In this document: in pieces, positions 1 through 64,000 of the stretch
How the letters are laid out: each line of letters opens with the position of its first letter
How positions within the stretch are numbered: position 1 is the stretch's first letter
Assembly: GCA_003669605.1 (NCBI GenBank)
Contig: QWOP01000053.1
Span: 1-64,000 of the forward strand
DNA: 64,000 nucleotides
Direction: 5' to 3'
Origin: Planctomycetota bacterium
Lineage (GTDB): Bacteria > Planctomycetota > Planctomycetia > Pirellulales > UBA1268
The notes under the pieces: generated by a model
Databases searched by the model: none
The model's input: the letters and a program-made list of their open reading frames with translations, nothing else
Told to the model about the DNA's origin: nothing
Position numbers and translations under genes: made by a program

Positions 1-3000
1 CGCCGCGCCTGCTCACGAAACAGCCTGTCCAAGGTCGCCGGCGGCCCGATATCGACGGCGGTATCGTTGAACTCGAACGTCACGCGATGGCGATCGGCGT
101 CGCTGAGCAGATCAAAAGAGTCAATCGCCACATCGGGGGCGTCTGCCACTTTGCTCAGGAGAGTTGACTCCGGGGGGGAGTGGGGCGCGCCGAGCCACCG
201 GGCAGCCAGTCCCGCGACCGTCGGGTGATCGAAGACGTCGCGGACCGACGCCGGGCAACCGAATCGCTCCCGGGCCCGTGCGACCAGTCGCATCGCCGCC
301 AGCGACATGCCGCCGACGGAAAAGAAATCGTCGTCACGCCCTGGCAGCCCGCGCCCAAGGACCTCTCTCCAGAGTTCAGCGATCGCCAGCTCATGGCCCT
401 TCAAAGGCACCTTTTCGACCGGATCGTCTCCCACACCCACGACTGGCACGTCGCTGGTGAATCGCTCGAGTTGTCCTCGATCGATCTTGCCGTTGAGCGT
501 GAGTGGTAAGGCATCGAGGATTCCGATCCGTTCGGGAATCATCGCCGCTGACAAACGCGCCGCGAGCCACGTTTTCAGCTCAGCCAGGAGGATCGTCCTC
601 CCCGCAGCCGGCACCACGTACGCCACCAGGGACCAGTCGCCCGCGCTCTCCTGACGGGCAACGACGGCGGCCTCCGCGACTCCCGGATGCCCAGCGAGGA
701 CCACCTCGACCTCATCGGGCTCGACGCGGTGACCGCGGATCTTCACCTGCCGGTCGGCACGGCCGAGGTATTCAAGAAGGCCATCGGCCCGCCATCTCCC
801 CACGTCACCGCTGCGGTAGAGACGCCCGCCTGGCTCGGTAGCGAAGGGATCCGCCACGAACCGCTCAGCCGTGAGGTCGGCCCGGCCTGCGTAGCCGCGT
901 GCCAGGCATATTCCACCAATCCAGATCTCGCCGGCCACCCCCACCGGCACCGGCTCCAGCGCCGGGTCGAGCAGACGGATCAACGCTCCGGCAATCGGAC
1001 AACCAATCGGGGGGAGATCGGGCCAAGCGGCCGGGGAGCCAGTGAGCAAGTGCGACGCGACGACGTGGCTTTCAGTGGGGCCGTACTGGTTCCAAAGGAT
1101 GCAGCCGGGGATCATCGCGAAGAACTCACGGATCGCCACGCCGATCCGGAGCTGCTCGCCGGCGACGATCACCTCGCGAAGCGACGATGGGATGCGGCCG
1201 GTCGCCAAGCCCGCCAGAGCGAGATGCTCAAGGACCGCCACCGGCAGAAACACCCGCTCCACGCCCTCCTCGATGACAAGCGTCAGAAGCACCACCGGAT
1301 CGAGCCGGGCTTCCTCCGGCACGATCACCAGTTCTCCTCCCGAAAGCCAGGTCGAGAACATCTCCTGGAATGAGACGTCGAAACCGGCACTGGCAAACTG
1401 CAGCGTGCGGGCCCCACCTCCCACTGCGGAGAGACGGCACTGCCAGGCGATGAGGTTTTCAAGTGGCCCCACCGGCATCTCGACCCCCTTCGGGGTGCCG
1501 GTCGACCCCGACGTGAAGAGCAGATAGGCCAGTTGATCAGCCCGCGTCGCCCGCGGCAGGATCGCCTCTCGGTCCGGCACCTGCTCATCGATGTCGATTC
1601 GCAGCGTCGCCGGCTGAGAACATCCTGGCGGGAGCCGGGTATGCAGCGTTGCTACCAGTGCCGCCAACTGACCGTCGGTGACGACAATCCCACATCCAGC
1701 AATCGCCACCATCGTGGCGAGGCGTTCGATGGGGAGCGTCGGATCGAGGGGGACATATCCGCCCCCCGCCGCGAGCACTCCGAGAATCGCCGCAGGGAGC
1801 TCCAGGGAGCGGGGCAGGCAGATGGCCACCGGTTTGTCGGCCGCCACGCCCGCGCGGCACAGTCGCGCCGCCAGCCGCGAGGCATGCTCGTCGAGGTCGC
1901 GGTAACTCCAGGTGCCGCCGGCCGATGTCACCGCGGCGGCGTCAGGAGTCGCGGCCACCTGTTTGCGAAAGCGCTCGATCAGGCTGCCAGCGTGCGCGGA
2001 GGGCTCCGCGAAAAGAGCCGCGTCAACGATCAACCGTTGTCGCTCCTGCTCGTCGAGCAGCCTGGCGCGCGAGACTGGCTCCGAGGGAGCATCGAGGAGC
2101 GATCGGAGAAAGTTAGAGAAGGATGTGCCAAACGCGGCGATAGTGGCGTCGTCGAACAGGCGCCGATCGTACTCAAACGCCCCCCGCAGCCCTTCGCCAT
2201 CCGCTTCGAGGAACAACGTGAGATCAAACTTCGACGTCCCGGTGTCAACGGCGACTGGCTCCATGGCCACGCCGGCAAACGACAGTGGAGAAACACGCGC
2301 CGGCGTGAACACGAAGAGCGTGTTCACGATCGGCTTTCGTTCCCTGGTCCGCTCCCCGGCGGTTGCCAACACAATCTCGTCGAACGGCAGCCCCCTCTGG
2401 CCGACGGCAGCCAGGAACGTCTTCCTCACCCGGCTGACGAGTTCCGTGAACGGCTCTCGGGAAGCCCCGCTGGCATCGTTCCACCGCACCCGCACTGGAA
2501 GCGTGTTGAGATAGCAGTTGACCGATTTCTGGAGTTCGAGCGTGCAGCGCAGGGTGACGGGCGTACCGACGATGACATCGTCGCTGCCGGTCACACGGTG
2601 GAGCCAGGCGTGGAAGGCGGCCAAGAAGACTTGGAATGCTGTCGCCCCTGTCTCCCGGGCTAGGCAGAGGAGGGGCTCGCGCAGATTTCCCGCGATATCG
2701 AATCTGTGCAGTCCGCCGAGCTGGCCGATCGGGCCTGCCTGCGGCGCACGGCTTCCCAGCCTCGGCCAGGGCAAGTCACCGTCGGCGCCAGCCAATTCCT
2801 CCCGCCAAAACCTCGCACAGCGATCCCTCTCCGCGGCATCGGGTTCGGGCAGCCAGGCCGGGGCGAGCGCCACCGTCTCCGACGCATCGAGCGTCTCTTC
2901 CACCTCCGGCCGCGCGAGCTCACGGAGGAGCAGATGGATCGACCACTCGTCGATGATCGCGTGGTGGAACGTGAGCAGAAGAACGCCATGGGGGGCGGCG

Positions 3001-3812
3001 GCAGGAAAGAGCGTCGCCCGCCACAGCGGCGCCGTCGCAAGATCAAACGGCACCCGGGCATGCAGCTCAAGCGCCCGCTCGAGTGACGATGCATCGACCG
3101 TCGGCTCCTCCGACCAAGGCAATTCCAACGCCGCCGCCGGGAGGATCTGCTGCACCAGGCCGTTCGGAGCGTTGATCAGGCCACTGCGCAGCGCCGGATG
3201 CCGCTGGAGCGTTCGGCGGAGAGCCAACCGGAACCGCCCCCAGTCGATAGCGTCCCCCGCCCGGAAGGCGAATGACTGGTTGTAGGTGGCCCGATCAGGA
3301 ATGATCGAGTCGAGCAGCCAGATCCCCCGCTGGGCGGGGAGAGCGGGGATCCGATCGGGATCCCGCAGCCTCTCTGGTGAGATCCCCGCAGCCAGTTGCG
3401 GCGGCGGCTGCGGCCGATCAGATCCGCGGGCGATCAGCGCCTCGAGAGTCGCTGCTAAGTCGGCGATTTCCGGGTGCTCGAAAACCAGCTGCACTGGAAG
3501 GCGGATGCCGAACTGCCGTTGGATCTCGGCCACGAGGCGCATCGCGTGCAGCGAGTGCCCCCCCATGTCGAAGAAGCGCGCTCCCCGCGGGACTTGGTCG
3601 ACGTGCAGAATCGCCTGCCAGATGCCGGCCAGTCTTTCCTCGGTGCCGGGGCGGAGGGCGTCGGGAGAGGAAACTCTGCCTCCATCGTCACCGTCCGGGA
3701 CAGCGGCGGCACCATCGAGACGACGCACAAGGCCGCGGGGACGGAGCCCTTCCTCTGGTGACGGCTCGGCCGTCTGCTTTCCGGGGGGGCGGTGGATTGG
3801 CAAGTCGGCCAT
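1..3812 (-). CDS. Non-ribosomal peptide synthetase, 3' end outside window
   Basis: One unbroken minus-strand frame runs from an ATG at 3812 to the left edge (1270 codons, no stop), so only the N-terminal part is present. Domain order read from the translation: a carrier (T) domain near residue 80 with the Ser-bearing motif FFDMGGHSL; a condensation (C) domain with active-site motif HHAIIDEW near residue 280; an adenylation (A) domain with LLFTSGSTGTPKG near 760, NQYGPTES near 910 and LTLNGKIDR near 1110; a second T domain with FFSVGGMSL near 1165 (Met in place of the usual His). The frame then goes straight into sequence typical of the start of another A domain (FNDTAV...LDRLFREQ). Predicted role: assembly of an unknown peptide. 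Starting with a T domain suggests the first unit is loaded by another protein. The divergent PPTase at 3930 would activate the carrier domains. Substrates cannot be predicted safely. Confidence 0.93.
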   Translation of the reverse strand, partial: MADLPIHRPPGKQTAEPSPEEGLRPRGLVRRLDGAAAVPDGDDGGRVSSPDALRPGTEERLAGIWQAILHVDQVPRGARFFDMGGHSLHAMRLVAEIQRQFGIRLPVQLVFEHPEIADLAATLEALIARGSDRPQPPPQLAAGISPERLRDPDRIPALPAQRGIWLLDSIIPDRATYNQSFAFRAGDAIDWGRFRLALRRTLQRHPALRSGLINAPNGLVQQILPAAALELPWSEEPTVDASSLERALELHARVPFDLATAPLWRATLFPAAAPHGVLLLTFHHAIIDEWSIHLLLRELARPEVEETLDASETVALAPAWLPEPDAAERDRCARFWREELAGADGDLPWPRLGSRAPQAGPIGQLGGLHRFDIAGNLREPLLCLARETGATAFQVFLAAFHAWLHRVTGSDDVIVGTPVTLRCTLELQKSVNCYLNTLPVRVRWNDASGASREPFTELVSRVRKTFLAAVGQRGLPFDEIVLATAGERTRERKPIVNTLFVFTPARVSPLSFAGVAMEPVAVDTGTSKFDLTLFLEADGEGLRGAFEYDRRLFDDATIAAFGTSFSNFLRSLLDAPSEPVSRARLLDEQERQRLIVDAALFAEPSAHAGSLIERFRKQVAATPDAAAVTSAGGTWSYRDLDEHASRLAARLCRAGVAADKPVAICLPRSLELPAAILGVLAAGGGYVPLDPTLPIERLATMVAIAGCGIVVTDGQLAALVATLHTRLPPGCSQPATLRIDIDEQVPDREAILPRATRADQLAYLLFTSGSTGTPKGVEMPVGPLENLIAWQCRLSAVGGGARTLQFASAGFDVSFQEMFSTWLSGGELVIVPEEARLDPVVLLTLVIEEGVERVFLPVAVLEHLALAGLATGRIPSSLREVIVAGEQLRIGVAIREFFAMIPGCILWNQYGPTESHVVASHLLTGSPAAWPDLPPIGCPIAGALIRLLDPALEPVPVGVAGEIWIGGICLARGYAGRADLTAERFVADPFATEPGGRLYRSGDVGRWRADGLLEYLGRADRQVKIRGHRVEPDEVEVVLAGHPGVAEAAVVARQESAGDWSLVAYVVPAAGRTILLAELKTWLAARLSAAMIPERIGILDALPLTLNGKIDRGQLERFTSDVPVVGVGDDPVEKVPLKGHELAIAELWREVLGRGLPGRDDDFFSVGGMSLAAMRLVARARERFGCPASVRDVFDHPTVAGLAARWLGAPHSPPESTLLSKVADAPDVAIDSFDLLSDADRHRVTFEFNDTAVDIGPPATLDRLFREQAR

Positions 3813-3929
3813 GCTTCGTGGAGGAGCTCTCTCTCGTGGGGCTCGAATTATGGGCCACCGACCGCCGAAAATGAAGTTGCTATTCTTTATTTTTACTCGA
3901 GCAACCGCTCCGGATGGCACGATGATGCC
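3813..3929. promoter_or_regulatory. Divergent intergenic region, NRPS / PPTase
   Basis: The 117 bases between the two divergent starts contain the only markedly AT-rich stretch nearby (about 3868-3898), in a region otherwise near 65% GC. A divergent promoter is the natural reading. No confident -35/-10 pair could be assigned. Confidence 0.4.
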
Positions 3930-4841
3930 ATGCCGCCGACCGATCGAGCCCCACACACCATGGCCGTCATTGCAGACCATTCTCTCCGCTGCGAAACCTG
4001 GATCGCGGACTGCGATGCCTGGGATGCGGCGGTCTTTCTGTCGTCCCTGTCAGAAGACGAACATGCCCGCGCGGCCCGGTTTCACTTTCCCCAGGACCGC
4101 AAGCGGTTTGTCGTCCGCCGCGGTCTGCTGCGCCGGCTCCTCGGCCAGCGACTGGCGATTCCTGCCAAAGAAGTGCCGCTCGCGGCCGGCCACGCAGGGA
4201 AGCCGTTGCTCATTCCTCCCCCGGGGGACAAGGGGACTTGGCCCCAATTCAATCTCGCCCGATCTGGCAGCCTGACTCTCTACGCGCTGCGGGGTCCCGG
4301 CAGCGGCCCGGCAGCCGCAGAGAGTCAGGCAATCGGCGTCGATCTCGAACGGGTCGATTCCGGTACGCGAACGATCACCGACCTCCGCCGCGTGGCAGCC
4401 CACTTCGCCACCGAAGAGGCAGCGCTGATCGCGCGGCTCCCCGATCCCGAGGCGGCAGCGGCGTTCTACCGCTGTTGGACCTGCAAGGAAGCGTGCCTCA
4501 AATGTCTCGGCTGTGGGATCGGATCGGACGGGCCGAGCCTTGCCGACATCGTGATCCGCTGGGAGGAGAGCCCGTCACCAGGCAAGCGCTGCACCGCCCG
4601 CGGCACATGGGCTACCGGCGGGCTTGCCTGGAGCCTGCTCTGTTTTTCACCGACCGACGGCCACGCTGCCGCCGTGGCGCTGCCGGCGTGCGACGGTGCC
4701 ACTGCCGCCACCGACGGTGACACCTTTGACATCCATCTCGCTTGGCTGGTCGCTGTTTCCGGCGACCAGCCGACCGTCCATGCCCGGTCGGTCAGCCCCG
4801 CGGCCGGACTGCCCCCTGGACCCGGCCCGGGAGCCCCATGA
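3930..4841 (+). CDS. Sfp-type 4'-phosphopantetheinyl transferase
   Basis: Predicted to transfer phosphopantetheine from CoA to the active Ser of carrier domains. The 303-aa product has both family signatures: GVDLE (136-140) and WTCKEACLKCLG (183-194), which carry the Mg-binding acidic residues and the catalytic Lys. A basic CoA-binding segment (DRKRFVVRRGLLR) lies near residue 56. It is divergent from the NRPS, which fits a dedicated activating enzyme. Neither ATG at 3930 nor the one at 3960 has a clear Shine-Dalgarno site. I chose 3930 because it leaves the AT-rich promoter upstream; an in-frame ATG at 3792 would start inside the NRPS and is unlikely. The last 50 bases overlap the 3' end of the convergent argG. 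Confidence 0.9.
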   Translation: MPPTDRAPHTMAVIADHSLRCETWIADCDAWDAAVFLSSLSEDEHARAARFHFPQDRKRFVVRRGLLRRLLGQRLAIPAKEVPLAAGHAGKPLLIPPPGDKGTWPQFNLARSGSLTLYALRGPGSGPAAAESQAIGVDLERVDSGTRTITDLRRVAAHFATEEAALIARLPDPEAAAAFYRCWTCKEACLKCLGCGIGSDGPSLADIVIRWEESPSPGKRCTARGTWATGGLAWSLLCFSPTDGHAAAVALPACDGATAATDGDTFDIHLAWLVAVSGDQPTVHARSVSPAAGLPPGPGPGAP

Positions 4842-6042
4842 TCCGCAGGAAGCCCTCGGCGTCGGTCTGGTCATAGTTGCCGCCGCCCCCCTCCATCGAC
4901 GCGATGGCCGCATCGTAGAGGCTGTTGGGACTGGTGCGGCTCTTGACGAGCATATTCCCCTTGTAGAGGTTGATTTCCACGCTGCCCGTAACCGGCTTTT
5001 GGGCCTCGCAGATGAAGGCCGAAAGCGCATCCATTTTCGCGCAGTACCAGAAGCCGTAATAGACCATCTCCGCCACTTCCGGCGCGATCCGGTCGCGGAG
5101 ATGAACTAGGTCGCGGTCGAGGGTCAACTGCTCCACCAGCCGGTGTGCTTCGTAGAGGAGCGTCATACCCGGCGCCTCATAGACGCCGCGGCTCTTCATG
5201 CCGACGAAGCGGTTCTCCACGATGTCGCTGCGGCCGATGCCATGGCGACCGCCGATGGCATTGAGCTCCAGCACCATTTCGTGGGCCTTGAGAGTCTTGC
5301 CGTTGACCCGCACCGGCACGCCCGACTCGAAATCGATCCGCACCGTCTCCGGCGTGTCGGGGGCCTGCTGCGGCGAGACGGTCATGCCAAACTCGACCAG
5401 CGCAAAGCCGTCGGTGGTCATCTCCTCAAGCAGCCCCGCTTCGTAACTGGTGTGCAGGCAGTTCTCGTCGGAACTGTAGGGCTTTCCCTTGGAGGCCTTC
5501 ACGGGGATAGCGCGGGCCTCGCAGTATTCGATCAGCTCGGTGCGGCCGGGGAAGGCCTCGCGAAACTCGCGGATCCGCCATGGGGCAAGAACCTGGATCC
5601 TCGGATCGATCGCTTCGGCGGCGAGTTGGAAACGGCACTGGTCATTCCCCTTGCCGGTGGCACCGTGGGCATAGACCGTCGCCCCCTCCCGGTGGGCGAT
5701 ATCGACACACACCTTGGAGATCAGCGGCCGGGCGATCGATGTGCCGAGCAGGTAGGTACCCTCGTAGCGGGCCTGCCACTGCATCACCGGGAAGGCGAAA
5801 TCGCGGCAGAGTTCCTCGCGGACATCGACGATCATCGACTTGATCGCGCCGCAGGTGCGTGCCTTGGCAAGGATCGCTTCCCGGTCCTCGCAGGGCTGGC
5901 CCAAGTCGACGTAGACGGCAATCACGTCGTAGCCGCGTTCAATCAGCCACCCCAAAATCACCGATGTGTCGAGGCCACCCGAATACGCCAGCACGCACTT
6001 CGTCCGCATTCCATTCACCTCAAGAGGATCTGTCGATTCCAT
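4792..6042 (-). CDS. argG: Argininosuccinate synthase
   Basis: Catalyses the ATP-dependent joining of citrulline and aspartate in arginine biosynthesis. The 416-aa protein has the N-type ATP pyrophosphatase loop AYSGGLDTS (19-27) and conserved segments including YAHGATGKGNDQCRF, SSDENCLHTSYE and YNKGN-like LYKGNML. ATG at 6042 gives a short leader; an internal ATG (M12, MRTKCVLAYSGG) is an equally plausible start. It lies 21 bases downstream of pyk on the same strand, so it is probably co-transcribed. The 3' end overlaps the convergent PPTase gene by 50 bases, and the extra C-terminal residues after the conserved core lie in that overlap. Confidence 0.97.
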   Translation of the reverse strand: MESTDPLEVNGMRTKCVLAYSGGLDTSVILGWLIERGYDVIAVYVDLGQPCEDREAILAKARTCGAIKSMIVDVREELCRDFAFPVMQWQARYEGTYLLGTSIARPLISKVCVDIAHREGATVYAHGATGKGNDQCRFQLAAEAIDPRIQVLAPWRIREFREAFPGRTELIEYCEARAIPVKASKGKPYSSDENCLHTSYEAGLLEEMTTDGFALVEFGMTVSPQQAPDTPETVRIDFESGVPVRVNGKTLKAHEMVLELNAIGGRHGIGRSDIVENRFVGMKSRGVYEAPGMTLLYEAHRLVEQLTLDRDLVHLRDRIAPEVAEMVYYGFWYCAKMDALSAFICEAQKPVTGSVEINLYKGNMLVKSRTSPNSLYDAAIASMEGGGGNYDQTDAEGFLRIMGLPGRVQGAVRPRG

Positions 6043-6063
6043 ATCAACTCAGTCACACTCCGG

Positions 6064-7650
6064 TCACACTTCCTGGACCAGGGCCATATTATGCCCCCCC
6101 GTCCCAAAACCAACTCCTGCCACCAGCACAATCCGGTCCCCCTTGTGGAGACGCCCCTCGCGGAGGCCCCAGGCGGTGACGTGTGCGAGGAGTTTGTTGA
6201 CGTCAGCTGACACGGTGCCGGCCAGCGGCGTGACGCCCCAATAGAGCGCCATTTGCCGGAGCGTTGCAACACTGTCACTGACTCCCACGGTGGGCACAGC
6301 TCCGCGGCGCTTGGAGCGGGCGATGGCCGTGACTCCGGTGCGGCTGGCGACCACGAGCAGCTTGGCCCCCAGTTCGGCGGCGATCCGACTGGCGCCGTCA
6401 ACCACCGCCTGCGTGATCGGGTGCAAGCCCTCGGCGAGGACTTCGGGGCTGGTCATGTCGATGGCGGCAGCCAGTCTCGGCACGCGCTGCCGTTCCTCAA
6501 GCGACCGCATCCGGTCGGCGAGGTACTGCGATTCGGTGGCACCGGCGATCCGTCGCATCATCTCCACCGCCAGCCGGGGATGGTCGCCGATCGCCGTCTC
6601 CCCGGAGAGCATGCAGGCGTCGGCTCCGTCGAGGATGGCATTGGCGACATCGGTCGCCTCGGCCCGGGTCGGCCGGCGGGAGTGCTGCATGCTGTCGAGC
6701 ATCTGCGTGGCCACGATCACCGGCTTCTGGTAGCGGCGGCCGGCGAGGATGATCTGCTTCTGGACCATCGGCATCGTGGCCACGTCGATCTCCACACCAA
6801 GATCGCCGCGGGCCACCATCACCACATCGGCCGCCTCGCAAATCGCATCCATCGCCTCGACCGCCTCGCGCTTCTCGATCTTCGCTACCACCCGAGCCAC
6901 CGACCCCCGGGTCCGCAGCAACTCCTTCAGCAGCCGAACCTCCACTGGCGACCGCACAAATGAGAGGCTGACAAAATCGGCGCCGGCAGCGGCGGCCCAC
7001 TCGGCGTGCTTCCAGTCGGCAGCGCTCATCGCCGATACCGACAGTTTCACCCCCGGAAGGTTGACTCCCTGCCGGCTGCGGACGGTGCCCCCCTGGACGA
7101 CGCGGCAGTCCACCTCGTCGCTGCGGCTGGCCTCGACGACGAGGGTGATGGTGCCGTCGGCGAGCATCACCGGGTCGCCGACGCGCAGTTCGTCGACCAA
7201 CGGGGCGTAGGTGGTCACAAAGGCGTCGGGGACCGCGGACTCCGTGCCGCGGACGAAGCGGATGAGCGATCCCTCGACGCACTCCACGGCACCGCCGGGC
7301 AGTTCGCCGAGGCGAATCTTCGGTCCGGCCAGATCAACGAGGACACCCACCGGGCGGGCCACGGCGTCCGACATCCGCCGGATCCGGTCGAGGGTCTCTT
7401 GGTGCTCGGGAACCGAGCCGTGGGCCATATTGAGCCGGAAGACATCGACCCCCGATTCGATCAATCCACGAAGTTGATCCTCGCCTCGGCAGGCCGGCCC
7501 CACGGTGGCGACGATCTTCGTCCGCACCAGATCTCCACCGGGTCGCTCGGCCCCGCTCCGCTCGGCGAGAAGAGAGCCTGCACCAGGCTGCCCCCCCCGT
7601 GCCGCGTCCTGCGAGGCATCGCGACCGGCTGGAAGGCTGGAATCGGACAT
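6064..7650 (-). CDS. pyk: Pyruvate kinase
   Basis: Converts phosphoenolpyruvate and ADP to pyruvate and ATP in glycolysis. The 528-aa product (from ATG 7650) shows the family core: TKIVATVGPAC, FRLNMAHG, the active-site Lys in VVAKIEKREA, MVARGDLGVEI and IVATQMLDSM, followed by the C-terminal allosteric-type domain. The roughly 40 residues before the core are a low-complexity extension. The frame is open further upstream to 7755, but that part lacks conservation signals. It is the first gene of a probable pyk-argG operon and is divergent from the SDR gene at 7807. Confidence 0.96.
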   Translation of the reverse strand: MSDSSLPAGRDASQDAARGGQPGAGSLLAERSGAERPGGDLVRTKIVATVGPACRGEDQLRGLIESGVDVFRLNMAHGSVPEHQETLDRIRRMSDAVARPVGVLVDLAGPKIRLGELPGGAVECVEGSLIRFVRGTESAVPDAFVTTYAPLVDELRVGDPVMLADGTITLVVEASRSDEVDCRVVQGGTVRSRQGVNLPGVKLSVSAMSAADWKHAEWAAAAGADFVSLSFVRSPVEVRLLKELLRTRGSVARVVAKIEKREAVEAMDAICEAADVVMVARGDLGVEIDVATMPMVQKQIILAGRRYQKPVIVATQMLDSMQHSRRPTRAEATDVANAILDGADACMLSGETAIGDHPRLAVEMMRRIAGATESQYLADRMRSLEERQRVPRLAAAIDMTSPEVLAEGLHPITQAVVDGASRIAAELGAKLLVVASRTGVTAIARSKRRGAVPTVGVSDSVATLRQMALYWGVTPLAGTVSADVNKLLAHVTAWGLREGRLHKGDRIVLVAGVGFGTGGHNMALVQEV

Positions 7651-7806
7651 GGGTGTCTCGCGATCTGGGGGGCTCGAGGAGAGCAGGGGGAAGAAAAACA
7701 AGGAATCGTGCGCGCATCGTACCCCGTGGATCGGCAGGTGTCCTCGTCGATCCAAGCGCCGTTTTCTGCCCCTCGTCCCGCTGTCTGAATTGATAGAATC
7801 GCTGCC

Positions 7807-8679
7807 ATGGCAGCGCGAATCGAAAGAAACCCAGCGTGGCAGGATCGACGGGTGATCGTCGCTGGCGGGACCACCGGCTTGGGGTTCGTGATCGCGACGG
7901 GTTTGGCTCGGGCCGGGGCCCGGCTGCTGATCGTCGGCCGTTCATCGGAGAGCGTCCGGCAGGCGCTGGCGGCGCTTCCGGGGTCGGATCAACCGGGTCG
8001 GATCCTGGGCTGTGCGGCCGATCTCTGTCGAGCGGGCGAGGGAGGGCGCGTCGTGGGGGAGGCGCTGGACCGCTTCGGCGGCGTGGACGACCTGTTTTTC
8101 TGCATCGGCCGATCAGGCAGAGCCCGGATCCTCGACACCCCAGCGGCGGCGATCGAAGAGGCGTTGGCCGCCAATCTGATCAGTGCGGTGGAGATCACCC
8201 GCGCCGCCGCCGCCGACATCGCTGCCGCCCGCGGCCACATGGTGTACATCGGCAGCCTGGCCGGAAAGCTCGTCACCCCATTCATGGGCCCCTACTGCGT
8301 CGCCAAGTCGGCGCTGGCTGCCTACGTCGATGCGGTGCGGATCGAAATCGCCCCCCGCGGTGCCCATGTGCTCTTGGTATCGCCAGGGCCGATCCGCAGG
8401 GTCACTGCGGGGCCGGCCTTGGGGCCCACCACCGACCGCTACGCCGACGAGGTGAGCGGGGCGGGGCTGCCCGAGGATGCCAACCTCCCTGGGGGGGGCG
8501 CGGGGCTTTCCCTTCTCGATCCCGAGCGGCTCACCGAGCGAATCTTCGAAGCCTGCCGGCAACGGACCGCCGAACTGGTCCTGCCCCGCCGGGCTGCACT
8601 GCTAGCCGGGATCATCCAGTGGTGCCCCAATTGGGGCCGCCGCCTGCTTGGGCGCCTCACCACGCGGTCGCCGGGTTGA
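7807..8679 (+). CDS. Short-chain dehydrogenase/reductase (SDR)
   Basis: Predicted NAD(P)-dependent oxidoreductase of unknown substrate. The 290-aa Rossmann protein has the cofactor loop GGTTGLG near residue 20, a catalytic Ser in IGSLAG (about 155), and the YxxxK pair in PYCVAKSAL (about 168-172), followed by VSPGPI. The Asn of the classical tetrad is present in the AANLI segment. Its C-terminal tail is basic (LLGRLTTRSPG) and may be amphipathic. It stands alone, with a 156-base divergent gap to pyk. Confidence 0.88.
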   Translation: MAARIERNPAWQDRRVIVAGGTTGLGFVIATGLARAGARLLIVGRSSESVRQALAALPGSDQPGRILGCAADLCRAGEGGRVVGEALDRFGGVDDLFFCIGRSGRARILDTPAAAIEEALAANLISAVEITRAAAADIAAARGHMVYIGSLAGKLVTPFMGPYCVAKSALAAYVDAVRIEIAPRGAHVLLVSPGPIRRVTAGPALGPTTDRYADEVSGAGLPEDANLPGGGAGLSLLDPERLTERIFEACRQRTAELVLPRRAALLAGIIQWCPNWGRRLLGRLTTRSPG

Positions 8680-8852
8680 CCCAAAGCCCCGCAACAGGGG
8701 CCGCTGAACTCGCTTTGACACACACGGGCAAAACGAGGACAGTCCCTCCCCTGGTTGCCCAGCCTCCCCACCATCCTCGGCCAAGCAGGCCCTTGCCGGG
8801 AGGATCGCTGCACACCGCATGCCCCACAGGGGCATCCACGAGGAGCCGCCCA

Positions 8853-9662
8853 ATGCCCCATACACCGTTCGTGTCGTACGCCCAAAATCTCGAAGACGTG
8901 ATGCTCTGGCGGGCGCTGGGGCACGTCGAGGGCGGCTTCTTCGTCGACATCGGTGGCGATCACCCCGAGGCGCTCTCGGTCACCAAGTCTTTTTCAGAGC
9001 GTGGCTGGCGGGGAATCAACGTCGAGCCGCTCCCCGACAAACATGCCGCCTTCACCGTCGCTCGGCCGCGGGATGTGAATCTTCGCAGCCTCGTCGGAGC
9101 GCGGGAGGGGGAGGGCCGATTCTGGCAATTCGGCACCAGCGATACCGGCTGTTCGACGATGGATGCCGACGTGGTCGCGCACCATGCCAGCCGCGGCGAG
9201 CTGCCCACCCGGGAGTGGGTGGTGCCGATGACCACGGTCGACCTGATCTGTGACCGCCACGCTCCAAACGACATCCACTTTCTCAAAGTTGATGTTGAGG
9301 GGGCCGAGGAGCAGGTCTTCGCGGGGATGAAGCTCTCCCGGCACCGCCCGTGGGTGATCGTGGCTGAAAGCATGCGCCCCGGCACGCAGGAACCGGCCCA
9401 CGGTCCGTGGGAGCCGCTGCTCACCGGCCGCGGATACCAGTTTGTCTACGCCGATGGGCTCAATCGCTTCTATCTTGCCGACGAGCGCGCCGATCTGCGG
9501 AAGGCATTCCTCTATCCTCCCAATGTCTTTGACCGGTTTCTCCTCTCGGGCTGCGAACACCAGTGCGGCATGGTGCACCGCCATCTGCGAAATCGCTGGC
9601 GACTGCGGCCCCGCTGGTTCACTGCCAAAAGTCGTCAGGCTGCTCCCAGCCGCCGGGGGTGA
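8853..9662 (+). CDS. FkbM-family SAM-dependent methyltransferase
   Basis: The 269-aa product carries an FkbM-type fold: [15 protein letters not shown], the SAM-binding loop [15 protein letters not shown], a post-loop acidic INVEPLPD, and [14 protein letters not shown], the usual C-terminal catalytic-region signature. Such enzymes O-methylate sugars or natural products; the substrate here is unknown. The start is well supported by AGGAG at 8841-8845, seven bases before the ATG. The 173 bases between the SDR gene and this start hold nothing recognisable. xylA follows after 62 bases. Confidence 0.88.
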
Positions 9663-9724
9663 CGCGTCTGCCGCCTTGCGGATACATTTCTAAAAAGTCC
9701 CCATTCCCAGAGGAGAGCACGGTT

Positions 9725-11053
9725 ATGGCGTTGCCAGGCGGTTCAGAGGCGTTCCCGGGCATCGAACGGATCCGCTATGAGGGCCCGGCCACGAAGACCA
9801 TGCTCGCCTTCCGGCACTATGACGCCGACGCGATCGTGGAGGGGCAACCGATGCGCGATCACTTCCGCTTCGCCGTCTCGTACTGGCACACCTTCCGTGG
9901 CACCGGCAGCGACCCCTTCGGGGCACCGACGATGATCCGCCCGTGGGAGATCGGCGGCACCGACCTCGAGGCCGCCCTTCGCCGTGTGGAAGTGGCCTTC
10001 GAATTCATGGAGAAGCTCGGGGTTGGCTTCTACTGTTTCCACGACCGCGATGTGGCTCCGGAAGGGCACTCGCTCAGCGAGTCTCACCGGAATCTCGACA
10101 CCGTCGCTTCCGCTCTCGCCGCCCACCAACAGACAAGTGGCATCCGCCTCCTCTGGGGCACCGCCAACCTCTTCTCCCATCCCCGCTACGTCCACGGCGC
10201 CGCCACCAGTTGCAACGCCGATGTGTTTGCCTTCGCCGCCGCGCAGGTGAAGAAGGCGATCGAGGTGACGCATGCCCTCGGCGGACAAGGCTATGTCTTC
10301 TGGGGTGGCCGCGAGGGCTACCAGTGCCTGTGGAACACCGACATGAAGCGGGAGATCGACCATCTCGCCCGCTTCATGCACATGGCCGTCGACCATGCCC
10401 GGAAGATCGGCTTCGAGGGGCAGTTCTACTTCGAACCCAAGCCCCGCGAGCCCACCAAGCACCAGTACGACTACGACTGTGCCGCCTGCATCAACTTCCT
10501 CCGCGCCTACGGCCTGGAGAAGCATGTGAAGATGAACATCGAAACCAACCATGCCACGCTCGCCGGCCACGAGATGCAGCACGAACTGGAATACGCGGGC
10601 ATGCAGGGATTCCTGGGCTCGATCGACGCCAACACCGGCGACCCGCTCCTCGGCTGGGACACAGACCAGTTCCCCACCGACATCTATCTGACAACCCGGA
10701 TCATGCTCACGCTGCTGAAGTACGGCGGCATCGCCCCCGGCGGCGTGAATTTCGACGCCAAGGTGCGGCGGGAGAGTTTTGAGCCGGTCGATCTGTTCCA
10801 CGCCCACATCGGCGGCATGGATGCCTTCGCCCGCGGGCTGAAGATCGCCGCTCAGATCCGGGCCGACGGAACACTGCAGCGACTCCTCGATGAGCGCTAC
10901 GCCAGTTGGTCCGGGCCGCTGGGCCGGCGGATCGAGGCCGGGAGCGAGAGTTTTGAGTCGCTGGAGAGGGAGATGCTCGCCAAGGGCGACTCCACCCCTT
11001 GCAGCAGCGGCCGGCAGGAGTTGTTTGAGAACCTCATCAACACCTACCTCTAA
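9725..11053 (+). CDS. xylA: Xylose isomerase
   Basis: Interconverts D-xylose and D-xylulose (and glucose/fructose). The 442-aa length and sequence fit the longer class II enzymes: [32 protein letters not shown] with the catalytic His, [12 protein letters not shown], the metal-binding Glu in [16 protein letters not shown], the [11 protein letters not shown] segment, and [17 protein letters not shown] near the C-terminus. The start is supported by AGGAG at 9711-9715, nine bases before ATG. No xylulokinase or sugar transporter is beside it, so the physiological sugar is not shown by context. Confidence 0.97.
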
Positions 11054-11094
11054 TCCAGACTCTCCTCCAGAAGTCCGGAATCTATCCGTGGCGG

Positions 11095-11412
11095 ATGGTG
11101 GTCCGAATACCGGTGGTCCTGCCGATGGGTGAACTGCATCTCAAGGTCGTGCCCGGATCGTCGCGCGACGCGATTGCGGGTTGGCTGGGGAACCGCCTCA
11201 AGATCAAGGTCCGCCAACCTCCCGAGAAGGGAAGGGCCAACGATGCCGTCACCGACTTGCTGGCCAAGGCCCTGGGGATCAGCAGCAACTCCCTTTCCCT
11301 CGCGTCGGGGGCCACGTCGGCCTTGAAGACCTTCGCCATTCCCTCACTCGATGACGAGGAGATTCGCCGCCGCCTCGATGGTGTGGACAGCCCCCCCAAG
11401 AGAGAGAACTAA
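11095..11412 (+). CDS. YggU/DUF167 family protein
   Basis: A 105-aa protein with the DUF167 signature: VVPGSSRDAIAGW followed by LKIKVRQPPEKGRAN and a helix-rich AVTDLLAKALG segment. The family is widespread and its biochemical function is not settled. It begins 41 bases after xylA and may be read through from it. The start could also be M11 (ATG 11125), since the first ten residues are not conserved. Confidence 0.85.
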   Translation: MVVRIPVVLPMGELHLKVVPGSSRDAIAGWLGNRLKIKVRQPPEKGRANDAVTDLLAKALGISSNSLSLASGATSALKTFAIPSLDDEEIRRRLDGVDSPPKREN

Positions 11413-11559
11413 CGACCCTCAGGCATTCCGATAGACTCAGTGTGTATGTGTTCCCATGCCCGAGTCGGCTTCATTTTTCCCAGGTGCTCGCTCGGCCTCT
11501 TGGCAGCGATTGCGCCCCTTGCCGCTCTCCGACACCTGTTCGCGTGGACTTTTAAATCC

Positions 11560-12111
11560 ATGACACGTTTCGCCATCAGAAAGCATGATCCATCGTCCCG
11601 CCGGGCGCTCCTCCTCGGCACGGCGCTTGTGCTTCTGACTGGGGGCTGCTCAGCATCCGGGCGGGTGGCTGCCCGCCGGCTGCTCGATGACATGTCGACG
11701 GGAAACCGCAAGTTGGCAACCACCATCACCCGCTTCAACGAGGTCCTCTTGGAGCGGGTCAACGACAAGTGTAACGACGAAGCGGTGCTCAACTCCCTGG
11801 AGGGAGTCCGGGCCCTGATCCGCGAACTCGACGAGGCGTCGCAGGGCTGGAAGATCCCGGAAACCGTCGAGGCGGTTGCTGTGGTGAAGGCCTACCGCGA
11901 CCACCTGGCCGGTCGCGACTCCCTGTTCGCCGAGAAGGTGCCGCTGATCCTCGAATCCCTCGCTGTGCCAGAATTGACCAAGGCGGAGCGTTCCAAACGC
12001 ACCAAGGGGGTCTTCGACCAGATCCGCGTGGCGGAGAAGAAATCGCTCAAGGCTCTCCGCGATGAACAGCGGAAGTTCGCCGCCTCGGCCGGAATCTTCG
12101 CCTACGACTGA
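11560..12111 (+). CDS. Small lipoprotein of unknown function
   Basis: The 183-aa product begins with a basic n-region (MTRFAIRKHDPSSRR), a hydrophobic stretch and the lipobox LTGGC, so it should be lipid-anchored. The mature part is helical and charged (about residues 50-180) with no motif I recognise. A longer frame exists from 11440, but the ATG at 11560 puts the signal peptide at the N-terminus. TTTTAAAT just precedes this start. Confidence 0.7.
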   Translation: MTRFAIRKHDPSSRRALLLGTALVLLTGGCSASGRVAARRLLDDMSTGNRKLATTITRFNEVLLERVNDKCNDEAVLNSLEGVRALIRELDEASQGWKIPETVEAVAVVKAYRDHLAGRDSLFAEKVPLILESLAVPELTKAERSKRTKGVFDQIRVAEKKSLKALRDEQRKFAASAGIFAYD

Positions 12112-12187
12112 TCTCGTGCCCAACTGACTTTTGCGCAAACCTGACGCTGGAGGGCCATGGGGGCACTCTTCTCGCGGAGGCCTCCGC

Positions 12188-13279
12188 TCACTCTTTGCCT
12201 CCGGAGTGGGCCGGGGGGACTGCCAGCATTCGCGCCAGCCAGGCGTAGGCCTCTTCACGCTGGGCCGGTGGGAAATCGTGTTCGGCGTCAGGGGTCACCA
12301 GCACCAGGTGATCGCGGGCGGAAAAGAGTCCGTAGATCGGTTCCGCCGCCGCAAAGGCCCTGCGGACGCCAGCCACCGCAAAATTGTCGTCATCGGTGGG
12401 CGCGTTGGCGAAGAACCCCCGCGGCGCCAGCCCGGCGATCACCTCGGGAAAATCGAACGGCACTCGGGCCGGATCATTCCCGAACATGTCACGGATCCGC
12501 GGCATATAGGTGCGACTGGTCCAGCCCGCGAGGTTGCCGGAGAAATAGTCGGGAAAGGGGGTGAATCCGCAACTCGAGACAACCGCCTTCAACCGCGGCT
12601 CGAAGGCTGCGGTGAAGATCGCATTGTGCCCACCGAGGGAATGGCCGATGACGCCGATTTTATCCCCGTCGACTTCGGGCAGCGATTCGAGAAGATCGAC
12701 GCCACGGATGTTGTTCCAGACCGCCTTCATGCTTCCGCTGGCGTACCGAGTCTCTGCCAGTTCATCCGCCCAGCGGTACTCCCCGAAGCGGGGATAATCG
12801 GGCACCAGACAGACGTATCCCCGGCTGGCCAGTTCGTGGGCGTAGTGGAGATTTGGCAGCCCTCCCAGCCCGACCGGCTCATCCTTGCCGATGGCATTGG
12901 TCTGATGGAGGCAGAGCATCGCCGGCAGCCGTCGATCCCCCTCCGCTCCTGAAGCGTTCGGGGTCAGCAGCCAGGCAGGCACGCGATCGCCCACTTCGGC
13001 CGTGTAGGTGAGCTTGCGCCGTCGGTATCCGGGCAAGGCCTCGTCGCTGGTGACCTCCACCTCGAGCGGCACGCGGCGATCGTCGCCCGGCAGCGGGCCC
13101 ATCACCTCCTCCATCCGCCGGCGGATGGCGGGGACTTTCTCCAGCCATTCCGCGGCGGTCGCCGCCTGTGGCTCCACTTTTTCAAGCCTCTCACTCGCCG
13201 CCGCGATCACCGCGCAGCCTACCAGGCAGACCGCCACAAAAACCCGAGAGAGCGGGGCCATGATTGCTCCGTTGTGCAT
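12188..13279 (-). CDS. Secreted alpha/beta hydrolase (dienelactone-hydrolase-like)
   Basis: A 363-aa predicted secreted hydrolase. The N-terminus is a signal peptide (RVFVAVCLVGCAVIAAASE); the LVGC within it could also be a lipobox. The catalytic core shows the nucleophile elbow GHSLGG near residue 210, an oxyanion-region MLCLHQTN, and a C-terminal TPDAEHDFPPAQRE that supplies the likely catalytic His. Families of this type in planctomycetes are usually annotated as acetyl xylan esterase or dienelactone hydrolase; the true substrate is unknown. It lies downstream of glnD on the same strand with a 113-base gap. Confidence 0.8.
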   Translation of the reverse strand: MHNGAIMAPLSRVFVAVCLVGCAVIAAASERLEKVEPQAATAAEWLEKVPAIRRRMEEVMGPLPGDDRRVPLEVEVTSDEALPGYRRRKLTYTAEVGDRVPAWLLTPNASGAEGDRRLPAMLCLHQTNAIGKDEPVGLGGLPNLHYAHELASRGYVCLVPDYPRFGEYRWADELAETRYASGSMKAVWNNIRGVDLLESLPEVDGDKIGVIGHSLGGHNAIFTAAFEPRLKAVVSSCGFTPFPDYFSGNLAGWTSRTYMPRIRDMFGNDPARVPFDFPEVIAGLAPRGFFANAPTDDDNFAVAGVRRAFAAAEPIYGLFSARDHLVLVTPDAEHDFPPAQREEAYAWLARMLAVPPAHSGGKE

Positions 13280-13392
13280 CTCGAACCACTTTTAATAGTG
13301 ACCACTCTTTTGAACTGCCGCGTCCTCGACCCTCGCCCCCCGACGGCGGTGAACAGACCGGCTTCGCAGGCCATGCCCCTGATCGGCCCCAC

Positions 13393-16152
13393 TCAGCGTG
13401 CCGACGCCACTGCCTCGACGGCCCGGCGCAGCGCCTCCAGCCGCTCCTGGTCCACGATCTTGCCCCCCGCATGATCCGTGAGGTGAAAGGCATCGACGAC
13501 TTGATCGAGATAGGTGCCGATCTTCGCCGCCTGCACCGACACTCCGGCGTCAAACAGCACCCTGGCAATCGACGAGAGCAGGCCGGGGGAATCGTTGGCG
13601 AATACCTCGAGAATCGTCGAGCGCTGTGAACTGTCATTGTCGATGAGCACCCGTACCGGCGTGTGCATCGCGGGATTGGGGCGCGGTGCGAGCGGGTTGA
13701 GCCGCCGCGCAATCTCCGGCACTGCCTCCGCCTTCAAGGCCGTGCGGATCGCTGCCGAGATGTCGGCCAGCCGGTCGGCGGGCGGGGCGCCGGCGTAGTC
13801 GGGGTCGAGGACCACGAAGTGGTCGATCACCAGGCCATCGTCGAGCGTGTGGATGTCGGCGGCAAGAACCTCCAGACGCTCTGCCGCCAGCGCCCCGGTG
13901 AGCCGGTGGAAGACCCCCGGTGCCACATCCTCGCGCGTGCCGACCGTGACCGCCAGGGTGGATGTCTCGGGCTGCCAACGGGTTGCCACAAATGCCTTGT
14001 CGGCTGGCAGCCTCGCCAATTGCACCAACTCCTCGATGATCCGTGAGGGCTGGGTATCGCGGAGGTAGGAGATTGGGAGCTGGCGTCCGATCCGCACCAC
14101 CGGATCGTCCACCTCCCATTCCGCGAGCAGGCCCTCAAGATCGCGCCGGTGCCGCTCGGCCAGCGCCGACGGGCTCTCGCCATCGAGAACACCGAGGGTA
14201 TGGAGGTGGAGGTCGCGGAGAAGATCCGCTTTCCATTTTGTCCATACCCCTGGCCCCACCGCAGCCACGTCCGATGCGGTCAGCACCGAGAGCATCCGCA
14301 GCACCTCCGGCGATCCAACATCGCACGCCAGACGAACGACCAAACTCTCGTCGGAAGCATCGCGGCGAAAGGCGAGATGGGCCATCACGAGATGGCGGTG
14401 GACGAGGAATTCCACGATTTTCACTTCGTTCTCGGTGAGCCCCAACCGCGTCGCGATCCGGACTGCAATCCTCCGCCCCACCTCGCTGTGGTCTTCCTCG
14501 TAGCCCTTGCCGAGATCGTGAATCAACAGCGCCAGCATCAAGACCCGTTTCCGGCCGATCTGTCGCCACACGTCGCCGAGCCACCCACTGTCGCCCGCCA
14601 GTGCCGCCGCGAGTTCGACAGCCCGGATCGAATGCTCGTCGACGGTGTACTTGTGGTAGTTGTTGAATTGCAGCAGATCGCGGGCATGGGCGAAATCGGG
14701 GATGAGCCGCTCCAGCAGCCCGATCTCGTGCAGCCTCCGCAACGATTCGCCGATCCGCTGCGGCCTTTCGAGGATTGCGAGGAACCGCTCCCGCTCCTCT
14801 GCCAACAGCGATGGAGGATCATCACCCACCGGGGACGCGTCCCGACGCGGTGCCAGCCAGCCAACATCGGGCCCGGCCGTCGCGGCGTCGCCGCTGTGCT
14901 GCGGAAGTTCGCTGGCATCCACTCGGAGCGTGTTGGCCGCGCGGATGGCATGCCAACTCTCCGCGTCGATCGGCAGTCCATAGAGCTGCGAAAGTTCTAT
15001 GAGGCGGAGGATCGCCGCCGGAGTGGCAGCCACCTCGTCCCGGGCGTCAGGGAGCACCTGAAGAGCTGTGGGGCCCACCAGATACCGACCCTCGATCCGG
15101 TGGCCAAGCATCCCCTCCACCCAGCTCCGCAACCGGTGGGGCCTACGACCGCGGGCCTCGAGCCCCTCGACAACTCCCAGCACTCCGCGGGTGTGGCGAA
15201 AGTAATCCCGCATCATCCGCTCCACCGGCAACAAGCCTCCCAGCGGCAGGATCCCCGCTTGCCGGGCCAGCCGCTGCTGGTGGTCGCGGGTGAGATCGTC
15301 GGCGCACCGCCCGGCATGGAGGTGGAGATCGATGCGGACCCCCGTGAGGAATTCGGCCGCGGCACGGAGCGTCTGCACGTCGCGTGAGGAGATCACCCCC
15401 CGCTCGGCAAGCGTGCCGGGATCGCTCGTGCCCTCGGCCATGAACCCCAACCAGCGGACCATCTGGATGTCCCGCAGCCCACCGGGGGAACGTTTGACGT
15501 TTGGCTCGAGGAGCGACATCGACTCGCCATACTTCGCCTTCTCGCTTGCACGGGCCTCCAGCAGCAGCCTCGTCAGCCGTGGTTGTCCCCGTGCGGCCAG
15601 GCCACGCAGCTGTTCGGCGAGCCGCTGGAGAAGGTCGCCGGCTCCCCACAACGGCCTGGCATCGATCAAGGAACTCATCACCGCCGCATCGGTCCGTGCC
15701 AGCCGGACCGCGTCGTCAACCGTCCGCACGCTCTGCCCCACTTCGACACCGGCATCGCACAGATCCTGGAGCAGCCGCCGTGCTGAGGCTGTGAGCAACT
15801 CGCTCCCGCTGTCTCCGGCTGCCGGCAGATCATGCAAGAGCATCAAGTCGACGTCGGAGAAGGGAGCCATCTCGCGTCTCCCGTAGCCGCCATGGGCCAC
15901 CAGCACCAGCCGACCCCCAAGCAAGCTCGCTCCCCCCGGGGGGAGATCGGCGACCACCGCCTGCCAGAGCCCGTCCACGAGGCTGTCAGTGGCGTCAGAG
16001 GCTCTGGCGGCCGTCTCCACCGCGGCTACCCCCGCTCCGTGGGAGGCAGCCATCGCCTCCCGCAGTTCACCGAGAGCCACCCGGGCCCGGATCACGGACG
16101 GGCGGAACGCCGTCAAAGCAACGTCTTTCCCAGCGGACTGCGGCATGCTCAC
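13393..16152 (-). CDS. glnD: [Protein-PII] uridylyltransferase / uridylyl-removing enzyme
   Basis: Senses nitrogen status (glutamine) and reversibly uridylylates PII proteins. The 919-aa product has the expected order: nucleotidyltransferase domain with GGYGRREMAPFSDVDL (about 88-103), a linker region with LEPNVKRSPGGLRDIQ, an HD domain with LLIHDLGKGYEEDHSEVG (about 540-558) for uridylyl removal, and two C-terminal ACT domains (about 725-800 and 835-910). The first codon is GTG at 16152, sharing GTGA with the stop of the upstream adenosyltransferase; an in-frame ATG is two codons later (16146). The only PII-like gene in the window is sbtB at 42.6 kb, which is not a classical GlnB. Confidence 0.95.
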   Translation of the reverse strand: MSMPQSAGKDVALTAFRPSVIRARVALGELREAMAASHGAGVAAVETAARASDATDSLVDGLWQAVVADLPPGGASLLGGRLVLVAHGGYGRREMAPFSDVDLMLLHDLPAAGDSGSELLTASARRLLQDLCDAGVEVGQSVRTVDDAVRLARTDAAVMSSLIDARPLWGAGDLLQRLAEQLRGLAARGQPRLTRLLLEARASEKAKYGESMSLLEPNVKRSPGGLRDIQMVRWLGFMAEGTSDPGTLAERGVISSRDVQTLRAAAEFLTGVRIDLHLHAGRCADDLTRDHQQRLARQAGILPLGGLLPVERMMRDYFRHTRGVLGVVEGLEARGRRPHRLRSWVEGMLGHRIEGRYLVGPTALQVLPDARDEVAATPAAILRLIELSQLYGLPIDAESWHAIRAANTLRVDASELPQHSGDAATAGPDVGWLAPRRDASPVGDDPPSLLAEERERFLAILERPQRIGESLRRLHEIGLLERLIPDFAHARDLLQFNNYHKYTVDEHSIRAVELAAALAGDSGWLGDVWRQIGRKRVLMLALLIHDLGKGYEEDHSEVGRRIAVRIATRLGLTENEVKIVEFLVHRHLVMAHLAFRRDASDESLVVRLACDVGSPEVLRMLSVLTASDVAAVGPGVWTKWKADLLRDLHLHTLGVLDGESPSALAERHRRDLEGLLAEWEVDDPVVRIGRQLPISYLRDTQPSRIIEELVQLARLPADKAFVATRWQPETSTLAVTVGTREDVAPGVFHRLTGALAAERLEVLAADIHTLDDGLVIDHFVVLDPDYAGAPPADRLADISAAIRTALKAEAVPEIARRLNPLAPRPNPAMHTPVRVLIDNDSSQRSTILEVFANDSPGLLSSIARVLFDAGVSVQAAKIGTYLDQVVDAFHLTDHAGGKIVDQERLEALRRAVEAVASAR

Positions 16153-16694
16153 TTCCGTGAAGGCTGCCAGGGATCGTCCGCCACCCGCTCCTGACGGTTG
16201 GCGTACCTGGCGAGGACGAAGAGCAGGTCGCCAAGGCGGTTGAGATACTCAATGGCGTTGACGGGAATCGCCGTATCGGGCATCGACGCCAGTTTCACGA
16301 CGCGGCGTTCGGCCCTCCGGCACACCGTGCGGGCGACATGCACCGCCGCCGCTAAGGGAGTGCCGGTGGGGAGAATGAACGAGGACAGGGAGGGAAGAAG
16401 TTCCTCGTGGCGGTCGATCGCCTTCTCCAGAGTCTCCACATGGGAAAGGCTGATCCGCTCCAGGGCGTCGCCCGGGGTCGCCAATTGGGCGCCGAGTTCG
16501 AACAGATCGCACTGGATCTGGCGGAGCAGTTCGTCGATCACGCCCGTGCCGGGGAGCGTGCGGATCAGCCCCAGATGGCTGTTGAGTTCGTCGACGGTGC
16601 CGAAGGCCTCGATCCGGGCATGGTCCTTCCGCACCCGCGGACCACCGAAGAGCCCCGTCTCCCCCGCATCGCCAGTCTTGGTGTAGATCTTCAT
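16149..16694 (-). CDS. pduO: ATP:cob(I)alamin adenosyltransferase (PduO type)
   Basis: Makes adenosylcobalamin from cob(I)alamin and ATP. The 181-aa protein starts with the canonical MKIYTKTGDAGETGLFGG and contains RIEAFGTVDELNSHLG, FILPTGTPLAAAVHVARTVCRRAERR and the NAIEYLNRLGDLLFVLARYAN segment, all family hallmarks. Start ATG at 16694 gives the family N-terminus. Its stop overlaps the GTG of glnD by four bases, so the two are translationally coupled. It is divergent from the TolB-like gene, with a 129-base gap that should hold both promoters. Confidence 0.95.
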   Translation of the reverse strand: MKIYTKTGDAGETGLFGGPRVRKDHARIEAFGTVDELNSHLGLIRTLPGTGVIDELLRQIQCDLFELGAQLATPGDALERISLSHVETLEKAIDRHEELLPSLSSFILPTGTPLAAAVHVARTVCRRAERRVVKLASMPDTAIPVNAIEYLNRLGDLLFVLARYANRQERVADDPWQPSRK

Positions 16695-16823
16695 GCATGC
16701 CTCCAGGCCATGGTGACGACTCCGGATCAGGGCGTTTTCCGGTCCGCGACCGGCAGCGCCCGACGTATACTGGGCGGGTCGGGAAAATCCTTCAACCCAG
16801 GCTGCTTGGAGCCCCTGTTCCAG

Positions 16824-18062
16824 ATGCACAATCACGCCCCCCCCCGCCCGCCGAGGGCTGGCCGGTGGATCAATCTCGTCGTCGCCTGCTCGGCTGCCAT
16901 CTTCTGTCCCGGTGCGGGCTGCCTCTGGATGCCTGCCTCCCCCGCCGCGGACAGTCCCAGCAGCAAACCGGAAAAGGAGCCCAGTCAAGGCTCTGCACCT
17001 GCTCGCAACGGGGCGGACCTCGAGGCCAACTATCTTTCGGCCCCGATCAAGATCACTGATGGCCTCACCAAAGCGGGGGAGGGCTACTTCTCCCCCGACT
17101 CCAGTCGGATCTGTTACCAGGGGGTGCCACAGGGCTACCCGTTCTACCAGATCTACATTCAGCCCTTCGACTCCCAGGCACCGCGGATCGCCACGCCTCT
17201 GTGCATCAGCTCGGGGCGTGGCCGGACCACCTGCAGTTGGTTCTCACCCGACGGCAAGCGGCTGCTGTTCGCCTCAAGCCACCTCGATCCCAAGCTCGAT
17301 ACGACGGAAGCTCTCGCTCGGGCCCAGGCGGAGGAAGATGCCCGCACAGGTCGACGGCGCCGCTACCAGTGGGATTTTGATCCCCAGATGGAAATCTTCA
17401 CCGCCGCCCTCGACGGCAGCAACCTGCGCCGGCTCACCGATAGCCCTGGCTACGACGCCGAATGCTCCTACTCTCCCGACGGGAAAAGGATCGTGTTTGT
17501 CAGCGACCGCGATGGCGATGCCGACATCTACATCGCCGACGCCGACGGCACGAACGTCCGCCAGATCACCAACCAGCCCGGCTACGACGGCGGCCCGTTC
17601 TTCTCCCCAGATGGCCGCTGGATCTGCTATCGCACCGACCGCGTGGAGAAGGACCTGCTCCAGGTCCACGTGCTGCGCGACGACGGCAGCGCCGATGTGG
17701 CGTTGACGGCAGGGCAGGGGGTGCGTTGGGCGCCGTACTGGCATCCCACGAAGCCCTGGCTGATCTGGACCGGCGCCGACCACTCCGACCCCACACAGCG
17801 GCCCAACTACGACCTCTGGGTGGCACGCTACGAAACTGACGGTGACACCTTCCGGGCCGGCCCGCCACTCCGCCTTACCGATCACAGTGGAGCCGACGTC
17901 CTGCCGGTGTTTTCACCCGACGGAGAGCTGTTGATGTGGACTGCCAGCCGGGACGGCGAGCGATCGACGAGCCAACTGTGGCTCTCGCGTCCGAACTTAG
18001 AGGCGATTGAAAACGACCTCCCGGCTGTCCCCGCGCCCGGATCGGCGGAGGCCAACCGATGA
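16824..18062 (+). CDS. TolB-like beta-propeller lipoprotein
   Basis: A 412-aa exported protein. The N-terminus has a signal peptide ending in a Cys-containing GAGC, compatible with lipidation. The rest is a series of PD40/WD40-like blades, each with an SPDG or SPDS core: YFSPDSSRICY, WFSPDGKRLLFAS, YSPDGKRIVFVSDRDGDADIYI, FFSPDGRWICYRTDR and FSPDGELLMWTASRDG. This is the TolB C-terminal propeller type; without other Tol genes nearby, membership of a Tol-Pal system is not shown. Its stop overlaps the proC start (ATGA at 18059-18062). Confidence 0.85.
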   Translation: MHNHAPPRPPRAGRWINLVVACSAAIFCPGAGCLWMPASPAADSPSSKPEKEPSQGSAPARNGADLEANYLSAPIKITDGLTKAGEGYFSPDSSRICYQGVPQGYPFYQIYIQPFDSQAPRIATPLCISSGRGRTTCSWFSPDGKRLLFASSHLDPKLDTTEALARAQAEEDARTGRRRRYQWDFDPQMEIFTAALDGSNLRRLTDSPGYDAECSYSPDGKRIVFVSDRDGDADIYIADADGTNVRQITNQPGYDGGPFFSPDGRWICYRTDRVEKDLLQVHVLRDDGSADVALTAGQGVRWAPYWHPTKPWLIWTGADHSDPTQRPNYDLWVARYETDGDTFRAGPPLRLTDHSGADVLPVFSPDGELLMWTASRDGERSTSQLWLSRPNLEAIENDLPAVPAPGSAEANR

Positions 18063-18934
18063 GTGTTCCCGCGTCGCAGCACAGTGCTTCTGGTATCGAT
18101 TCCGGCGGCGCTATCGTCCCGCTGGCCATGATCGGCGGCGGTCAGATGGCCTTGGCCCTGGCAGAGGGTTTCTGCCGGGCCGGGTTGCTCACACCAGCCG
18201 ATATCACTGTCTACGATCCGGTTCCGGCGGCCCGTGACCGGCTGGCCGCCCGGATTCCAGGCATCGGCCTCGCTCCTTCCGCCGCCGCGGCTGTCGCTGG
18301 CGCCGGAATGGTGTTCCTGGCGGTCAAGCCTCAGCACGTCGTCGCTGCCGCGGCTGAATTCGCCGCGGCGCTGCCGAGTGGGGCCACAGTGGTCTCGATT
18401 GTGGCTGGCCTGTCGATGGACAGCCTCCAGACGCTGTTGGGATCAAGGCGGATCATCCGCGTGATGCCCAATACTCCCTGCCTGGTGGGGAAGGGGGTCT
18501 CGGCCCTCTGCCGGTCGCCGGAGGTGCCAGCAGAGGCGGCATCCCAAGCCGCCCGCCTGCTGGGAGCGGTGGGGAGTGTTCACCAGGTCGATGAGCATCT
18601 GCTCGACGCCGTCACCGGTCTCTCCGGATCGGGCCCCGGATTCGTGGCTCTGGTGGTGGAGGCGCTCGCCGATGGCGGTGTCAAGGCTGGCCTGCCGAGG
18701 GCGCTTGCCCTCGCCCTGGCCACAGAAACGCTCTCCGGCACCGCCGCCCTGATCACCGAAACCGGTGAGCATCCCGCCCAGATCAAAGACCGGGTGGCGA
18801 GTCCCGGTGGCACGACCATCGCCGGACTGGCCGTGCTTGAGCAACGGGCAGTCCGAGCGGCGCTGATAGACGCCGTTGTGGCCGCTGCCGACCGGGCCAG
18901 AGCCCTCGGGCAGCGTTCTTCCGCCAGTGGTTGA
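18059..18934 (+). CDS. proC: Pyrroline-5-carboxylate reductase
   Basis: Last step of proline biosynthesis, reducing pyrroline-5-carboxylate with NAD(P)H. The 291-aa protein has the N-terminal dinucleotide loop LAMIGGGQMALALAEG (about 22-37), VFLAVKPQ, RVMPNTPCLVGKG, and the ProC signature GLSGSGPGFVALVVEALADGGVKAGLPRALA, followed by HPAQIKDRVASPGGTTIAGL. It is translationally coupled to the TolB-like gene by a 4-base overlap. The N-terminal ~18 residues ahead of the fold are extra. Confidence 0.96.
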   Translation: MSVPASQHSASGIDSGGAIVPLAMIGGGQMALALAEGFCRAGLLTPADITVYDPVPAARDRLAARIPGIGLAPSAAAAVAGAGMVFLAVKPQHVVAAAAEFAAALPSGATVVSIVAGLSMDSLQTLLGSRRIIRVMPNTPCLVGKGVSALCRSPEVPAEAASQAARLLGAVGSVHQVDEHLLDAVTGLSGSGPGFVALVVEALADGGVKAGLPRALALALATETLSGTAALITETGEHPAQIKDRVASPGGTTIAGLAVLEQRAVRAALIDAVVAAADRARALGQRSSASG

Positions 18935-18975
18935 AAGACCGCTCAGTCCAGATTTACGAGGGGCGCAGTCAGGCC

Positions 18976-19134
18976 TTACCGCCGGGGCTTCTTCTTCGCT
19001 GCCTTCGGCTTGGCCGACTTTGTCTTGGTCTTCGCGGCACTGACCTTGGACTTGGGGGCAGACTTCACCTTTCCGAACACATTGCTCCAACCGTCAGCGT
19101 ACGTACTGTTGGAACCGACACGGATCAAGGACAC
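18976..19134 (-). CDS. Small Lys-rich basic protein (52 aa)
   Basis: A short gene with a GTG start at 19134 and stop TAA at 18976. The N-terminal ~22 residues are uncharged and ordered-looking (start MSLIRVGSNSTYADGW, then SNVFGKVK), and the remaining 30 are a Lys/Ala/Pro tail ending AAKKKPRR, like histone H1-type tails. A perfect AGGAGG (19140-19145) lies five bases before GTG, immediately after an in-frame stop, so the start is unusually well defined. Role is unknown; nucleic-acid binding is an inference from charge alone. I recall similar short basic proteins in other planctomycetes but cannot verify this here. Confidence 0.72.
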   Translation of the reverse strand: MSLIRVGSNSTYADGWSNVFGKVKSAPKSKVSAAKTKTKSAKPKAAKKKPRR

Positions 19135-19139
19135 GAGGA

Positions 19140-19145
19140 CCTCCT
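19140..19145 (-). promoter_or_regulatory. Perfect Shine-Dalgarno for the 52-aa basic protein
   Basis: Minus-strand AGGAGG, spaced five bases from the GTG at 19134. Most genes in this window have weak or no such site, so this one suggests strong translation. Confidence 0.75.
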
Positions 19146-19347
19146 AGTGTTGGGGGACGGGTTGGACTGGCTGCGGGTTCGATTGGCTGCGGGGGGCTTT
19201 GTTTCGGGCTGGCGATGCACCCCGGGCTCCGATCCACGCCAGTCGTCTTTCGACAGCCGGCATGGCCGCTGACTCGTCACCATTTGTTCTGTGGTGTTAG
19301 CGATCATGCAGGGGGAGGTCAAGGATGAACGCCACGGGAAGGTGGTT

Positions 19348-19809
19348 TCAACCGCCTGCCGGAGAGCTCACTTCCGCTCGGCGGACCTCGATCCAGACAC
19401 AAGCAACCGACTCCGGGAGTGGTGCCCGAGGGAGATCGTCGTCGCCGGATGGAATGGGCTGGGCGTTCTCCCAGCCCGACGCAGGCTCCGGGAGGCGCAG
19501 GCAAAGCTCATTCCGCTGGAGAAGAATCTCAGTCACGTCGATCCCTGCACCGTCCAAACCAGCGCCGCCTCCCTCTCCGGCCAGCAGCAGGCTGCCATTG
19601 AGGCGGATCTCCATCCGGCCGCAGCGGCCGGCTGCATCTCCGGCAGCATGGAAAACGACCATCAGGTGGAGCCGCTCCCCCGGAGCGATTCCTGGCGGCC
19701 GGCCAAATCTCCTCACCCACTGGCAGTCTGTCCCGGCGGACTTCCGTGGAGCCTCCCAGGCCGCCTGGAGCCGGATGACGTGGAGAAGCTGGTGTGTCGG
19801 AGATTTCAC
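19348..19809 (-). CDS. Hypothetical protein, beta-sandwich-like, 153 aa
   Basis: A minus-strand frame beginning at GTG 19809 and ending with TGA at 19348. Alternating hydrophobic strands such as WVRRFGRPPGIAPGERLHL, MEIRLNG, IDVTEILLQRNELCLRLP and VACVWIEVR resemble the sugar-binding/jelly-roll domain found at the front of glycoside hydrolase family 2 proteins. It is divergent from trx, with 111 bases between the starts. The frame is open upstream past the GTG into trx, so the start is inferred. Reading this strand gives protein-like patterns while the opposite-strand frames look random. A function cannot be assigned. Confidence 0.55.
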   Translation of the reverse strand: MKSPTHQLLHVIRLQAAWEAPRKSAGTDCQWVRRFGRPPGIAPGERLHLMVVFHAAGDAAGRCGRMEIRLNGSLLLAGEGGGAGLDGAGIDVTEILLQRNELCLRLPEPASGWENAQPIPSGDDDLPRAPLPESVACVWIEVRRAEVSSPAGG

Positions 19810-19920
19810 GTGACTTGCCCCGGCGCAGCCGCCGTTATACTTCGCTGGAATCGTCCACGGGCCACCGCGGACCCGAGGCATTCTGACGACGAGCCCCGCA
19901 GAATTGAAGGAGTCGATGCG

Positions 19921-20250
19921 ATGGCAGGAAGCGCGATGGAGTTCACCACCGACAATTTCCAGTCCGAGGTACTCGATTCGGATGTGCCGGTGCTGGTCGA
20001 TTTCTGGGCACCGTGGTGCGGTCCGTGCCGGATGATCGGCCCCACGATTGAGGAACTGGCCGCCGAGAACAAGGGCACTGTGAAGGTTGGGAAACTGAAC
20101 GTGGACGACAACGGCGACATCGCAATGCAGTACCAAGTCTCGAGCATCCCCGCCCTGATGATCTTCAAGGGTGGCCGCTTGGTCCAGCAGTTCATGGGCG
20201 TGCAGCCCAAGGTCAAACTCCAGCAGGCACTCGACGAGTGCAAGGCCTGA
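19921..20250 (+). CDS. trxA: Thioredoxin
   Basis: A 109-aa cytoplasmic dithiol-disulfide oxidoreductase. It shows FWAPWCGPCRM with the redox pair Cys33/Cys36, the conserved PTIEELAAE helix, KLNVDDN, and the cis-Pro segment SSIPALMIFKGG. The start is fixed by AGGAG at 19908-19912, eight bases before ATG. The frame is open upstream to 19291, but that part is not thioredoxin-like and overlaps the divergent 153-aa gene. Confidence 0.96.
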   Translation: MAGSAMEFTTDNFQSEVLDSDVPVLVDFWAPWCGPCRMIGPTIEELAAENKGTVKVGKLNVDDNGDIAMQYQVSSIPALMIFKGGRLVQQFMGVQPKVKLQQALDECKA

Positions 20251-20323
20251 TCCATGCCGCCTGCGGGTGCGACCGGGTGTGGTCACTCCGCATCTGGTGA
20301 TCGGGCCGGTTTTTTTCACGGCG

Positions 20324-20354
20324 GCCGGCGGGGCGGCGCAACCACCCCGCCGGC
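20324..20354. terminator. GC-rich stem-loop between convergent trx and sigma factor
   Basis: A perfect 10-bp inverted repeat (GCCGGCGGGG at 20324-20333 with CCCCGCCGGC at 20345-20354, 11-base loop). It sits between two convergent genes. A T-run lies on the left (20310-20316) rather than after the stem, so it is not a textbook intrinsic terminator in either direction. Confidence 0.45.
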
Positions 20355-20432
20355 TTCGCCGCGAACCGCTTCCTGTTCGCCCGCGGATTTGCCGCGGACG
20401 AACGCTCGGCTGATCGTTGACGTTGACGGCAC

Positions 20433-22079
20433 TCAGCTGCAGGCCGATTCCAGTTCGGCACTCACCAATCCGCTCGCCGGGCTCGAATTCCGGAAGTGGA
20501 GGGTGTGGCCATCCTCGTCGCCGGCTGCACCTGCAGCGATCGGCACAGACAATCGGGATGGGGCCGAGCGGGAAATCGGCAGCAGCCCCATCTTTTCAAG
20601 TTGGCCGTCGGCGACGAATCCCGCCAGATGGTGCTGAAACCCAGGCTGGCGGAGTTTCTCCACCGCCTTGGCCTCGATCTGTCGGACACGCTCGCGGGTG
20701 ACGCTGAAGATCGACCCCACCTCCTCGAGCGTGTAGGCGTATCCATCGGTGAGCCCGAAGCGGAGGCGGATGATCTCCCGCTCCCGGTAGGAGAGGCCGT
20801 CGAGCACCCTGCCGATCGAATCTTTGAGAGATTGCTGGTTGACGTTCCGGAGCGGATCCACCTCGCGGTGGTCCTTGAGAAAGTCACCGTATCCCAGTTC
20901 CTCCCCCTCGCCCACCGGCTGGTCGAGCGAGAGCGGCTGCCGCGACATCCGCCACACGCAGGTGGCCTCGTCGACGGTCATCCCAGCCTTTTCCGCTAAC
21001 TCAGCCACCGTGGCTTCCCGGCCGTGCTGCTGGCGGAAGTCGCGGGCGACGTTTCGCAGTTTGGTCATGGTGTCGATCATGTGCACCGGCACACGGATCG
21101 TCCGGCTCTGGTCGGCAATCGCCCGGGTGATCGCCTGACGGATCCACCACGTCGCGTACGTGGAGAACTTGAAGCCCCGGGCGTGCTCGAACTTATCCAC
21201 AGCCCGCATCAGCCCGGAATTTCCTTCCTGGATCAGGTCCAGGAACGTCAATCCCCGGTTTCGGTACCGCTTGGCAATCGAGACCACCAGGCGGAGATTG
21301 CCGGCGGCAAGATCCCGCTTGGCGGCATCGTACTTCCCCTGCATCTCGTCGAGCCTGCCGAGCCGCTTCTTCAGCGTACAGCGGCTTTCCCGGACGGAGA
21401 GGAGGATTCCGCGGCAGCGGCGCTTGAGTGCCTCACGCTCTTTGGGGTCGCGTCCCAACGGTCCTGCCATCTCCTTGGTGAGGTCGTCGAGCTGGCTGCC
21501 TGCGGCCCGCAACTCGCGGACCAGCGGCATCAATTTCTGGATCCGGAGATTCATCTCCTCCACCAAACGCACCGCCTTGTTGCGCTGCCTGACCAGACGC
21601 CGCCAGGCGGTGCGGCGGACCTCCATCGGCAGGCTCTTGGACATGGCAGTCCGGAAGAGCTCTTTCTTCTCTTCCTGAATGCGGTGCAGCGTCACCAGAT
21701 TCGGCCCCAGCCGACGGAGGGCGAGCTTCTTTTCGCGGGTGTTGGTGACCGAGACCTCGATGGTCCGATCGAGCCGGACCTTTCCGGCCCGGATCTTCTC
21801 CAGCAATTCGATCGCTCCCGCCAGCACCAGATCATTGGCCAGGAGCGTGTCGCGAAACTTCCGGCGCCAGCACTCGATCCGCCGTGCCGACGAGACCTCG
21901 GTCTCCCGGGTGAGCAGCGGGATTCCCCCCATCTGCAGCAAGTAGAGGCGGACCGGGTCATCGATGGCACCGATTTTGCGGATCGCACCGGCCTTGACGG
22001 ATGGTTTGGCAACAGCCTTGACCGCTGGCTTGACGGCACGGAGCAGGGCGGGGGAGACAACCTCGGTGGAGCGGCGCAT
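20433..22079 (-). CDS. RNA polymerase sigma factor, sigma-70 family (RpoD/SigA type)
   Basis: A 548-aa primary-type sigma factor. Region 1.2 is seen at [23 protein letters not shown]; the long central part (about 60-250) is a helical non-conserved insert; regions 2.1-2.4 follow as [41 protein letters not shown] and [19 protein letters not shown] (about 270-325); region 3 is next, and region 4.2 contains the helix-turn-helix [23 protein letters not shown]. About 60 residues extend beyond the usual C-terminus. Start ATG 22079 has AAGGA about seven bases upstream. It could be the housekeeping sigma or a close group-2 paralogue. Confidence 0.92.
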
Positions 22080-22462
22080 GGGTGTTCCTTGGGAGCGAAG
22101 TACGGCTGGCCCACCTGGGCCCCCTTCTTTCCCATGCACGACCGATGCCAAAGCCACCGGGCCACCGACCGCGGGGCCTTTTTATGGCTTTAAGTGCCAT
22201 TTTTATGGCTTTTCGTGAGCATCAAGCGGCTCCAGCGGAGCCTCGCAGGTCGCCCCAGGGCGACGCCCCCGCCACACCCGTGTCGACCGGATGCGACGCG
22301 GGAAGGGTGTTTGCTCAAGATTGACCGCCGGCTGAATCGAAAGACTCACGAGGAAGGGGAATCGAGGGGGCCAGGGCTATACTCCCACTGGGGGTGTTTT
22401 CCCGGGCGGAGGCCGCTCGCCAGACCTCCCGCTTCCAGAAGCCTCCGGTCCACTGGTGACGC
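22080..22462. promoter_or_regulatory. 383-base divergent intergenic region with AT-rich direct repeats
   Basis: No gene was found between the divergent sigma-factor and membrane-protein starts. The notable content is at 22179-22212: a 13-base direct repeat TTTTTATGGCTTT at 22179 and again at 22200, i.e. exactly 21 bases apart (two helical turns), with the inverted repeat TGGC-N7-GCCA (22185-22199) bridging them. These are the only AT-rich bases in the gap and look like an operator or promoter element. Nothing else stands out. Confidence 0.5.
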
Positions 22463-24223
22463 ATGCCGCTGATCCCGCTGATCATCATCGCAGTCTTGTT
22501 CCTCGTGGGGGCGATCGCCCTTGCCATTGGACACAAGGGATGGAGCTGGGGAACGGTGGCGGCCGCTTGGCTCGTGCTCCTGTCGGCCGTGGGATTTTTC
22601 GCATTGGTGGGGATGCTCGGCCAGCGGGAGCGCGAATGGCGGAAGGTCGTGAACACCTACCAGGCGGCCTTGGTCAAGGAACGCGAGGCGCTTGTCCCTG
22701 CCACCGGCACAGCGCTTCGCCCCGACCCGTCATCCAAGTCGCTGGTGGTTCTCGAAGACGAACGCAAGCGGTGGTCGCGGGTTCTTGACCGCATCAACAC
22801 CTGGCGGGGCCGCCATTGGGACAGGGCGGCTTTCGTGCCTCCGGCCAACGGCCAGCCGGGGAGTATCACCATTGAGGGGATCGAGAACGCCACGATCAAT
22901 TCTGGCGCCGAACTCTACGTCTTCGACACCACTCCGATCGAACAAGGGGGGCGCTTTGTCGGGGCCTTCCGCGTCGAGTCCGCCGACAAAAACGTCTTCA
23001 CGGTGTCGACAATCTCGGTGCCCGATGCTGCCGATCAGCGGGCACTGGCCATGCCACGTGGCGAAGTGGCGGTCTACGAGGATCTGCCTATCGATCGCTC
23101 GTTCGCCTTCTACCGCACGCCGGTTCCGGCGGCGCCTGGCACCGAGGGAGCGGATCCAGCGGCCACCTTGCCCGACCCATCGAACCCCGTTCCCGGACGA
23201 CCATCGAAGAGCGACCCCGAGGAAATGCTCAAGCACCTGGAGTTGAAGCTCGAGGAGTTTCGCCTGCACGACACGGTCGTCGGCGGCGCGGTGGCTGCCG
23301 AAGACCCGCTGGCATCTCACGCTGAGGAGAGCGCCGCTGCTGGCGGCGACGACGGAAGTGCCGTCCCTGGCAGTCCGACCGCGGTCGCCCGCACGGTTTC
23401 AGACCCCACGCAATCAGAAACGCCGCCGCCTGGGGTCCACTGGGCACGCGTCGTGTTCAATGCTGATTTCTCGTACACCTGGCCCGATGGCACCCTTTCC
23501 CGCTTCAAGGCCGGAGACCTGCTCCCCTCATTGCCGGCCGAACAGGTGGCGACGCTCAAAAAAGAGGGAGCGGAATTCACCTCGACGTGGTCGATTCCCC
23601 CGGGGCTTTACTGGGCGAATGTCGAGTTCAAGCAACCCCACTCCTTCCCACGGAAGCAGGGGGAAGCCTTGGAGTTCGACAGTGGCCGGACTGCCATGTT
23701 TGATCTCGATTCAGCCAAAACGCTTGAGAAGGAGGGCGTCGTGGCCATTACGGCGGTGATCTTCCGCCGGCCCCTAGCCGATGGAAATGTCGCCCTGCGG
23801 GGAGCCGGCGCCTTTCAGGTGGATGGGGATGGCAAGGGGCCATCGCTTCCCATCGACGTCAACGGACTGGTGGTGATGCGGCGGATCCTCGAGGAAGACA
23901 AGCGGTCGATCGACTCCTCGATCAAGCAACTCGAACTGGCCAAAACCAGTACACAGAAGGAAATCGCCGACCGGCAGCAGGAGCAGGCCGAACTGGCAGA
24001 CGATCTGACCCACTGGAAGTCGGACGTTACCGCCGCGGACCGCTCCGCCGGTGCGTTCGCCGCCCGGCTTGCCGGTGCCACAAGGGACTTAGCGGCCTCC
24101 GAAAACTCTGTGGTGGAATTGGGGAGGGAACTCGCCGACGCCGTCGCCACCCTGTCGCGCGCCATCGACCAGTCCGCTCCTCCTCCGGACAATCCGCTGA
24201 TCCCGGCCGATGCGGGCCGCTAA
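22463..24223 (+). CDS. Membrane protein with periplasmic/cytosolic coiled coil, unknown function
   Basis: A 586-aa protein with two adjacent N-terminal membrane segments (about 2-22 and 30-52). A large hydrophilic region follows with short beta-rich segments (GSITIEGIENATINSGAELYVFD; VFTVSTISVPD), then a low-complexity linker (about 230-320), a second domain (about 325-450) with an SYTWPDGTLSRF motif, and a C-terminal coiled coil (about 465-560). I recognise the general architecture from planctomycete genomes but know no function. It is followed at once by the hairpin-repeat cluster. Confidence 0.72.
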   Translation: MPLIPLIIIAVLFLVGAIALAIGHKGWSWGTVAAAWLVLLSAVGFFALVGMLGQREREWRKVVNTYQAALVKEREALVPATGTALRPDPSSKSLVVLEDERKRWSRVLDRINTWRGRHWDRAAFVPPANGQPGSITIEGIENATINSGAELYVFDTTPIEQGGRFVGAFRVESADKNVFTVSTISVPDAADQRALAMPRGEVAVYEDLPIDRSFAFYRTPVPAAPGTEGADPAATLPDPSNPVPGRPSKSDPEEMLKHLELKLEEFRLHDTVVGGAVAAEDPLASHAEESAAAGGDDGSAVPGSPTAVARTVSDPTQSETPPPGVHWARVVFNADFSYTWPDGTLSRFKAGDLLPSLPAEQVATLKKEGAEFTSTWSIPPGLYWANVEFKQPHSFPRKQGEALEFDSGRTAMFDLDSAKTLEKEGVVAITAVIFRRPLADGNVALRGAGAFQVDGDGKGPSLPIDVNGLVVMRRILEEDKRSIDSSIKQLELAKTSTQKEIADRQQEQAELADDLTHWKSDVTAADRSAGAFAARLAGATRDLAASENSVVELGRELADAVATLSRAIDQSAPPPDNPLIPADAGR

Positions 24224-24229
24224 CTGCCC

Positions 24230-24260
24230 GTGGAAAAAGTCATCCCTGACCTTTTTCCAC
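24230..24260. repeat. Hairpin repeat, copy 1
   Basis: A 31-base imperfect palindrome with 10-bp outer arms (GTGGAAAAAG and CTTTTTCCAC) and an inner TCA/TGA pair offset by one bulged base. It begins six bases after the stop codon of the membrane-protein gene. Copies 2 (24351), 3 (26606) and 4 (37934) share the pattern. Confidence 0.9.
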
Positions 24261-24263
24261 TTG

Positions 24264-24296
24264 AAAAACCTCCGGTTTTTTGAGTGCTACGCACTC
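24264..24296. repeat. Two small hairpins inside the repeat cluster
   Basis: Two perfect inverted repeats in tandem: AAAAACC/GGTTTTT (24264-24270 with 24274-24280, loop TCC) and GAGTGC/GCACTC (24282-24287 with 24291-24296, loop TAC). The first has a T-run in its right arm and could add to transcription termination. Confidence 0.7.
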
Positions 24297-24317
24297 TCGA
24301 CCGCCTCGTGCAGTCGG

Positions 24318-24341
24318 GCAGGCTATGTATCCACAGCCTGC
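24318..24341. repeat. Inverted repeat GCAGGCT/AGCCTGC
   Basis: Perfect 7-bp arms at 24318-24324 and 24335-24341 around a 10-base loop, between hairpin copies 1 and 2. A shortened relative is found beside hairpin copy 4 (37991-38011), so it appears to be part of the same repeat module. Confidence 0.7.
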
Positions 24342-24350
24342 TCGCTGCCC

Positions 24351-24381
24351 GTGGAAAAAGTCATCCCTGACCTTTTTCCAC
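24351..24381. repeat. Hairpin repeat, copy 2
   Basis: Identical over 31 bases to copy 1 at 24230, 121 bases downstream in the same orientation. The preceding CTGCCC is also shared by both copies, and CTCGCTG upstream is shared with copy 4. Confidence 0.9.
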
Positions 24382-24516
24382 TTCTCGACTAGCGCCCCCC
24401 AAGAGACGACTCTCTCTCCGCCCCCCTGGAACGCCAGTCCCCTCCCGCTGAGGCGATCGGCTGCGGTACACTTGGCGGCGTTGTCGGCCCCTCCCTCCGC
24501 CCTGAGCCACTTCCCC

Positions 24517-25860
24517 ATGCAGCGATCTCCCGCCCGCCCCCCCGCAGCTCATGCTGATGCGGCGCATGCCGCGACGTCTGCCCATCTGCGCAAAGCGGTG
24601 CACCACCATCGCGCCACCAGCCGGCGGGGCATCCTCGAACGCATGTTCACGATGTGGTTCAAGGGCTTTGTCTACAACCAAATCTGGGAGGATCCGCGGG
24701 TCGACGCCCAGGCACTGCGGATGGGGCCCCACTCCCGCCTGCTGACGATCTCCAGCGGCGGTTGCAACGTCCTCAACTATCTGATCCACCGGCCCGAGCG
24801 GATCGTGGCGGTCGATCTCAATGCCAACCACATGGCTTTGACGCGGCTCAAACTCGCCGCCATCAAGCACCTTCCCGACTACGAGACCTTCTACAATTTC
24901 TTCGGCTACGGCCGGCATCCCGACAACGTTGGCAACTACAAGCGTTATCTCCGCGATCACCTCGACCCGATGACTCGTTCATTCTGGGAGACGAGTGACT
25001 GGCCGGGGCGCACGGTAGGGCCAAAGCGGATCGGCTATTTCAAGCGCGGACTCTACGAGCAGGCCAAACTCGGCCAGTTCTTTCGCGTGGTCCACGGGCT
25101 CGCCAGGGCCATGGGCCGCGACCCCTCGCGGTTGCTCACGGCGAAGACAGTCGCTGAGCAGGAGAAGGTGTTTGACGAGTTGTTCGATCCGTTGTTCCAA
25201 AACCGAATCGTCCGCTGGATGGGCCGGCAACCGGTGGCGGTCTACAGTCTCGGCATTCCCCCCAGCCAGCATGCCGCGATGCTCGAGGAACAGGGAAACA
25301 ACGGGGCCAAGTTATTCGACATGTACCGGGACCGGGTCCGTCGTTTGGCTTGCGGATTCCCCCTCAACGACAACTACTTTGCCTGGCAGGCCTTCGGGAG
25401 GCGCTACGATCACGAGGAACGCAAGGCCCTCCCCGATTACCTCAAGCCGGAGAATTACGAGACTGTCAAATCAATGGTCGATCGGGTTGAGACGCACGTT
25501 GCTTCATTGGCGGACTATCTCCGCACGGAGAAGCCAGGTGGCCTCAATGGCTTCATCCTCCTCGACAGCCAGGATTGGATGCCACCGGCGGTGATTGAGG
25601 AGCTCTGGGACCTGATCGCGACGGTCGGGGCCCCCGAGACCCGGGTGATCTTCCGCACCGCCGGCGAAAAGTCCCCCGTCGATGCGGCCCTCAGCCCCTC
25701 GACCAGCAGCAAATTCGTCTGCGAACAGGATGAGGCCCGTCGCCTCCACGCCGAGGACCGCTCGGCGATCTACGGGATGTTCCACATCTACCGGAAGGCC
25801 GATTCGCAGCCCTCTCAGGCATCACTCGGCACAGGCAGCGGAGGATCGGCGCACTCATGA
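24517..25860 (+). CDS. btaA: BtaA-like S-adenosylmethionine:diacylglycerol 3-amino-3-carboxypropyltransferase
   Basis: Predicted first step of betaine-lipid (DGTS) synthesis, moving the aminocarboxypropyl group of SAM to diacylglycerol to give diacylglyceryl-homoserine. The 447-aa product has the family's YNQIWEDPRVD, a SAM-binding SSGGCNVLNYL followed by AVDLNANHMALTRLKLAAI, CGFPLNDNYFAWQAFGRRYD, and the C-terminal LDSQDWM and RVIFRTAGEKSP segments. Start ATG 24517 was chosen because the frame upstream runs through the hairpin repeats; ATG 24646 is an alternative. The next gene, a SAM methyltransferase, overlaps it by four bases, which matches the btaA-btaB pair. Confidence 0.9.
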   Translation: MQRSPARPPAAHADAAHAATSAHLRKAVHHHRATSRRGILERMFTMWFKGFVYNQIWEDPRVDAQALRMGPHSRLLTISSGGCNVLNYLIHRPERIVAVDLNANHMALTRLKLAAIKHLPDYETFYNFFGYGRHPDNVGNYKRYLRDHLDPMTRSFWETSDWPGRTVGPKRIGYFKRGLYEQAKLGQFFRVVHGLARAMGRDPSRLLTAKTVAEQEKVFDELFDPLFQNRIVRWMGRQPVAVYSLGIPPSQHAAMLEEQGNNGAKLFDMYRDRVRRLACGFPLNDNYFAWQAFGRRYDHEERKALPDYLKPENYETVKSMVDRVETHVASLADYLRTEKPGGLNGFILLDSQDWMPPAVIEELWDLIATVGAPETRVIFRTAGEKSPVDAALSPSTSSKFVCEQDEARRLHAEDRSAIYGMFHIYRKADSQPSQASLGTGSGGSAHS

Positions 25861-26600
25861 CTGATCCCGCCGGCGGCCCACCCGCGGCCCAAGGTCCTCG
25901 TTCGTCTTCGAATAATCACGGCGCCAGGCAATCTGACCAGGCAGTGGCGATGGATCGGATGTACCGGGTCACCCGGCACATCTACGACTTCACCAGACGC
26001 TATTACCTGCTCGGACGCGATCGCCTCCTCGACAAGATCTCAACCGCTGCCGACTCGGCAACGCTGGAGGTGGGGTGCGGAACCGCCCGCAACCTCATCA
26101 AGCTCGCCAGACGCAGCCAACCTGGCCTCCTCTACGGACTCGACGCCTCGCACGAAATGCTGGAGACGGCGGGAAAGAGTGTGCAGGCTGCCGTTGGGGG
26201 AGGCCCCGGCAAGCCACAGGTCGTGCTCCGCCAAGGGCTCGCGGAGCAGCTCGACGCCCGGCGGATGTTCGGCCGCGAGGAACCTTTCGACACCATCTTT
26301 TTCTCCTACTGCCTGTCGATGGTGCCCACCTGGCCGGGGGCGATCGACGCAGCACTTGCCAATCTCAAGCCGGGCGGCGAGTTGCTGATCGTCGATTTCT
26401 GGGATCAAAAGGATCTGCCGGCGGTGTTCGCAGCGGGGCTGAAGAAGTGGCTCTCGCTGTTTCACGTCCACTACCGGCCGGAAGTCCACGACGCGTTGGT
26501 CGATCTGGGGGAATCGGGACGGGCGGACGTGCAGTTTGAGTCGGTGGCTCGCCGCTACGCCTACATCGCCACCATCCGCACCCACGGCAGTCGCATCTGA
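25857..26600 (+). CDS. btaB: SAM-dependent methyltransferase, probable BtaB
   Basis: A 247-aa class I methyltransferase with motif I LEVGCGTARNLIKLAR (about 70-85), an acidic post-I LYGLDAS, and a PGGELLIVDFWD strand. BtaB N-methylates diacylglyceryl-homoserine three times to yield the betaine lipid DGTS. The sequence alone shows only a small-molecule methyltransferase; the BtaB call rests on the 4-base overlap with btaA and on the conserved MYRVTRHIYDFTRRYYLLGRD opening seen in lipid N-methyltransferases. The first ~30 residues are a disordered leader. Hairpin copy 3 follows the stop after five bases. Confidence 0.83.
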   Translation: MTDPAGGPPAAQGPRSSSNNHGARQSDQAVAMDRMYRVTRHIYDFTRRYYLLGRDRLLDKISTAADSATLEVGCGTARNLIKLARRSQPGLLYGLDASHEMLETAGKSVQAAVGGGPGKPQVVLRQGLAEQLDARRMFGREEPFDTIFFSYCLSMVPTWPGAIDAALANLKPGGELLIVDFWDQKDLPAVFAAGLKKWLSLFHVHYRPEVHDALVDLGESGRADVQFESVARRYAYIATIRTHGSRI

Positions 26601-26605
26601 CGCCC

Positions 26606-26636
26606 GGGGAAAAAGTCATCCTTGAGCTTTTTCCAC
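26606..26636. repeat. Hairpin repeat, copy 3
   Basis: Diverged copy of the 24230 repeat: arms GGGGAAAAAG and CTTTTTCCAC, interior changed at three positions, inner TCA/TGA kept. It lies between the convergent btaB and the minus-strand gene ending at 26644, where a bidirectional terminator would be expected. Confidence 0.85.
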
Positions 26637-26643
26637 TGACTGC

Positions 26644-27570
26644 TTACGGGAGCAGGAACACCAACCCCGTGACGGTTGCCGCCTCGACAGCGAACCCCCG
26701 GGGACTGTAGGGCACTGCGGGCACCGTCCAAGGAGCACAGTCTCCCGGCCGGTAATAGCCGAGCGGATAGACGCACTCCCAGGGGGCCTGCATGCCCGCC
26801 TTGTAGGGGAGGATCGGCAGCGTGGTGAAGAAGTGGGCTCCGGCGATGAACGGATCGAGGAACATCCCGCGAGAGTGCCCGTAGCGTTCCAGTTCCCAGT
26901 CCTCGAAAAAGAGTGGCTTGTGGCAGTAGCCGGCCGCCTTCCACGTCATGGTTGTGGAGGCGAAACGGCGGGTGCGGAAGACCTCTCCTTCCAGGCGACA
27001 CTCACACGGGTAGTCGTTGCCCGGCGTGCCGCCGACACGGATGTCGAGGTCGATGAAAGCGATGTCGTCGTCGCGGAGCAGTTGGAGGGCTTCCCGACAG
27101 CCCTTGGAGGACTCCGCACAGGGATCCCGTCGGCTGGCCTCCTTCCGGGCGACGCCAGCGTCGCGCGACTTCGACCGCGCCTCGTCTCGGGCGTCACTGG
27201 CGGCGCGTTCCCGTTCCCGCTCTCGCTCCCGTTCCTGCTGCCTCTCGGCGGCGGGCCCAGCCTCCCCCTTGCGGTCGCCACGTGGCGTGATCTCCCTTTC
27301 AGGCAGGCTACTGCGCCGCCTTGGTGGCGCGGGCTCGGCTGCACGAGGAGCAGGTTTGGCGGCTCCGTCCGCGGCGGCATCGGCCGGGGATTCGCTCTCC
27401 TTCAATGGGCTGTCGTCGCCGGCGGCTGTGGCCGGATTCCCGACTCCCGGCAGCGTTTGCTCGGCGGCAGCGGCAGCCTTGGTCACCGCCTGACTCGCCC
27501 CATCCGCCACGTCGGCAGCGCGGGTGATGCCCGCGGCAGATGTGGCGAGCAACACGACCACGGCCGCCAT
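26644..27570 (-). CDS. Planctomycete secreted protein with (Glu-Arg)n low-complexity region
   Basis: A 308-aa exported protein. ATG 27570 gives the signal peptide MAAVVVLLATSAAGITRA; an upstream ATG at 27675 would overlap guaB. Residues ~20-160 are Ala/Pro/charged low complexity, with a run of alternating Glu-Arg. The C-terminal ~130 residues form a conserved-looking domain with YCHKPLFFEDWELERYGHS, AHFFTTLPILPYK and CVYPLGYYRPGDCAPW, a pattern I associate with a planctomycete-only family of unknown function. Two Cys pairs suggest disulfides. It is 46 bases after guaB on the same strand. Confidence 0.72.
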   Translation of the reverse strand: MAAVVVLLATSAAGITRAADVADGASQAVTKAAAAAEQTLPGVGNPATAAGDDSPLKESESPADAAADGAAKPAPRAAEPAPPRRRSSLPEREITPRGDRKGEAGPAAERQQERERERERERAASDARDEARSKSRDAGVARKEASRRDPCAESSKGCREALQLLRDDDIAFIDLDIRVGGTPGNDYPCECRLEGEVFRTRRFASTTMTWKAAGYCHKPLFFEDWELERYGHSRGMFLDPFIAGAHFFTTLPILPYKAGMQAPWECVYPLGYYRPGDCAPWTVPAVPYSPRGFAVEAATVTGLVFLLP

Positions 27571-27616
27571 CACTCGGGAGGGCAGGGGGATCCGAAGCAG
27601 GGAGAGAGCCGCTGCG

Positions 27617-29218
<1,602 letters not shown>

Positions 29219-29301
29219 CTAGGTTTGTGCGAGTCGCGGACAGAGGCCTTCAAACCCTCTTCCGCCCCCCCCCACTTCACCGCATCCCCCGGTCCATCAT
29301 C

Positions 29302-29976
29302 ATGCGATTCCTTGACGAATACCTGGACGCCACCCAGTCCGGCCGCCGCACCCCGTCCCTTGCCGACCATGCCACGCGCCCCGATCGGGCGATGCTAGAG
29401 GCCCATTTGGCCCGGAAACGGTACGGTCGCTTCACCCTCACCGACGCCGTCCGCCCCAGTTGGCAGCTCGACGTTGTTCCCCAGGCCGGCTACCGCTTCG
29501 ACACCTACGTCGATGCCAGTGGCAGCCGGCTGCCGGCCCTGGTGGGGGCGGTCTCGAGCGAGGACCTCTTTGACACCCTCCTCCGTCTCCTCGACCCGGT
29601 CGGCGAGTCGGTCGATGTGGTCCTCGAGTCTTCCCACGGCGACGGCAAGGCACCGCTCGAGTTCACCCGTGAGGGGATCGATCGCACTGTGCTGGAGAGC
29701 ATCCTCTGGGACTTCGAAGACCTGCTCCTCGACGACGGCTGCACCGCTCTGGCGGTCCTTCATCCCGAGCGCCCCGTAGAAGTGCAACTCGACGAGCACA
29801 AACTGCTCATCGTGTACTCCCATTCCCGGAGCCCGTTCGAGCGGGTGTTCGCCGATCTGGGGCTGGCCCGGGACGACCGGATGAAATTCATCTCCCAGGG
29901 GGAGCACCTGCATACCTCTCACGCCCGATTCGCCGCCCGATTTGAAGAACTCGTGTCCCGCATCGGGGCCGGCTGA
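29302..29976 (+). CDS. Conserved-looking hypothetical protein, 224 aa
   Basis: No recognised domain. It opens MRFLDEYLDATQSGRR and continues as an alpha/beta protein with several acidic strands (DVVLESSHGDG, ILWDFEDLLLDDGCTALAVL, VEVQLDEHKLLIVYS) and no signal peptide or membrane segment, so it is probably cytoplasmic. It stands alone: divergent from guaB (212-base gap) and closed by a strong terminator at 30001. I recall similar unannotated planctomycete proteins but cannot name the family. Confidence 0.7.
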   Translation: MRFLDEYLDATQSGRRTPSLADHATRPDRAMLEAHLARKRYGRFTLTDAVRPSWQLDVVPQAGYRFDTYVDASGSRLPALVGAVSSEDLFDTLLRLLDPVGESVDVVLESSHGDGKAPLEFTREGIDRTVLESILWDFEDLLLDDGCTALAVLHPERPVEVQLDEHKLLIVYSHSRSPFERVFADLGLARDDRMKFISQGEHLHTSHARFAARFEELVSRIGAG

Positions 29977-30000
29977 AAAACCGACTTTGCCAGCGACTGC

Positions 30001-30052
30001 TGCCACGGGGCCGTTCCGGGAATAATTCCCGGGGCGGCCCTGTGGCATTTTT
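30001..30052 (+). terminator. Strong intrinsic terminator
   Basis: A long two-tier stem: outer arms TGCCACGGGGCCG (30001-30013) and CGGCCCTGTGGCA (30035-30047, one mismatch), inner arms CCGGGAA/TTCCCGG (30016-30022, 30026-30032) and a T5 tail (30048-30052). It closes the 29302 gene; its right end touches the stop of the convergent pspF. Confidence 0.88.
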
Positions 30053-31065
30053 CATGTCTCAAGCACGCCGGCATGCTTCCGGTAGAGCCCGCGGAACTGG
30101 TGGTAGGTGAGGCCGAGCCGAGCGGCCGCCTTCCGTTGGTGGTGGCGGGTGGCACGGAGCGCCTCGCGGAGCCATTCCACCTCCAGGGCAGCGACCGCAT
30201 CCGGGAGTGATGACTGCCGGGAAACGTGGGGAATCGTGGCTGGCGGAGGACTCAAGACCGCATCGACGGCGCCAGGCATCCCCGCCGCACCTGCCCCCGG
30301 TCGACAGAAAGGATCGAAGTCGATGTCGTCATCGTCCACCGTCCCACCGTCGGCCCTGTGCACCGCCCGCTCAACGACATTCTTCAGTTCGCGGATGTTC
30401 CCCGGCCAGGGATGGGCTTCGAGTGCTGCGCGGGCCGCAGCCGTGAACTCTGCCCCCCGGTCGAACCCGAGTTCGCGGGCCATGCGGCCGGCGAAATGGC
30501 CTGCCAGAACAGCGATATCCTCGCCACGCTCGCGCAACGGGGGCAGATGAAGAACTTCAAACGAGAGTCGGTCGAGGAGGTCCTCCTTAAAACGGCCACT
30601 GCGGGCCATGGCCCGCAGATCGGCGTTGGTGGCGGCCACGATGCGGACGTCGACCCGAGTGGGCCGTGAACTCCCCACCCGTTCAAACGAGCCGTACTCC
30701 ACGACACGGAGGAGTTTTTCCTGCACTTCCAGTGGCACGAGCCCAATCTCATCCAGAAGCAGCGTGCCGCCGTCGGCGGACTCAAACCTGCCCGCTCGCT
30801 CACTCGTGGCCCCGGTGAACGCCCCCGCCTCGTGACCAAAAAGCTCCGACTCAACCAGCGTCGGCGACAGGGCCCCGCAGTGGAGAGTCACAAGCGGCCC
30901 AGCCCAGCGGCGCGAGAGGTAGTGGAGCTTGGCAGCCGCCAGCTCCTTGCCAGTCCCCCGCTCGCCAATCAGGAGCACCGGCCGATCGACCGCTGCCGCC
31001 CGCGAGAGTCGCTCTGTGAACGCCAGAAAGGCGTCCGATCGGCCGATCGCCTCCTCAATACGCAT
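30052..31065 (-). CDS. pspF: Sigma-54 activator, PspF type
   Basis: A 337-aa bacterial enhancer-binding protein with no N-terminal receiver domain, as in PspF. Visible features: AAA+ Walker A GERGTGKE (34-41), the sigma-54 contact loop GAFTGA (81-86), Walker [11 protein letters not shown] (99-108), the arginine-finger region [22 protein letters not shown], and a C-terminal Fis-type helix-turn-helix ([15 protein letters not shown]). The divergent pspA and two sigma-54 promoter matches in front of it make the target obvious. In the classical system PspA binds and inhibits PspF. The chosen ATG (31065) begins [13 protein letters not shown]; a longer in-frame start exists at 31128. Confidence 0.92.
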
Positions 31066-31131
31066 AACCCTACTCCGAGATGATTCACAGGCAGGCTTGA
31101 ATCGCCAAACAAGAGTGTATTTCGCCACAGA

Positions 31132-31146
31132 TGGCTTTTAAAGCCA
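31132..31146. promoter_or_regulatory. Palindrome TGGCTTTTAAAGCCA, possible activator site
   Basis: A perfect 7+7 palindrome in the pspF-pspA divergent gap, about 53-67 bases upstream of the first sigma-54 promoter match, the usual kind of distance for an enhancer site. A related TGGC-N7-GCCA element occurs at 22185. Confidence 0.45.
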
Positions 31147-31197
31147 CTCGAGGTGCCGTGGCCGAGCCGTTTTAAATACTGCAAATCCATGCTGCCA

Positions 31198-31213
31198 AGG
31201 CACTTCCGTTGCG
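31198..31213 (+). promoter_or_regulatory. Sigma-54 promoter match 1, upstream of pspA
   Basis: AGGCAC-N5-TTGCG: the -24 GG (31199-31200) and -12 GC (31211-31212) are separated by exactly ten bases, the invariant spacing of sigma-54 promoters. It lies about 85 bases before the pspA ATG. Confidence 0.68.
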
Positions 31214-31223
31214 CAGCGACATC

Positions 31224-31239
31224 CGGCACTGGGTTTGCT
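31224..31239 (+). promoter_or_regulatory. Sigma-54 promoter match 2, upstream of pspA
   Basis: CGGCAC-N5-TTGCT with GG at 31225-31226 and GC at 31237-31238, again GG-N10-GC. It is 26 bases downstream of match 1 and equally close to consensus (TGGCAC-N5-TTGCW); which one is used cannot be told from sequence. Confidence 0.62.
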
Positions 31240-31296
31240 TCTTATCCAGACAAGCCCCAGCCTCGCCACAACTCCATCCCCCTTCAGGAGCTTCCC

Positions 31297-31968
31297 ATGG
31301 GCGTCTTCACGCGACTCAAGGACATCATCACCTCCAACCTCAACGCCATGCTCGACGCCGCCGAGGACCCCGACAAGCTGATCCGGCTGATGATCCAGGA
31401 GATGGAAGACACGCTCGTCGAGGTGAAGGCCAACTGTGCCGGTGCCATCGCCGCCCGGAAGCGGGCCGAGCGGGGGGTGGCCTCCGCCGAAGCGGCGATC
31501 GGCGTCTGGGAGGAGCGGGCGCGGTTGGCGATCGAGAAGGGGCGCGAGGATCTGGCCCGCGAAGCGATCCGTGAACGCCGGCGACTCGAGGAACTCTGCA
31601 AGGCCCACGCCCAGGAAGCCAGCGGCTGCAACGAGGTGGTGGCCCGTTACAAGGAAGACATCGACGCGGTGGAAGCGAAGCTCACCGACGCCCGGCAGCG
31701 GCATCGACTGCTTGTCGAGCGTCACCGGCGGGCCCGCAACCACGAACGGACCCGCGGGGTCATCGAGCGCGTCACCCGGTACGATGCGGTGACGAAGTTC
31801 GACCAACTCGAGCAACGGATCGAGCGGATGGAGGCGGCCTCGGAGATCAGTCCCGATCTCCAGAAGCCGTCGCTCGAGGAGGCGTTTGCGGTCCTCAAGG
31901 AATCAGACGCGATCGAGGAGGAACTGGAGCGGCTCCGCAGCCAGCCGCGGCGGCCGACCGCCCCCTGA
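31297..31968 (+). CDS. pspA: Phage shock protein A (PspA/IM30 family)
   Basis: A 223-aa, almost wholly helical coiled-coil protein of the PspA/Vipp1/ESCRT-III family that binds stressed inner membranes. It opens with the amphipathic MGVFTRLKDIITSNLNAMLD, then EDPDKLIRLMIQEMEDTLVEVK, the family's most conserved stretch. AGGAG at 31286-31290, six bases before ATG, fixes the start. It is divergent from pspF and 82 bases ahead of the PspC-kinase fusion, so the two probably share the sigma-54-dependent transcript. Confidence 0.95.
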   Translation: MGVFTRLKDIITSNLNAMLDAAEDPDKLIRLMIQEMEDTLVEVKANCAGAIAARKRAERGVASAEAAIGVWEERARLAIEKGREDLAREAIRERRRLEELCKAHAQEASGCNEVVARYKEDIDAVEAKLTDARQRHRLLVERHRRARNHERTRGVIERVTRYDAVTKFDQLEQRIERMEAASEISPDLQKPSLEEAFAVLKESDAIEEELERLRSQPRRPTAP

Positions 31969-32050
31969 AAACCACCGGACTGTAGCCCCTCGATCTCCAC
32001 TCCGTTCCGCTCACCCTTCCTTGTCGCGGCCTCTGTGCCATGAGGTTCCC

Positions 32051-34204
32051 ATGACCACACTTCTCGGCATGTTGGGCTTGGGCCTTCTCGAAATGCTCGT
32101 CATCCTCTGCGCTGGATTGCTGATGCTGATGACCTTCGGTGGGTTGTTCGCGGCACTGGGCTCGGTGTTCCCCGCGTCGCGCGGCCCCTGCATTCTCGGC
32201 GTCTGCTGGCGGCTCGCCCGCCACCTCGAGGCACCGGTGCGGGCGGTCCGGCTGCTCATCGTGGCGGCCATCGTCCTGACAGGCATTCTTCCGGGAGTCC
32301 TCCTCTACCTCGCTGCTGGCGTCATCCAGTCGTGGTTTGACGGGGCGATCGACGAGTCGTTGCCCGGCTTTGCTGCCACCGACACCGGGCCGATGGTCCT
32401 CGGCGTCTGCCGGCGGCTGGCGCGGCGGCTCGATGTGCGAGTCGGCCCGGTGCGATTGCTCGTTGCCCTGGTGGGGCTGGTGACAGGCGTCTTCCCCGGT
32501 TTGATTCTCTATTTTTTGGCCGCATTCCTCCGCACCGACCACGCCCGACGATCACTCGGTCGCTACTCCCAGATTCTCGACACACTTCGCCACGACCTGC
32601 CAGCGGCTTCTGACCGCAGCGGTGCCTTTCGCGCAGCGTCTACCCGTCCGCGGCGCATCGGCCGTTACCGGATTCTCGGGGAACTCGGGGTCGGAGGGAT
32701 GGGGACTGTCTACCGCGGCCGCGACGACGCCCTCGCCCGTGACGCGGCGGTCAAGGTCATCCGACCGCTGCCGGGCGACGACGCCGACGCCCGCCAACGG
32801 TTCGGCGAGGAGGCCCGCGCTGCTGCCTCGCTCGCCTCCCCCCACATCGTGCAGATCTACGAGTTCGACCCGGTCGGCAGCCCGCCATTTCTGGCGATGG
32901 AACTGGTGCCGGGGGTGAGCGTGCAACGAATGGTGCAGAGGCAGGGGGCGATGCCGGCTGCCACGGTCGTCGACTGCGCGCAGCAGGTGCTCGCAGGGCT
33001 CGCTACGGCGCATGCGGCGGGGATCATTCACCGCGACATCAAGCCGGCGAACATCCTTCTGGCCACCAGCGGCCCCGCTGCCGGCACCTACAAGCTCACC
33101 GATTTCGGCTTGGCCCGCAGCCCCGACCGGCAGCACACGCTCACCGCCTCAGGTTCGCTCCTCGGCACGCTTTTGTACCTCGCACCAGAGGTGGCGATCG
33201 GCGACGACGCCACTGCCCCAAGTGACCTCTACAGCCTCGGGGCGACGCTCCACGAAATGCTCGCTGGCCGGCCACCGCTGACAGCCGATAGCCCACTCAA
33301 ACTCCTCCGTCGGATCACGACCGAAACCCCGCCGCCGATCTCGCATGCCCGTCCCGATCTGCCAGCCGACCTCGCCGCCTGGCTCGATCGCCTTCTCGCC
33401 CACGATCCCGCCAGTCGTTTTCAGTCGGCGGCACAGGCACTCACCACACTCTCGTCGCTGCCGGTCGCGGCCGATGCCACCACGGGCCTGTCGCCCGAGG
33501 ACGCAGTCGCCGCAGCGGACGACATTCTCGGCCGGCCCCACGCCGTCGATTCGGCCAGCCCCGATCTCATCGGCGAACAGACCGTCACCGACATCGCCCA
33601 TGAGCTGAGCCTCGACGCCCATGATGTGCGGGCCATTCTCCGCACCCACCGGCGGGGCAGGGGAGGCCGGGGACGCAACACCGAAAGCATCGTCGGCATG
33701 TTTGGCGAGGCGCTCGGCCGCAAAGGGGGCCGAGACGGCACAGATCGCTGGAGCAGTCACCGCACAGCAACGCTCTCCCGGTCGATGCCGCGTCGGCAAC
33801 GCAGAGCGCTTGTCGCGGCATATGCTGGCGCGATGTTCGCGGTAGGCTTCGCCCTGATCGGCTGGAAACGCCCCCGTGACGTGGCAACCCTCGTCCCGCC
33901 GCGTCCAGTCGTCGTCATGCCGACCAAAACCGCCCCCCCGCTGCCCCTTTCGGCCGAGGCCGATCCGGACTCAGCCTCGCTCCACAATGCCGTCCCCGGC
34001 CATTCGCTCCCGTTCACCCAGCCCCCCAAGCCCGCGGCCGGCACGGTCTCCCCCCCATCCCTCGCCCCTTCCCCTCGCCAGGTATTCCGCCATCAGGTCG
34101 GGGTTCCGACCGGCATCGGCGTCGTTCTTATCAGTTCGTTCGCACTCGGCTTCGCGCTGGTCTGCCGCGCCCTCCGCCGCCGGCGGGCGCGGAACTGGCC
34201 TTGA
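32051..34204 (+). CDS. Fusion of two PspC domains with a Ser/Thr protein kinase
   Basis: A 717-aa membrane protein. Residues 5-40 form a hydrophobic segment; 45-95 and 115-162 are two PspC-like units, each with LGVCxRLAR, a Val-rich RLL segment and a G-P-G turn (VLTGILPGVLLYL; LVTGVFPGLILYF). Residues 205-470 are a complete Hanks-type kinase: glycine loop GELGVGGMG (210-218), Lys235 in AAVKVI, HRDIKPANILL (catalytic Asp329), DFG (351-353), and YLAPE. After a linker come two more hydrophobic segments (about 587-605 and 688-706). It follows pspA after 82 bases. In other bacteria PspC is a small membrane partner of PspA; here it appears to be the sensor half of a kinase. The function is inferred, but the fusion itself is read directly in one open frame. 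Confidence 0.9.
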   Translation: MTTLLGMLGLGLLEMLVILCAGLLMLMTFGGLFAALGSVFPASRGPCILGVCWRLARHLEAPVRAVRLLIVAAIVLTGILPGVLLYLAAGVIQSWFDGAIDESLPGFAATDTGPMVLGVCRRLARRLDVRVGPVRLLVALVGLVTGVFPGLILYFLAAFLRTDHARRSLGRYSQILDTLRHDLPAASDRSGAFRAASTRPRRIGRYRILGELGVGGMGTVYRGRDDALARDAAVKVIRPLPGDDADARQRFGEEARAAASLASPHIVQIYEFDPVGSPPFLAMELVPGVSVQRMVQRQGAMPAATVVDCAQQVLAGLATAHAAGIIHRDIKPANILLATSGPAAGTYKLTDFGLARSPDRQHTLTASGSLLGTLLYLAPEVAIGDDATAPSDLYSLGATLHEMLAGRPPLTADSPLKLLRRITTETPPPISHARPDLPADLAAWLDRLLAHDPASRFQSAAQALTTLSSLPVAADATTGLSPEDAVAAADDILGRPHAVDSASPDLIGEQTVTDIAHELSLDAHDVRAILRTHRRGRGGRGRNTESIVGMFGEALGRKGGRDGTDRWSSHRTATLSRSMPRRQRRALVAAYAGAMFAVGFALIGWKRPRDVATLVPPRPVVVMPTKTAPPLPLSAEADPDSASLHNAVPGHSLPFTQPPKPAAGTVSPPSLAPSPRQVFRHQVGVPTGIGVVLISSFALGFALVCRALRRRRARNWP

Positions 34205-34284
34205 GCCACCGGCCCCGCGCCGCGACGATCCCGCCCCTTGCGGTCCAGATCGGCCGCAGCCCGTGGCCCGTGGGATGCCTCGCG

Positions 34285-35322
34285 ATGGACAGCCGCTCCA
34301 GACGCTCGTGGACGATGCTCGTGGTGCTGCTGGGCGCGGCGGCGTGCCCACTTGCCAGCCGCCAGACGGCCAGCGCTCAACTCGCTTTTCCTCCGCCGGC
34401 TCAAACGCTCCCGGCGCCGCTGCAGCCGCTGCCATCCACCACCGGACCCGCGATCGTCCAGCCACTCCCGGCACCGGGGGCCGCCCTCGATCCGTTTGCA
34501 CCGTTGCCCGCCGGCACCGTGATCGGACCTGCTGGTCCGGTCGTCAACGGGCCACCGCCGGCAGCCAAGAACAGCGTCATCATCCCACCGCTCGATGCGG
34601 AAGTCATCTGGCAGCAGATGGTCAATACCGTCGATGACTATTTCAAGATCCAGGCAGAGCAGCGGGTGGTCTATGCCAATGGCATTCCGGCCGAGGGGCG
34701 GATCGACACCTATCCCCAGACTGGCGCCACGCTTCTGGAACCCTGGCGCGGCGACTCGGTGGGCTTCCGCGAACGGCTTGAGTCGACCCTCCAGTCGATC
34801 CGCCGTTCTGGGTCGATGCGACTGATCCCCGATCCGGCCGGCTGGAGGCTGGAGGCTGTGGTGCTCAAGGAACTGGAAAACCTCTCCCGACCGATGCGGG
34901 CCACCGCGGGCGGAGCCTCGTTCCGCAACGACGACTCCCTCTACCGCTACGGCACGCCGCTGCCCACCCTCGGCCAGCAGGTGGGCGATCAACCCCGGCC
35001 GGTGGCCAATCCCACGCCAACGCTGGGCTGGATCCCGATGGGGCGTGATCCGCTCCTTGAGCAGCGTCTGCTCACGAAGGTCATGGCACGCCTGGGAATT
35101 GCTGCGGTGCCCCAACAGCAGCCCTACTATCAGCCCCCCGATGCCACCGCCGCGCAGCCGATCACCTTCCCCGGCCCGGCGTCCACGACGCCCCCGGAGA
35201 TGGTGCCGCGGGGGCCGGTGTTCGGCGCGCCGATCCAACCCGAACAACTCCCCCCAGGGGCTCCGATCGCCCCCGGCCCACCGGTACCGATCGAATCGAT
35301 TCCGTTGCCTGGGCCGCGGTAG
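34285..35322 (+). CDS. Secreted Pro-rich protein of unknown function
   Basis: A 345-aa exported protein. From ATG 34285, the first residues MDSRSRRSWTMLVVLLGAA form a signal peptide ending near QTASA. Pro-rich spacers (about 35-95 and 265-345) flank a conserved-looking middle domain (about 100-220; AEVIWQQMVNTVDDYFKIQAEQRV, GFRERLESTLQSIRRSGSMRL, AVVLKELENLSRPMRA). It resembles planctomycete-specific secreted proteins without known role. It begins 80 bases after the PspC-kinase gene, so it could be the last gene of the psp transcript; a TTG at 34201 overlapping the kinase stop is another possible start. Confidence 0.7.
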   Translation: MDSRSRRSWTMLVVLLGAAACPLASRQTASAQLAFPPPAQTLPAPLQPLPSTTGPAIVQPLPAPGAALDPFAPLPAGTVIGPAGPVVNGPPPAAKNSVIIPPLDAEVIWQQMVNTVDDYFKIQAEQRVVYANGIPAEGRIDTYPQTGATLLEPWRGDSVGFRERLESTLQSIRRSGSMRLIPDPAGWRLEAVVLKELENLSRPMRATAGGASFRNDDSLYRYGTPLPTLGQQVGDQPRPVANPTPTLGWIPMGRDPLLEQRLLTKVMARLGIAAVPQQQPYYQPPDATAAQPITFPGPASTTPPEMVPRGPVFGAPIQPEQLPPGAPIAPGPPVPIESIPLPGPR

Positions 35323-35352
35323 CCGGGGCGGGACAGAGGCACGCGCTGCCGC

Positions 35353-37038
35353 TTACCGCGGCTCGTCGGTGACGCAGCCCTCGCTGGCCGGGGAGACGCA
35401 GCGGATGTACTTGGCGAGGATCCCACGGTCTGCCTTGAGCGGCGGTGCCTTCCAAGCGGCCCGGCGCTTGGCCAACTCGGCTTCCGACACCTCGACGTCG
35501 AGGCGCCCGGAATCACCGTCGATCACGATCCGATCACCATCGACGACCAGCGCGATCGCTCCCCCTTCCTGGGCCTCCGGAACCACATGCCCCACGATGA
35601 ATCCGTGCGAGCCACCAGAGAAGCGACCGTCGGTGATCAGGGCCACATCGTTGCCCATTCCTGCCCCCATCAAAGCCGAGGTGGGGGTGAGCATCTCCGG
35701 CATGCCAGGGCCCCCCTTGGGTCCCTCGTAGCGGATGATGATCACGTCGCCACGCATGATCTTGCCCTGCTCAAGAGCCGCAAGCATCGCTTCTTCACTG
35801 TCAAAGACGCGGGCCGGCCCCTCGAAGCGGGCCCCTTCCTTGCCGGTGATCTTGCCGACGGCCGTCCCGGGGGCGAGGTTCCCCTGGAGGATGACGATGT
35901 GGCCGGTGGCCTTGATCGGCTGCTCGACGGAATGGATCACCTTCTGTCCGGCAGTCAGCCCCTTGTTGGTGGCCAGATTCTCAGCGAGCGTCTTGCCGGT
36001 GCAGGTCAGGCAGTCGCCGTCGAGGAGGCCCTTGTCGAGCATGTAACGCATGAAGCCACTGGTGCCGCCGACGGCATGGAGATCCTCTTGCACATAGCGG
36101 CCGCTCGGCTTCAAGTCGGCGATGTAGGGGATACGGCGGGCCACCGATTGGAAATCGGACGGCGTCAGCGCCACGCCCACAGCACGGGCCATGGCGATGA
36201 GATGGAGCACGGCGTTGGTCGAGCCGCCGAGGGCCATTGTGACCACGATCGCGTTCTCGAAGGCGCGGCGGGTCATGATGTCACGGGGTTTGATGTCGCG
36301 CTCCAGAAGCACGCGGACCGCCGCCCCAGCCCGGCGGCACTCATCTTGCTTGGCCGGATCGACCGCCGGAATGCTGGCACTGTCCGGGAGCGACATCCCC
36401 AGGGCCTCGATGGCGGTAGCCATGGTGTTGGCGGTGTACATCCCACCACAGGCTCCGGCCCCGGGGCAGGCGTTGCGCACGACGCTGCCGCGCCGCGCAT
36501 CGTCGATCCGCCCGGCGACATACTCGCCGTAGCACTGGAAGGCAGAAACAATGTCAAGCGGCGTGCCGTCGGCGAGGTGCCCAGCCCGGATCGTGCCACC
36601 GTAGACCATGATCGCGGGCCGGTTCAGGCGCCCCATGGCGATCAGGCAGCCGGGCATGTTTTTGTCGCAGCCGGGAATCGCCACCAGGGCGTCGTACCAC
36701 TGCGCCTGCATCACCGTCTCGATGGAGTCGGCGATGATGTCGCGCGAGGGGAGCGAGAAACTCATCCCGTCGGTGCCCATCGAGATCCCGTCGCTGACGC
36801 CGATGGTGTTGAAACGCATCCCCACCATCCCGGCCTCCCCGACACCGTCCTTGACGACCTTCGCCAGTTCGCCGAGATGCATGTTGCAGGTGTTGCCGTC
36901 GTACCACATGCTGGCGATGCCCACTTGGGCCTTGTCGAGGTCGGCCGGCTGCAGCCCGGTGCCCAGGAGCATCGCCTGCGAGGCCCCCTGCGAGCGGGGC
37001 TGGGTGATGCGGGAGCTGTAGCGGTTGAGCGCAGCCAT
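35353..37038 (-). CDS. ilvD: Dihydroxy-acid dehydratase
   Basis: Fe-S enzyme of valine, leucine, isoleucine and pantothenate synthesis. The 561-aa protein carries the cluster ligands in GCDKNMPGC (about 122-130) and [18 protein letters not shown] (about 190-207), the substrate-site [14 protein letters not shown], and the C-terminal [18 protein letters not shown] 37038 is the first in frame that gives the family N-terminus. No other ilv genes are beside it. It is divergent from the HAD gene across 239 bases with no clear promoter motif. Confidence 0.97.
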
Positions 37039-37277
37039 GGCTCGCGGGTTCCTTGCTGGGATCGTGGGAGGGGCTCTGGGATGGGCGACTGGACGGATCC
37101 GGTGACCTGGAAAATCCCGGGCTCCGGCGGGGCCCGGGCAGACGCCGGTCTATCCCGGAACCGAACGGGCAGAATAGTATCTGCACACCCCCTTGGAAAG
37201 CGATCGGCCGCCACGAACCTGGCGGCGCTTGCCATCGGCAGTCTGTCGCATCCCCATCCACCGTCGTCGGCCCCACC

Positions 37278-37913
37278 ATGCCCCCCACGCTCCGCCGTCC
37301 CGCGTTTGTGTACCTCGACCTCGGCAACGTGATCGTCACCTTCGACCGCGAGCACGCGCTGCGACAAATGGCTGCGGTGGCAGGGATCGCCCCCCGCACC
37401 GTCCACGAGGTGGTGATCGACGGCGGCCTGCAGGCCGATCTGGAGCGGGGAACGATTGACTGGGAGCGGTTCCACGACGAGTTCTCCCGGCGGACCGGGT
37501 CGACAACCGATCCGGCGCGGTTGGCCGACGCTGCCAGCGACATGTTCACCCTCAATGTGGCGATGCTGCCGGTGATTGCCGGATTGGAACAGGCCGGGGT
37601 GCGATTGGGGATCCTCTCCAACACCTGCGCTCCCCACTGGGACCACCTCATGGCCAAGAAGTACGCCATCCTCCCCGGGCACTGTGCGGTGACAGTCCTC
37701 AGCCACGAGGTCGGAAGCCTCAAGCCCGACCGGGAGATCTACGACACTGCCGCGCTGTTGACCGGCGTGCCCGCCGATGAGATTTTCTTTACCGACGACA
37801 TCCAGACGCACGTCGACGCCGCCCGCAGCGCCGGCTGGGATGCCGAATTGTTCGTCTCGGCCTCCGGCCTGATCGACGCCCTCGACAGGCGAGGGGTGAA
37901 TCTTGGGCTCTAA
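37278..37913 (+). CDS. HAD-superfamily hydrolase
   Basis: A 211-aa haloacid-dehalogenase-like phosphatase. Motif I is seen as VYLDLGNVIVTFD, in which the first Asp is the predicted nucleophile but the usual second Asp (DxD) is replaced by Gly-Asn, as in the epoxide-hydrolase/YihX branch. Motif II is ILSNT, motif III the Lys in GSLKPDREIYD, and motif IV FFTDDIQTHVDAA. Substrate unknown. ATG 37278 gives the family start. Hairpin copy 4 lies 20 bases after the stop. Confidence 0.86.
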   Translation: MPPTLRRPAFVYLDLGNVIVTFDREHALRQMAAVAGIAPRTVHEVVIDGGLQADLERGTIDWERFHDEFSRRTGSTTDPARLADAASDMFTLNVAMLPVIAGLEQAGVRLGILSNTCAPHWDHLMAKKYAILPGHCAVTVLSHEVGSLKPDREIYDTAALLTGVPADEIFFTDDIQTHVDAARSAGWDAELFVSASGLIDALDRRGVNLGL

Positions 37914-37933
37914 ATCTTGGTCTCTCGCTGTCT

Positions 37934-37964
37934 GTGGAAAAAGTCATTCCTGACCTTTTTCCGC
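37934..37964. repeat. Hairpin repeat, copy 4
   Basis: Differs from copy 1 at two positions (interior T for C; right arm ends CCGC). It lies between the convergent HAD and glutaredoxin-like genes. CTCGCTG a few bases upstream is also shared with copy 2. Confidence 0.88.
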
Positions 37965-37990
37965 TTTTGATATCCCCGGCGGCAAGGGCC

Positions 37991-38011
37991 GGCAGTCTAT
38001 CCTCAGCCTGC
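37991..38011. repeat. Second repeat module beside hairpin copy 4
   Basis: A shortened relative of the 24318 inverted repeat: the same left arm with one change (GGCAGTCTAT), a 4-base loop deletion, and the same right arm CAGCCTGC. Its presence next to copy 4 shows the two elements travel together. Confidence 0.6.
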
Positions 38012-38029
38012 GAAAGTCTCCCGGCCCCT

Positions 38030-38263
38030 TCAGGACCCTGCCGCGTCGAGGGCCCTGATCAGTTCCTCCTCGGTGAACCGCCCCTCGGCCACCTCCCGAC
38101 CGTCAATCACCAGCACGGGCACGCGGAGGCCGTAACGCCGCACCAAGGCGTCGTCGGAGCCGACAAAAATCACCACCGCGTCCGGGGCGTGGTGGGCGAG
38201 GAGGTCCTCGGCCTCCTCGCAGAGGTGGCACCCGGAGCGGGAATAGAGCAAAACGCTGCGCAT
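38030..38263 (-). CDS. Glutaredoxin-like protein (DUF836 type)
   Basis: A 77-aa thioredoxin-fold protein. MRSVLLYSRSGCHLCEEAEDLL gives the CxxC redox pair (Cys12, Cys15), RVPVLVIDG supplies the cis-Pro, and a C-terminal helix follows. Start ATG 38263 is the first giving the family N-terminus. It is divergent from the kinase gene, with only 45 bases between the starts. Confidence 0.85.
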   Translation of the reverse strand: MRSVLLYSRSGCHLCEEAEDLLAHHAPDAVVIFVGSDDALVRRYGLRVPVLVIDGREVAEGRFTEEELIRALDAAGS

Positions 38264-38308
38264 TGCGGTACGATACCTGTCTCCCCGCCTCAGGCGACAC
38301 CCTTGGCC

Positions 38309-39901
38309 ATGAGTGACTCCGAACAAACGCTCGACGACTTCCTCCGGGTACTGCGGGCCAGTGGCCTGATGGATCCAGACAGTATCGAGCAGGCGCTCGC
38401 CCCCTGGAAGGACCAGTCGGGGGAGGTCCATCTGGGGGCCTCACCGGTCCCGGCGGCCTTCCACAAGGCGCTTCTCGACTCCAGCCAGCTGACCGCGTGG
38501 CAACTCGACCAGTTGCGGAAGGGGCGTCACAAGGGCTTCGTGCTCGGAAAGTACAAACTCCTCCGCCTGCTCGGCGCCGGGGGGATGAGCAGCGTCTACT
38601 TGGCGGAACACTCCGTCCTCCACCACAAGGTGGCGATCAAGGTGCTGCCGGTGAAGCGGGTGGATCAGAGCTCCTATCTGGCCCGCTTCGAGCGCGAGGC
38701 TCAGGCGTCGGCGCGACTCAACCATCCCAACATCGCCCGGGCCTTCGATCTGGAGTCGTCCGGCGCCATCCACTTCATCGTCCTTGAGTACATCGACGGC
38801 ATCGATCTCTACGCCCGCGTCAAGCGCGACGGCCCGCTTGAGGTGCGAGAAGTTGCCGACCTCATCCGCCAAGCCGCCACGGGCTTGGAGTATGCCCATG
38901 AGGAGGGGCTGATCCACCGCGACATCAAGCCTGCCAACCTGATCCTCGACAAACGCGGCACGGTGAAGATTCTCGACATGGGTCTGGCGCTGGCCGAGAG
39001 TGATGAGGCGGCCTCGTTGACCAGGGAGCATGACGAAAAGGTCTTGGGAACTGCCGACTACCTGGCGCCTGAACAGGCCCGCGATAGCCACAAAGCCGAC
39101 GCCCGCAGCGACATCTACTCCCTCGGCTGCACCCTCTACTACCTGCTGGTGGGGCGAGCGCCATTCGCCAGCGGCACGTTGACCGAGCGTCTCCGGGCCC
39201 ACATGCACGAGCCGCCACCAAATCTCCTCGAGAAGCGACCAGACGTCCCCACGCCGATCGCCGAACTCTACTTCCGGATGATGGAAAAGCACCCCGACGC
39301 CCGGCCGCAGTCGGCCCAGGAGGTGGCCGACGCCCTGACTGCGTGGCTGGCATCAAACGCCACTCCGCGGCAGCGGGAACGGACCGAACCACCGCGGCGG
39401 GCCCCACGGCGCACACCTGGGGAAGGCCCCCGCCGCCATCAGGGCCAGGTGGTTCGCAGTGGCCCGGGAAGTTCCTCTGGAACCGATGCCACTCCGGGGA
39501 GCAACCCATCATCGGCGGCAGGGAGCGATTCTGGTGGATCGAGCATCACCGGCCGTGCGGGCCGCGACCCCACCGGTTCCGACTCACTGGCAAACCGCTC
39601 CGCAGCCATCGAGGGGCTGCCATGGATCGACACCTCGGTCGCGCCGAGCGCAGCCAATCGCGGTTCGGGCAGTCGGGCTGGACGGACCTCGGGCAGCGGC
39701 CAGGCGGGCCCTCAGGCAGTCGTTGCAGTGGGCCAAGAGCGACCGAAACCGACGGCCAGTGAAGCCGCTCGGCCCCAGCTCCAGACCTCCTGGACCGACA
39801 TCCAAATCATCGGACTGCCGATCCTGTTCTGGATTCTCTTTCTGCTCGGCGTGGTGGCTGCGCTGGCCCTCGGCGTGGCTGTGATCCGCTCGACGGGGTG
39901 A
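38309..39901 (+). CDS. Membrane-anchored Ser/Thr protein kinase
   Basis: A 530-aa kinase. An N-terminal ~75-residue region (SEQTLDDFLRVLRASGLMD...LTAWQLDQLRKGRHKGFVLG) is the leader typical of planctomycete kinases. The kinase domain (82-350) has GAGGMSSVYLAE, the Lys in VAIKVL, HRDIKPANLIL (about 203) and YLAPEQA. The DFG motif reads DMG (LDMGLALAE), which is common in this group and does not imply inactivity. A ~150-residue Ser/Gly/Pro-rich linker leads to one C-terminal membrane segment (about 505-527), so the kinase faces the cytoplasm with little outside. It has no sensor domain, unlike the PspC-kinase. Confidence 0.92.
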   Translation: MSDSEQTLDDFLRVLRASGLMDPDSIEQALAPWKDQSGEVHLGASPVPAAFHKALLDSSQLTAWQLDQLRKGRHKGFVLGKYKLLRLLGAGGMSSVYLAEHSVLHHKVAIKVLPVKRVDQSSYLARFEREAQASARLNHPNIARAFDLESSGAIHFIVLEYIDGIDLYARVKRDGPLEVREVADLIRQAATGLEYAHEEGLIHRDIKPANLILDKRGTVKILDMGLALAESDEAASLTREHDEKVLGTADYLAPEQARDSHKADARSDIYSLGCTLYYLLVGRAPFASGTLTERLRAHMHEPPPNLLEKRPDVPTPIAELYFRMMEKHPDARPQSAQEVADALTAWLASNATPRQRERTEPPRRAPRRTPGEGPRRHQGQVVRSGPGSSSGTDATPGSNPSSAAGSDSGGSSITGRAGRDPTGSDSLANRSAAIEGLPWIDTSVAPSAANRGSGSRAGRTSGSGQAGPQAVVAVGQERPKPTASEAARPQLQTSWTDIQIIGLPILFWILFLLGVVAALALGVAVIRSTG

Positions 39902-39910
39902 TCGTTCGCA

Positions 39911-39937
39911 GAGCCTCGGGGGGCCTTGCAGAGGCTC
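39911..39937 (+). terminator. Possible stem-loop terminator
   Basis: Perfect 7-bp arms GAGCCTC (39911-39917) and GAGGCTC (39931-39937), ten bases after the kinase stop, followed only by TTGT. It is a weak candidate between the convergent kinase and surE. Confidence 0.35.
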
Positions 39938-40021
39938 TTGTCTGGCCGGCTGTGGATCCACTGCCAGCCCCGAGTTGCCCGAGGCGGTCGGCTCTCCAGA
40001 GCAAGCGCGGGCGAACGTCTG

Positions 40022-40789
40022 TCAGCGTCCTTTGATCCGCCAGTGGCCGGCGGCGAGATCCCCCAGCCCGGCGCGGTGGGTGAGGTCGTAATCCAAGGGT
40101 GTGAGCGTGACGGCGCCGGCGGCCAGCGCCATCACGTCTGACTCATGGGCGGAGGGGGGCGGCGGCGGCTCGTTGGTGGCCCAGTAGTAGGGACGACCGC
40201 GGGGATCGATGCGTCGTTCGAAGGCCTCGCCGTACCGGGCTGTGCTCATCGGCACCACCCGCAACTCCGGGCTGCCTGACAAGGCCCGGGTGGGGATGTT
40301 GAGATTGAATAGGCTGCCCGATACCGGCGCCCGCTCAAGCAGCGCGGCGATCACCTCGACGGCGATCTCCGCCGCCCGGTCGAAATCGGCATGCTCGTCC
40401 CATTCCAGCGAAACGGCGATGCTTGTGATCCCGAAGAAGGCCCCTTCGATGGCGGCCGCGACGGTGCCTGAATAGAGGACGTTGATGCCGGCGTTGAGTC
40501 CACCGTTGATGCCGCTGACGACCAGATCGGGGCGGCGGGGGAGAAATTGCGTGATGCCGAGCTTGACGGCATCGGCTGGGCTGCCGTCGACAGCCCAGCC
40601 GCGGCAAGCCTGGCCGTCGTACACCTGCTTGGCAGTCAGCGGTGTCAGGAACGTGATCGCGTGCCCCACCCCACTTTGCTCCGTCGAGGGAGCGACGACA
40701 CTCACCTCTCCCAAGCGGCGCAAGCCCTTCTCCATCGCCGCTAGTCCAGGGGCGAAGATGCCATCATCGTTGGTCAGCAGTGTGAGCAC
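40022..40789 (-). CDS. surE: 5'/3'-nucleotidase SurE
   Basis: Metal-dependent phosphatase acting on nucleoside monophosphates, linked to stationary-phase survival. The 255-aa product has the signature [13 protein letters not shown] with the metal-binding Asp pair, [30 protein letters not shown] and [28 protein letters not shown] chose GTG 40789 because AAGGAGG (40794-40800) lies four bases before it and the family begins right there; an in-frame ATG at 40822 would add 11 residues. Confidence 0.95.
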
Positions 40790-40944
40790 GGGGCCTCCTT
40801 GAAAACGTCGGGAAGGGCTCATCGTACCGCTCCCGATCGCCGTTCATCGCCCCGGAGGCTGGTTTTTCGGGGCGCGTTGGAACACCTCCCCCGACGCCCC
40901 GTATACTCGCGCGTTTGCCGCTCTTCGCCCCCGTCAGCCCCCCC

Positions 40945-42558
40945 ATGAAGCAGCCTACCGCCCAGCCAGCCCCCTCCCAGCGCCCGCTCCCCCACCCGGC
41001 GACCGGCCCCGTCGCGGCCCGGACCGAACGGATCCTGGTCCTCGACTTCGGCTCCCAGTACGCCCAGTTGATCGCCCGCCGCGTCCGTGAACAGAACGTC
41101 TTCTGCGAGATTGTCCGCCACGACATCACCGCCAAGCGTGTCGAGGAATTGGCCCCCCGGGGCATCATCCTCTCCGGCGGCCCAGCCAGCGTGTACGAGG
41201 CAGGGGCCCCGCGGTGTGATCCGCAACTATTTCGGCTGGGGATCCCGATCCTGGGAATCTGCTACGGCATGCAGTTGGCCTGCGACGCTCTCGGGGGCCG
41301 AGTCGGCCGGGCGTCATCGCGGGAATATGGTCGCGCCACCTGCACGGTGACCGCCACCGATCCGCTGTTCAGCGGCATCCCCGCCACCACCGAGGTGTGG
41401 ATGAGCCACGGCGATCAAGTCAACGAGGTCAGCCCCGACTTCCTCCCCCTGGCCCGGACTGCGACCTGTCCACTGGCCGCCGTGAAACACCGCAGCCTCG
41501 CGGTGTATGGCCTGCAGTTCCACCCCGAGGTGACCCACACCCCCGACGGCAGCCGGATGCTCGCCAACTTCCTCCGCGACAGCTGCGCCTGCAGCGGCGC
41601 CTGGCGTCTGGAGGACGTCGCTGAGAGCACAATCAACGAACTGCGAAAGCGGATCGGCTCCGAGAGGGTGATCTGCGGGCTCTCCGGCGGCGTCGATTCG
41701 GCGGTGGTGGCGGCCCTCCTCAGCCGGGCGGTGGGGGACCAACTCTCCTGCATCCTCGTCGACAATGGCCTGCTGCGAAAGAACGAGGCGGCCGCGGTGA
41801 TCGAGCAGTTCAGCGATCACTTTAAGACCGACCTCCATGTGGTGCCGGCAGAGGAGAAATTTCTCAGCGTGCTCGCCGGGATCACTGAGCCGCAGGAGAA
41901 GCGGCGCCGGATCGGCAAGGCGTTTGTGGAATGCTTCACAGCGGAAGCCGCCCGGATCAAAGGGGCGAAGTTCCTCGCACAGGGGACGCTCTACCCCGAT
42001 GTCATCGAAAGCGGCGCCTCACCCGACGGCCCCGCGGCCACGATCAAGCTCCACCACAATGTCGGTGGACTCCCCGACGACATGGATTTCGAGCTCATCG
42101 AACCTCTCCGCGACCTCTTCAAGGACGAGGCCCGACGGCTCGGGCAGCAGTTGGGGCTGCCTGAAAAACTCGTCTGGCGGCATCCCTTCCCGGGCCCAGG
42201 ACTGGCCGTCCGCTGCCTGGGGCACATCACCCGCCCCCGCCTGGAGACATTGCGGGAGGCCGATGGAATCGTGCTGGAAGAACTCGAGCGGGCCGGCTTG
42301 ATGCGGCAGGTCTCGCAGGCTTTCGCCGTCCTCCTCCCGGTGCAGAGCGTCGGCGTGATGGGCGATGCCCGCACCTACGACGAAGTGTTGGCAGTGCGGG
42401 CGGTGGAGACGGAGGATTTCATGACCGCCGACTGGTCCCACCTTCCCTACGACGTCCTCGCCCGGATCTCCACGCGGGTGATCAATGAAGTCAAGGGGAT
42501 CAACCGCGTCGTCTACGACATCTCGTCGAAGCCACCGGCGACGATCGAGTGGGAGTGA
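40945..42558 (+). CDS. guaA: GMP synthase (glutamine-hydrolysing)
   Basis: Converts XMP to GMP. The 537-aa protein has the glutaminase domain (about 27-220) with nucleophile Cys in [10 protein letters not shown] and the His/Glu pair in FHPEVTHT, the ATP-pyrophosphatase loop [15 protein letters not shown] (about 245), and the C-terminal dimerisation domain with [14 protein letters not shown]. About 25 low-complexity residues precede the catalytic core. The last eight codons and the stop are the first unit of a 24-base triplication (42538-42609). Confidence 0.97.
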
Positions 42559-42609
42559 GTGGCGACGATCGAGTGCGAGTGAGTGGCGACGATCGAGTGG
42601 GAGTGAGCG
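42538..42609. repeat. 24-bp tandem triplication across the guaA stop codon
   Basis: Three adjacent 24-base units (42538-42561, 42562-42585, 42586-42609) differing by only one or two bases. The first contains the last codons of guaA (ATIEWE) and its TGA, so the other two are copies of the gene's end placed in the 3' untranslated region. Each repeat keeps the in-frame stop. Confidence 0.92.
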
Positions 42610-42616
42610 GCGCCGG

Positions 42617-42943
42617 TCAGCCGTTCTTGTGGCCGAGATATTGCTCGCCGCGAACCACCGACACATCGCTCAGCCAGGCAATGCAGGCGTAGTGATCGAA
42701 GTAGTTGTGGGACACATAGGCCAAAATGGCGACGGCGATGTCGCCTGGCACCACGAATTCCAACTTCCTGGTCTTGGCCTCTCCGGTGACGAGCATCACG
42801 TTGCGGGTACTCCGCGAACCGTGCCCCTCAACGTCCATCATCGTGAAGCCGGTGGCACCGAACTTGATGCCCTCGTCAGCGATCTCTCGCATGATCACCG
42901 TTTCGCCAACCACGGTCACGAGCTTGAGCGGATAGAGTTGCAC
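42617..42943 (-). CDS. sbtB: PII-like protein, probable SbtB
   Basis: A 108-aa PII-fold protein (LYPLKLVTVVGETVIMREIADEG, then GATGFTMMDVEGHGSRSTRN as the T-loop region, and a C-terminal strand). It lacks the classical T-loop Tyr motif of GlnB, so uridylylation by GlnD is not expected. It lies just downstream of the sbtA transporter on the same strand (113-base gap). In cyanobacteria SbtB binds adenyl nucleotides and gates SbtA; the same role is inferred here from pairing. Confidence 0.82.
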   Translation of the reverse strand: MQLYPLKLVTVVGETVIMREIADEGIKFGATGFTMMDVEGHGSRSTRNVMLVTGEAKTRKLEFVVPGDIAVAILAYVSHNYFDHYACIAWLSDVSVVRGEQYLGHKNG

Positions 42944-43056
42944 GTGATTCTCCTCGACGTCTGGGGGCGGGGGATCGTTTCTGAGTACCGGCAGAACTAC
43001 TGGGAGTGGCGCCGGCGATGGTTTGAGCAGGCGATGATTCTACCGTGCCACGGGGT

Positions 43057-44175
43057 TCACTCGGCGCCGACAAACTTCGCCATTTCGAAGTAAATCGGAA
43101 TCCCGAAGGCGATATTAAAGGGGAACGTAATCGCCAGGGCCGCGGTGATCGAATAGGTGGGGTTGGCCTCGGGAAGCGTCAGGCGCACCGCCGGAGGCGC
43201 GGCGATATAGGAGGCGCTCGACACGATCGCCGCCAGTACCGTGCATCCGCCGAGGTTCAGCCCGGCCAGATGCCCCAGCCACGCCCCCAGGAAACCATGC
43301 ACCAGCGGCATCAGGATCCCGAAGGCAATCAGGAACGGTCCAACCTTGACAAGGTCGCCAAGTCGCTCGCCGGCCACCAGCCCCATCTCCAAGAGGAAGA
43401 TGCAAAGCAGGCCCCGGAACAGCATCCCCTTACTCTGAAAGAAGTCGTAGAACGGCTGGAATCCGGTTTCGTCCATGAACATCGTGGAGACGAAACCGAT
43501 CACCAGCAGGCCAGCCATGAGCATGATCGACTGTCCGGTCATCACCTCGTAGAGGGCTTCCACGAGTTTCGACTGCCGTGCCTGGGGGCCCGGCCTCCCC
43601 ACGCCGCCAGCCGCCGCCCGTGCAGCCCGTTCCTTGGCCGACAGGGCGGCTCCCAGCACCAATGCGATGGCGATCCCTGGACACTCAAGGAGTGTCACGA
43701 GCGTAGGGAGAAAACTGTTGGCTGGATGCTGTGTCTGCTCCACAAACGAATTGGCGACGGCATAGGTGACGGCGGAGGTGCTCCCATAGTGGGCCGCGAT
43801 TCCCGCCGAATCGGCGATCGACATCCCACCGACGTAGCGGAGTACGGTATAGGCGGTGATCGGTGTCAGGCAACCGAGAAACAGCGTCGCCAGAGCCGGC
43901 TTCCAGATCGTCGACACACCATGTTCCTGGTATTCGTGGGCCAGTTCGTGCCCGCCGATGAATCCGATCGACATCAGCAGGAAGATGGCGATCGAATAGT
44001 AGAGTTCCTTGGGAATCTTGATGCCGCCGTGGATCCGGGTGCAGATGATTCCCAGCAGGAAGCAGAGCGGAATGGGGGTGAGCAGATTCCGCTCCAGCGA
44101 CTCGACGATCCGACCGATCTGGTCGGCACTGAACACGCCCAAGAGACCGACAGCGACAGGGAGAAGCGGCGTCAT
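43057..44175 (-). CDS. sbtA: SbtA-type sodium-dependent bicarbonate transporter
   Basis: A 372-aa membrane protein with about ten hydrophobic helices in two inverted halves. Family segments include KIPKELYYSIAIFLLMSIGFIGGHELA, YVGGMSIADSAGIAAHYGSTSAVTYAVA, LECPGIAIALVLG and a C-terminal SSASYIAAPPAVRLTLPEANPTYSI. A hydrophilic central loop (about 195-225) separates the halves, as in SbtA. ATG 44175 (MTPLLPVAVGLLG) places the first helix at the N-terminus. It is predicted to import bicarbonate with sodium; in a non-photosynthetic organism the need would be carboxylases or pH balance. Confidence 0.9.
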   Translation of the reverse strand: MTPLLPVAVGLLGVFSADQIGRIVESLERNLLTPIPLCFLLGIICTRIHGGIKIPKELYYSIAIFLLMSIGFIGGHELAHEYQEHGVSTIWKPALATLFLGCLTPITAYTVLRYVGGMSIADSAGIAAHYGSTSAVTYAVANSFVEQTQHPANSFLPTLVTLLECPGIAIALVLGAALSAKERAARAAAGGVGRPGPQARQSKLVEALYEVMTGQSIMLMAGLLVIGFVSTMFMDETGFQPFYDFFQSKGMLFRGLLCIFLLEMGLVAGERLGDLVKVGPFLIAFGILMPLVHGFLGAWLGHLAGLNLGGCTVLAAIVSSASYIAAPPAVRLTLPEANPTYSITAALAITFPFNIAFGIPIYFEMAKFVGAE

Positions 44176-44419
44176 GGATGGACTCGCGGAAGGGATTGGC
44201 GGGCGCCGGGATCTTGGACGCCGGAGAACTTGTTCATTGAAAGCGTACAAGGGCCGTAGTGCGATGCGAGGTCAGTTCCGAGGGACTGTCGCCTTTTTAA
44301 GGCTTCGAACCTCGTCGGATCGTCGGTCTGGAGGCTGTGCCCAGACGGCCGCCGCGTCATAATGACTCCGCGCCCGAGTCGAGGCGTTTGATTCCCTGGC
44401 GCACCGGCGAGGATTCCGC
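44176..44419. promoter_or_regulatory. Divergent intergenic region, sbtA / response regulator
   Basis: 244 bases without a gene. It contains the perfect inverted repeat GCCTT-TTT-AAGGC (44291-44303) and a weaker CTTGT-N13-ACAAG (44229-44251). Either could be an operator; no promoter hexamers were convincing. Confidence 0.4.
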
Positions 44420-45091
44420 ATGCACGTCGCGATCATCGAAGACGATCCCGTGATCGCCAAAGCTGTGGCCACGGCCTTCCGCGAAGCGGGCCACCAGTGC
44501 ACCTGGGTGGCAGACGGCGAAGCGGCCATCCGGCAAAACACGATCCTCTCCAGCGACATCGTGGTCCTCGACATCATGCTCCCTAAGATGGGGGGCCTGG
44601 AGGTGTTGCGGCTGGCGCGGTCCGCCGGCGTGCGAACCCCCGTGCTGCTGCTCACGGCACTGGGCACCATTCCGGACAAACTCGCTGGGTTTGAGGGGGG
44701 CGCCGACGACTACCTGGTGAAGCCGTTCGCCATCGACGAGTTGCTCGCCCGCGTCGAGGCAATCCACCGCCGCTCCGCCAACAAACCGGCGATGGAGATC
44801 GAAGCGGGCAGCCTGCACCTCAGCTTGGCGACCAAGCGACTCTCAATTGACGGCCGGACCGTCGATCTCACCCCCACAGAATTCAGCATTCTCGAACTCC
44901 TGATGCGCTTCAAGGGGCAGGTGGTGACGCGGAAGATGCTCTGCGAACATGTCTGGGGATTTGACTGGGACGGCCCCACCAATGTGATCGAGGTCCACAT
45001 CAACCGTCTGCGTGGCAAACTCGACAAGGGGCGGCAGGATTCGCTCATCCAGACCATCCGCGGGCGGGGCTATGCACTGGCCAACGACTGA
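44420..45091 (+). CDS. Response regulator, OmpR/PhoB family
   Basis: A 223-aa DNA-binding regulator. The receiver domain has the acidic pair IIEDD, the phospho-acceptor Asp in VVLDIMLPKMGG (about residue 52), the Thr in LLLTALG, and the Lys in YLVKPF. A C-terminal winged helix follows (PTEFSILELLMRFKGQVVTRKML... NRLRGKLDKG... IRGRGYAL). It overlaps the kinase gene start by 20 bases, so the pair is one operon. Target genes are unknown; the porin at 46.7 kb is directly downstream. Confidence 0.95.
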   Translation: MHVAIIEDDPVIAKAVATAFREAGHQCTWVADGEAAIRQNTILSSDIVVLDIMLPKMGGLEVLRLARSAGVRTPVLLLTALGTIPDKLAGFEGGADDYLVKPFAIDELLARVEAIHRRSANKPAMEIEAGSLHLSLATKRLSIDGRTVDLTPTEFSILELLMRFKGQVVTRKMLCEHVWGFDWDGPTNVIEVHINRLRGKLDKGRQDSLIQTIRGRGYALAND

Positions 45092-46532
45092 CCCCACCTC
45101 GGCGGGACGGTTCTCCCGCGCGCTGCGTCGCATCCCCTGGGGGTCGCTCCGCGTCCGCTTGACGCTCCTGAACTCCGCGGTGGTCTTGCTGACGATGGCC
45201 TGCCTGCTGCTTGCGGTCCGCTTCGGACTTCTGACAGCGCTGTACCACGAGACGGATGACACCCTCCGCGGCGAGGTGCGAGAGATCGCGCTGGCCCTCA
45301 ATGAACTCCACCCCGACATCGATCAACTCGTCGCCGAACTGCGGCGGAAAGCCGCGGGGCACGAGGAGCGGGGATGGTTCGTCCAGCTCCTCGACGGCGC
45401 CGAGTCGACCGTCTGGCACAGCGACAACTGCCCGGCCGCCATCCTCGAGTTCCCCGTCGACGAGACGAAGTTCGAAACGGTGCAGCAGGTGGAGGATTTT
45501 CGCTTCGCGCGGCGGCGGATCACCGATCCTGCCGATCAGCCGATGTACGTCCGGATCGGGATGCCGACGGAGTCGCTGGAGGCCGAGGTCGACGGCCTGA
45601 CCCGTTTTCTCCTCCCCATTGGCCTGGGATTCTCGCTGCTGACACCGCTGGCCGGCTATTGGTTGGCACTGCGGGCCACGCAGCCGATCGCCGGCATCCT
45701 CCGCACCGCCGAACGGCTCCAGCCCACGAAGCTTGGCGACAGGCTGGAGACACGGGGAACGATGGATGAACTCGACCGCCTCTCCACCACGATCAACAGG
45801 CTCCTTGACCAGGTGGCGGGATATGTCGAGCGGCAGCAGCAATTCGTCGCCGACGCCGCCCACGAACTCCGCGGCCCGCTGGCGGCAATCCAAAACTCGC
45901 TTGAGGTGGCGACAGCCAAGGACCGCAGCCCCGATGATTACCGGATCACGCTTGAGGATGTCCTGGGAGAGTCTCGGCACCTCTCCAAGTTGGCAAACGA
46001 TCTCCTCCTCCTTGCCGAGGGGGGAAGCGACTCCGAGCTGGCAGGTTCCACGCCGGTCGACCTGGAGCACGTCGTCCGCCAGATCGTGGGGATGTTCACC
46101 GGAGTCGCCGAGGAGCGATCGATCGGGCTTTCGGTCCGTTCCCACGGCCGACTGACAGTCCGCGGCGACCAGCGACAACTGCGGCAGGTGTTCAGCAATT
46201 TGGTCGACAACGCGCTCCGCTTCACGCCGGCCGGGGGGCGCGTCGAGATCGCTTTGGAAGCGCAACTGCCAAAGGGGGAGGCGCTGGTGGTCGTCGTCGA
46301 TACCGGTCGGGGCATCGAAGAGCGGCACATGGGACGGGTCTTCGACCGCTTCTTTCAAGCCGACGCTGCCCGCGACCGCAGCGACGCCACCCGCGGCGGC
46401 GGACTGGGGCTCCCCATCTGCCGCTCGATCGTGGAGCGGCATGGTGGCCGGATCGAATTGGCCAGCCAGCCGGGGCAGGGGACGACCGTCACGATCCATC
46501 TCCCCCTGGCCGCGGACGGATCGGCTGCCTGA
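45072..46532 (+). CDS. Sensor histidine kinase
   Basis: A 486-aa membrane kinase: first membrane segment LTLLNSAVVLLTMACLLLAV (about 35-54), a ~130-residue periplasmic sensor region without a recognised domain, a second segment FLLPIGLGFSLLTPLAGYWL, then HAMP, the phospho-accepting His in DAAHELRGPLAAIQNSLE, and the ATPase boxes NLVDNALRFTP, DTGRGIE and GGGLGLPICRSIVERHGG. ATG 45072 was chosen as the start nearest the first membrane segment, overlapping the regulator stop. It pairs with the response regulator at 44420. Confidence 0.93.
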   Translation: MHWPTTDPTSAGRFSRALRRIPWGSLRVRLTLLNSAVVLLTMACLLLAVRFGLLTALYHETDDTLRGEVREIALALNELHPDIDQLVAELRRKAAGHEERGWFVQLLDGAESTVWHSDNCPAAILEFPVDETKFETVQQVEDFRFARRRITDPADQPMYVRIGMPTESLEAEVDGLTRFLLPIGLGFSLLTPLAGYWLALRATQPIAGILRTAERLQPTKLGDRLETRGTMDELDRLSTTINRLLDQVAGYVERQQQFVADAAHELRGPLAAIQNSLEVATAKDRSPDDYRITLEDVLGESRHLSKLANDLLLLAEGGSDSELAGSTPVDLEHVVRQIVGMFTGVAEERSIGLSVRSHGRLTVRGDQRQLRQVFSNLVDNALRFTPAGGRVEIALEAQLPKGEALVVVVDTGRGIEERHMGRVFDRFFQADAARDRSDATRGGGLGLPICRSIVERHGGRIELASQPGQGTTVTIHLPLAADGSAA

Positions 46533-46674
46533 GGCGCTCTCAGCCACATCCCCCACCCCCCCAGTATCGCCACCTCAATCGGCAGATATTCCAAAGCCGT
46601 TACTTCTTCAATAACCGGCAAAGTCGCCGGAGCGTTTCTTCCGATTCCCAGGAGTATTCCTTACGGAGATTCCT

Positions 46675-48510
46675 GTGACTGTCCCGCAGACTACCGCCTG
46701 GCAGTTTTTGGCAAGGCTGGCAGTCCAGAGAAGCGCTGCGGCCTGCGTATCCCAGGCTGGCGTGCTCCTCTGTGCCGGAGGGCTGCTGGCGGCGCTGTCC
46801 GGCGGGGGGATCGCCTGGGGAGCCGACGCGGAGGAATTCCTGGTGATCGGCGAGACGGACGACACCCCGGCCCTCACGCTCCCCAGCGTCGCGTCAGGCT
46901 TTCGGACCTTCGAACAGGTCAACGAGGCTGTCGCCGACGACCGCAAGAAGATCTCCGCGCTTGAGGCCCGCCTGGAGGAACTCGAGAAGAAAGCCGGGGG
47001 GGGCGTGGAACGGCTCCCGGTGCCCGATGCCAAGGGGCCATCCCCCGACGCCGCCACAGCGGGGGAGACGAAGGACCCTGCCGGGAAGGATGCCAAGAAT
47101 TCCAAGGAGGCCAAGAAAGAGGAGAAAAAGCCCGACGAGCCCTATGAGGTGGGCTCCGATCTGGGCATGGCCACAAAATGGAACAACGGCCTGCAGGCAG
47201 AGAGCGCCCACAAGGACTTCCGCGTCAAGATTGGTGGCCGGATCCAGATGGACGAAGTGGCGTTTACCGAAGGGACTGGCCCTGCCCAACCCATCAAGGA
47301 AGGGGGACTTGCGCCGGCGCTACGCAATGCGATGGATTTCCGCCGCGCCCGCCTCCGCGTCGATGGCCGGATGTACGAGGTGTACGATTTCGTCGGCGAA
47401 TACGACTTTGCAAACCAACTCAATACCAATGCCTCGACGATCCCCAGCGAAACGTCGCTCGGCAACTACGCTGCCATCACCGAGAACTGGGTCCAGATCC
47501 GCGAAGTGCCCGGCGTCGGCATTATCCGTGCCGGCAATCAGAAGGATCCGTTCGGCTTCGAGCACATGACCAGCAGCCGCTGGACAAACTTCATGGAGCG
47601 GTCATTCGCTCAGGACCTCTACGAGGGCCCGTTCAACAACGGCTTCGTCCCGGGCGTCCGCCTCCTCAACACCACCGAAGACCAACGGGCCACCTGGTCG
47701 GTGGGGGCATTCAAGAACACCGTCAACCCCTTCGGTTACATCGACAACTCTTCCGGAAACGCCGCCGTCGGCCGGCTCACGTGGCTTCCCTTTTACGAGG
47801 ACGAAGGGAAGAAACTTCTCCACCTCGGTATCGCTGGTCGGGCAATGCAGACCAACAATGGCTCCGTCCGCTACCGCACCCGTGGCGACCTCCGCGACGG
47901 TCCCCCCGGCCCGCTGAATGCGATCTACCTCGACTCCGGGTCGCTCAAGGGGGACTGGATCAATCAGGTGGGGCTTGAGCTGGTGGGGAACAATGGCCCC
48001 TGGTCGTTCCAGTCGGAGTATTTCGGGAACTGGCTCTACAACACCACCTCCGCCACCGCGGCCTTCAATCCATCATCGCCAAACTACGGCACCGCCGGAC
48101 TGCAGCCCAACGGAGCCCCCTGCGGAACCTATTTTACCAACTCCGGCTACGCCGAAATCCTCTACTTCGTCACCGGTGATACGCGGGCCTACGACCGGCT
48201 GGAAGCCCGCTTCGAGAGAGTGATCCCGCGCAACAACTTCTACGTCGTCCGCGACACCAGCGGCCGGATACGATCCAGCGAGGGAGCCGTCCAACTCGCC
48301 CTGCGGTATCAGTACGCCAATCTCAGCGACCACCAGATCAACGGCGGCACGCTCAACGCTCTCACCGCCGGCGTCAACTGGATGCTCAACCCCAACACCC
48401 GGCTCTACTTCAACTACGACTTCACCTACCGCGACTTCACCAACAACCTCAATAACAACGCCAGCGGCTGGATCACTGGCTTCGGCACCCGCCTGGCCTT
48501 CGATTTCTAA
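46675..48510 (+). CDS. OprP/OprO-like outer-membrane porin, first copy
   Basis: A 611-aa predicted outer-membrane beta-barrel. Start GTG 46675 with GGAG six bases upstream; signal peptide ends near GGGIAWGADA. A short coiled coil (about 80-106, KKISALEARLEELEKKAGG) and a Lys/Glu-rich linker precede the barrel (about 175-611), which has alternating strands and ends in Phe (TRLAFDF), the usual BAM-recognition terminus. Conserved blocks: VKIGGRIQMDEVAF, FRRARLRVDGRMYEVYDFVGEYDF, FGFEHMTSSRWTNFMERS. Family members take up phosphate or polyphosphate; specificity is unknown here. It is a paralogue of the gene at 49373. Confidence 0.9.
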   Translation: MTVPQTTAWQFLARLAVQRSAAACVSQAGVLLCAGGLLAALSGGGIAWGADAEEFLVIGETDDTPALTLPSVASGFRTFEQVNEAVADDRKKISALEARLEELEKKAGGGVERLPVPDAKGPSPDAATAGETKDPAGKDAKNSKEAKKEEKKPDEPYEVGSDLGMATKWNNGLQAESAHKDFRVKIGGRIQMDEVAFTEGTGPAQPIKEGGLAPALRNAMDFRRARLRVDGRMYEVYDFVGEYDFANQLNTNASTIPSETSLGNYAAITENWVQIREVPGVGIIRAGNQKDPFGFEHMTSSRWTNFMERSFAQDLYEGPFNNGFVPGVRLLNTTEDQRATWSVGAFKNTVNPFGYIDNSSGNAAVGRLTWLPFYEDEGKKLLHLGIAGRAMQTNNGSVRYRTRGDLRDGPPGPLNAIYLDSGSLKGDWINQVGLELVGNNGPWSFQSEYFGNWLYNTTSATAAFNPSSPNYGTAGLQPNGAPCGTYFTNSGYAEILYFVTGDTRAYDRLEARFERVIPRNNFYVVRDTSGRIRSSEGAVQLALRYQYANLSDHQINGGTLNALTAGVNWMLNPNTRLYFNYDFTYRDFTNNLNNNASGWITGFGTRLAFDF

Positions 48511-48551
48511 ACTGCGAGAACACCAACACCATCGTCCGGTGGAGATCTTCG

Positions 48552-49166
48552 ATGCGTTCCAACGCGCCACGTATTGCAGTCAGCCTGATGGCGGTCGTCC
48601 TTGGCGCCACAGTCATCTCCGCCGGACCACCGGCAGCAGATGCCCCGGAGGATCTCCCCAGCCGCCCGGCCAAGGGTGCTGCCGCGAATCGACCAGCCGG
48701 TACAGCCGCAGCGCAGCCAGGCGGCGACAAACCGGCCAACATGGAAGCTGCCGCCGCGCAGCCAGGCGACAAGCCCGCCGCTGACAACTCGGGCCAAAAG
48801 CAGCGCGGCTGTGGCAAGGAAGGATGCACCAACTGCAATCCGCAGGTGCCCAGCTGCAAACCGAAGTGGGAGGACAAAAAGACCAAGAAGGCTGCCTTCA
48901 CGATGAAGTGCGACTTCGAGTGCGCCCGCCCCTGGGAGCCCTACCATCAAGGGCATTGCTGCGAGGAGAAGACCACCCCCTGCGGCGAGGTGTACACCAA
49001 GAAGAAACTCTTCAAGACCGACGTGGAAAAGGTGGAGCGCGTCCTGAAATATGAGGTGGTGATGAAGCCGGCCGTGCCGTGCTGTGAGCCGGAACCGGCC
49101 TGCTGCTGCCTCGGCTGCCGCTGCCTGGGAACTGCCTTCCGCCGTCTCTTTCACTGGTGCCCGTAA
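48552..49166 (+). CDS. Secreted Cys-rich protein
   Basis: A 204-aa exported protein. The signal peptide (MRSNAPRIAVSLMAVVLGATVISA) is followed by ~60 Ala/Pro/Gly-rich residues, then a Cys-rich domain with 16 or so cysteines, mostly in pairs (CGKEGCTNCNPQVPSC, HCCEEKTTPCGE, PCCEPEPACCCLGCRCLG). Such spacing suggests disulfide cross-linking or metal binding at the cell surface; function is unknown. It lies 41 bases after the first porin and before the second, likely in one operon. Confidence 0.78.
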   Translation: MRSNAPRIAVSLMAVVLGATVISAGPPAADAPEDLPSRPAKGAAANRPAGTAAAQPGGDKPANMEAAAAQPGDKPAADNSGQKQRGCGKEGCTNCNPQVPSCKPKWEDKKTKKAAFTMKCDFECARPWEPYHQGHCCEEKTTPCGEVYTKKKLFKTDVEKVERVLKYEVVMKPAVPCCEPEPACCCLGCRCLGTAFRRLFHWCP

Positions 49167-49372
49167 TCACCTGCCGATCTCCGCGCAATCTGCAAGGTCT
49201 GCTCATTCCCCGCAGCTCCTCCGGCCAGCAGCCTCGCTCCGAGCCGGAGCGGCAACCCCACCGGTAATCCCCGGCCAGCCGGCCTGAGCGGTGTTTCTCG
49301 GCAGGTCGCTCCCCGCAGCCGCGCGACGGTGCCGAATTCTCCAGGGATGATTCCTGTGAGGATTGTGCGGAC

Positions 49373-51181
49373 GTGGACGGTAACTGTCGGTACGGCCGAT
49401 TCTGCGGGGCCCGCGGCCATGCGGCGGCCGGGCTGTCTCGGCGCACATCCATGGTGGCGATGGTGCTGCTGGCGGCGGCATTGCAGCCCCCGGGAGAGGC
49501 GCAGCCGGCCGGTATCGATGCCGGCGGACCAGTTCGACCGACAGCAGCGGAACTGGTCGCGTCGCCGCTCCCACGCCCGGCGATCGCGCTGCCCCGCCCA
49601 GCGACGCCATTTGGCATCCCCAGCATCGCCGTAGCGCTGTCGGCCGATCCTTTCCTCCTGCCGCCGCCACTCCCGACAGCGGTGACTCCGGCAGAACCAC
49701 CGCCACCGGTTCCCCTTCCGGAAGCACCCCCTGCGCCAGATCCTGCCATGCCGCTGCCAGCAGATGCGCCGCCAGGGGAGGGGAGCGTGACCGGCAACGG
49801 CAGCCGGGAGCTTCCCTCGGCGCCCAATGGCTGGCCTGATCTTGGCAGCGATCCCTTCGGCGTCCCGCGCGATCCTTCGTTCCAACTCCGGATCGGCGGC
49901 CTCGTGCAACTCGACTCGACGGCGTATGCGGCAGGCCCGGGGCCGATGCAGGCGCCCGAGATGGCGGGCCTTGATCCACACCTCTCCGACGCCGTCAACT
50001 TCCGCCGCGCCCGGTTCAGGCTCGAGGGGCGGATGTGGGAGCAGTACGACTGGGCGGCGGAATTCGACTTCGTCAACCAGATCAACGCCTTCAACCAGAT
50101 CGATCCAGTGTTCCCCAGCCAGGGACCACTGCCGGAGGTCACCGATCTGTGGCTGCAAATGCGCGATCTGCCAGTCCTCGGGCGTCTCCGCGTCGGGAAC
50201 CAGAAAGATTCTTTTTCATACGAGCACCTCACCTCCAGCCGGTGGCTCAACTTCATGGAACGGTCGTTTAGCCAGGACGCCTTTGTGGGGCCCTTCAATG
50301 ACGGGTTCGTCCCCGGCATCCAGGCGTTCAACGGCACCGACGACGGCCTATTCGCTTGGCAGTTGGGGGAATTCGTCAACACCGCAGCGCCGTTTGGATA
50401 CACCGACTTCGCCGGCGGGAGTTTGACTACCGGGCGCGTGGTGTGGTTGCCCACCTATGCCGACGATGGCGCACGGCTGCTCCATCTCGGACTCGCCGGT
50501 CGGACCATGCAGCCGCGAAACGGCTTGGTGCGATTCCGCACCCGCGGCGATCTTCGCAACGGCCCCAACGGCCCGGCCAACTCGATCATCGCCGACTCCG
50601 GCGTCCTCTCCGGGACGTGGCAAAATATGCTCGGCCTGGAGCTGGTGGGCAACAACGGTCCCTGGTCGCTGCAGGCGGAGTATTTTGGATCGTGGCTCTA
50701 CGGCGCCGCCACCACCGATCTCGGGCCGCTAGCCACCAACGGTTTCCAGCCTCCCCCCGGCACCCCCGTGGGCACCGTCTTTTACCAGGGGGGCTATGCC
50801 GAGGTGCTCTACTTCCTCACCGGCGAGAGTCGCTCCTACTCGCTTCTTGAACATGCCTTCGACCGCCCATCTCCACACAGCCATCTGGCACTCTCGCCAT
50901 CGCGTCCCCGGGGCTGGGGGGCCTGGCAGGTAGGGGCCCGTTACAATTACCTCTGCCTCAGCGACGGCGAGGTCAACGGCGGCGTTGTCAACGCCGTGAC
51001 CCTCGGCCTCAACTGGCTGCTCACTCCCCACGCCCGCCTCTGCTTCAACTACGATTTCACCTACCGCGATTTCCAGAACACCCCCTGGACCAACGGACCA
51101 TCCGGCCCCGTTCCGGCCCCGAGCTTCGATGGCAGCGGCCCGATCCACGGCTTCGGGACCCGGCTGGCCTTCGACTTCTGA
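49373..51181 (+). CDS. OprP/OprO-like outer-membrane porin, second copy
   Basis: A 602-aa paralogue of the 46675 porin. From GTG 49373, a basic n-region and MVAMVLLAAALQPPGEAQPAG form the signal peptide. About 120 Pro/Ala-rich residues replace the coiled coil and Lys/Glu linker of the first copy. The barrel keeps LRIGGLVQLDSTAY, NFRRARFRLEGRMWEQYDWA, YEHLTSSRWLNFMERSF, NNGPWSLQAEYFGSWLYG and the C-terminal TRLAFDF. The 206 bases before it show no other gene. The start codon is uncertain, since ATG 49451 would still leave a short hydrophobic leader. Confidence 0.88.
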   Translation: MDGNCRYGRFCGARGHAAAGLSRRTSMVAMVLLAAALQPPGEAQPAGIDAGGPVRPTAAELVASPLPRPAIALPRPATPFGIPSIAVALSADPFLLPPPLPTAVTPAEPPPPVPLPEAPPAPDPAMPLPADAPPGEGSVTGNGSRELPSAPNGWPDLGSDPFGVPRDPSFQLRIGGLVQLDSTAYAAGPGPMQAPEMAGLDPHLSDAVNFRRARFRLEGRMWEQYDWAAEFDFVNQINAFNQIDPVFPSQGPLPEVTDLWLQMRDLPVLGRLRVGNQKDSFSYEHLTSSRWLNFMERSFSQDAFVGPFNDGFVPGIQAFNGTDDGLFAWQLGEFVNTAAPFGYTDFAGGSLTTGRVVWLPTYADDGARLLHLGLAGRTMQPRNGLVRFRTRGDLRNGPNGPANSIIADSGVLSGTWQNMLGLELVGNNGPWSLQAEYFGSWLYGAATTDLGPLATNGFQPPPGTPVGTVFYQGGYAEVLYFLTGESRSYSLLEHAFDRPSPHSHLALSPSRPRGWGAWQVGARYNYLCLSDGEVNGGVVNAVTLGLNWLLTPHARLCFNYDFTYRDFQNTPWTNGPSGPVPAPSFDGSGPIHGFGTRLAFDF

Positions 51182-51202
51182 CCCGCAGGCAGCGATGACG
51201 AC

Positions 51203-52024
51203 ATGACGACTGCACCCCACAACACACGGCCTGTCTTGGGGATCGTGTTTGCTCTCGACACGGAAGCCGATGCCTTCGCCTCCCGCGTCCAAGGGAGCAA
51301 AAGCCTTCAGGGGGCGGAGTTTTCTATTCATGAAGGCAATCTCCATGGCCAGCCCGTGGCCTGGGTGGTGTGCGGCGCTGGTATGGCACGGGCTCAACGG
51401 GCGGCGCGGGCCCTCTGCGACGGGCACCAGCCGCTGCACGTCTTGAGCGCGGGGTTTGCTGGTGGGCTCGATCCCTCCCTCCCCCGTGGAAGCCTCGTCA
51501 CCGCGGCCAAGGCGTTGCGGGAGGGGGAGTTGCCGATCGAACTCTCACGGCTGGCTCACATGCCGGGCACCACCGAGTGCCCAGAGGGGATCGTCACAGT
51601 CGATGCCGTCGTCACCACCGCCGCTGCCAAGCAGGCCCTGAAGGCGGCGATCGGCGCCAGGTTCGTCGACATGGAGACGTATGCGGTGGCCCGTGTCGCC
51701 AGCGGATGCGGCATCCCCTGCCTGTCGCTGCGCGTTGTGTCGGATGCGGCCGGCGACGAACTTCCTGCCGACATCGCCCGCCTCGTGGCGCCCCAGTCGG
51801 CCATGCGGAGGGTGGGAGCGGCACTGGCGGCGATCGGTCGCAAACCCACGGCTGCGGCCACTCTCTGGCGGCTGTGGGAACATGCCGTTGTCGATGGCCG
51901 GACACTCGCCGACGGCTTGGAGGCAGTCTGCCGCGGACTGCCCGTCTGCGGAGCGCTGAGCACGTCGCAGGCGGTGGAGAAATCCGGCAGTTTTCCCGCC
52001 GGTTTTCCCCGTGGAAAAGAGTGA
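51203..52024 (+). CDS. hpnG: Nucleoside phosphorylase-family protein, probable HpnG
   Basis: A 273-aa PNP/UDP-phosphorylase-fold protein. The pattern LGIVFALDTEADAF, GAGMARAQRAARAL, SAGFAGGLDPSLPRGSLV, FVDMETYAVARVA and LSLRVVSDAAGDELP matches the nucleosidase/phosphorylase group that includes HpnG, the enzyme removing adenine from adenosylhopane. The sequence alone would also allow an MTA/SAH nucleosidase; the HpnG call leans on its position beside hpnE-hpnD-hpnC and on hpnH in the same window. It begins 21 bases after the second porin and ends in a hairpin. Confidence 0.75.
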   Translation: MTTAPHNTRPVLGIVFALDTEADAFASRVQGSKSLQGAEFSIHEGNLHGQPVAWVVCGAGMARAQRAARALCDGHQPLHVLSAGFAGGLDPSLPRGSLVTAAKALREGELPIELSRLAHMPGTTECPEGIVTVDAVVTTAAAKQALKAAIGARFVDMETYAVARVASGCGIPCLSLRVVSDAAGDELPADIARLVAPQSAMRRVGAALAAIGRKPTAAATLWRLWEHAVVDGRTLADGLEAVCRGLPVCGALSTSQAVEKSGSFPAGFPRGKE

Positions 52025-52038
52025 GGATTTTTCCAGGG
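52008..52038 (+). terminator. Stem-loop overlapping the hpnG stop codon
   Basis: Arms TGGAAAA (52012-52018) and TTTTCCA (52029-52035), extended by CCC/GGG beyond one mismatch. The loop contains the TGA of the upstream gene. The arms resemble the hairpin-repeat family at 24230, so this may be a decayed or independent relative; it sits between convergent genes. Confidence 0.5.
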
Positions 52039-52050
52039 GCGATTCGCCCG

Positions 52051-53499
52051 TCAACGCCCCAGCACGATCCTGGCCAGGAGGCCGCGAGGCAGATCGGGGG
52101 TCAGGTGGGCTGCGGGCCGCCCCAATGCCGGGCAGAGCGCTGCCGCGGCCAGCCTCCCGCTGCGGACAGCCCCTTCCATCGTTGAAGGCCATCCCGTTGC
52201 CGTCCAGTCGCCGGCGAGGACGAGATTCGGCACCGCGGTCGTGGCTGGGGGGCGGACGTCATCGACGCCGGGGCGGACCGAGAGCACGGCGGTGGGATCG
52301 GTAACCACCCGGGCGTCGATCAGTCGAGCGTCCCGCGCTCCCGGAAAGGCTTCACGCAGTTCTGCCACCACCGTGGCCACCACAGCGTCGCGGTCGCCAC
52401 CGAGGAGCCCGCGGGAAGCACTGATCACCACCTGGCAGTAGCCGCTGCCGGGCTGATCGGGCGCGGCATCGGAACGGAACACCCACTGCGATACCCGACC
52501 GATGAGCACCGCATGCGCGACATCGATGATCTGGCGGTCGAACCAGAGGTGCACCGCCGTAATCGGCGAGGCGGTCAACTGCTCATCCGCTACCGGCACC
52601 ATTCCCGGCAGCAGTCTGCCCGCTGCCCGCCACGGCACCGCCACAACCACGCCATCGCAATCGATCAACTGGCCACCGCAGCGGACCCCCGCCACGCGGC
52701 CATCGGCGCCGAGTTCGAGGCCGGTAACGGGCATGCCTGTCTTCACCTCCACACGCCGCTGCCGCAACCAGCCCAGCAGTCGCTCCCCAAACAGGACTCC
52801 CAGCGGCAACGTCGGCACATGCAGGTCGGCCGCATCGCGGTGGGCCAGAAAACCATCCACGGCCACCTTCCGAGCCGCCGTGATGCTCACCAAATCGATC
52901 GATTCCCCCAGGGCACTCTCCAAAACAGGCTGCCAGAACAGTCGGATCACGCTCTGCGGTTGTCCAATTCCGGCGAGCCATTCCCCGGCGGTGCGGCGGG
53001 CGGCGGCGGCCGGCCGGAGTCGGGCCAGCCGCAGCATGCCGAATGCCAGTTGGGTCTTCTCGATGAGGCTGAAGTGCCGCATCCCCAACAGCAGTGGCGC
53101 CAAGTGGAGCGGCGCGGGGAGGAGACGCGAGGGGGTGCATTCGGCCCGAGCGTTGTCCGGGGCGATGAACCACATCGTCCGATCGCGGCGGAAGCCGGCG
53201 GAGATCCCCGCCTGCCGGCAGAGATCGAGGAAGTTCGTGCAGCACCCCATGGCAACATGCTGGCAGGCGTCGACGGGGTTGCCGGCTGGGTCATCGAATG
53301 ACGCCGCCCGCCCCCCGACCCTCCGCCGCCCTTCGCACACCGTCACCCGGCAGCCACCGTCGGCAAGCGCGGCAGCGGCTGCCAATCCGGCCAGACCTCC
53401 CCCCACGACCACTACATGTGGTTCTGTGCAGCGCGGCCCGCGCGTGGAGGACAATCGCTGATCACGATTCAGCCCGGTCACAGGATCGATGGGTGGCAC
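52051..53499 (-). CDS. hpnE: Squalene-associated FAD-dependent desaturase HpnE
   Basis: Completes squalene synthesis from hydroxysqualene in the bacterial HpnCDE route. The 482-aa flavoprotein has the FAD-binding VVVVGGGLAGLAAAAALADGG and CEGRRRVGGRAASFDD (about 30-70), and the C-terminal FAD segment NLVLAGDWTATGWPSTMEGAVRSGRLAA. It is the last gene of the tight hpnC-hpnD-hpnE operon, nine bases after hpnD. The first ~25 residues are not conserved, so the true start may be later. Confidence 0.93.
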   Translation of the reverse strand: MPPIDPVTGLNRDQRLSSTRGPRCTEPHVVVVGGGLAGLAAAAALADGGCRVTVCEGRRRVGGRAASFDDPAGNPVDACQHVAMGCCTNFLDLCRQAGISAGFRRDRTMWFIAPDNARAECTPSRLLPAPLHLAPLLLGMRHFSLIEKTQLAFGMLRLARLRPAAAARRTAGEWLAGIGQPQSVIRLFWQPVLESALGESIDLVSITAARKVAVDGFLAHRDAADLHVPTLPLGVLFGERLLGWLRQRRVEVKTGMPVTGLELGADGRVAGVRCGGQLIDCDGVVVAVPWRAAGRLLPGMVPVADEQLTASPITAVHLWFDRQIIDVAHAVLIGRVSQWVFRSDAAPDQPGSGYCQVVISASRGLLGGDRDAVVATVVAELREAFPGARDARLIDARVVTDPTAVLSVRPGVDDVRPPATTAVPNLVLAGDWTATGWPSTMEGAVRSGRLAAAALCPALGRPAAHLTPDLPRGLLARIVLGR

Positions 53500-53508
53500 G
53501 AGATCCCT

Positions 53509-54432
53509 TCAGGGTATTGGCCGCCGCAGTGGCGTGGCAGGCAGCCACAATCCGCGCGGTCCGGTGGCCACGGAAACAAGCGCCGCCGCCACGAGGAGCG
53601 GTTTCGGGGGACTGACGCGACGGACAAAGATCAACGGCCCGGAGGCATGGAGCGAATTCCAGATCGTTCTGTAGACCCCGTACATCGCCCGAAAGACGAT
53701 CCGTCCGTCGGTGGAGAGAAGACGGTCGAGGCGCCGAGCCCCCCGGAACCATTCGTCAGCCCGCGCCACCTCAAGCGCCGCCAGCTTCCCGAAATCCGGG
53801 CCGATCTTGCCGGTGCGGAGTTCCTCCGCCGAACAGCCCGTGACGGCGAAGTCGCTCTCCGGCAGATACACCCGCCCCCGGGCCCGGTCCTCGGGGATGT
53901 CGCGGAGGATGTTGGTGAGTTGGAATGCCAGGCCACAGAGGCGGCCGGCGGGAATCGCCTCCGGCGAAGTAAATCCCCAGATGTGGATCGCCGCCAGCCC
54001 GACGGCACTAGCTACCCGGCTGCAGTAGAGCTCCAACCCGGCGACGTCGGCGATGCCGACGGAATGGAGGTCCATCCGCACTCCCGCCAGCACCTCCCGC
54101 AGGTAACACGGCGGGATGGCGAAGCGGCGCACGGAGTCGACCGTGGCCCGGATCACCGGATCGTCACTCCGGCCGCCGGCTAGTGTCGTCTCCAGATCGA
54201 GTTCGAACGCATCCAGGGCCGCAGCGGCTTGTGTGGCGGAGGCCTCGGTGCGGAGGGTGCTCTCGTCGCCGTCGACGATGTCGTCGGCGCGGCGACAGAA
54301 GGCGTACAACGCGGTGGTGGCCCGGCGCTTCTCAGCAGGCAGGAGGCGAATGGGAAGCGCGAAGCTCGACTTGCTGCGGGAAAGCAGGGCTGCGCACGCG
54401 GCATGATCCGAGGCGAGCGTTTTCATCGCCAC
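53509..54432 (-). CDS. hpnD: Presqualene diphosphate synthase HpnD
   Basis: A 307-aa trans-isoprenyl diphosphate synthase of the squalene/phytoene class, predicted to condense two farnesyl diphosphates to presqualene diphosphate. It shows the first aspartate-rich motif YAFCRRADDIVDGDES, the second QLTNILRDIPEDRARGRVYLP, and SKSSFALPIRLLP at the N-terminus. It overlaps hpnC by ten bases. HpnD rather than HpnC is assigned because it keeps the complete SF(A)LPIRLLP opening and the gene order matches known hpnCDE sets. Confidence 0.9.
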   Translation of the reverse strand: MAMKTLASDHAACAALLSRSKSSFALPIRLLPAEKRRATTALYAFCRRADDIVDGDESTLRTEASATQAAAALDAFELDLETTLAGGRSDDPVIRATVDSVRRFAIPPCYLREVLAGVRMDLHSVGIADVAGLELYCSRVASAVGLAAIHIWGFTSPEAIPAGRLCGLAFQLTNILRDIPEDRARGRVYLPESDFAVTGCSAEELRTGKIGPDFGKLAALEVARADEWFRGARRLDRLLSTDGRIVFRAMYGVYRTIWNSLHASGPLIFVRRVSPPKPLLVAAALVSVATGPRGLWLPATPLRRPIP

Positions 54433-55403
54433 CCCGAGAGTGACGCGAGCGTCGCCGAGCAGGCGGCGCGGGCCGCCAGCCCAGCCTTCCGCCAGCGGCC
54501 GACCGTCGGGCGGACGGAGAGCGTGTCAAACCCCGCCCGTTCGAGGCAGTCGGCCACCGCCCGCCCACCGGCAAGAAAGATCGCGATCGCCGGCCGCAGC
54601 CCCCGCGGCGCCCGCCCCACCAGGCCAGCCCCCGCGTCAAACAGCTGCCGTGCCCACTCCACTTCTTCCCGGAGCAGGCCGCGGAGGGGCAGGGAAGCAC
54701 TCGGCGCGTCGAGCGCCGTTTCATCAACGCCATGACGCCGCATGTCGTCGGCCGGGAGGTAGACCCGTCCGGCCTCGCGGTCACGGCGGATGTCCTGCCA
54801 GAAGTTCACCAGTTGCAGTCCAGAACAGATGCTGTCCGACATCGCCACCAACTCCGCATCATGGCACCCCTCCAGCGCCAGCACGATCCGTCCGACCGGA
54901 GCCGCCGACTTCCGGCAGTAGTCGAGGAGGTGGGCCCGGGTAGCGTAGCGAACGGTGGTCCCCAGCGAGTCGTGGGAACGATCCTCATCGAAGGCGTCGA
55001 GGAGGTCGGCGAAGGGAACGATCGACAGGCCGGTTGCCCGCGCAGTGTCGGCCAGCGCCACGAACACCGGATGGTTGGGAGCGCCGGCGAAGCACGCTTC
55101 CAGCCGCTGACGCCAGTCGGCCAGTGCCACCGCCGCCGCGGCGGGCGTCGCGGCCTCATCGGCGAGGTCATCGCTCCAACGGGCGTAGGCATAGACATTG
55201 GCCAGGTCCTGCCGGAGCCGCGGTGGCACCAGTCGGGTGGCCACGGTGAAGTTCTCGTAGTGCTCACTGGCGAGGCGTCGGCACCAAGCCCGGGCGGCTT
55301 CCAGATCGTTTCCTTGGGGAAGTCCAGCCAATTGCCAGGCCGCAACGTCGCGCCGCCGGGGATCTCCGCGGGACGACTGCGGGGGCGTGGGGGAAAGGGG
55401 CAT
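54423..55403 (-). CDS. hpnC: Hydroxysqualene synthase HpnC
   Basis: A 326-aa squalene/phytoene synthase-fold protein, the first gene of hpnCDE. Motifs: HYENFTVATRLVPPRLRQDLANVYAYARWSDDLADE (first Asp region, DDLAD) and LQLVNFWQDIRRDREAGRVYLP (second). HpnC turns presqualene diphosphate into hydroxysqualene. The ~25-residue N-terminal leader is Pro/Arg-rich. It is divergent from ispH, with 152 bases between the starts, which may coordinate precursor and squalene synthesis. Confidence 0.9.
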   Translation of the reverse strand: MPLSPTPPQSSRGDPRRRDVAAWQLAGLPQGNDLEAARAWCRRLASEHYENFTVATRLVPPRLRQDLANVYAYARWSDDLADEAATPAAAAVALADWRQRLEACFAGAPNHPVFVALADTARATGLSIVPFADLLDAFDEDRSHDSLGTTVRYATRAHLLDYCRKSAAPVGRIVLALEGCHDAELVAMSDSICSGLQLVNFWQDIRRDREAGRVYLPADDMRRHGVDETALDAPSASLPLRGLLREEVEWARQLFDAGAGLVGRAPRGLRPAIAIFLAGGRAVADCLERAGFDTLSVRPTVGRWRKAGLAARAACSATLASLSGWR

Positions 55404-55555
55404 GAGGGAGCGTGCGGGGAAGGCTTGAGGCGATCTGGCCGGGTGAAAACTGCCCCACTAGGATAGCCGGAAGCCCGCCTCCCGCGGACACCCGCCTGCC
55501 AGGCTCACAGCTCCGCGTCGTATCCCACACAATCCACGCCCCCAAGAGCTCCCTC

Positions 55556-56506
55556 ATGAAAATCGTGTTGGCCGGTCCCCGAGGTTTCTGCGCCGGAGTC
55601 AACATGGCGATCGAGACCCTCGAGACAGCCATCCGTCTCTACGGCACGCCGGTCTACGTGTTCCACGAAATCGTCCACAACAAGCATGTCGTCGACCGCT
55701 TCGTCCGCGAGGGGGCGGTGTTCGTCGATACTGTCGAGGAGGTGCCCACGGGAGCGGTGCTGCTGTTCTCCGCCCACGGCGTGGCTCCCGAGGTCCGCCG
55801 CGTGGCGGCCGAGCGAAACCTGGTGGCGATCGACGCTACCTGTCCGCTGGTCACGAAGGTCCACCTCGAGGCGATCAAGTACGCCAAGGGGGGCTACCGG
55901 ATCCTGCTCATCGGCCACGAGGGGCACGACGAAGTGATCGGCACGATGGGGCAGGCCCCGGCTGCGTTCACTCTGGTAGAGACTCCCGAAGACGTCGACG
56001 GTCTCCCATTCGGTCCCGACGACAAACTCGCCTACCTCACACAGACGACGCTCTCTGTCGACGATGCCTCGAGGATCATCAATCGGCTCAAGGCCCGCTT
56101 CCCGCAGATCATCGGTCCTCCCAAAGACGACATCTGCTACGCCACCCAGAATCGCCAAGAGGCAGTTCGTAAATTGTCTGACGGAGCCGATCTGGTGATC
56201 GTGCTGGGGAGCCAGAACAGTTCCAACAGTCAGCGGCTCGCCGAACTGGCCCGCGACAGTGGGATCCTTGCCCACCTCATCGATGGCGCCAACGAGATCG
56301 ACCCCGGCTGGTTCCGTGGAGACGAGACGGTGGTGATCACAGCTGGGGCGAGTGCCCCGGAGAGCGTGGTGCAAGACTGCGTCGGCTGGCTCCGTGACCG
56401 CTTTTCTGCCACCGTCGAGGAACGGTCGATCCGGGAAGAGGATGTCTATTTTCCGCTCCCCAAGGAACTGCGGGCGGTATCGGCCTCCCGCCAGACCGGA
56501 GGCTGA
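55556..56506 (+). CDS. ispH: 4-hydroxy-3-methylbut-2-enyl diphosphate reductase
   Basis: Last enzyme of the MEP pathway, making IPP and DMAPP, the isoprenoid units needed for squalene. The 316-aa protein starts MKIVLAGPRGFCAGVNMAI, with the first [4Fe-4S] Cys at residue 12; the other two ligands are in IDATCPLVTKVH and DICYATQNRQ. FHEIVHNKHVV, LFSAHGVAPEV and AGASAPESVVQDC complete the family pattern. It lies inside the hopanoid island and is divergent from hpnC. A GC-rich 17-bp minisatellite follows its stop. Confidence 0.97.
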   Translation: MKIVLAGPRGFCAGVNMAIETLETAIRLYGTPVYVFHEIVHNKHVVDRFVREGAVFVDTVEEVPTGAVLLFSAHGVAPEVRRVAAERNLVAIDATCPLVTKVHLEAIKYAKGGYRILLIGHEGHDEVIGTMGQAPAAFTLVETPEDVDGLPFGPDDKLAYLTQTTLSVDDASRIINRLKARFPQIIGPPKDDICYATQNRQEAVRKLSDGADLVIVLGSQNSSNSQRLAELARDSGILAHLIDGANEIDPGWFRGDETVVITAGASAPESVVQDCVGWLRDRFSATVEERSIREEDVYFPLPKELRAVSASRQTGG

Positions 56507-56510
56507 CCCC

Positions 56511-56596
56511 CGGGGCTCCGGCGGACACCGGGGCTCCGGCGGACTCGGGGCTCCGGCGGACTCGGGGCTCCGGCGGACTCGGGGCTCCGGCGGACT
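56511..56596. repeat. 17-bp GC-rich minisatellite
   Basis: Five adjacent units of CGGGGCTCCGGCGGACT: four exact ones from 56529 to 56596, preceded by an 18-base variant at 56511. A partial unit follows. It lies between the convergent ispH and ettA genes. The unit is not a multiple of three, so it is not a protein repeat. Confidence 0.93.
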
Positions 56597-56659
56597 CGGG
56601 CCCCCCCGGATGGCCCAGGCCCAGGCTGACACAAGCGTCACCGAGGCCAGGCAACAGAG

Positions 56660-58333
56660 TCAGTGCTGCAGTTTTTTGTAGCGGAAGCGGTGTGGTTCGT
56701 CGGCACCGATGCCCTGCCGCTCACGACGATTGGTTTCGTAGGCCTCGAAATTCCCCTCGCAGACATGGACGTAGCCATCCCCTTCGAAGGCGATGATGTG
56801 CGTTGCCAGCCTGTCGAGAAACCAGCGGTCGTGGGTGATGACCACCACCGATCCGGCGAAGCTCGTGATTCCCTCCTCGAGCGAACGCAGCGTGTCGACA
56901 TCGAGGTCGTTGGTCGGTTCGTCGAGGAGGAGGAGGTTTGATCCGCTCCGCAGTAACTTCGCCAGATGCACCCGGTTGCGTTCGCCACCGGAGAGCCGGC
57001 CCACCTTCTTCTGCTGGTCAGGTCCGATAAAATTGAAGCGGGCCACATAACTGCGGGCATTGATGGTCCGCTTGCCGAGTTCGATCGTGTCGTGGCCCCC
57101 GGAGATCTCCTCGAAGACGGTCTTCTCGGGGTCGAGCGCGTCGCGGTTTTGATCGACGTACCCGATGTCGACCGTCGGACCGATGCGGAGGGTGCCCGAA
57201 TCGGGCTTCTCTTGCCCGACAAGCATGCGGAAGAGCGTGGTCTTCCCGGCGCCGTTGGGCCCGATGATCCCCACGATGCCCCCCGGCGGAAGACGGAAGG
57301 AGAGGTTCTCGAAGAGGAGTTTGTCTCCGAAACCCTTGGAGAGCCCCTCCCCCTCAATCACCAGATCCCCCAGGGGCCGGCTGGCGGGGATGGTGATGTC
57401 GATATCCTGATCGCGGATCGCAGCCTGCTCAGCCGCCAGTTTCTCGTAGGAGGAAACGCGGGCCTTGCTCTTTGCCTGGCGTGCTTTCGGCGACATGCTG
57501 ATCCACTCGAGTTCGCGGTCGAGCGTCTTCTGACGGGCACTGGCCTGCTTCTCCTCCAGTTCCATTCGCGCCTTCTTTTGCCGCAGCCAAGAGGTGTAAT
57601 TGCCTTCGAAGGGGATGCCCCGGCCGTGGTCGACCTCAAGGATCCACTTCGCCACGTTGTCCAGAAAGTAGCGATCGTGCGTCACGGCCACCACCGTGCC
57701 GGGATACTCGGCAAGGTGCTTCTCCAGCCAGTTGACGCTCTCGGCATCAAGGTGATTCGTGGGCTCGTCGAGGAGGAGCATGTCGGGGCGTTCGAGGAGC
57801 AGTTTGCAAAGCGCCACGCGCCGCCGCTCGCCGCCGGAGAGGTTCGTCACCTGCCAGTCGCCGGGGGGGAGGTTCATGGCGTCCATCGCAATCTCCACCT
57901 GCCGGTCGAGATCCCAGGCGCCACGGGCCTCAATCTGGTCTTGGACGGCCGCCTGTTCGGAGAGGAGTTTGTCCATCTCCGCTGGCTCCATCGGCTCACC
58001 GAGCCGGGCATTAATCGCCTCAAACCGAGTGAGGATCGAGCGGGTGGGGGCGACCGCCTCCATGACGTTCTCGAAGACCGTCTTCGTGGGATCGAGGAGC
58101 GGCTCCTGCTCGAGGTATCCAACGGTGTAGCCGTCGGCGAGCCGCGATTCCCCCTCATATTCGTGATCAATCCCAGCCATGATCTTTAGCAGCGTGCTCT
58201 TGCCGGCGCCGTTGCGGCCGAGCAATCCGATCTTCGCGCCGGGATAGAAGGCGAGGTTGACGTTCTTGAGCAGCTCCCGCTGCCCGAACTTCTTATTCAG
58301 GTCACTGATCTGGTAGATGAAGGCCGCGCCCAT
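56660..58333 (-). CDS. ettA: ABC-F ATPase, EttA type
   Basis: A 557-aa soluble ABC-F protein, the length typical of EttA, which gates the ribosome's first elongation steps by energy charge. Two ATPase domains are present: Walker [10 protein letters not shown] and GPNGAGKTT, signature [15 protein letters not shown] and [15 protein letters not shown], Walker [13 protein letters not shown] and [12 protein letters not shown]. The interdomain linker is charged ([19 protein letters not shown]). Start ATG 58333 ([17 protein letters not shown]) matches the family opening. Neighbours give no specific context. Confidence 0.95.
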
Positions 58334-58583
58334 CGGGAAATCCTGCGTGCTCTTGATGGTGTATTCGATCGCTCGAAACACCGAGTGTAGCAATCTGGCC
58401 GCCGTCCGTGGGCCGGCGATTGCTCCCCGCCCGATGCCGGGGAGATGGACTGGCGGGGGGCGATCCACTACGATCCCCCCAACGGCGGCTCACCACCGGG
58501 AGCCCCGTCCGCGACTGGGTTTTGCCGGGCGGCCATATTTCCGTCGGCAGCGCGTTTTTGTCGGTCCAGGAGTCATTCCCAAT

Positions 58584-59462
58584 ATGGCTGAATACACGAA
58601 TCCCGACGTGTTGGTGTCCACCGACTGGGTGACCGAGCACCTCCACGACTCCCATGTCCGGATCGTCGAGTCGAACGAAGACCGGGCGCTCTACACCCAG
58701 GGACACGTGCCGGGGGCGGTCGAGATCGACTGGCAGGTCGATCTCCAAGACCAAGTCCGCCGCGACTACGTCGACCGGGCCAGCTTCGAGAAGCTCTGTC
58801 TGGCCAACGGCATCTCCAACGACACGACCGTCGTGTTTTATGGCGACAGGAACAACTGGTGGGCCTGCTACGCGTTGTGGGTTTTCAAACTCTACGGCCA
58901 CAAGGACTGCCGGATCATGAACGGCGGCCGGAAGAAGTGGCAATTGGAGGGACGGGCGTGGTCCAACGAGAGGGTCCACGTCCAGCCGGGCCACTACACT
59001 GCTCCTGAGCAGGACGGTTCCATCCGGGCCTTCCGAGACGAGGTCCTCAAGCACCAACGGGCCGGTCGGCCGCTGGTCGATGTCCGATCGCCGGAGGAGT
59101 ACTGCGGCGATCGCCTCCATATGCCCGACTACCCCAACGAGGGCGCCCTGCGTGGCGGCCATATCCCCGGCGCCGTGAACATCCCTTGGCCGCTGTCGGT
59201 CAACGAGGACGGCACCTTCAAGCCAGCGAAGGAATTGGAAAAACTGTACGTCAACTCGGCGAAGCTCAAGCGCCGTTCGCCGACGATCGCCTATTGCCGG
59301 ATTGGGGAACGCTCAAGCCTGACTTGGTTCGTCCTCACCTACCTGCTGGGCTTCGCCAAGGTGAAGAATTACGACGGATCCTGGATGGAATGGGGGAACT
59401 GTGTCGGTGTGCCGGTGGTGAAGGGCACAACCCCTGACGGCGCGCCCGCCGCCCACTCCTGA
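58584..59462 (+). CDS. Thiosulfate/mercaptopyruvate sulfurtransferase
   Basis: A 292-aa two-domain rhodanese. The N-terminal inactive domain has [24 protein letters not shown]; the C-terminal domain has [26 protein letters not shown] and the active-site Cys in [12 protein letters not shown] (about residue 237). Substrate (thiosulfate or mercaptopyruvate) is not certain; the CRIGER loop is the thiosulfate-type arrangement. ATG 58584 follows AGGAG by 11 bases. sufE is 59 bases downstream, so both may serve sulfur transfer. Confidence 0.92.
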
Positions 59463-59521
59463 CAGCGCATTGCAATCTCATCCTGTTGGCCCTTCAAATC
59501 CCACGTCCGGACAGTTGCCGT

Positions 59522-59977
59522 ATGAACACCGTCTCCGGAAGGATCGATGGGGTCGTCGGTGAATTTGCCGATCTCGACGGCCGCGAGAAGTTGGAGCTTC
59601 TCCTCGATTTCGCGGCGCGGCTGCCGGCACTCCCTCCTGAATACGCGGCCCGAAAAGGCTCCGAAGACCGGCGTGTGCATGAGTGCCAGACGCCGGTGTT
59701 TCTCTGGCCCGATGTGCAAGGGGGAGTGACGCGGCTCTACGCCGAGGTGGCCCCGGAAGCCCCAACCGTGAAGGGTTTCGTGGCAATTCTCGCCGATGTC
59801 GTCGAAGGCCGTCCGGTCGACGAAGTCCTCTCCATCGGTGACGATCTCTTGGAGCGGATGGGACTGGCGCACGTGCTGGGGATCCTCCGCACGCGGGGCC
59901 TGCGGGCCATCGTGGGCCACATCAAACGCGGCGTGCTCGCTGCATCAACCACTCCCCACGGAACCCCGCCTCCATGA
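59522..59977 (+). CDS. sufE: SufE-like sulfur acceptor
   Basis: A 151-aa protein of the SufE/CsdE family that accepts sulfane sulfur from a cysteine desulfurase during Fe-S assembly. The receiving Cys is Cys55 in RVHECQTPVFLW. The family's DGREKLELLLDFAARLPALP opening and IGDDLLERMGL are present. It lies between a sulfurtransferase and a ROK kinase, which it overlaps by four bases (ATGA). No SufS or SufBCD genes are in the window. Its product would serve Fe-S enzymes such as IspH, IlvD and HpnH. Confidence 0.9.
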   Translation: MNTVSGRIDGVVGEFADLDGREKLELLLDFAARLPALPPEYAARKGSEDRRVHECQTPVFLWPDVQGGVTRLYAEVAPEAPTVKGFVAILADVVEGRPVDEVLSIGDDLLERMGLAHVLGILRTRGLRAIVGHIKRGVLAASTTPHGTPPP

Positions 59978-60996
59978 CCCCCCGTGTCGTTGCCGGCATC
60001 GATCTGGGCGGCACCGCCGTCAACTACACGTTCCTTGACGAGCGCGGTCAGTTTCTCATCGACGGTCTGTGTGAGCACCCTGCGCGGAGTGTCGAGGGCC
60101 CCGCAGTCTGCCTGGGGCAGATCGCCGACGGCCTGGAGATCGCTGCCAACAAGGCGGGGATCACCCCCTCGTCGATCGTCGCAGTGGGGCTCGACACTCC
60201 AGGCCCAGCCAGTAGTTCCGGCGTACTCAGCCAACGGGGTTCGACCAATTTCGTCCATGCCGACTGGGCCGGCTACGACATCCGCGGCGGACTGGCGGCC
60301 CGACTCGGAGTGCCGGTCACCTACCTCAATGACGGCAACGCCGCAGCCCTCTGGGGCCATGTGGCGATTTTTGGCTCTGAAAACACTTCCACGAGCCTGT
60401 CGGCCATCATCGGCACCGGTCTGGGGGGCGGGGTGATCAGCAGTGGACGGGTGATTACCGGCCGGCACGGGTTCGGCGGGGAGTTGGGGCATGTGCTCAT
60501 CCCCCACCAACAGATCCGCGGTATCGAGGGGATCGACCCGCGGTGCAATTGCGGCCGCACCGGCGATCTGGAATCGCTCTGCTCGCTAACGGCCATCCGC
60601 CGCACGCTCCTGCCCCACTTTCTCGCCAGCCACCCCGATCACCCTCTCGCCGCCGTGGTCGATCCCGGCGAGGCAGCCAAGCGCGTCCGCGGTATGGCTG
60701 AACGGGGCGACGAACTGTGCCGGAAGATTTTCCGCGTGCAGGCCCATGCCCTCGGCCTGTTCTTCGACGAGATGATCAACGTCTTTGATCCCGACGCCCT
60801 GATTGTCGGTGGCGGTGCTGTGGAAACCTCGGCAGAATTCCAGCAATGGTTCGTGGCGGAGATCCGCCTGGGCATGCCGGGACAGCGTGAGGAGCAAGCC
60901 GCGATTCCGATCCACGTCATCCCCAACGGCGACACCGCCGGCTCCCGGGGAGCGGCGATCGACGCCGCCCGACTGGTCCGGGACGGCCACGCCTGA
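59974..60996 (+). CDS. ROK-family sugar kinase
   Basis: A 340-aa ROK protein, probably a glucokinase-type enzyme (no DNA-binding domain). It has the phosphate loop GIDLGGTAVNYTFLD, the catalytic YLNDGNAAALWGH, IIGTGLGGGVISSG, and GGELGHVLIPH. The zinc motif is altered: CNCGRTGDLES keeps only the first two Cys of the usual CxCGxxGC pattern, with Asp at the third. It overlaps sufE by four bases and converges on hpnH, with a short GC stem in the 47-base gap. The sugar cannot be told. Confidence 0.88.
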   Translation: MTPRVVAGIDLGGTAVNYTFLDERGQFLIDGLCEHPARSVEGPAVCLGQIADGLEIAANKAGITPSSIVAVGLDTPGPASSSGVLSQRGSTNFVHADWAGYDIRGGLAARLGVPVTYLNDGNAAALWGHVAIFGSENTSTSLSAIIGTGLGGGVISSGRVITGRHGFGGELGHVLIPHQQIRGIEGIDPRCNCGRTGDLESLCSLTAIRRTLLPHFLASHPDHPLAAVVDPGEAAKRVRGMAERGDELCRKIFRVQAHALGLFFDEMINVFDPDALIVGGGAVETSAEFQQWFVAEIRLGMPGQREEQAAIPIHVIPNGDTAGSRGAAIDAARLVRDGHA

Positions 60997-61043
60997 TTCC
61001 GAGCGGATGATTCCGCTGTCGAAGCCGGGCAGCCCCCGACGCC

Positions 61044-62267
61044 TCAGCCGACGCGACCGCAGGCCGGTTCGACGGCATCGGCCAGCCCAGTCGCCATCGC
61101 CCCGCAGTCGGGGACAACCTCCAGAACAGGCAGCCTGCTGGGAGGTGTCCCAGGCGGCCCGTTTTGAATCACCGGAAGTGCGTGAAGGCCATTGGGTTGG
61201 ACGCGAAGGACTGTGGCTCGAGCAGGGGTTGGGAGCGGGGGGAGGGGCCTCTTTGGGGCGCCGAAAAACATCAATCGGGCAGTTGCCAACAGGCCGGTAA
61301 GAGATCCAAACGTCGCCTCAACAGCGGCCGGTTCATACCCGCAGTGCACCATGCAGTCGCTGCACTTGGGATTCCCACTGGCACGTCCATACCCCGGCCA
61401 GTCGGTGCCGTCGATCAGTTCCCGAAAACTTCCCACGTATCCTTCGTCGAGGAGGTAGCAGGGGCGCTGCCAACCGAAGAGGTTATAGGTCGGTGTCCCC
61501 CAGGGGCGGCACTCCAGATCCCAGGCTCCTTTGAGGAATTCAAGGAACACCGGCGACTGGTTGAACTTCCAGCGTCTTGGTGCGCCATCGAGGATCCGTG
61601 CAAACAGCGACTGGCTCCGCTGCCGGGCGAGGAAGTGATCCTGATCGGGGGCCTTCGAATAGGAGTAGCCGGGGGAGATCATCATCCCCTCCACTCCCAG
61701 CGTCATCACCTCGTCAAAAAACTTTCGATAGCGCTCCGGGTCGGCGTCGGTGAACAGCGTTGAATTGGTCGTCACGCGGAAGCCGGCCCGGCGGGCGGCA
61801 CGGATTGCCGAGACGGCGATGTCGTACACCCCATCGCGGCAGACGGCGTGGTCGTGCTCCTCGCGGGGGCCATCGAGGTGCACCGAAAACGCCAGGTATG
61901 GCGAAGGGGTGAAGTGCGGGAGCATCTCCTCGAGCTTCAGGGCGTTGGTGCACAGATAGAGATACTTCTTGCGGGCCACGATTCCAGCCACGATCTGTTC
62001 AATCTGAGGGTGGAGGAGGGGCTCGCCGCCAGGGATCGACACCATCGGAGCCCCACACTCATCGACCGCGTGGAAGCATTGCTCAGGCGTGAGATGGGAA
62101 CGGAGGATCTCCGTCGGTTGCTGGATCTTGCCACACCCGCCACATGCCAGGTTGCAGCGAAAGAGCGGCTCCAGCATGAGTACCAGCGGATAGCGCTGAT
62201 TGCCGCGGAGCCGCTCCCGGAGGACGTGCCGCACCACCGCGATCATCTGTCCGACTGGAACACTCAT
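61044..62267 (-). CDS. hpnH: Hopanoid radical SAM protein HpnH
   Basis: Joins the 5'-deoxyadenosyl radical to a hopane (diploptene) to give adenosylhopane, the first step to extended hopanoids. The 407-aa protein has the cluster-binding CxxxCxxC as CNLACGGC (Cys38, 42, 45), SIPGGEPLLHPQIEQIV, and a second Cys set near the C-terminus (PKCSDCMVHCGYEP). ATG 62267 shares ATGA with the shc stop, so the two are translationally coupled. The ~60 residues after the conserved core are Pro-rich and unconserved. With the hpnG-like gene it implies ribosylhopane production. Confidence 0.94.
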   Translation of the reverse strand: MSVPVGQMIAVVRHVLRERLRGNQRYPLVLMLEPLFRCNLACGGCGKIQQPTEILRSHLTPEQCFHAVDECGAPMVSIPGGEPLLHPQIEQIVAGIVARKKYLYLCTNALKLEEMLPHFTPSPYLAFSVHLDGPREEHDHAVCRDGVYDIAVSAIRAARRAGFRVTTNSTLFTDADPERYRKFFDEVMTLGVEGMMISPGYSYSKAPDQDHFLARQRSQSLFARILDGAPRRWKFNQSPVFLEFLKGAWDLECRPWGTPTYNLFGWQRPCYLLDEGYVGSFRELIDGTDWPGYGRASGNPKCSDCMVHCGYEPAAVEATFGSLTGLLATARLMFFGAPKRPLPPLPTPARATVLRVQPNGLHALPVIQNGPPGTPPSRLPVLEVVPDCGAMATGLADAVEPACGRVG

Positions 62268-64000
62268 GCGACTTTCTCCCGTTCCCTGGCCGCACCGTTG
62301 TCGGCGCAAACCCGATTGGCATTCGCTGCAGCCACCTCAACACATTCTGACTGTTTGGCGGACGAGACCTCCACACGGTCCTGTCCCAAGGCCTGATTCC
62401 CCGCCGCCGCGATCGACCAGCGGCCGAGCGCCATCAAGGGGAAGTAGAGCCGGTACCAGTGGTAGCGAAGGTAGAACACTTTCGGGAAACCGGTCCCGGT
62501 GAATGCCTCCTCTTCCCAATCGCCACAGGCGGTCTGCCGGCCCACCAGCCACTGCACTCCGCGGCGGGCGTGTGGCGAGTCGTGCCGGCCGGCGGCGAGC
62601 AGTCCGGCCAGAGCCCAAGCGGTCTGCGACGGCGTGGGCTCCCCCTGCCCGGCGCAGGCGGGATTGGCGTAACTGTCAGGCGACTCGCCCCAGCCCCCGC
62701 AGGGACTCTGGTGCGCTGCCAGCCAGTCGGCGGCAGCCACCACGGCATGATCGGTTTTCGGAACACCCACCGCCAGCAACCCCTCGATCGCCTGCCACGC
62801 CCCGTAGACGTAGTTCACGCCCCAGCGCCCATACCAGGCGCCGCTGGCTTCCTGGGAACGGCGAAGATAGGCCACGGCCCGGTCGACCGCAGGGTGCCCC
62901 TGACGGAGCCCAATCCTCCCCAACGCCTCCAGCACACGGCCGGCGAGATCGGGCGAACTGGGATCGATCATGGCGTTGTGGTCGGCGAACGGCACCTTGC
63001 AGAGCAACTCGCAATTATTGTCGCGGTCGAACGCCCCCCAACCGCCATCCGAATTCTGCAGGGCTTCGAGCCACAGGCGCGCCCGGTCGATGGCGGCGTT
63101 TGCCCGCGTCAGCCGGCGGGAGCAGAAGGTCTCTTCGCCGGCGAGTGTCTGCCGCCAAGTGGCCATTGCGATGACAACCATCGCCGTGTCATCAACATCG
63201 GGATAGAAGCGGTTGCTGTACTCGAAGCACCACCCCGACGGTGCCACTGGTGCGGTCCGCCGCGACCAGTCCCCGTCGGTCCGCACCTCCCTGTCGAGCA
63301 ACCAATCAACCGCTGCCTCCAGCGCCCGGGCATCGGCAGGAGAGTCGGCGTCACACTGACCGCGACGCGCCAACCTGTCGACCGCCAGCCCCCTCAGGGT
63401 CAGCGCGGTGTCCCAGACGGGGGAGCGACACGGTTCGATCCGCGTGGAGCCATCCTCCTCGTGTTCGATGAGCCCTTCGAGCTGCCTCCAGCACTCCTGG
63501 ACCTCGGGCGATTCTTCGGAACACCCCATCGCCCGGAGGGCGACAATGCTCCACACAATGGGGGGGAAAATTGCCCCCAGTCCATCACTGCCGTCGAAGC
63601 GCTCGAGCATCCAGCGGCGGCATTCGGCCACCGCCCGGCTCCGCAACGGCCTGATGCCGAAGGCATCGAGCGTCTTGAACACCCGGTCGACACCGCGAAA
63701 AAACTTGGCCCAGAGATCATCCCCGCCGAGTCGGCCCACCACTCGTTCGGCGTGGACCCCGGAGGCGTCGGCGAACAATTCGGCAATCCCCTGTTCCCGG
63801 GGAAGGACCCGCAACGGCTTGAATGCCCAGATCAGCGACAGCGGCACGATCATCGTCCGCGACCATGCCGACACGCGACGGAGGTTGACTGGAAACCAAT
63901 CCGGAAGCAGCACTATTTCTGGTGGCACTGCGGGGCAAGCGGCATACGACATCTGTCCGAGGAGAGCCAGATAGAAGCGGGTGAAACTGTTCACCGCCCA
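62264..64000 (-). CDS. shc: Squalene-hopene cyclase, 5' end outside window
   Basis: Cyclises squalene to hopene. The visible 578 residues are the C-terminal bulk; the frame is open at the right edge, so roughly 100 N-terminal residues are missing. Seen: VNSFTRFYLALLGQ, the catalytic aspartate motif DVDDTA (about 268 residues into the visible part), and several QW repeats, e.g. QNSDGGWGAFDRDNN, SQEASGAWYGRWGVNYVYGAW and HQSPCGGWGESPDSYANP. The stop overlaps the hpnH start. The ~40 residues after the last QW repeat form a loose tail. Confidence 0.95.
   Translation of the reverse strand, partial: WAVNSFTRFYLALLGQMSYAACPAVPPEIVLLPDWFPVNLRRVSAWSRTMIVPLSLIWAFKPLRVLPREQGIAELFADASGVHAERVVGRLGGDDLWAKFFRGVDRVFKTLDAFGIRPLRSRAVAECRRWMLERFDGSDGLGAIFPPIVWSIVALRAMGCSEESPEVQECWRQLEGLIEHEEDGSTRIEPCRSPVWDTALTLRGLAVDRLARRGQCDADSPADARALEAAVDWLLDREVRTDGDWSRRTAPVAPSGWCFEYSNRFYPDVDDTAMVVIAMATWRQTLAGEETFCSRRLTRANAAIDRARLWLEALQNSDGGWGAFDRDNNCELLCKVPFADHNAMIDPSSPDLAGRVLEALGRIGLRQGHPAVDRAVAYLRRSQEASGAWYGRWGVNYVYGAWQAIEGLLAVGVPKTDHAVVAAADWLAAHQSPCGGWGESPDSYANPACAGQGEPTPSQTAWALAGLLAAGRHDSPHARRGVQWLVGRQTACGDWEEEAFTGTGFPKVFYLRYHWYRLYFPLMALGRWSIAAAGNQALGQDRVEVSSAKQSECVEVAAANANRVCADNGAAREREKVA

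Follow-up and report, generated by a model that had tools for sequence, protein, structure and literature searches.

Origin and layout of the locus

The question raised by this locus is whether two sigma-54-like elements standing between pspF and pspA in a planctomycete represent two promoters, or one promoter and a match of little consequence. The DNA analysed, hereafter the window, is a stretch of 64,000 nucleotides from a Planctomycetota bacterium (Pirellulales; UBA1268), namely positions 1 to 64,000 of the forward strand of contig QWOP01000053.1 (assembly GCA_003669605.1). The genome comprises 3.5 Mb on 92 contigs and is 84% complete. A first-pass annotation had described two exact GGCAC-N5-TTGC elements, each with GG-N10-GC spacing and 26 bases apart, between a PspF-type activator gene and pspA. 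Both elements, here termed P1 and P2, were recovered in the 231-base intergenic region that separates the two divergent genes.

30052-31065, minus strand: pspF, sigma-54 enhancer-binding activator (TIGR02974; PF00158 and HTH_8)
31199-31212, plus strand: P1, upstream sigma-54-like match GGCAC-N5-TTGC, GGCACTTCCGTTGC (exact match; 7.2 bits)
31225-31238, plus strand: P2, predicted pspA sigma-54 promoter (-24/-12), GGCACTGGGTTTGC (exact match; 13.7 bits)
31250, plus strand: predicted pspA transcription start, placed 12 bases beyond the GC of P2 by standard sigma-54 geometry
31286-31290, plus strand: likely pspA ribosome-binding site AGGAG, recognised from the sequence and kept among sister species
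31297-31968, plus strand: pspA, PspA/IM30 family, 223 aa (PF04012, TIGR02977)
32051-34204, plus strand: fusion of a PspC domain pair with a Ser/Thr protein kinase (PF04024 twice; PF00069, 149 bits)

The neighbours proved to be what they had been taken for. PspF scored 449.9 bits against the NCBIfam equivalog TIGR02974 and thereby passes the cut-off of 443.55; it consists of an AAA+ domain and a Fis-type HTH, without an N-terminal sensor domain. PspA passes the Pfam cut-off for PspA_IM30 (PF04012, 139 bits, cut-off 33.9) and lies slightly below that of the NCBIfam equivalog TIGR02977 (233.7 bits, cut-off 242.95). The PspC-PspC-kinase gene is probably the second gene of the pspA operon, and homologous PspC-kinase fusions were found 3′ of pspA in sister species and in other loci of the family. 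A phrase search combining the PspC domain, threonine kinase and phage shock returned no paper; fusions of PspC to histidine kinases are described in PMC9239133.

The sigma-54 reading also depended on the presence of rpoN, and the window's genome encodes a single sigma-54 gene with an intact 591-aa frame (PF04552, E 6.6e-60) whose product carries the ARRTVTKYR box. The GAFTGA loop and the DNA-binding helix LGLTYHQFR of PspF are identical to those of E. coli PspF, and the tryptophan (W54 column) aligned with E. coli W56 is conserved. W56 is the residue through which PspA holds PspF in E. coli. A W56 loop is named in the abstract of PMC6003685.

Match quality and chance expectation

How far the pair exceeds chance depends on the measure. 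Exact GGCAC-N5-TTGC matches numbered four in the window and 43 in the 3.5 Mb genome, with P1 and P2 accounting for two in each count. The reversed pattern gave 32 matches in the same genome, so that exact matches are enriched only slightly genome-wide. By first-order Markov simulation the expectation for one exact match in a 231-base region was 0.00175, and two matches occurred in 0 of 20,000 simulations; the genome-wide count corresponds to about 0.0014 per 231 bases on one strand. Counting exact matches (0.0014-0.0018) thus makes P1 appear rarer than does match quality, which we judged with a matrix of 65 distinct pspA promoters. These came from the 84 of 90 loci that yielded a site; the six loci without a site at the threshold were excluded and the window was left out. 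P2 lies in the lower fifth of the real sites on this matrix, and sites of its quality are expected about 0.011 times per 230 bases on one strand. P1 scored below 64 of the 65 promoters and is therefore atypical of real pspA promoters, with about 0.11 sites of its quality expected by chance per 230 bases on one strand. It retains both invariant dinucleotides (GG and GC), and its low score is due to an A at -26, where T or C is usual, and a G at -11 in place of A or T.

Second sites of at least P1 quality were present in six of 91 pspA upstream regions (300 bases each, window included); the opposite strand gave 15 hits, and such sites are hence no commoner than background. Apart from the window, only L046 (12 bases) and L051 (5 bases) showed two sites close together among these 91 regions. 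L046 belongs to the Puniceicoccales (Verrucomicrobiota), and its sigma-54-like sites TGGCACGAGTCTTGGT and TGGCACGCTGTTTGGC upstream of pspA are the nearest analogue of the P1/P2 tandem. A phylum-wide trait of tandem pairs was considered and rejected: exact pairs 3-32 bases apart occurred in nine of 392 phylum genomes, compared with six for the reversed pattern, and several of the real pairs are tandem repeats (G210, G340). Phrase searches of titles and abstracts on tandem or paired sigma-54 promoters retrieved no tandem psp promoter.

Two further observations concern sigma-54-like matches elsewhere. In another planctomycete, an AT-rich pair of exact GGCAC-N5-TTGC elements stands in tandem at a distance of 37 bases (L105, around 1500-1550); the frame 3′ of it is presumably transposase-like and not psp. 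Other strong matches within the window lie at 21966-21979, 36336-36349 and 42853-42868 (13.7-17.8 bits), the last being the highest-scoring of all.

Enhancer palindromes upstream of pspA

A de novo search of the 130 bases before each of 57 pspA promoters yielded a palindrome, TTGGTnAAaTTnACCAa, with a log-likelihood of 305.7 compared with 96.9 for shuffled sequence (one shuffled set, fewer restarts). The 57 regions remained from 82 after thinning of similar ones and include the window. Copies are mostly 20 bases apart, in keeping with PMC3709507, which reports a pair of PspF sites at E. coli pspA. Three PspF-type palindromes (UAS) precede P2 in the window, with centres measured from the -26 base of P2:

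31092-31108, unstranded: weak third PspF-type UAS, CAGGCTTGAATCGCCAA (7.2 bits; 20 bases from the next; centre -125)
31112-31128, unstranded: PspF-type enhancer palindrome, AGAGTGTATTTCGCCAC (11.3 bits, third best in 64 kb; centre -105)
31131-31147, unstranded: PspF-type enhancer palindrome, ATGGCTTTTAAAGCCAC (13.9 bits, best place in 64 kb; centre -86)

Throughout the 64 kb these are the only places of at least 7 bits that have partners 18-23 bases apart. Nearly the same distances recur in other loci of the family: L012 and L016 have palindromes at -86/-106/-126 and L022 at -85/-105/-125, some copies being weak, and L011, L013, L014 and L015 each show part of the -86/-106/-126 series, with several copies weak. 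Measured from P1, the distances become -60/-79/-99, unlike the family. Enhancers at about -60/-80/-100 do precede several pspA promoters of Desulfovibrionales (L055, L056, L063, L070, L079), so that the spacing speaks for P2 but is also compatible with P1. The predicted palindromes, absent from the first-pass annotation, are independent support for P2, and the stronger support for it.

Conservation of P1 and P2 in relatives

A counterpart of P2 (GGCAC...GC) is present in alignable sequence in all nine pspA loci of the genus, the window and eight sister loci, where it sits 48-59 bases before the start codon. P1 is confined to the window species, with no counterpart in any of the eight sister loci. 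Neither P1 nor a tandem occurs in seven other loci of the family, which have one good site each, that of L011 being a weaker TGGCAC-N5-GTGT. Five loci (L023-L027) had been dropped as copies of L006, L003, L005, L008 and L010, and L017-L021 as distant PspA paralogues with 22-32% identity. Within the first 500 bases of pspA the sister loci are 81-86% identical to the window and thus too distant for a test of selection on P1 within the species. One sister species (G006, L010/L027) retains the sigma-54 site of pspA; no pspF was found in about 3 kb upstream, and 480 bases showed no enhancer palindrome.

Two simple accounts of P1 could be set aside. A recent tandem duplication as the origin of P1 is ruled out, since by eye the flanks of P1 and P2 are alike little beyond the core. 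An alternative pspA start that only the longer P1 transcript would contain is also ruled out, as the stretch from P1 to the pspA ATG contains no start codon in frame.

Enhancer distance in sister species

The sister loci differ from the window in a further respect. L003, L004, L005 and L006, all four of the sister loci in which pspF lies next to pspA and the upstream sequence is long enough, carry intact palindromes at -210 to -266, compared with -86 to -125 in the window. The enhancer palindromes of these loci are separated from the pspA promoter by a repeat, GC-rich and about 70 bases long (e.g. G008:C19:1030-1099). It is dispersed: each of 11 sister genomes has 6-31 matches, the window's genome only two. 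L002, L003 and L006 gave no Rfam match at E 0.1. The distances suggest that the sister pspA promoters probably work through a longer loop. The sister species offer a natural series for how enhancer distance affects sigma-54 activation, potentially the more useful result of this analysis.

Role of the upstream element

The evidence described above divides the two elements. We consider it likely that P2 is the working pspA promoter and that P1, a weak match born of chance or drift, has little or no role. P1 is absent from sister and family loci and weak, and second sites of its quality are no commoner than background; the likeliest reading is a match due to chance or of recent origin, and presumably an inactive one. 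Judged from the sequence, P2 is an ordinary PspF/sigma-54 promoter of pspA, and P1 a weak, species-specific neighbour. The first-pass annotation is thus supported as regards a PspF-driven sigma-54 promoter before pspA, namely P2. Its suggestion that the second match marks dual starts or a decoy is not supported, given the lack of P1 in relatives, its weakness and the enhancer spacing that is kept to P2. Two consensus matches, it appears, should not be read as two promoters without recourse to relatives.

There is some room, though not much, for P1 as a recent species-specific second sigma-54 site that, 26 bases nearer the PspF enhancer, tunes pspA either as a minor start or as a pre-bound decoy damping basal expression. 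The former version, in which PspF fires both elements and the transcripts differ by 26 nt, can point to the exact core consensus in both and to enhancer distances from P1 that Desulfovibrionales promoters use, but the missing counterparts in the sister loci, the lack of a tandem in the other family loci, the poor matrix score and a family enhancer phase kept to P2 make it improbable. Moreover, some 2.5 helical turns separate P1 from P2, so that P1 would present another face toward the enhancer. Less probable again is that sigma-54 holoenzyme at P1 rarely opens the DNA, covers 31190-31220 and hinders P2 or the enhancer loop. Given typical footprint sizes, two sites 26 bases apart could hardly be fully occupied together, so that polymerase at P1 would crowd P2 and a weak damping effect is conceivable. 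Sigma-54 holoenzyme does repress some E. coli promoters by occupancy according to PMC4551910, but the repressed promoters reported there are sigma-70 promoters, and P1 is weak and unconserved. A reversal of roles, with P1 as the real promoter and P2 as a match by accident, is scarcely credible: P1 has an exact core, but it is P2 that is found throughout the genus, scores higher and has the enhancer spacing of the family.

With P2 as the promoter, regulation would follow the Psp system as it is portrayed in PMC9239133 and PMC3709507. Sigma-54 RNA polymerase would bind P2 as a closed complex, and PspF would be held by PspA in the absence of stress and freed by membrane stress. From the palindromes 86-125 bases upstream, PspF would then loop to the closed complex and open it by ATP hydrolysis. 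Transcription would start at about 31250 and cover pspA and probably the PspC-kinase gene. P1 may have arisen between enhancer and promoter in the lineage of the window.

Comparison with known systems

The locus presents a full PspF/sigma-54 control region, with enhancers, promoter, divergent activator and rpoN, in a planctomycete lineage. Its arrangement corresponds to that of E. coli pspF and pspABCDE in the divergent pspF, whose product has GAFTGA and residues of the W56 type, the tandem palindromic enhancers about 20 bases apart and one sigma-54 promoter of the TGGCAC-N5-TTG type 40-80 bases before pspA. Two UASs and control of PspF by PspA are reported for E. coli in PMC3709507. Differences are that the window has three palindromes, one of them weak, that these lie farther out than the approximately -71/-91 of several enterobacteria, that an extra sigma-54-like match stands between enhancer and promoter, and that pspA is followed by the PspC-PspC-kinase fusion, whereas pspB follows it in E. 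coli.

Repression by sigma-54 occupancy in E. coli offers a second comparison. The principle that a sigma-54 site near another promoter could compete for polymerase might apply here as well; however, the cases in PMC4551910 set sigma-54 against sigma-70 and come with binding and expression data, whereas both members of the window pair are sigma-54-like matches in sequence. The sister loci L003-L010 share with the window the P2 orthologue, PspA and, where there is enough sequence, the PspC-kinase fusion. In contrast to the window they have no P1 and carry the dispersed GC-rich repeat upstream of P2, and in the four readable loci their enhancers lie at -210 to -266 compared with -86 to -125 in the window.
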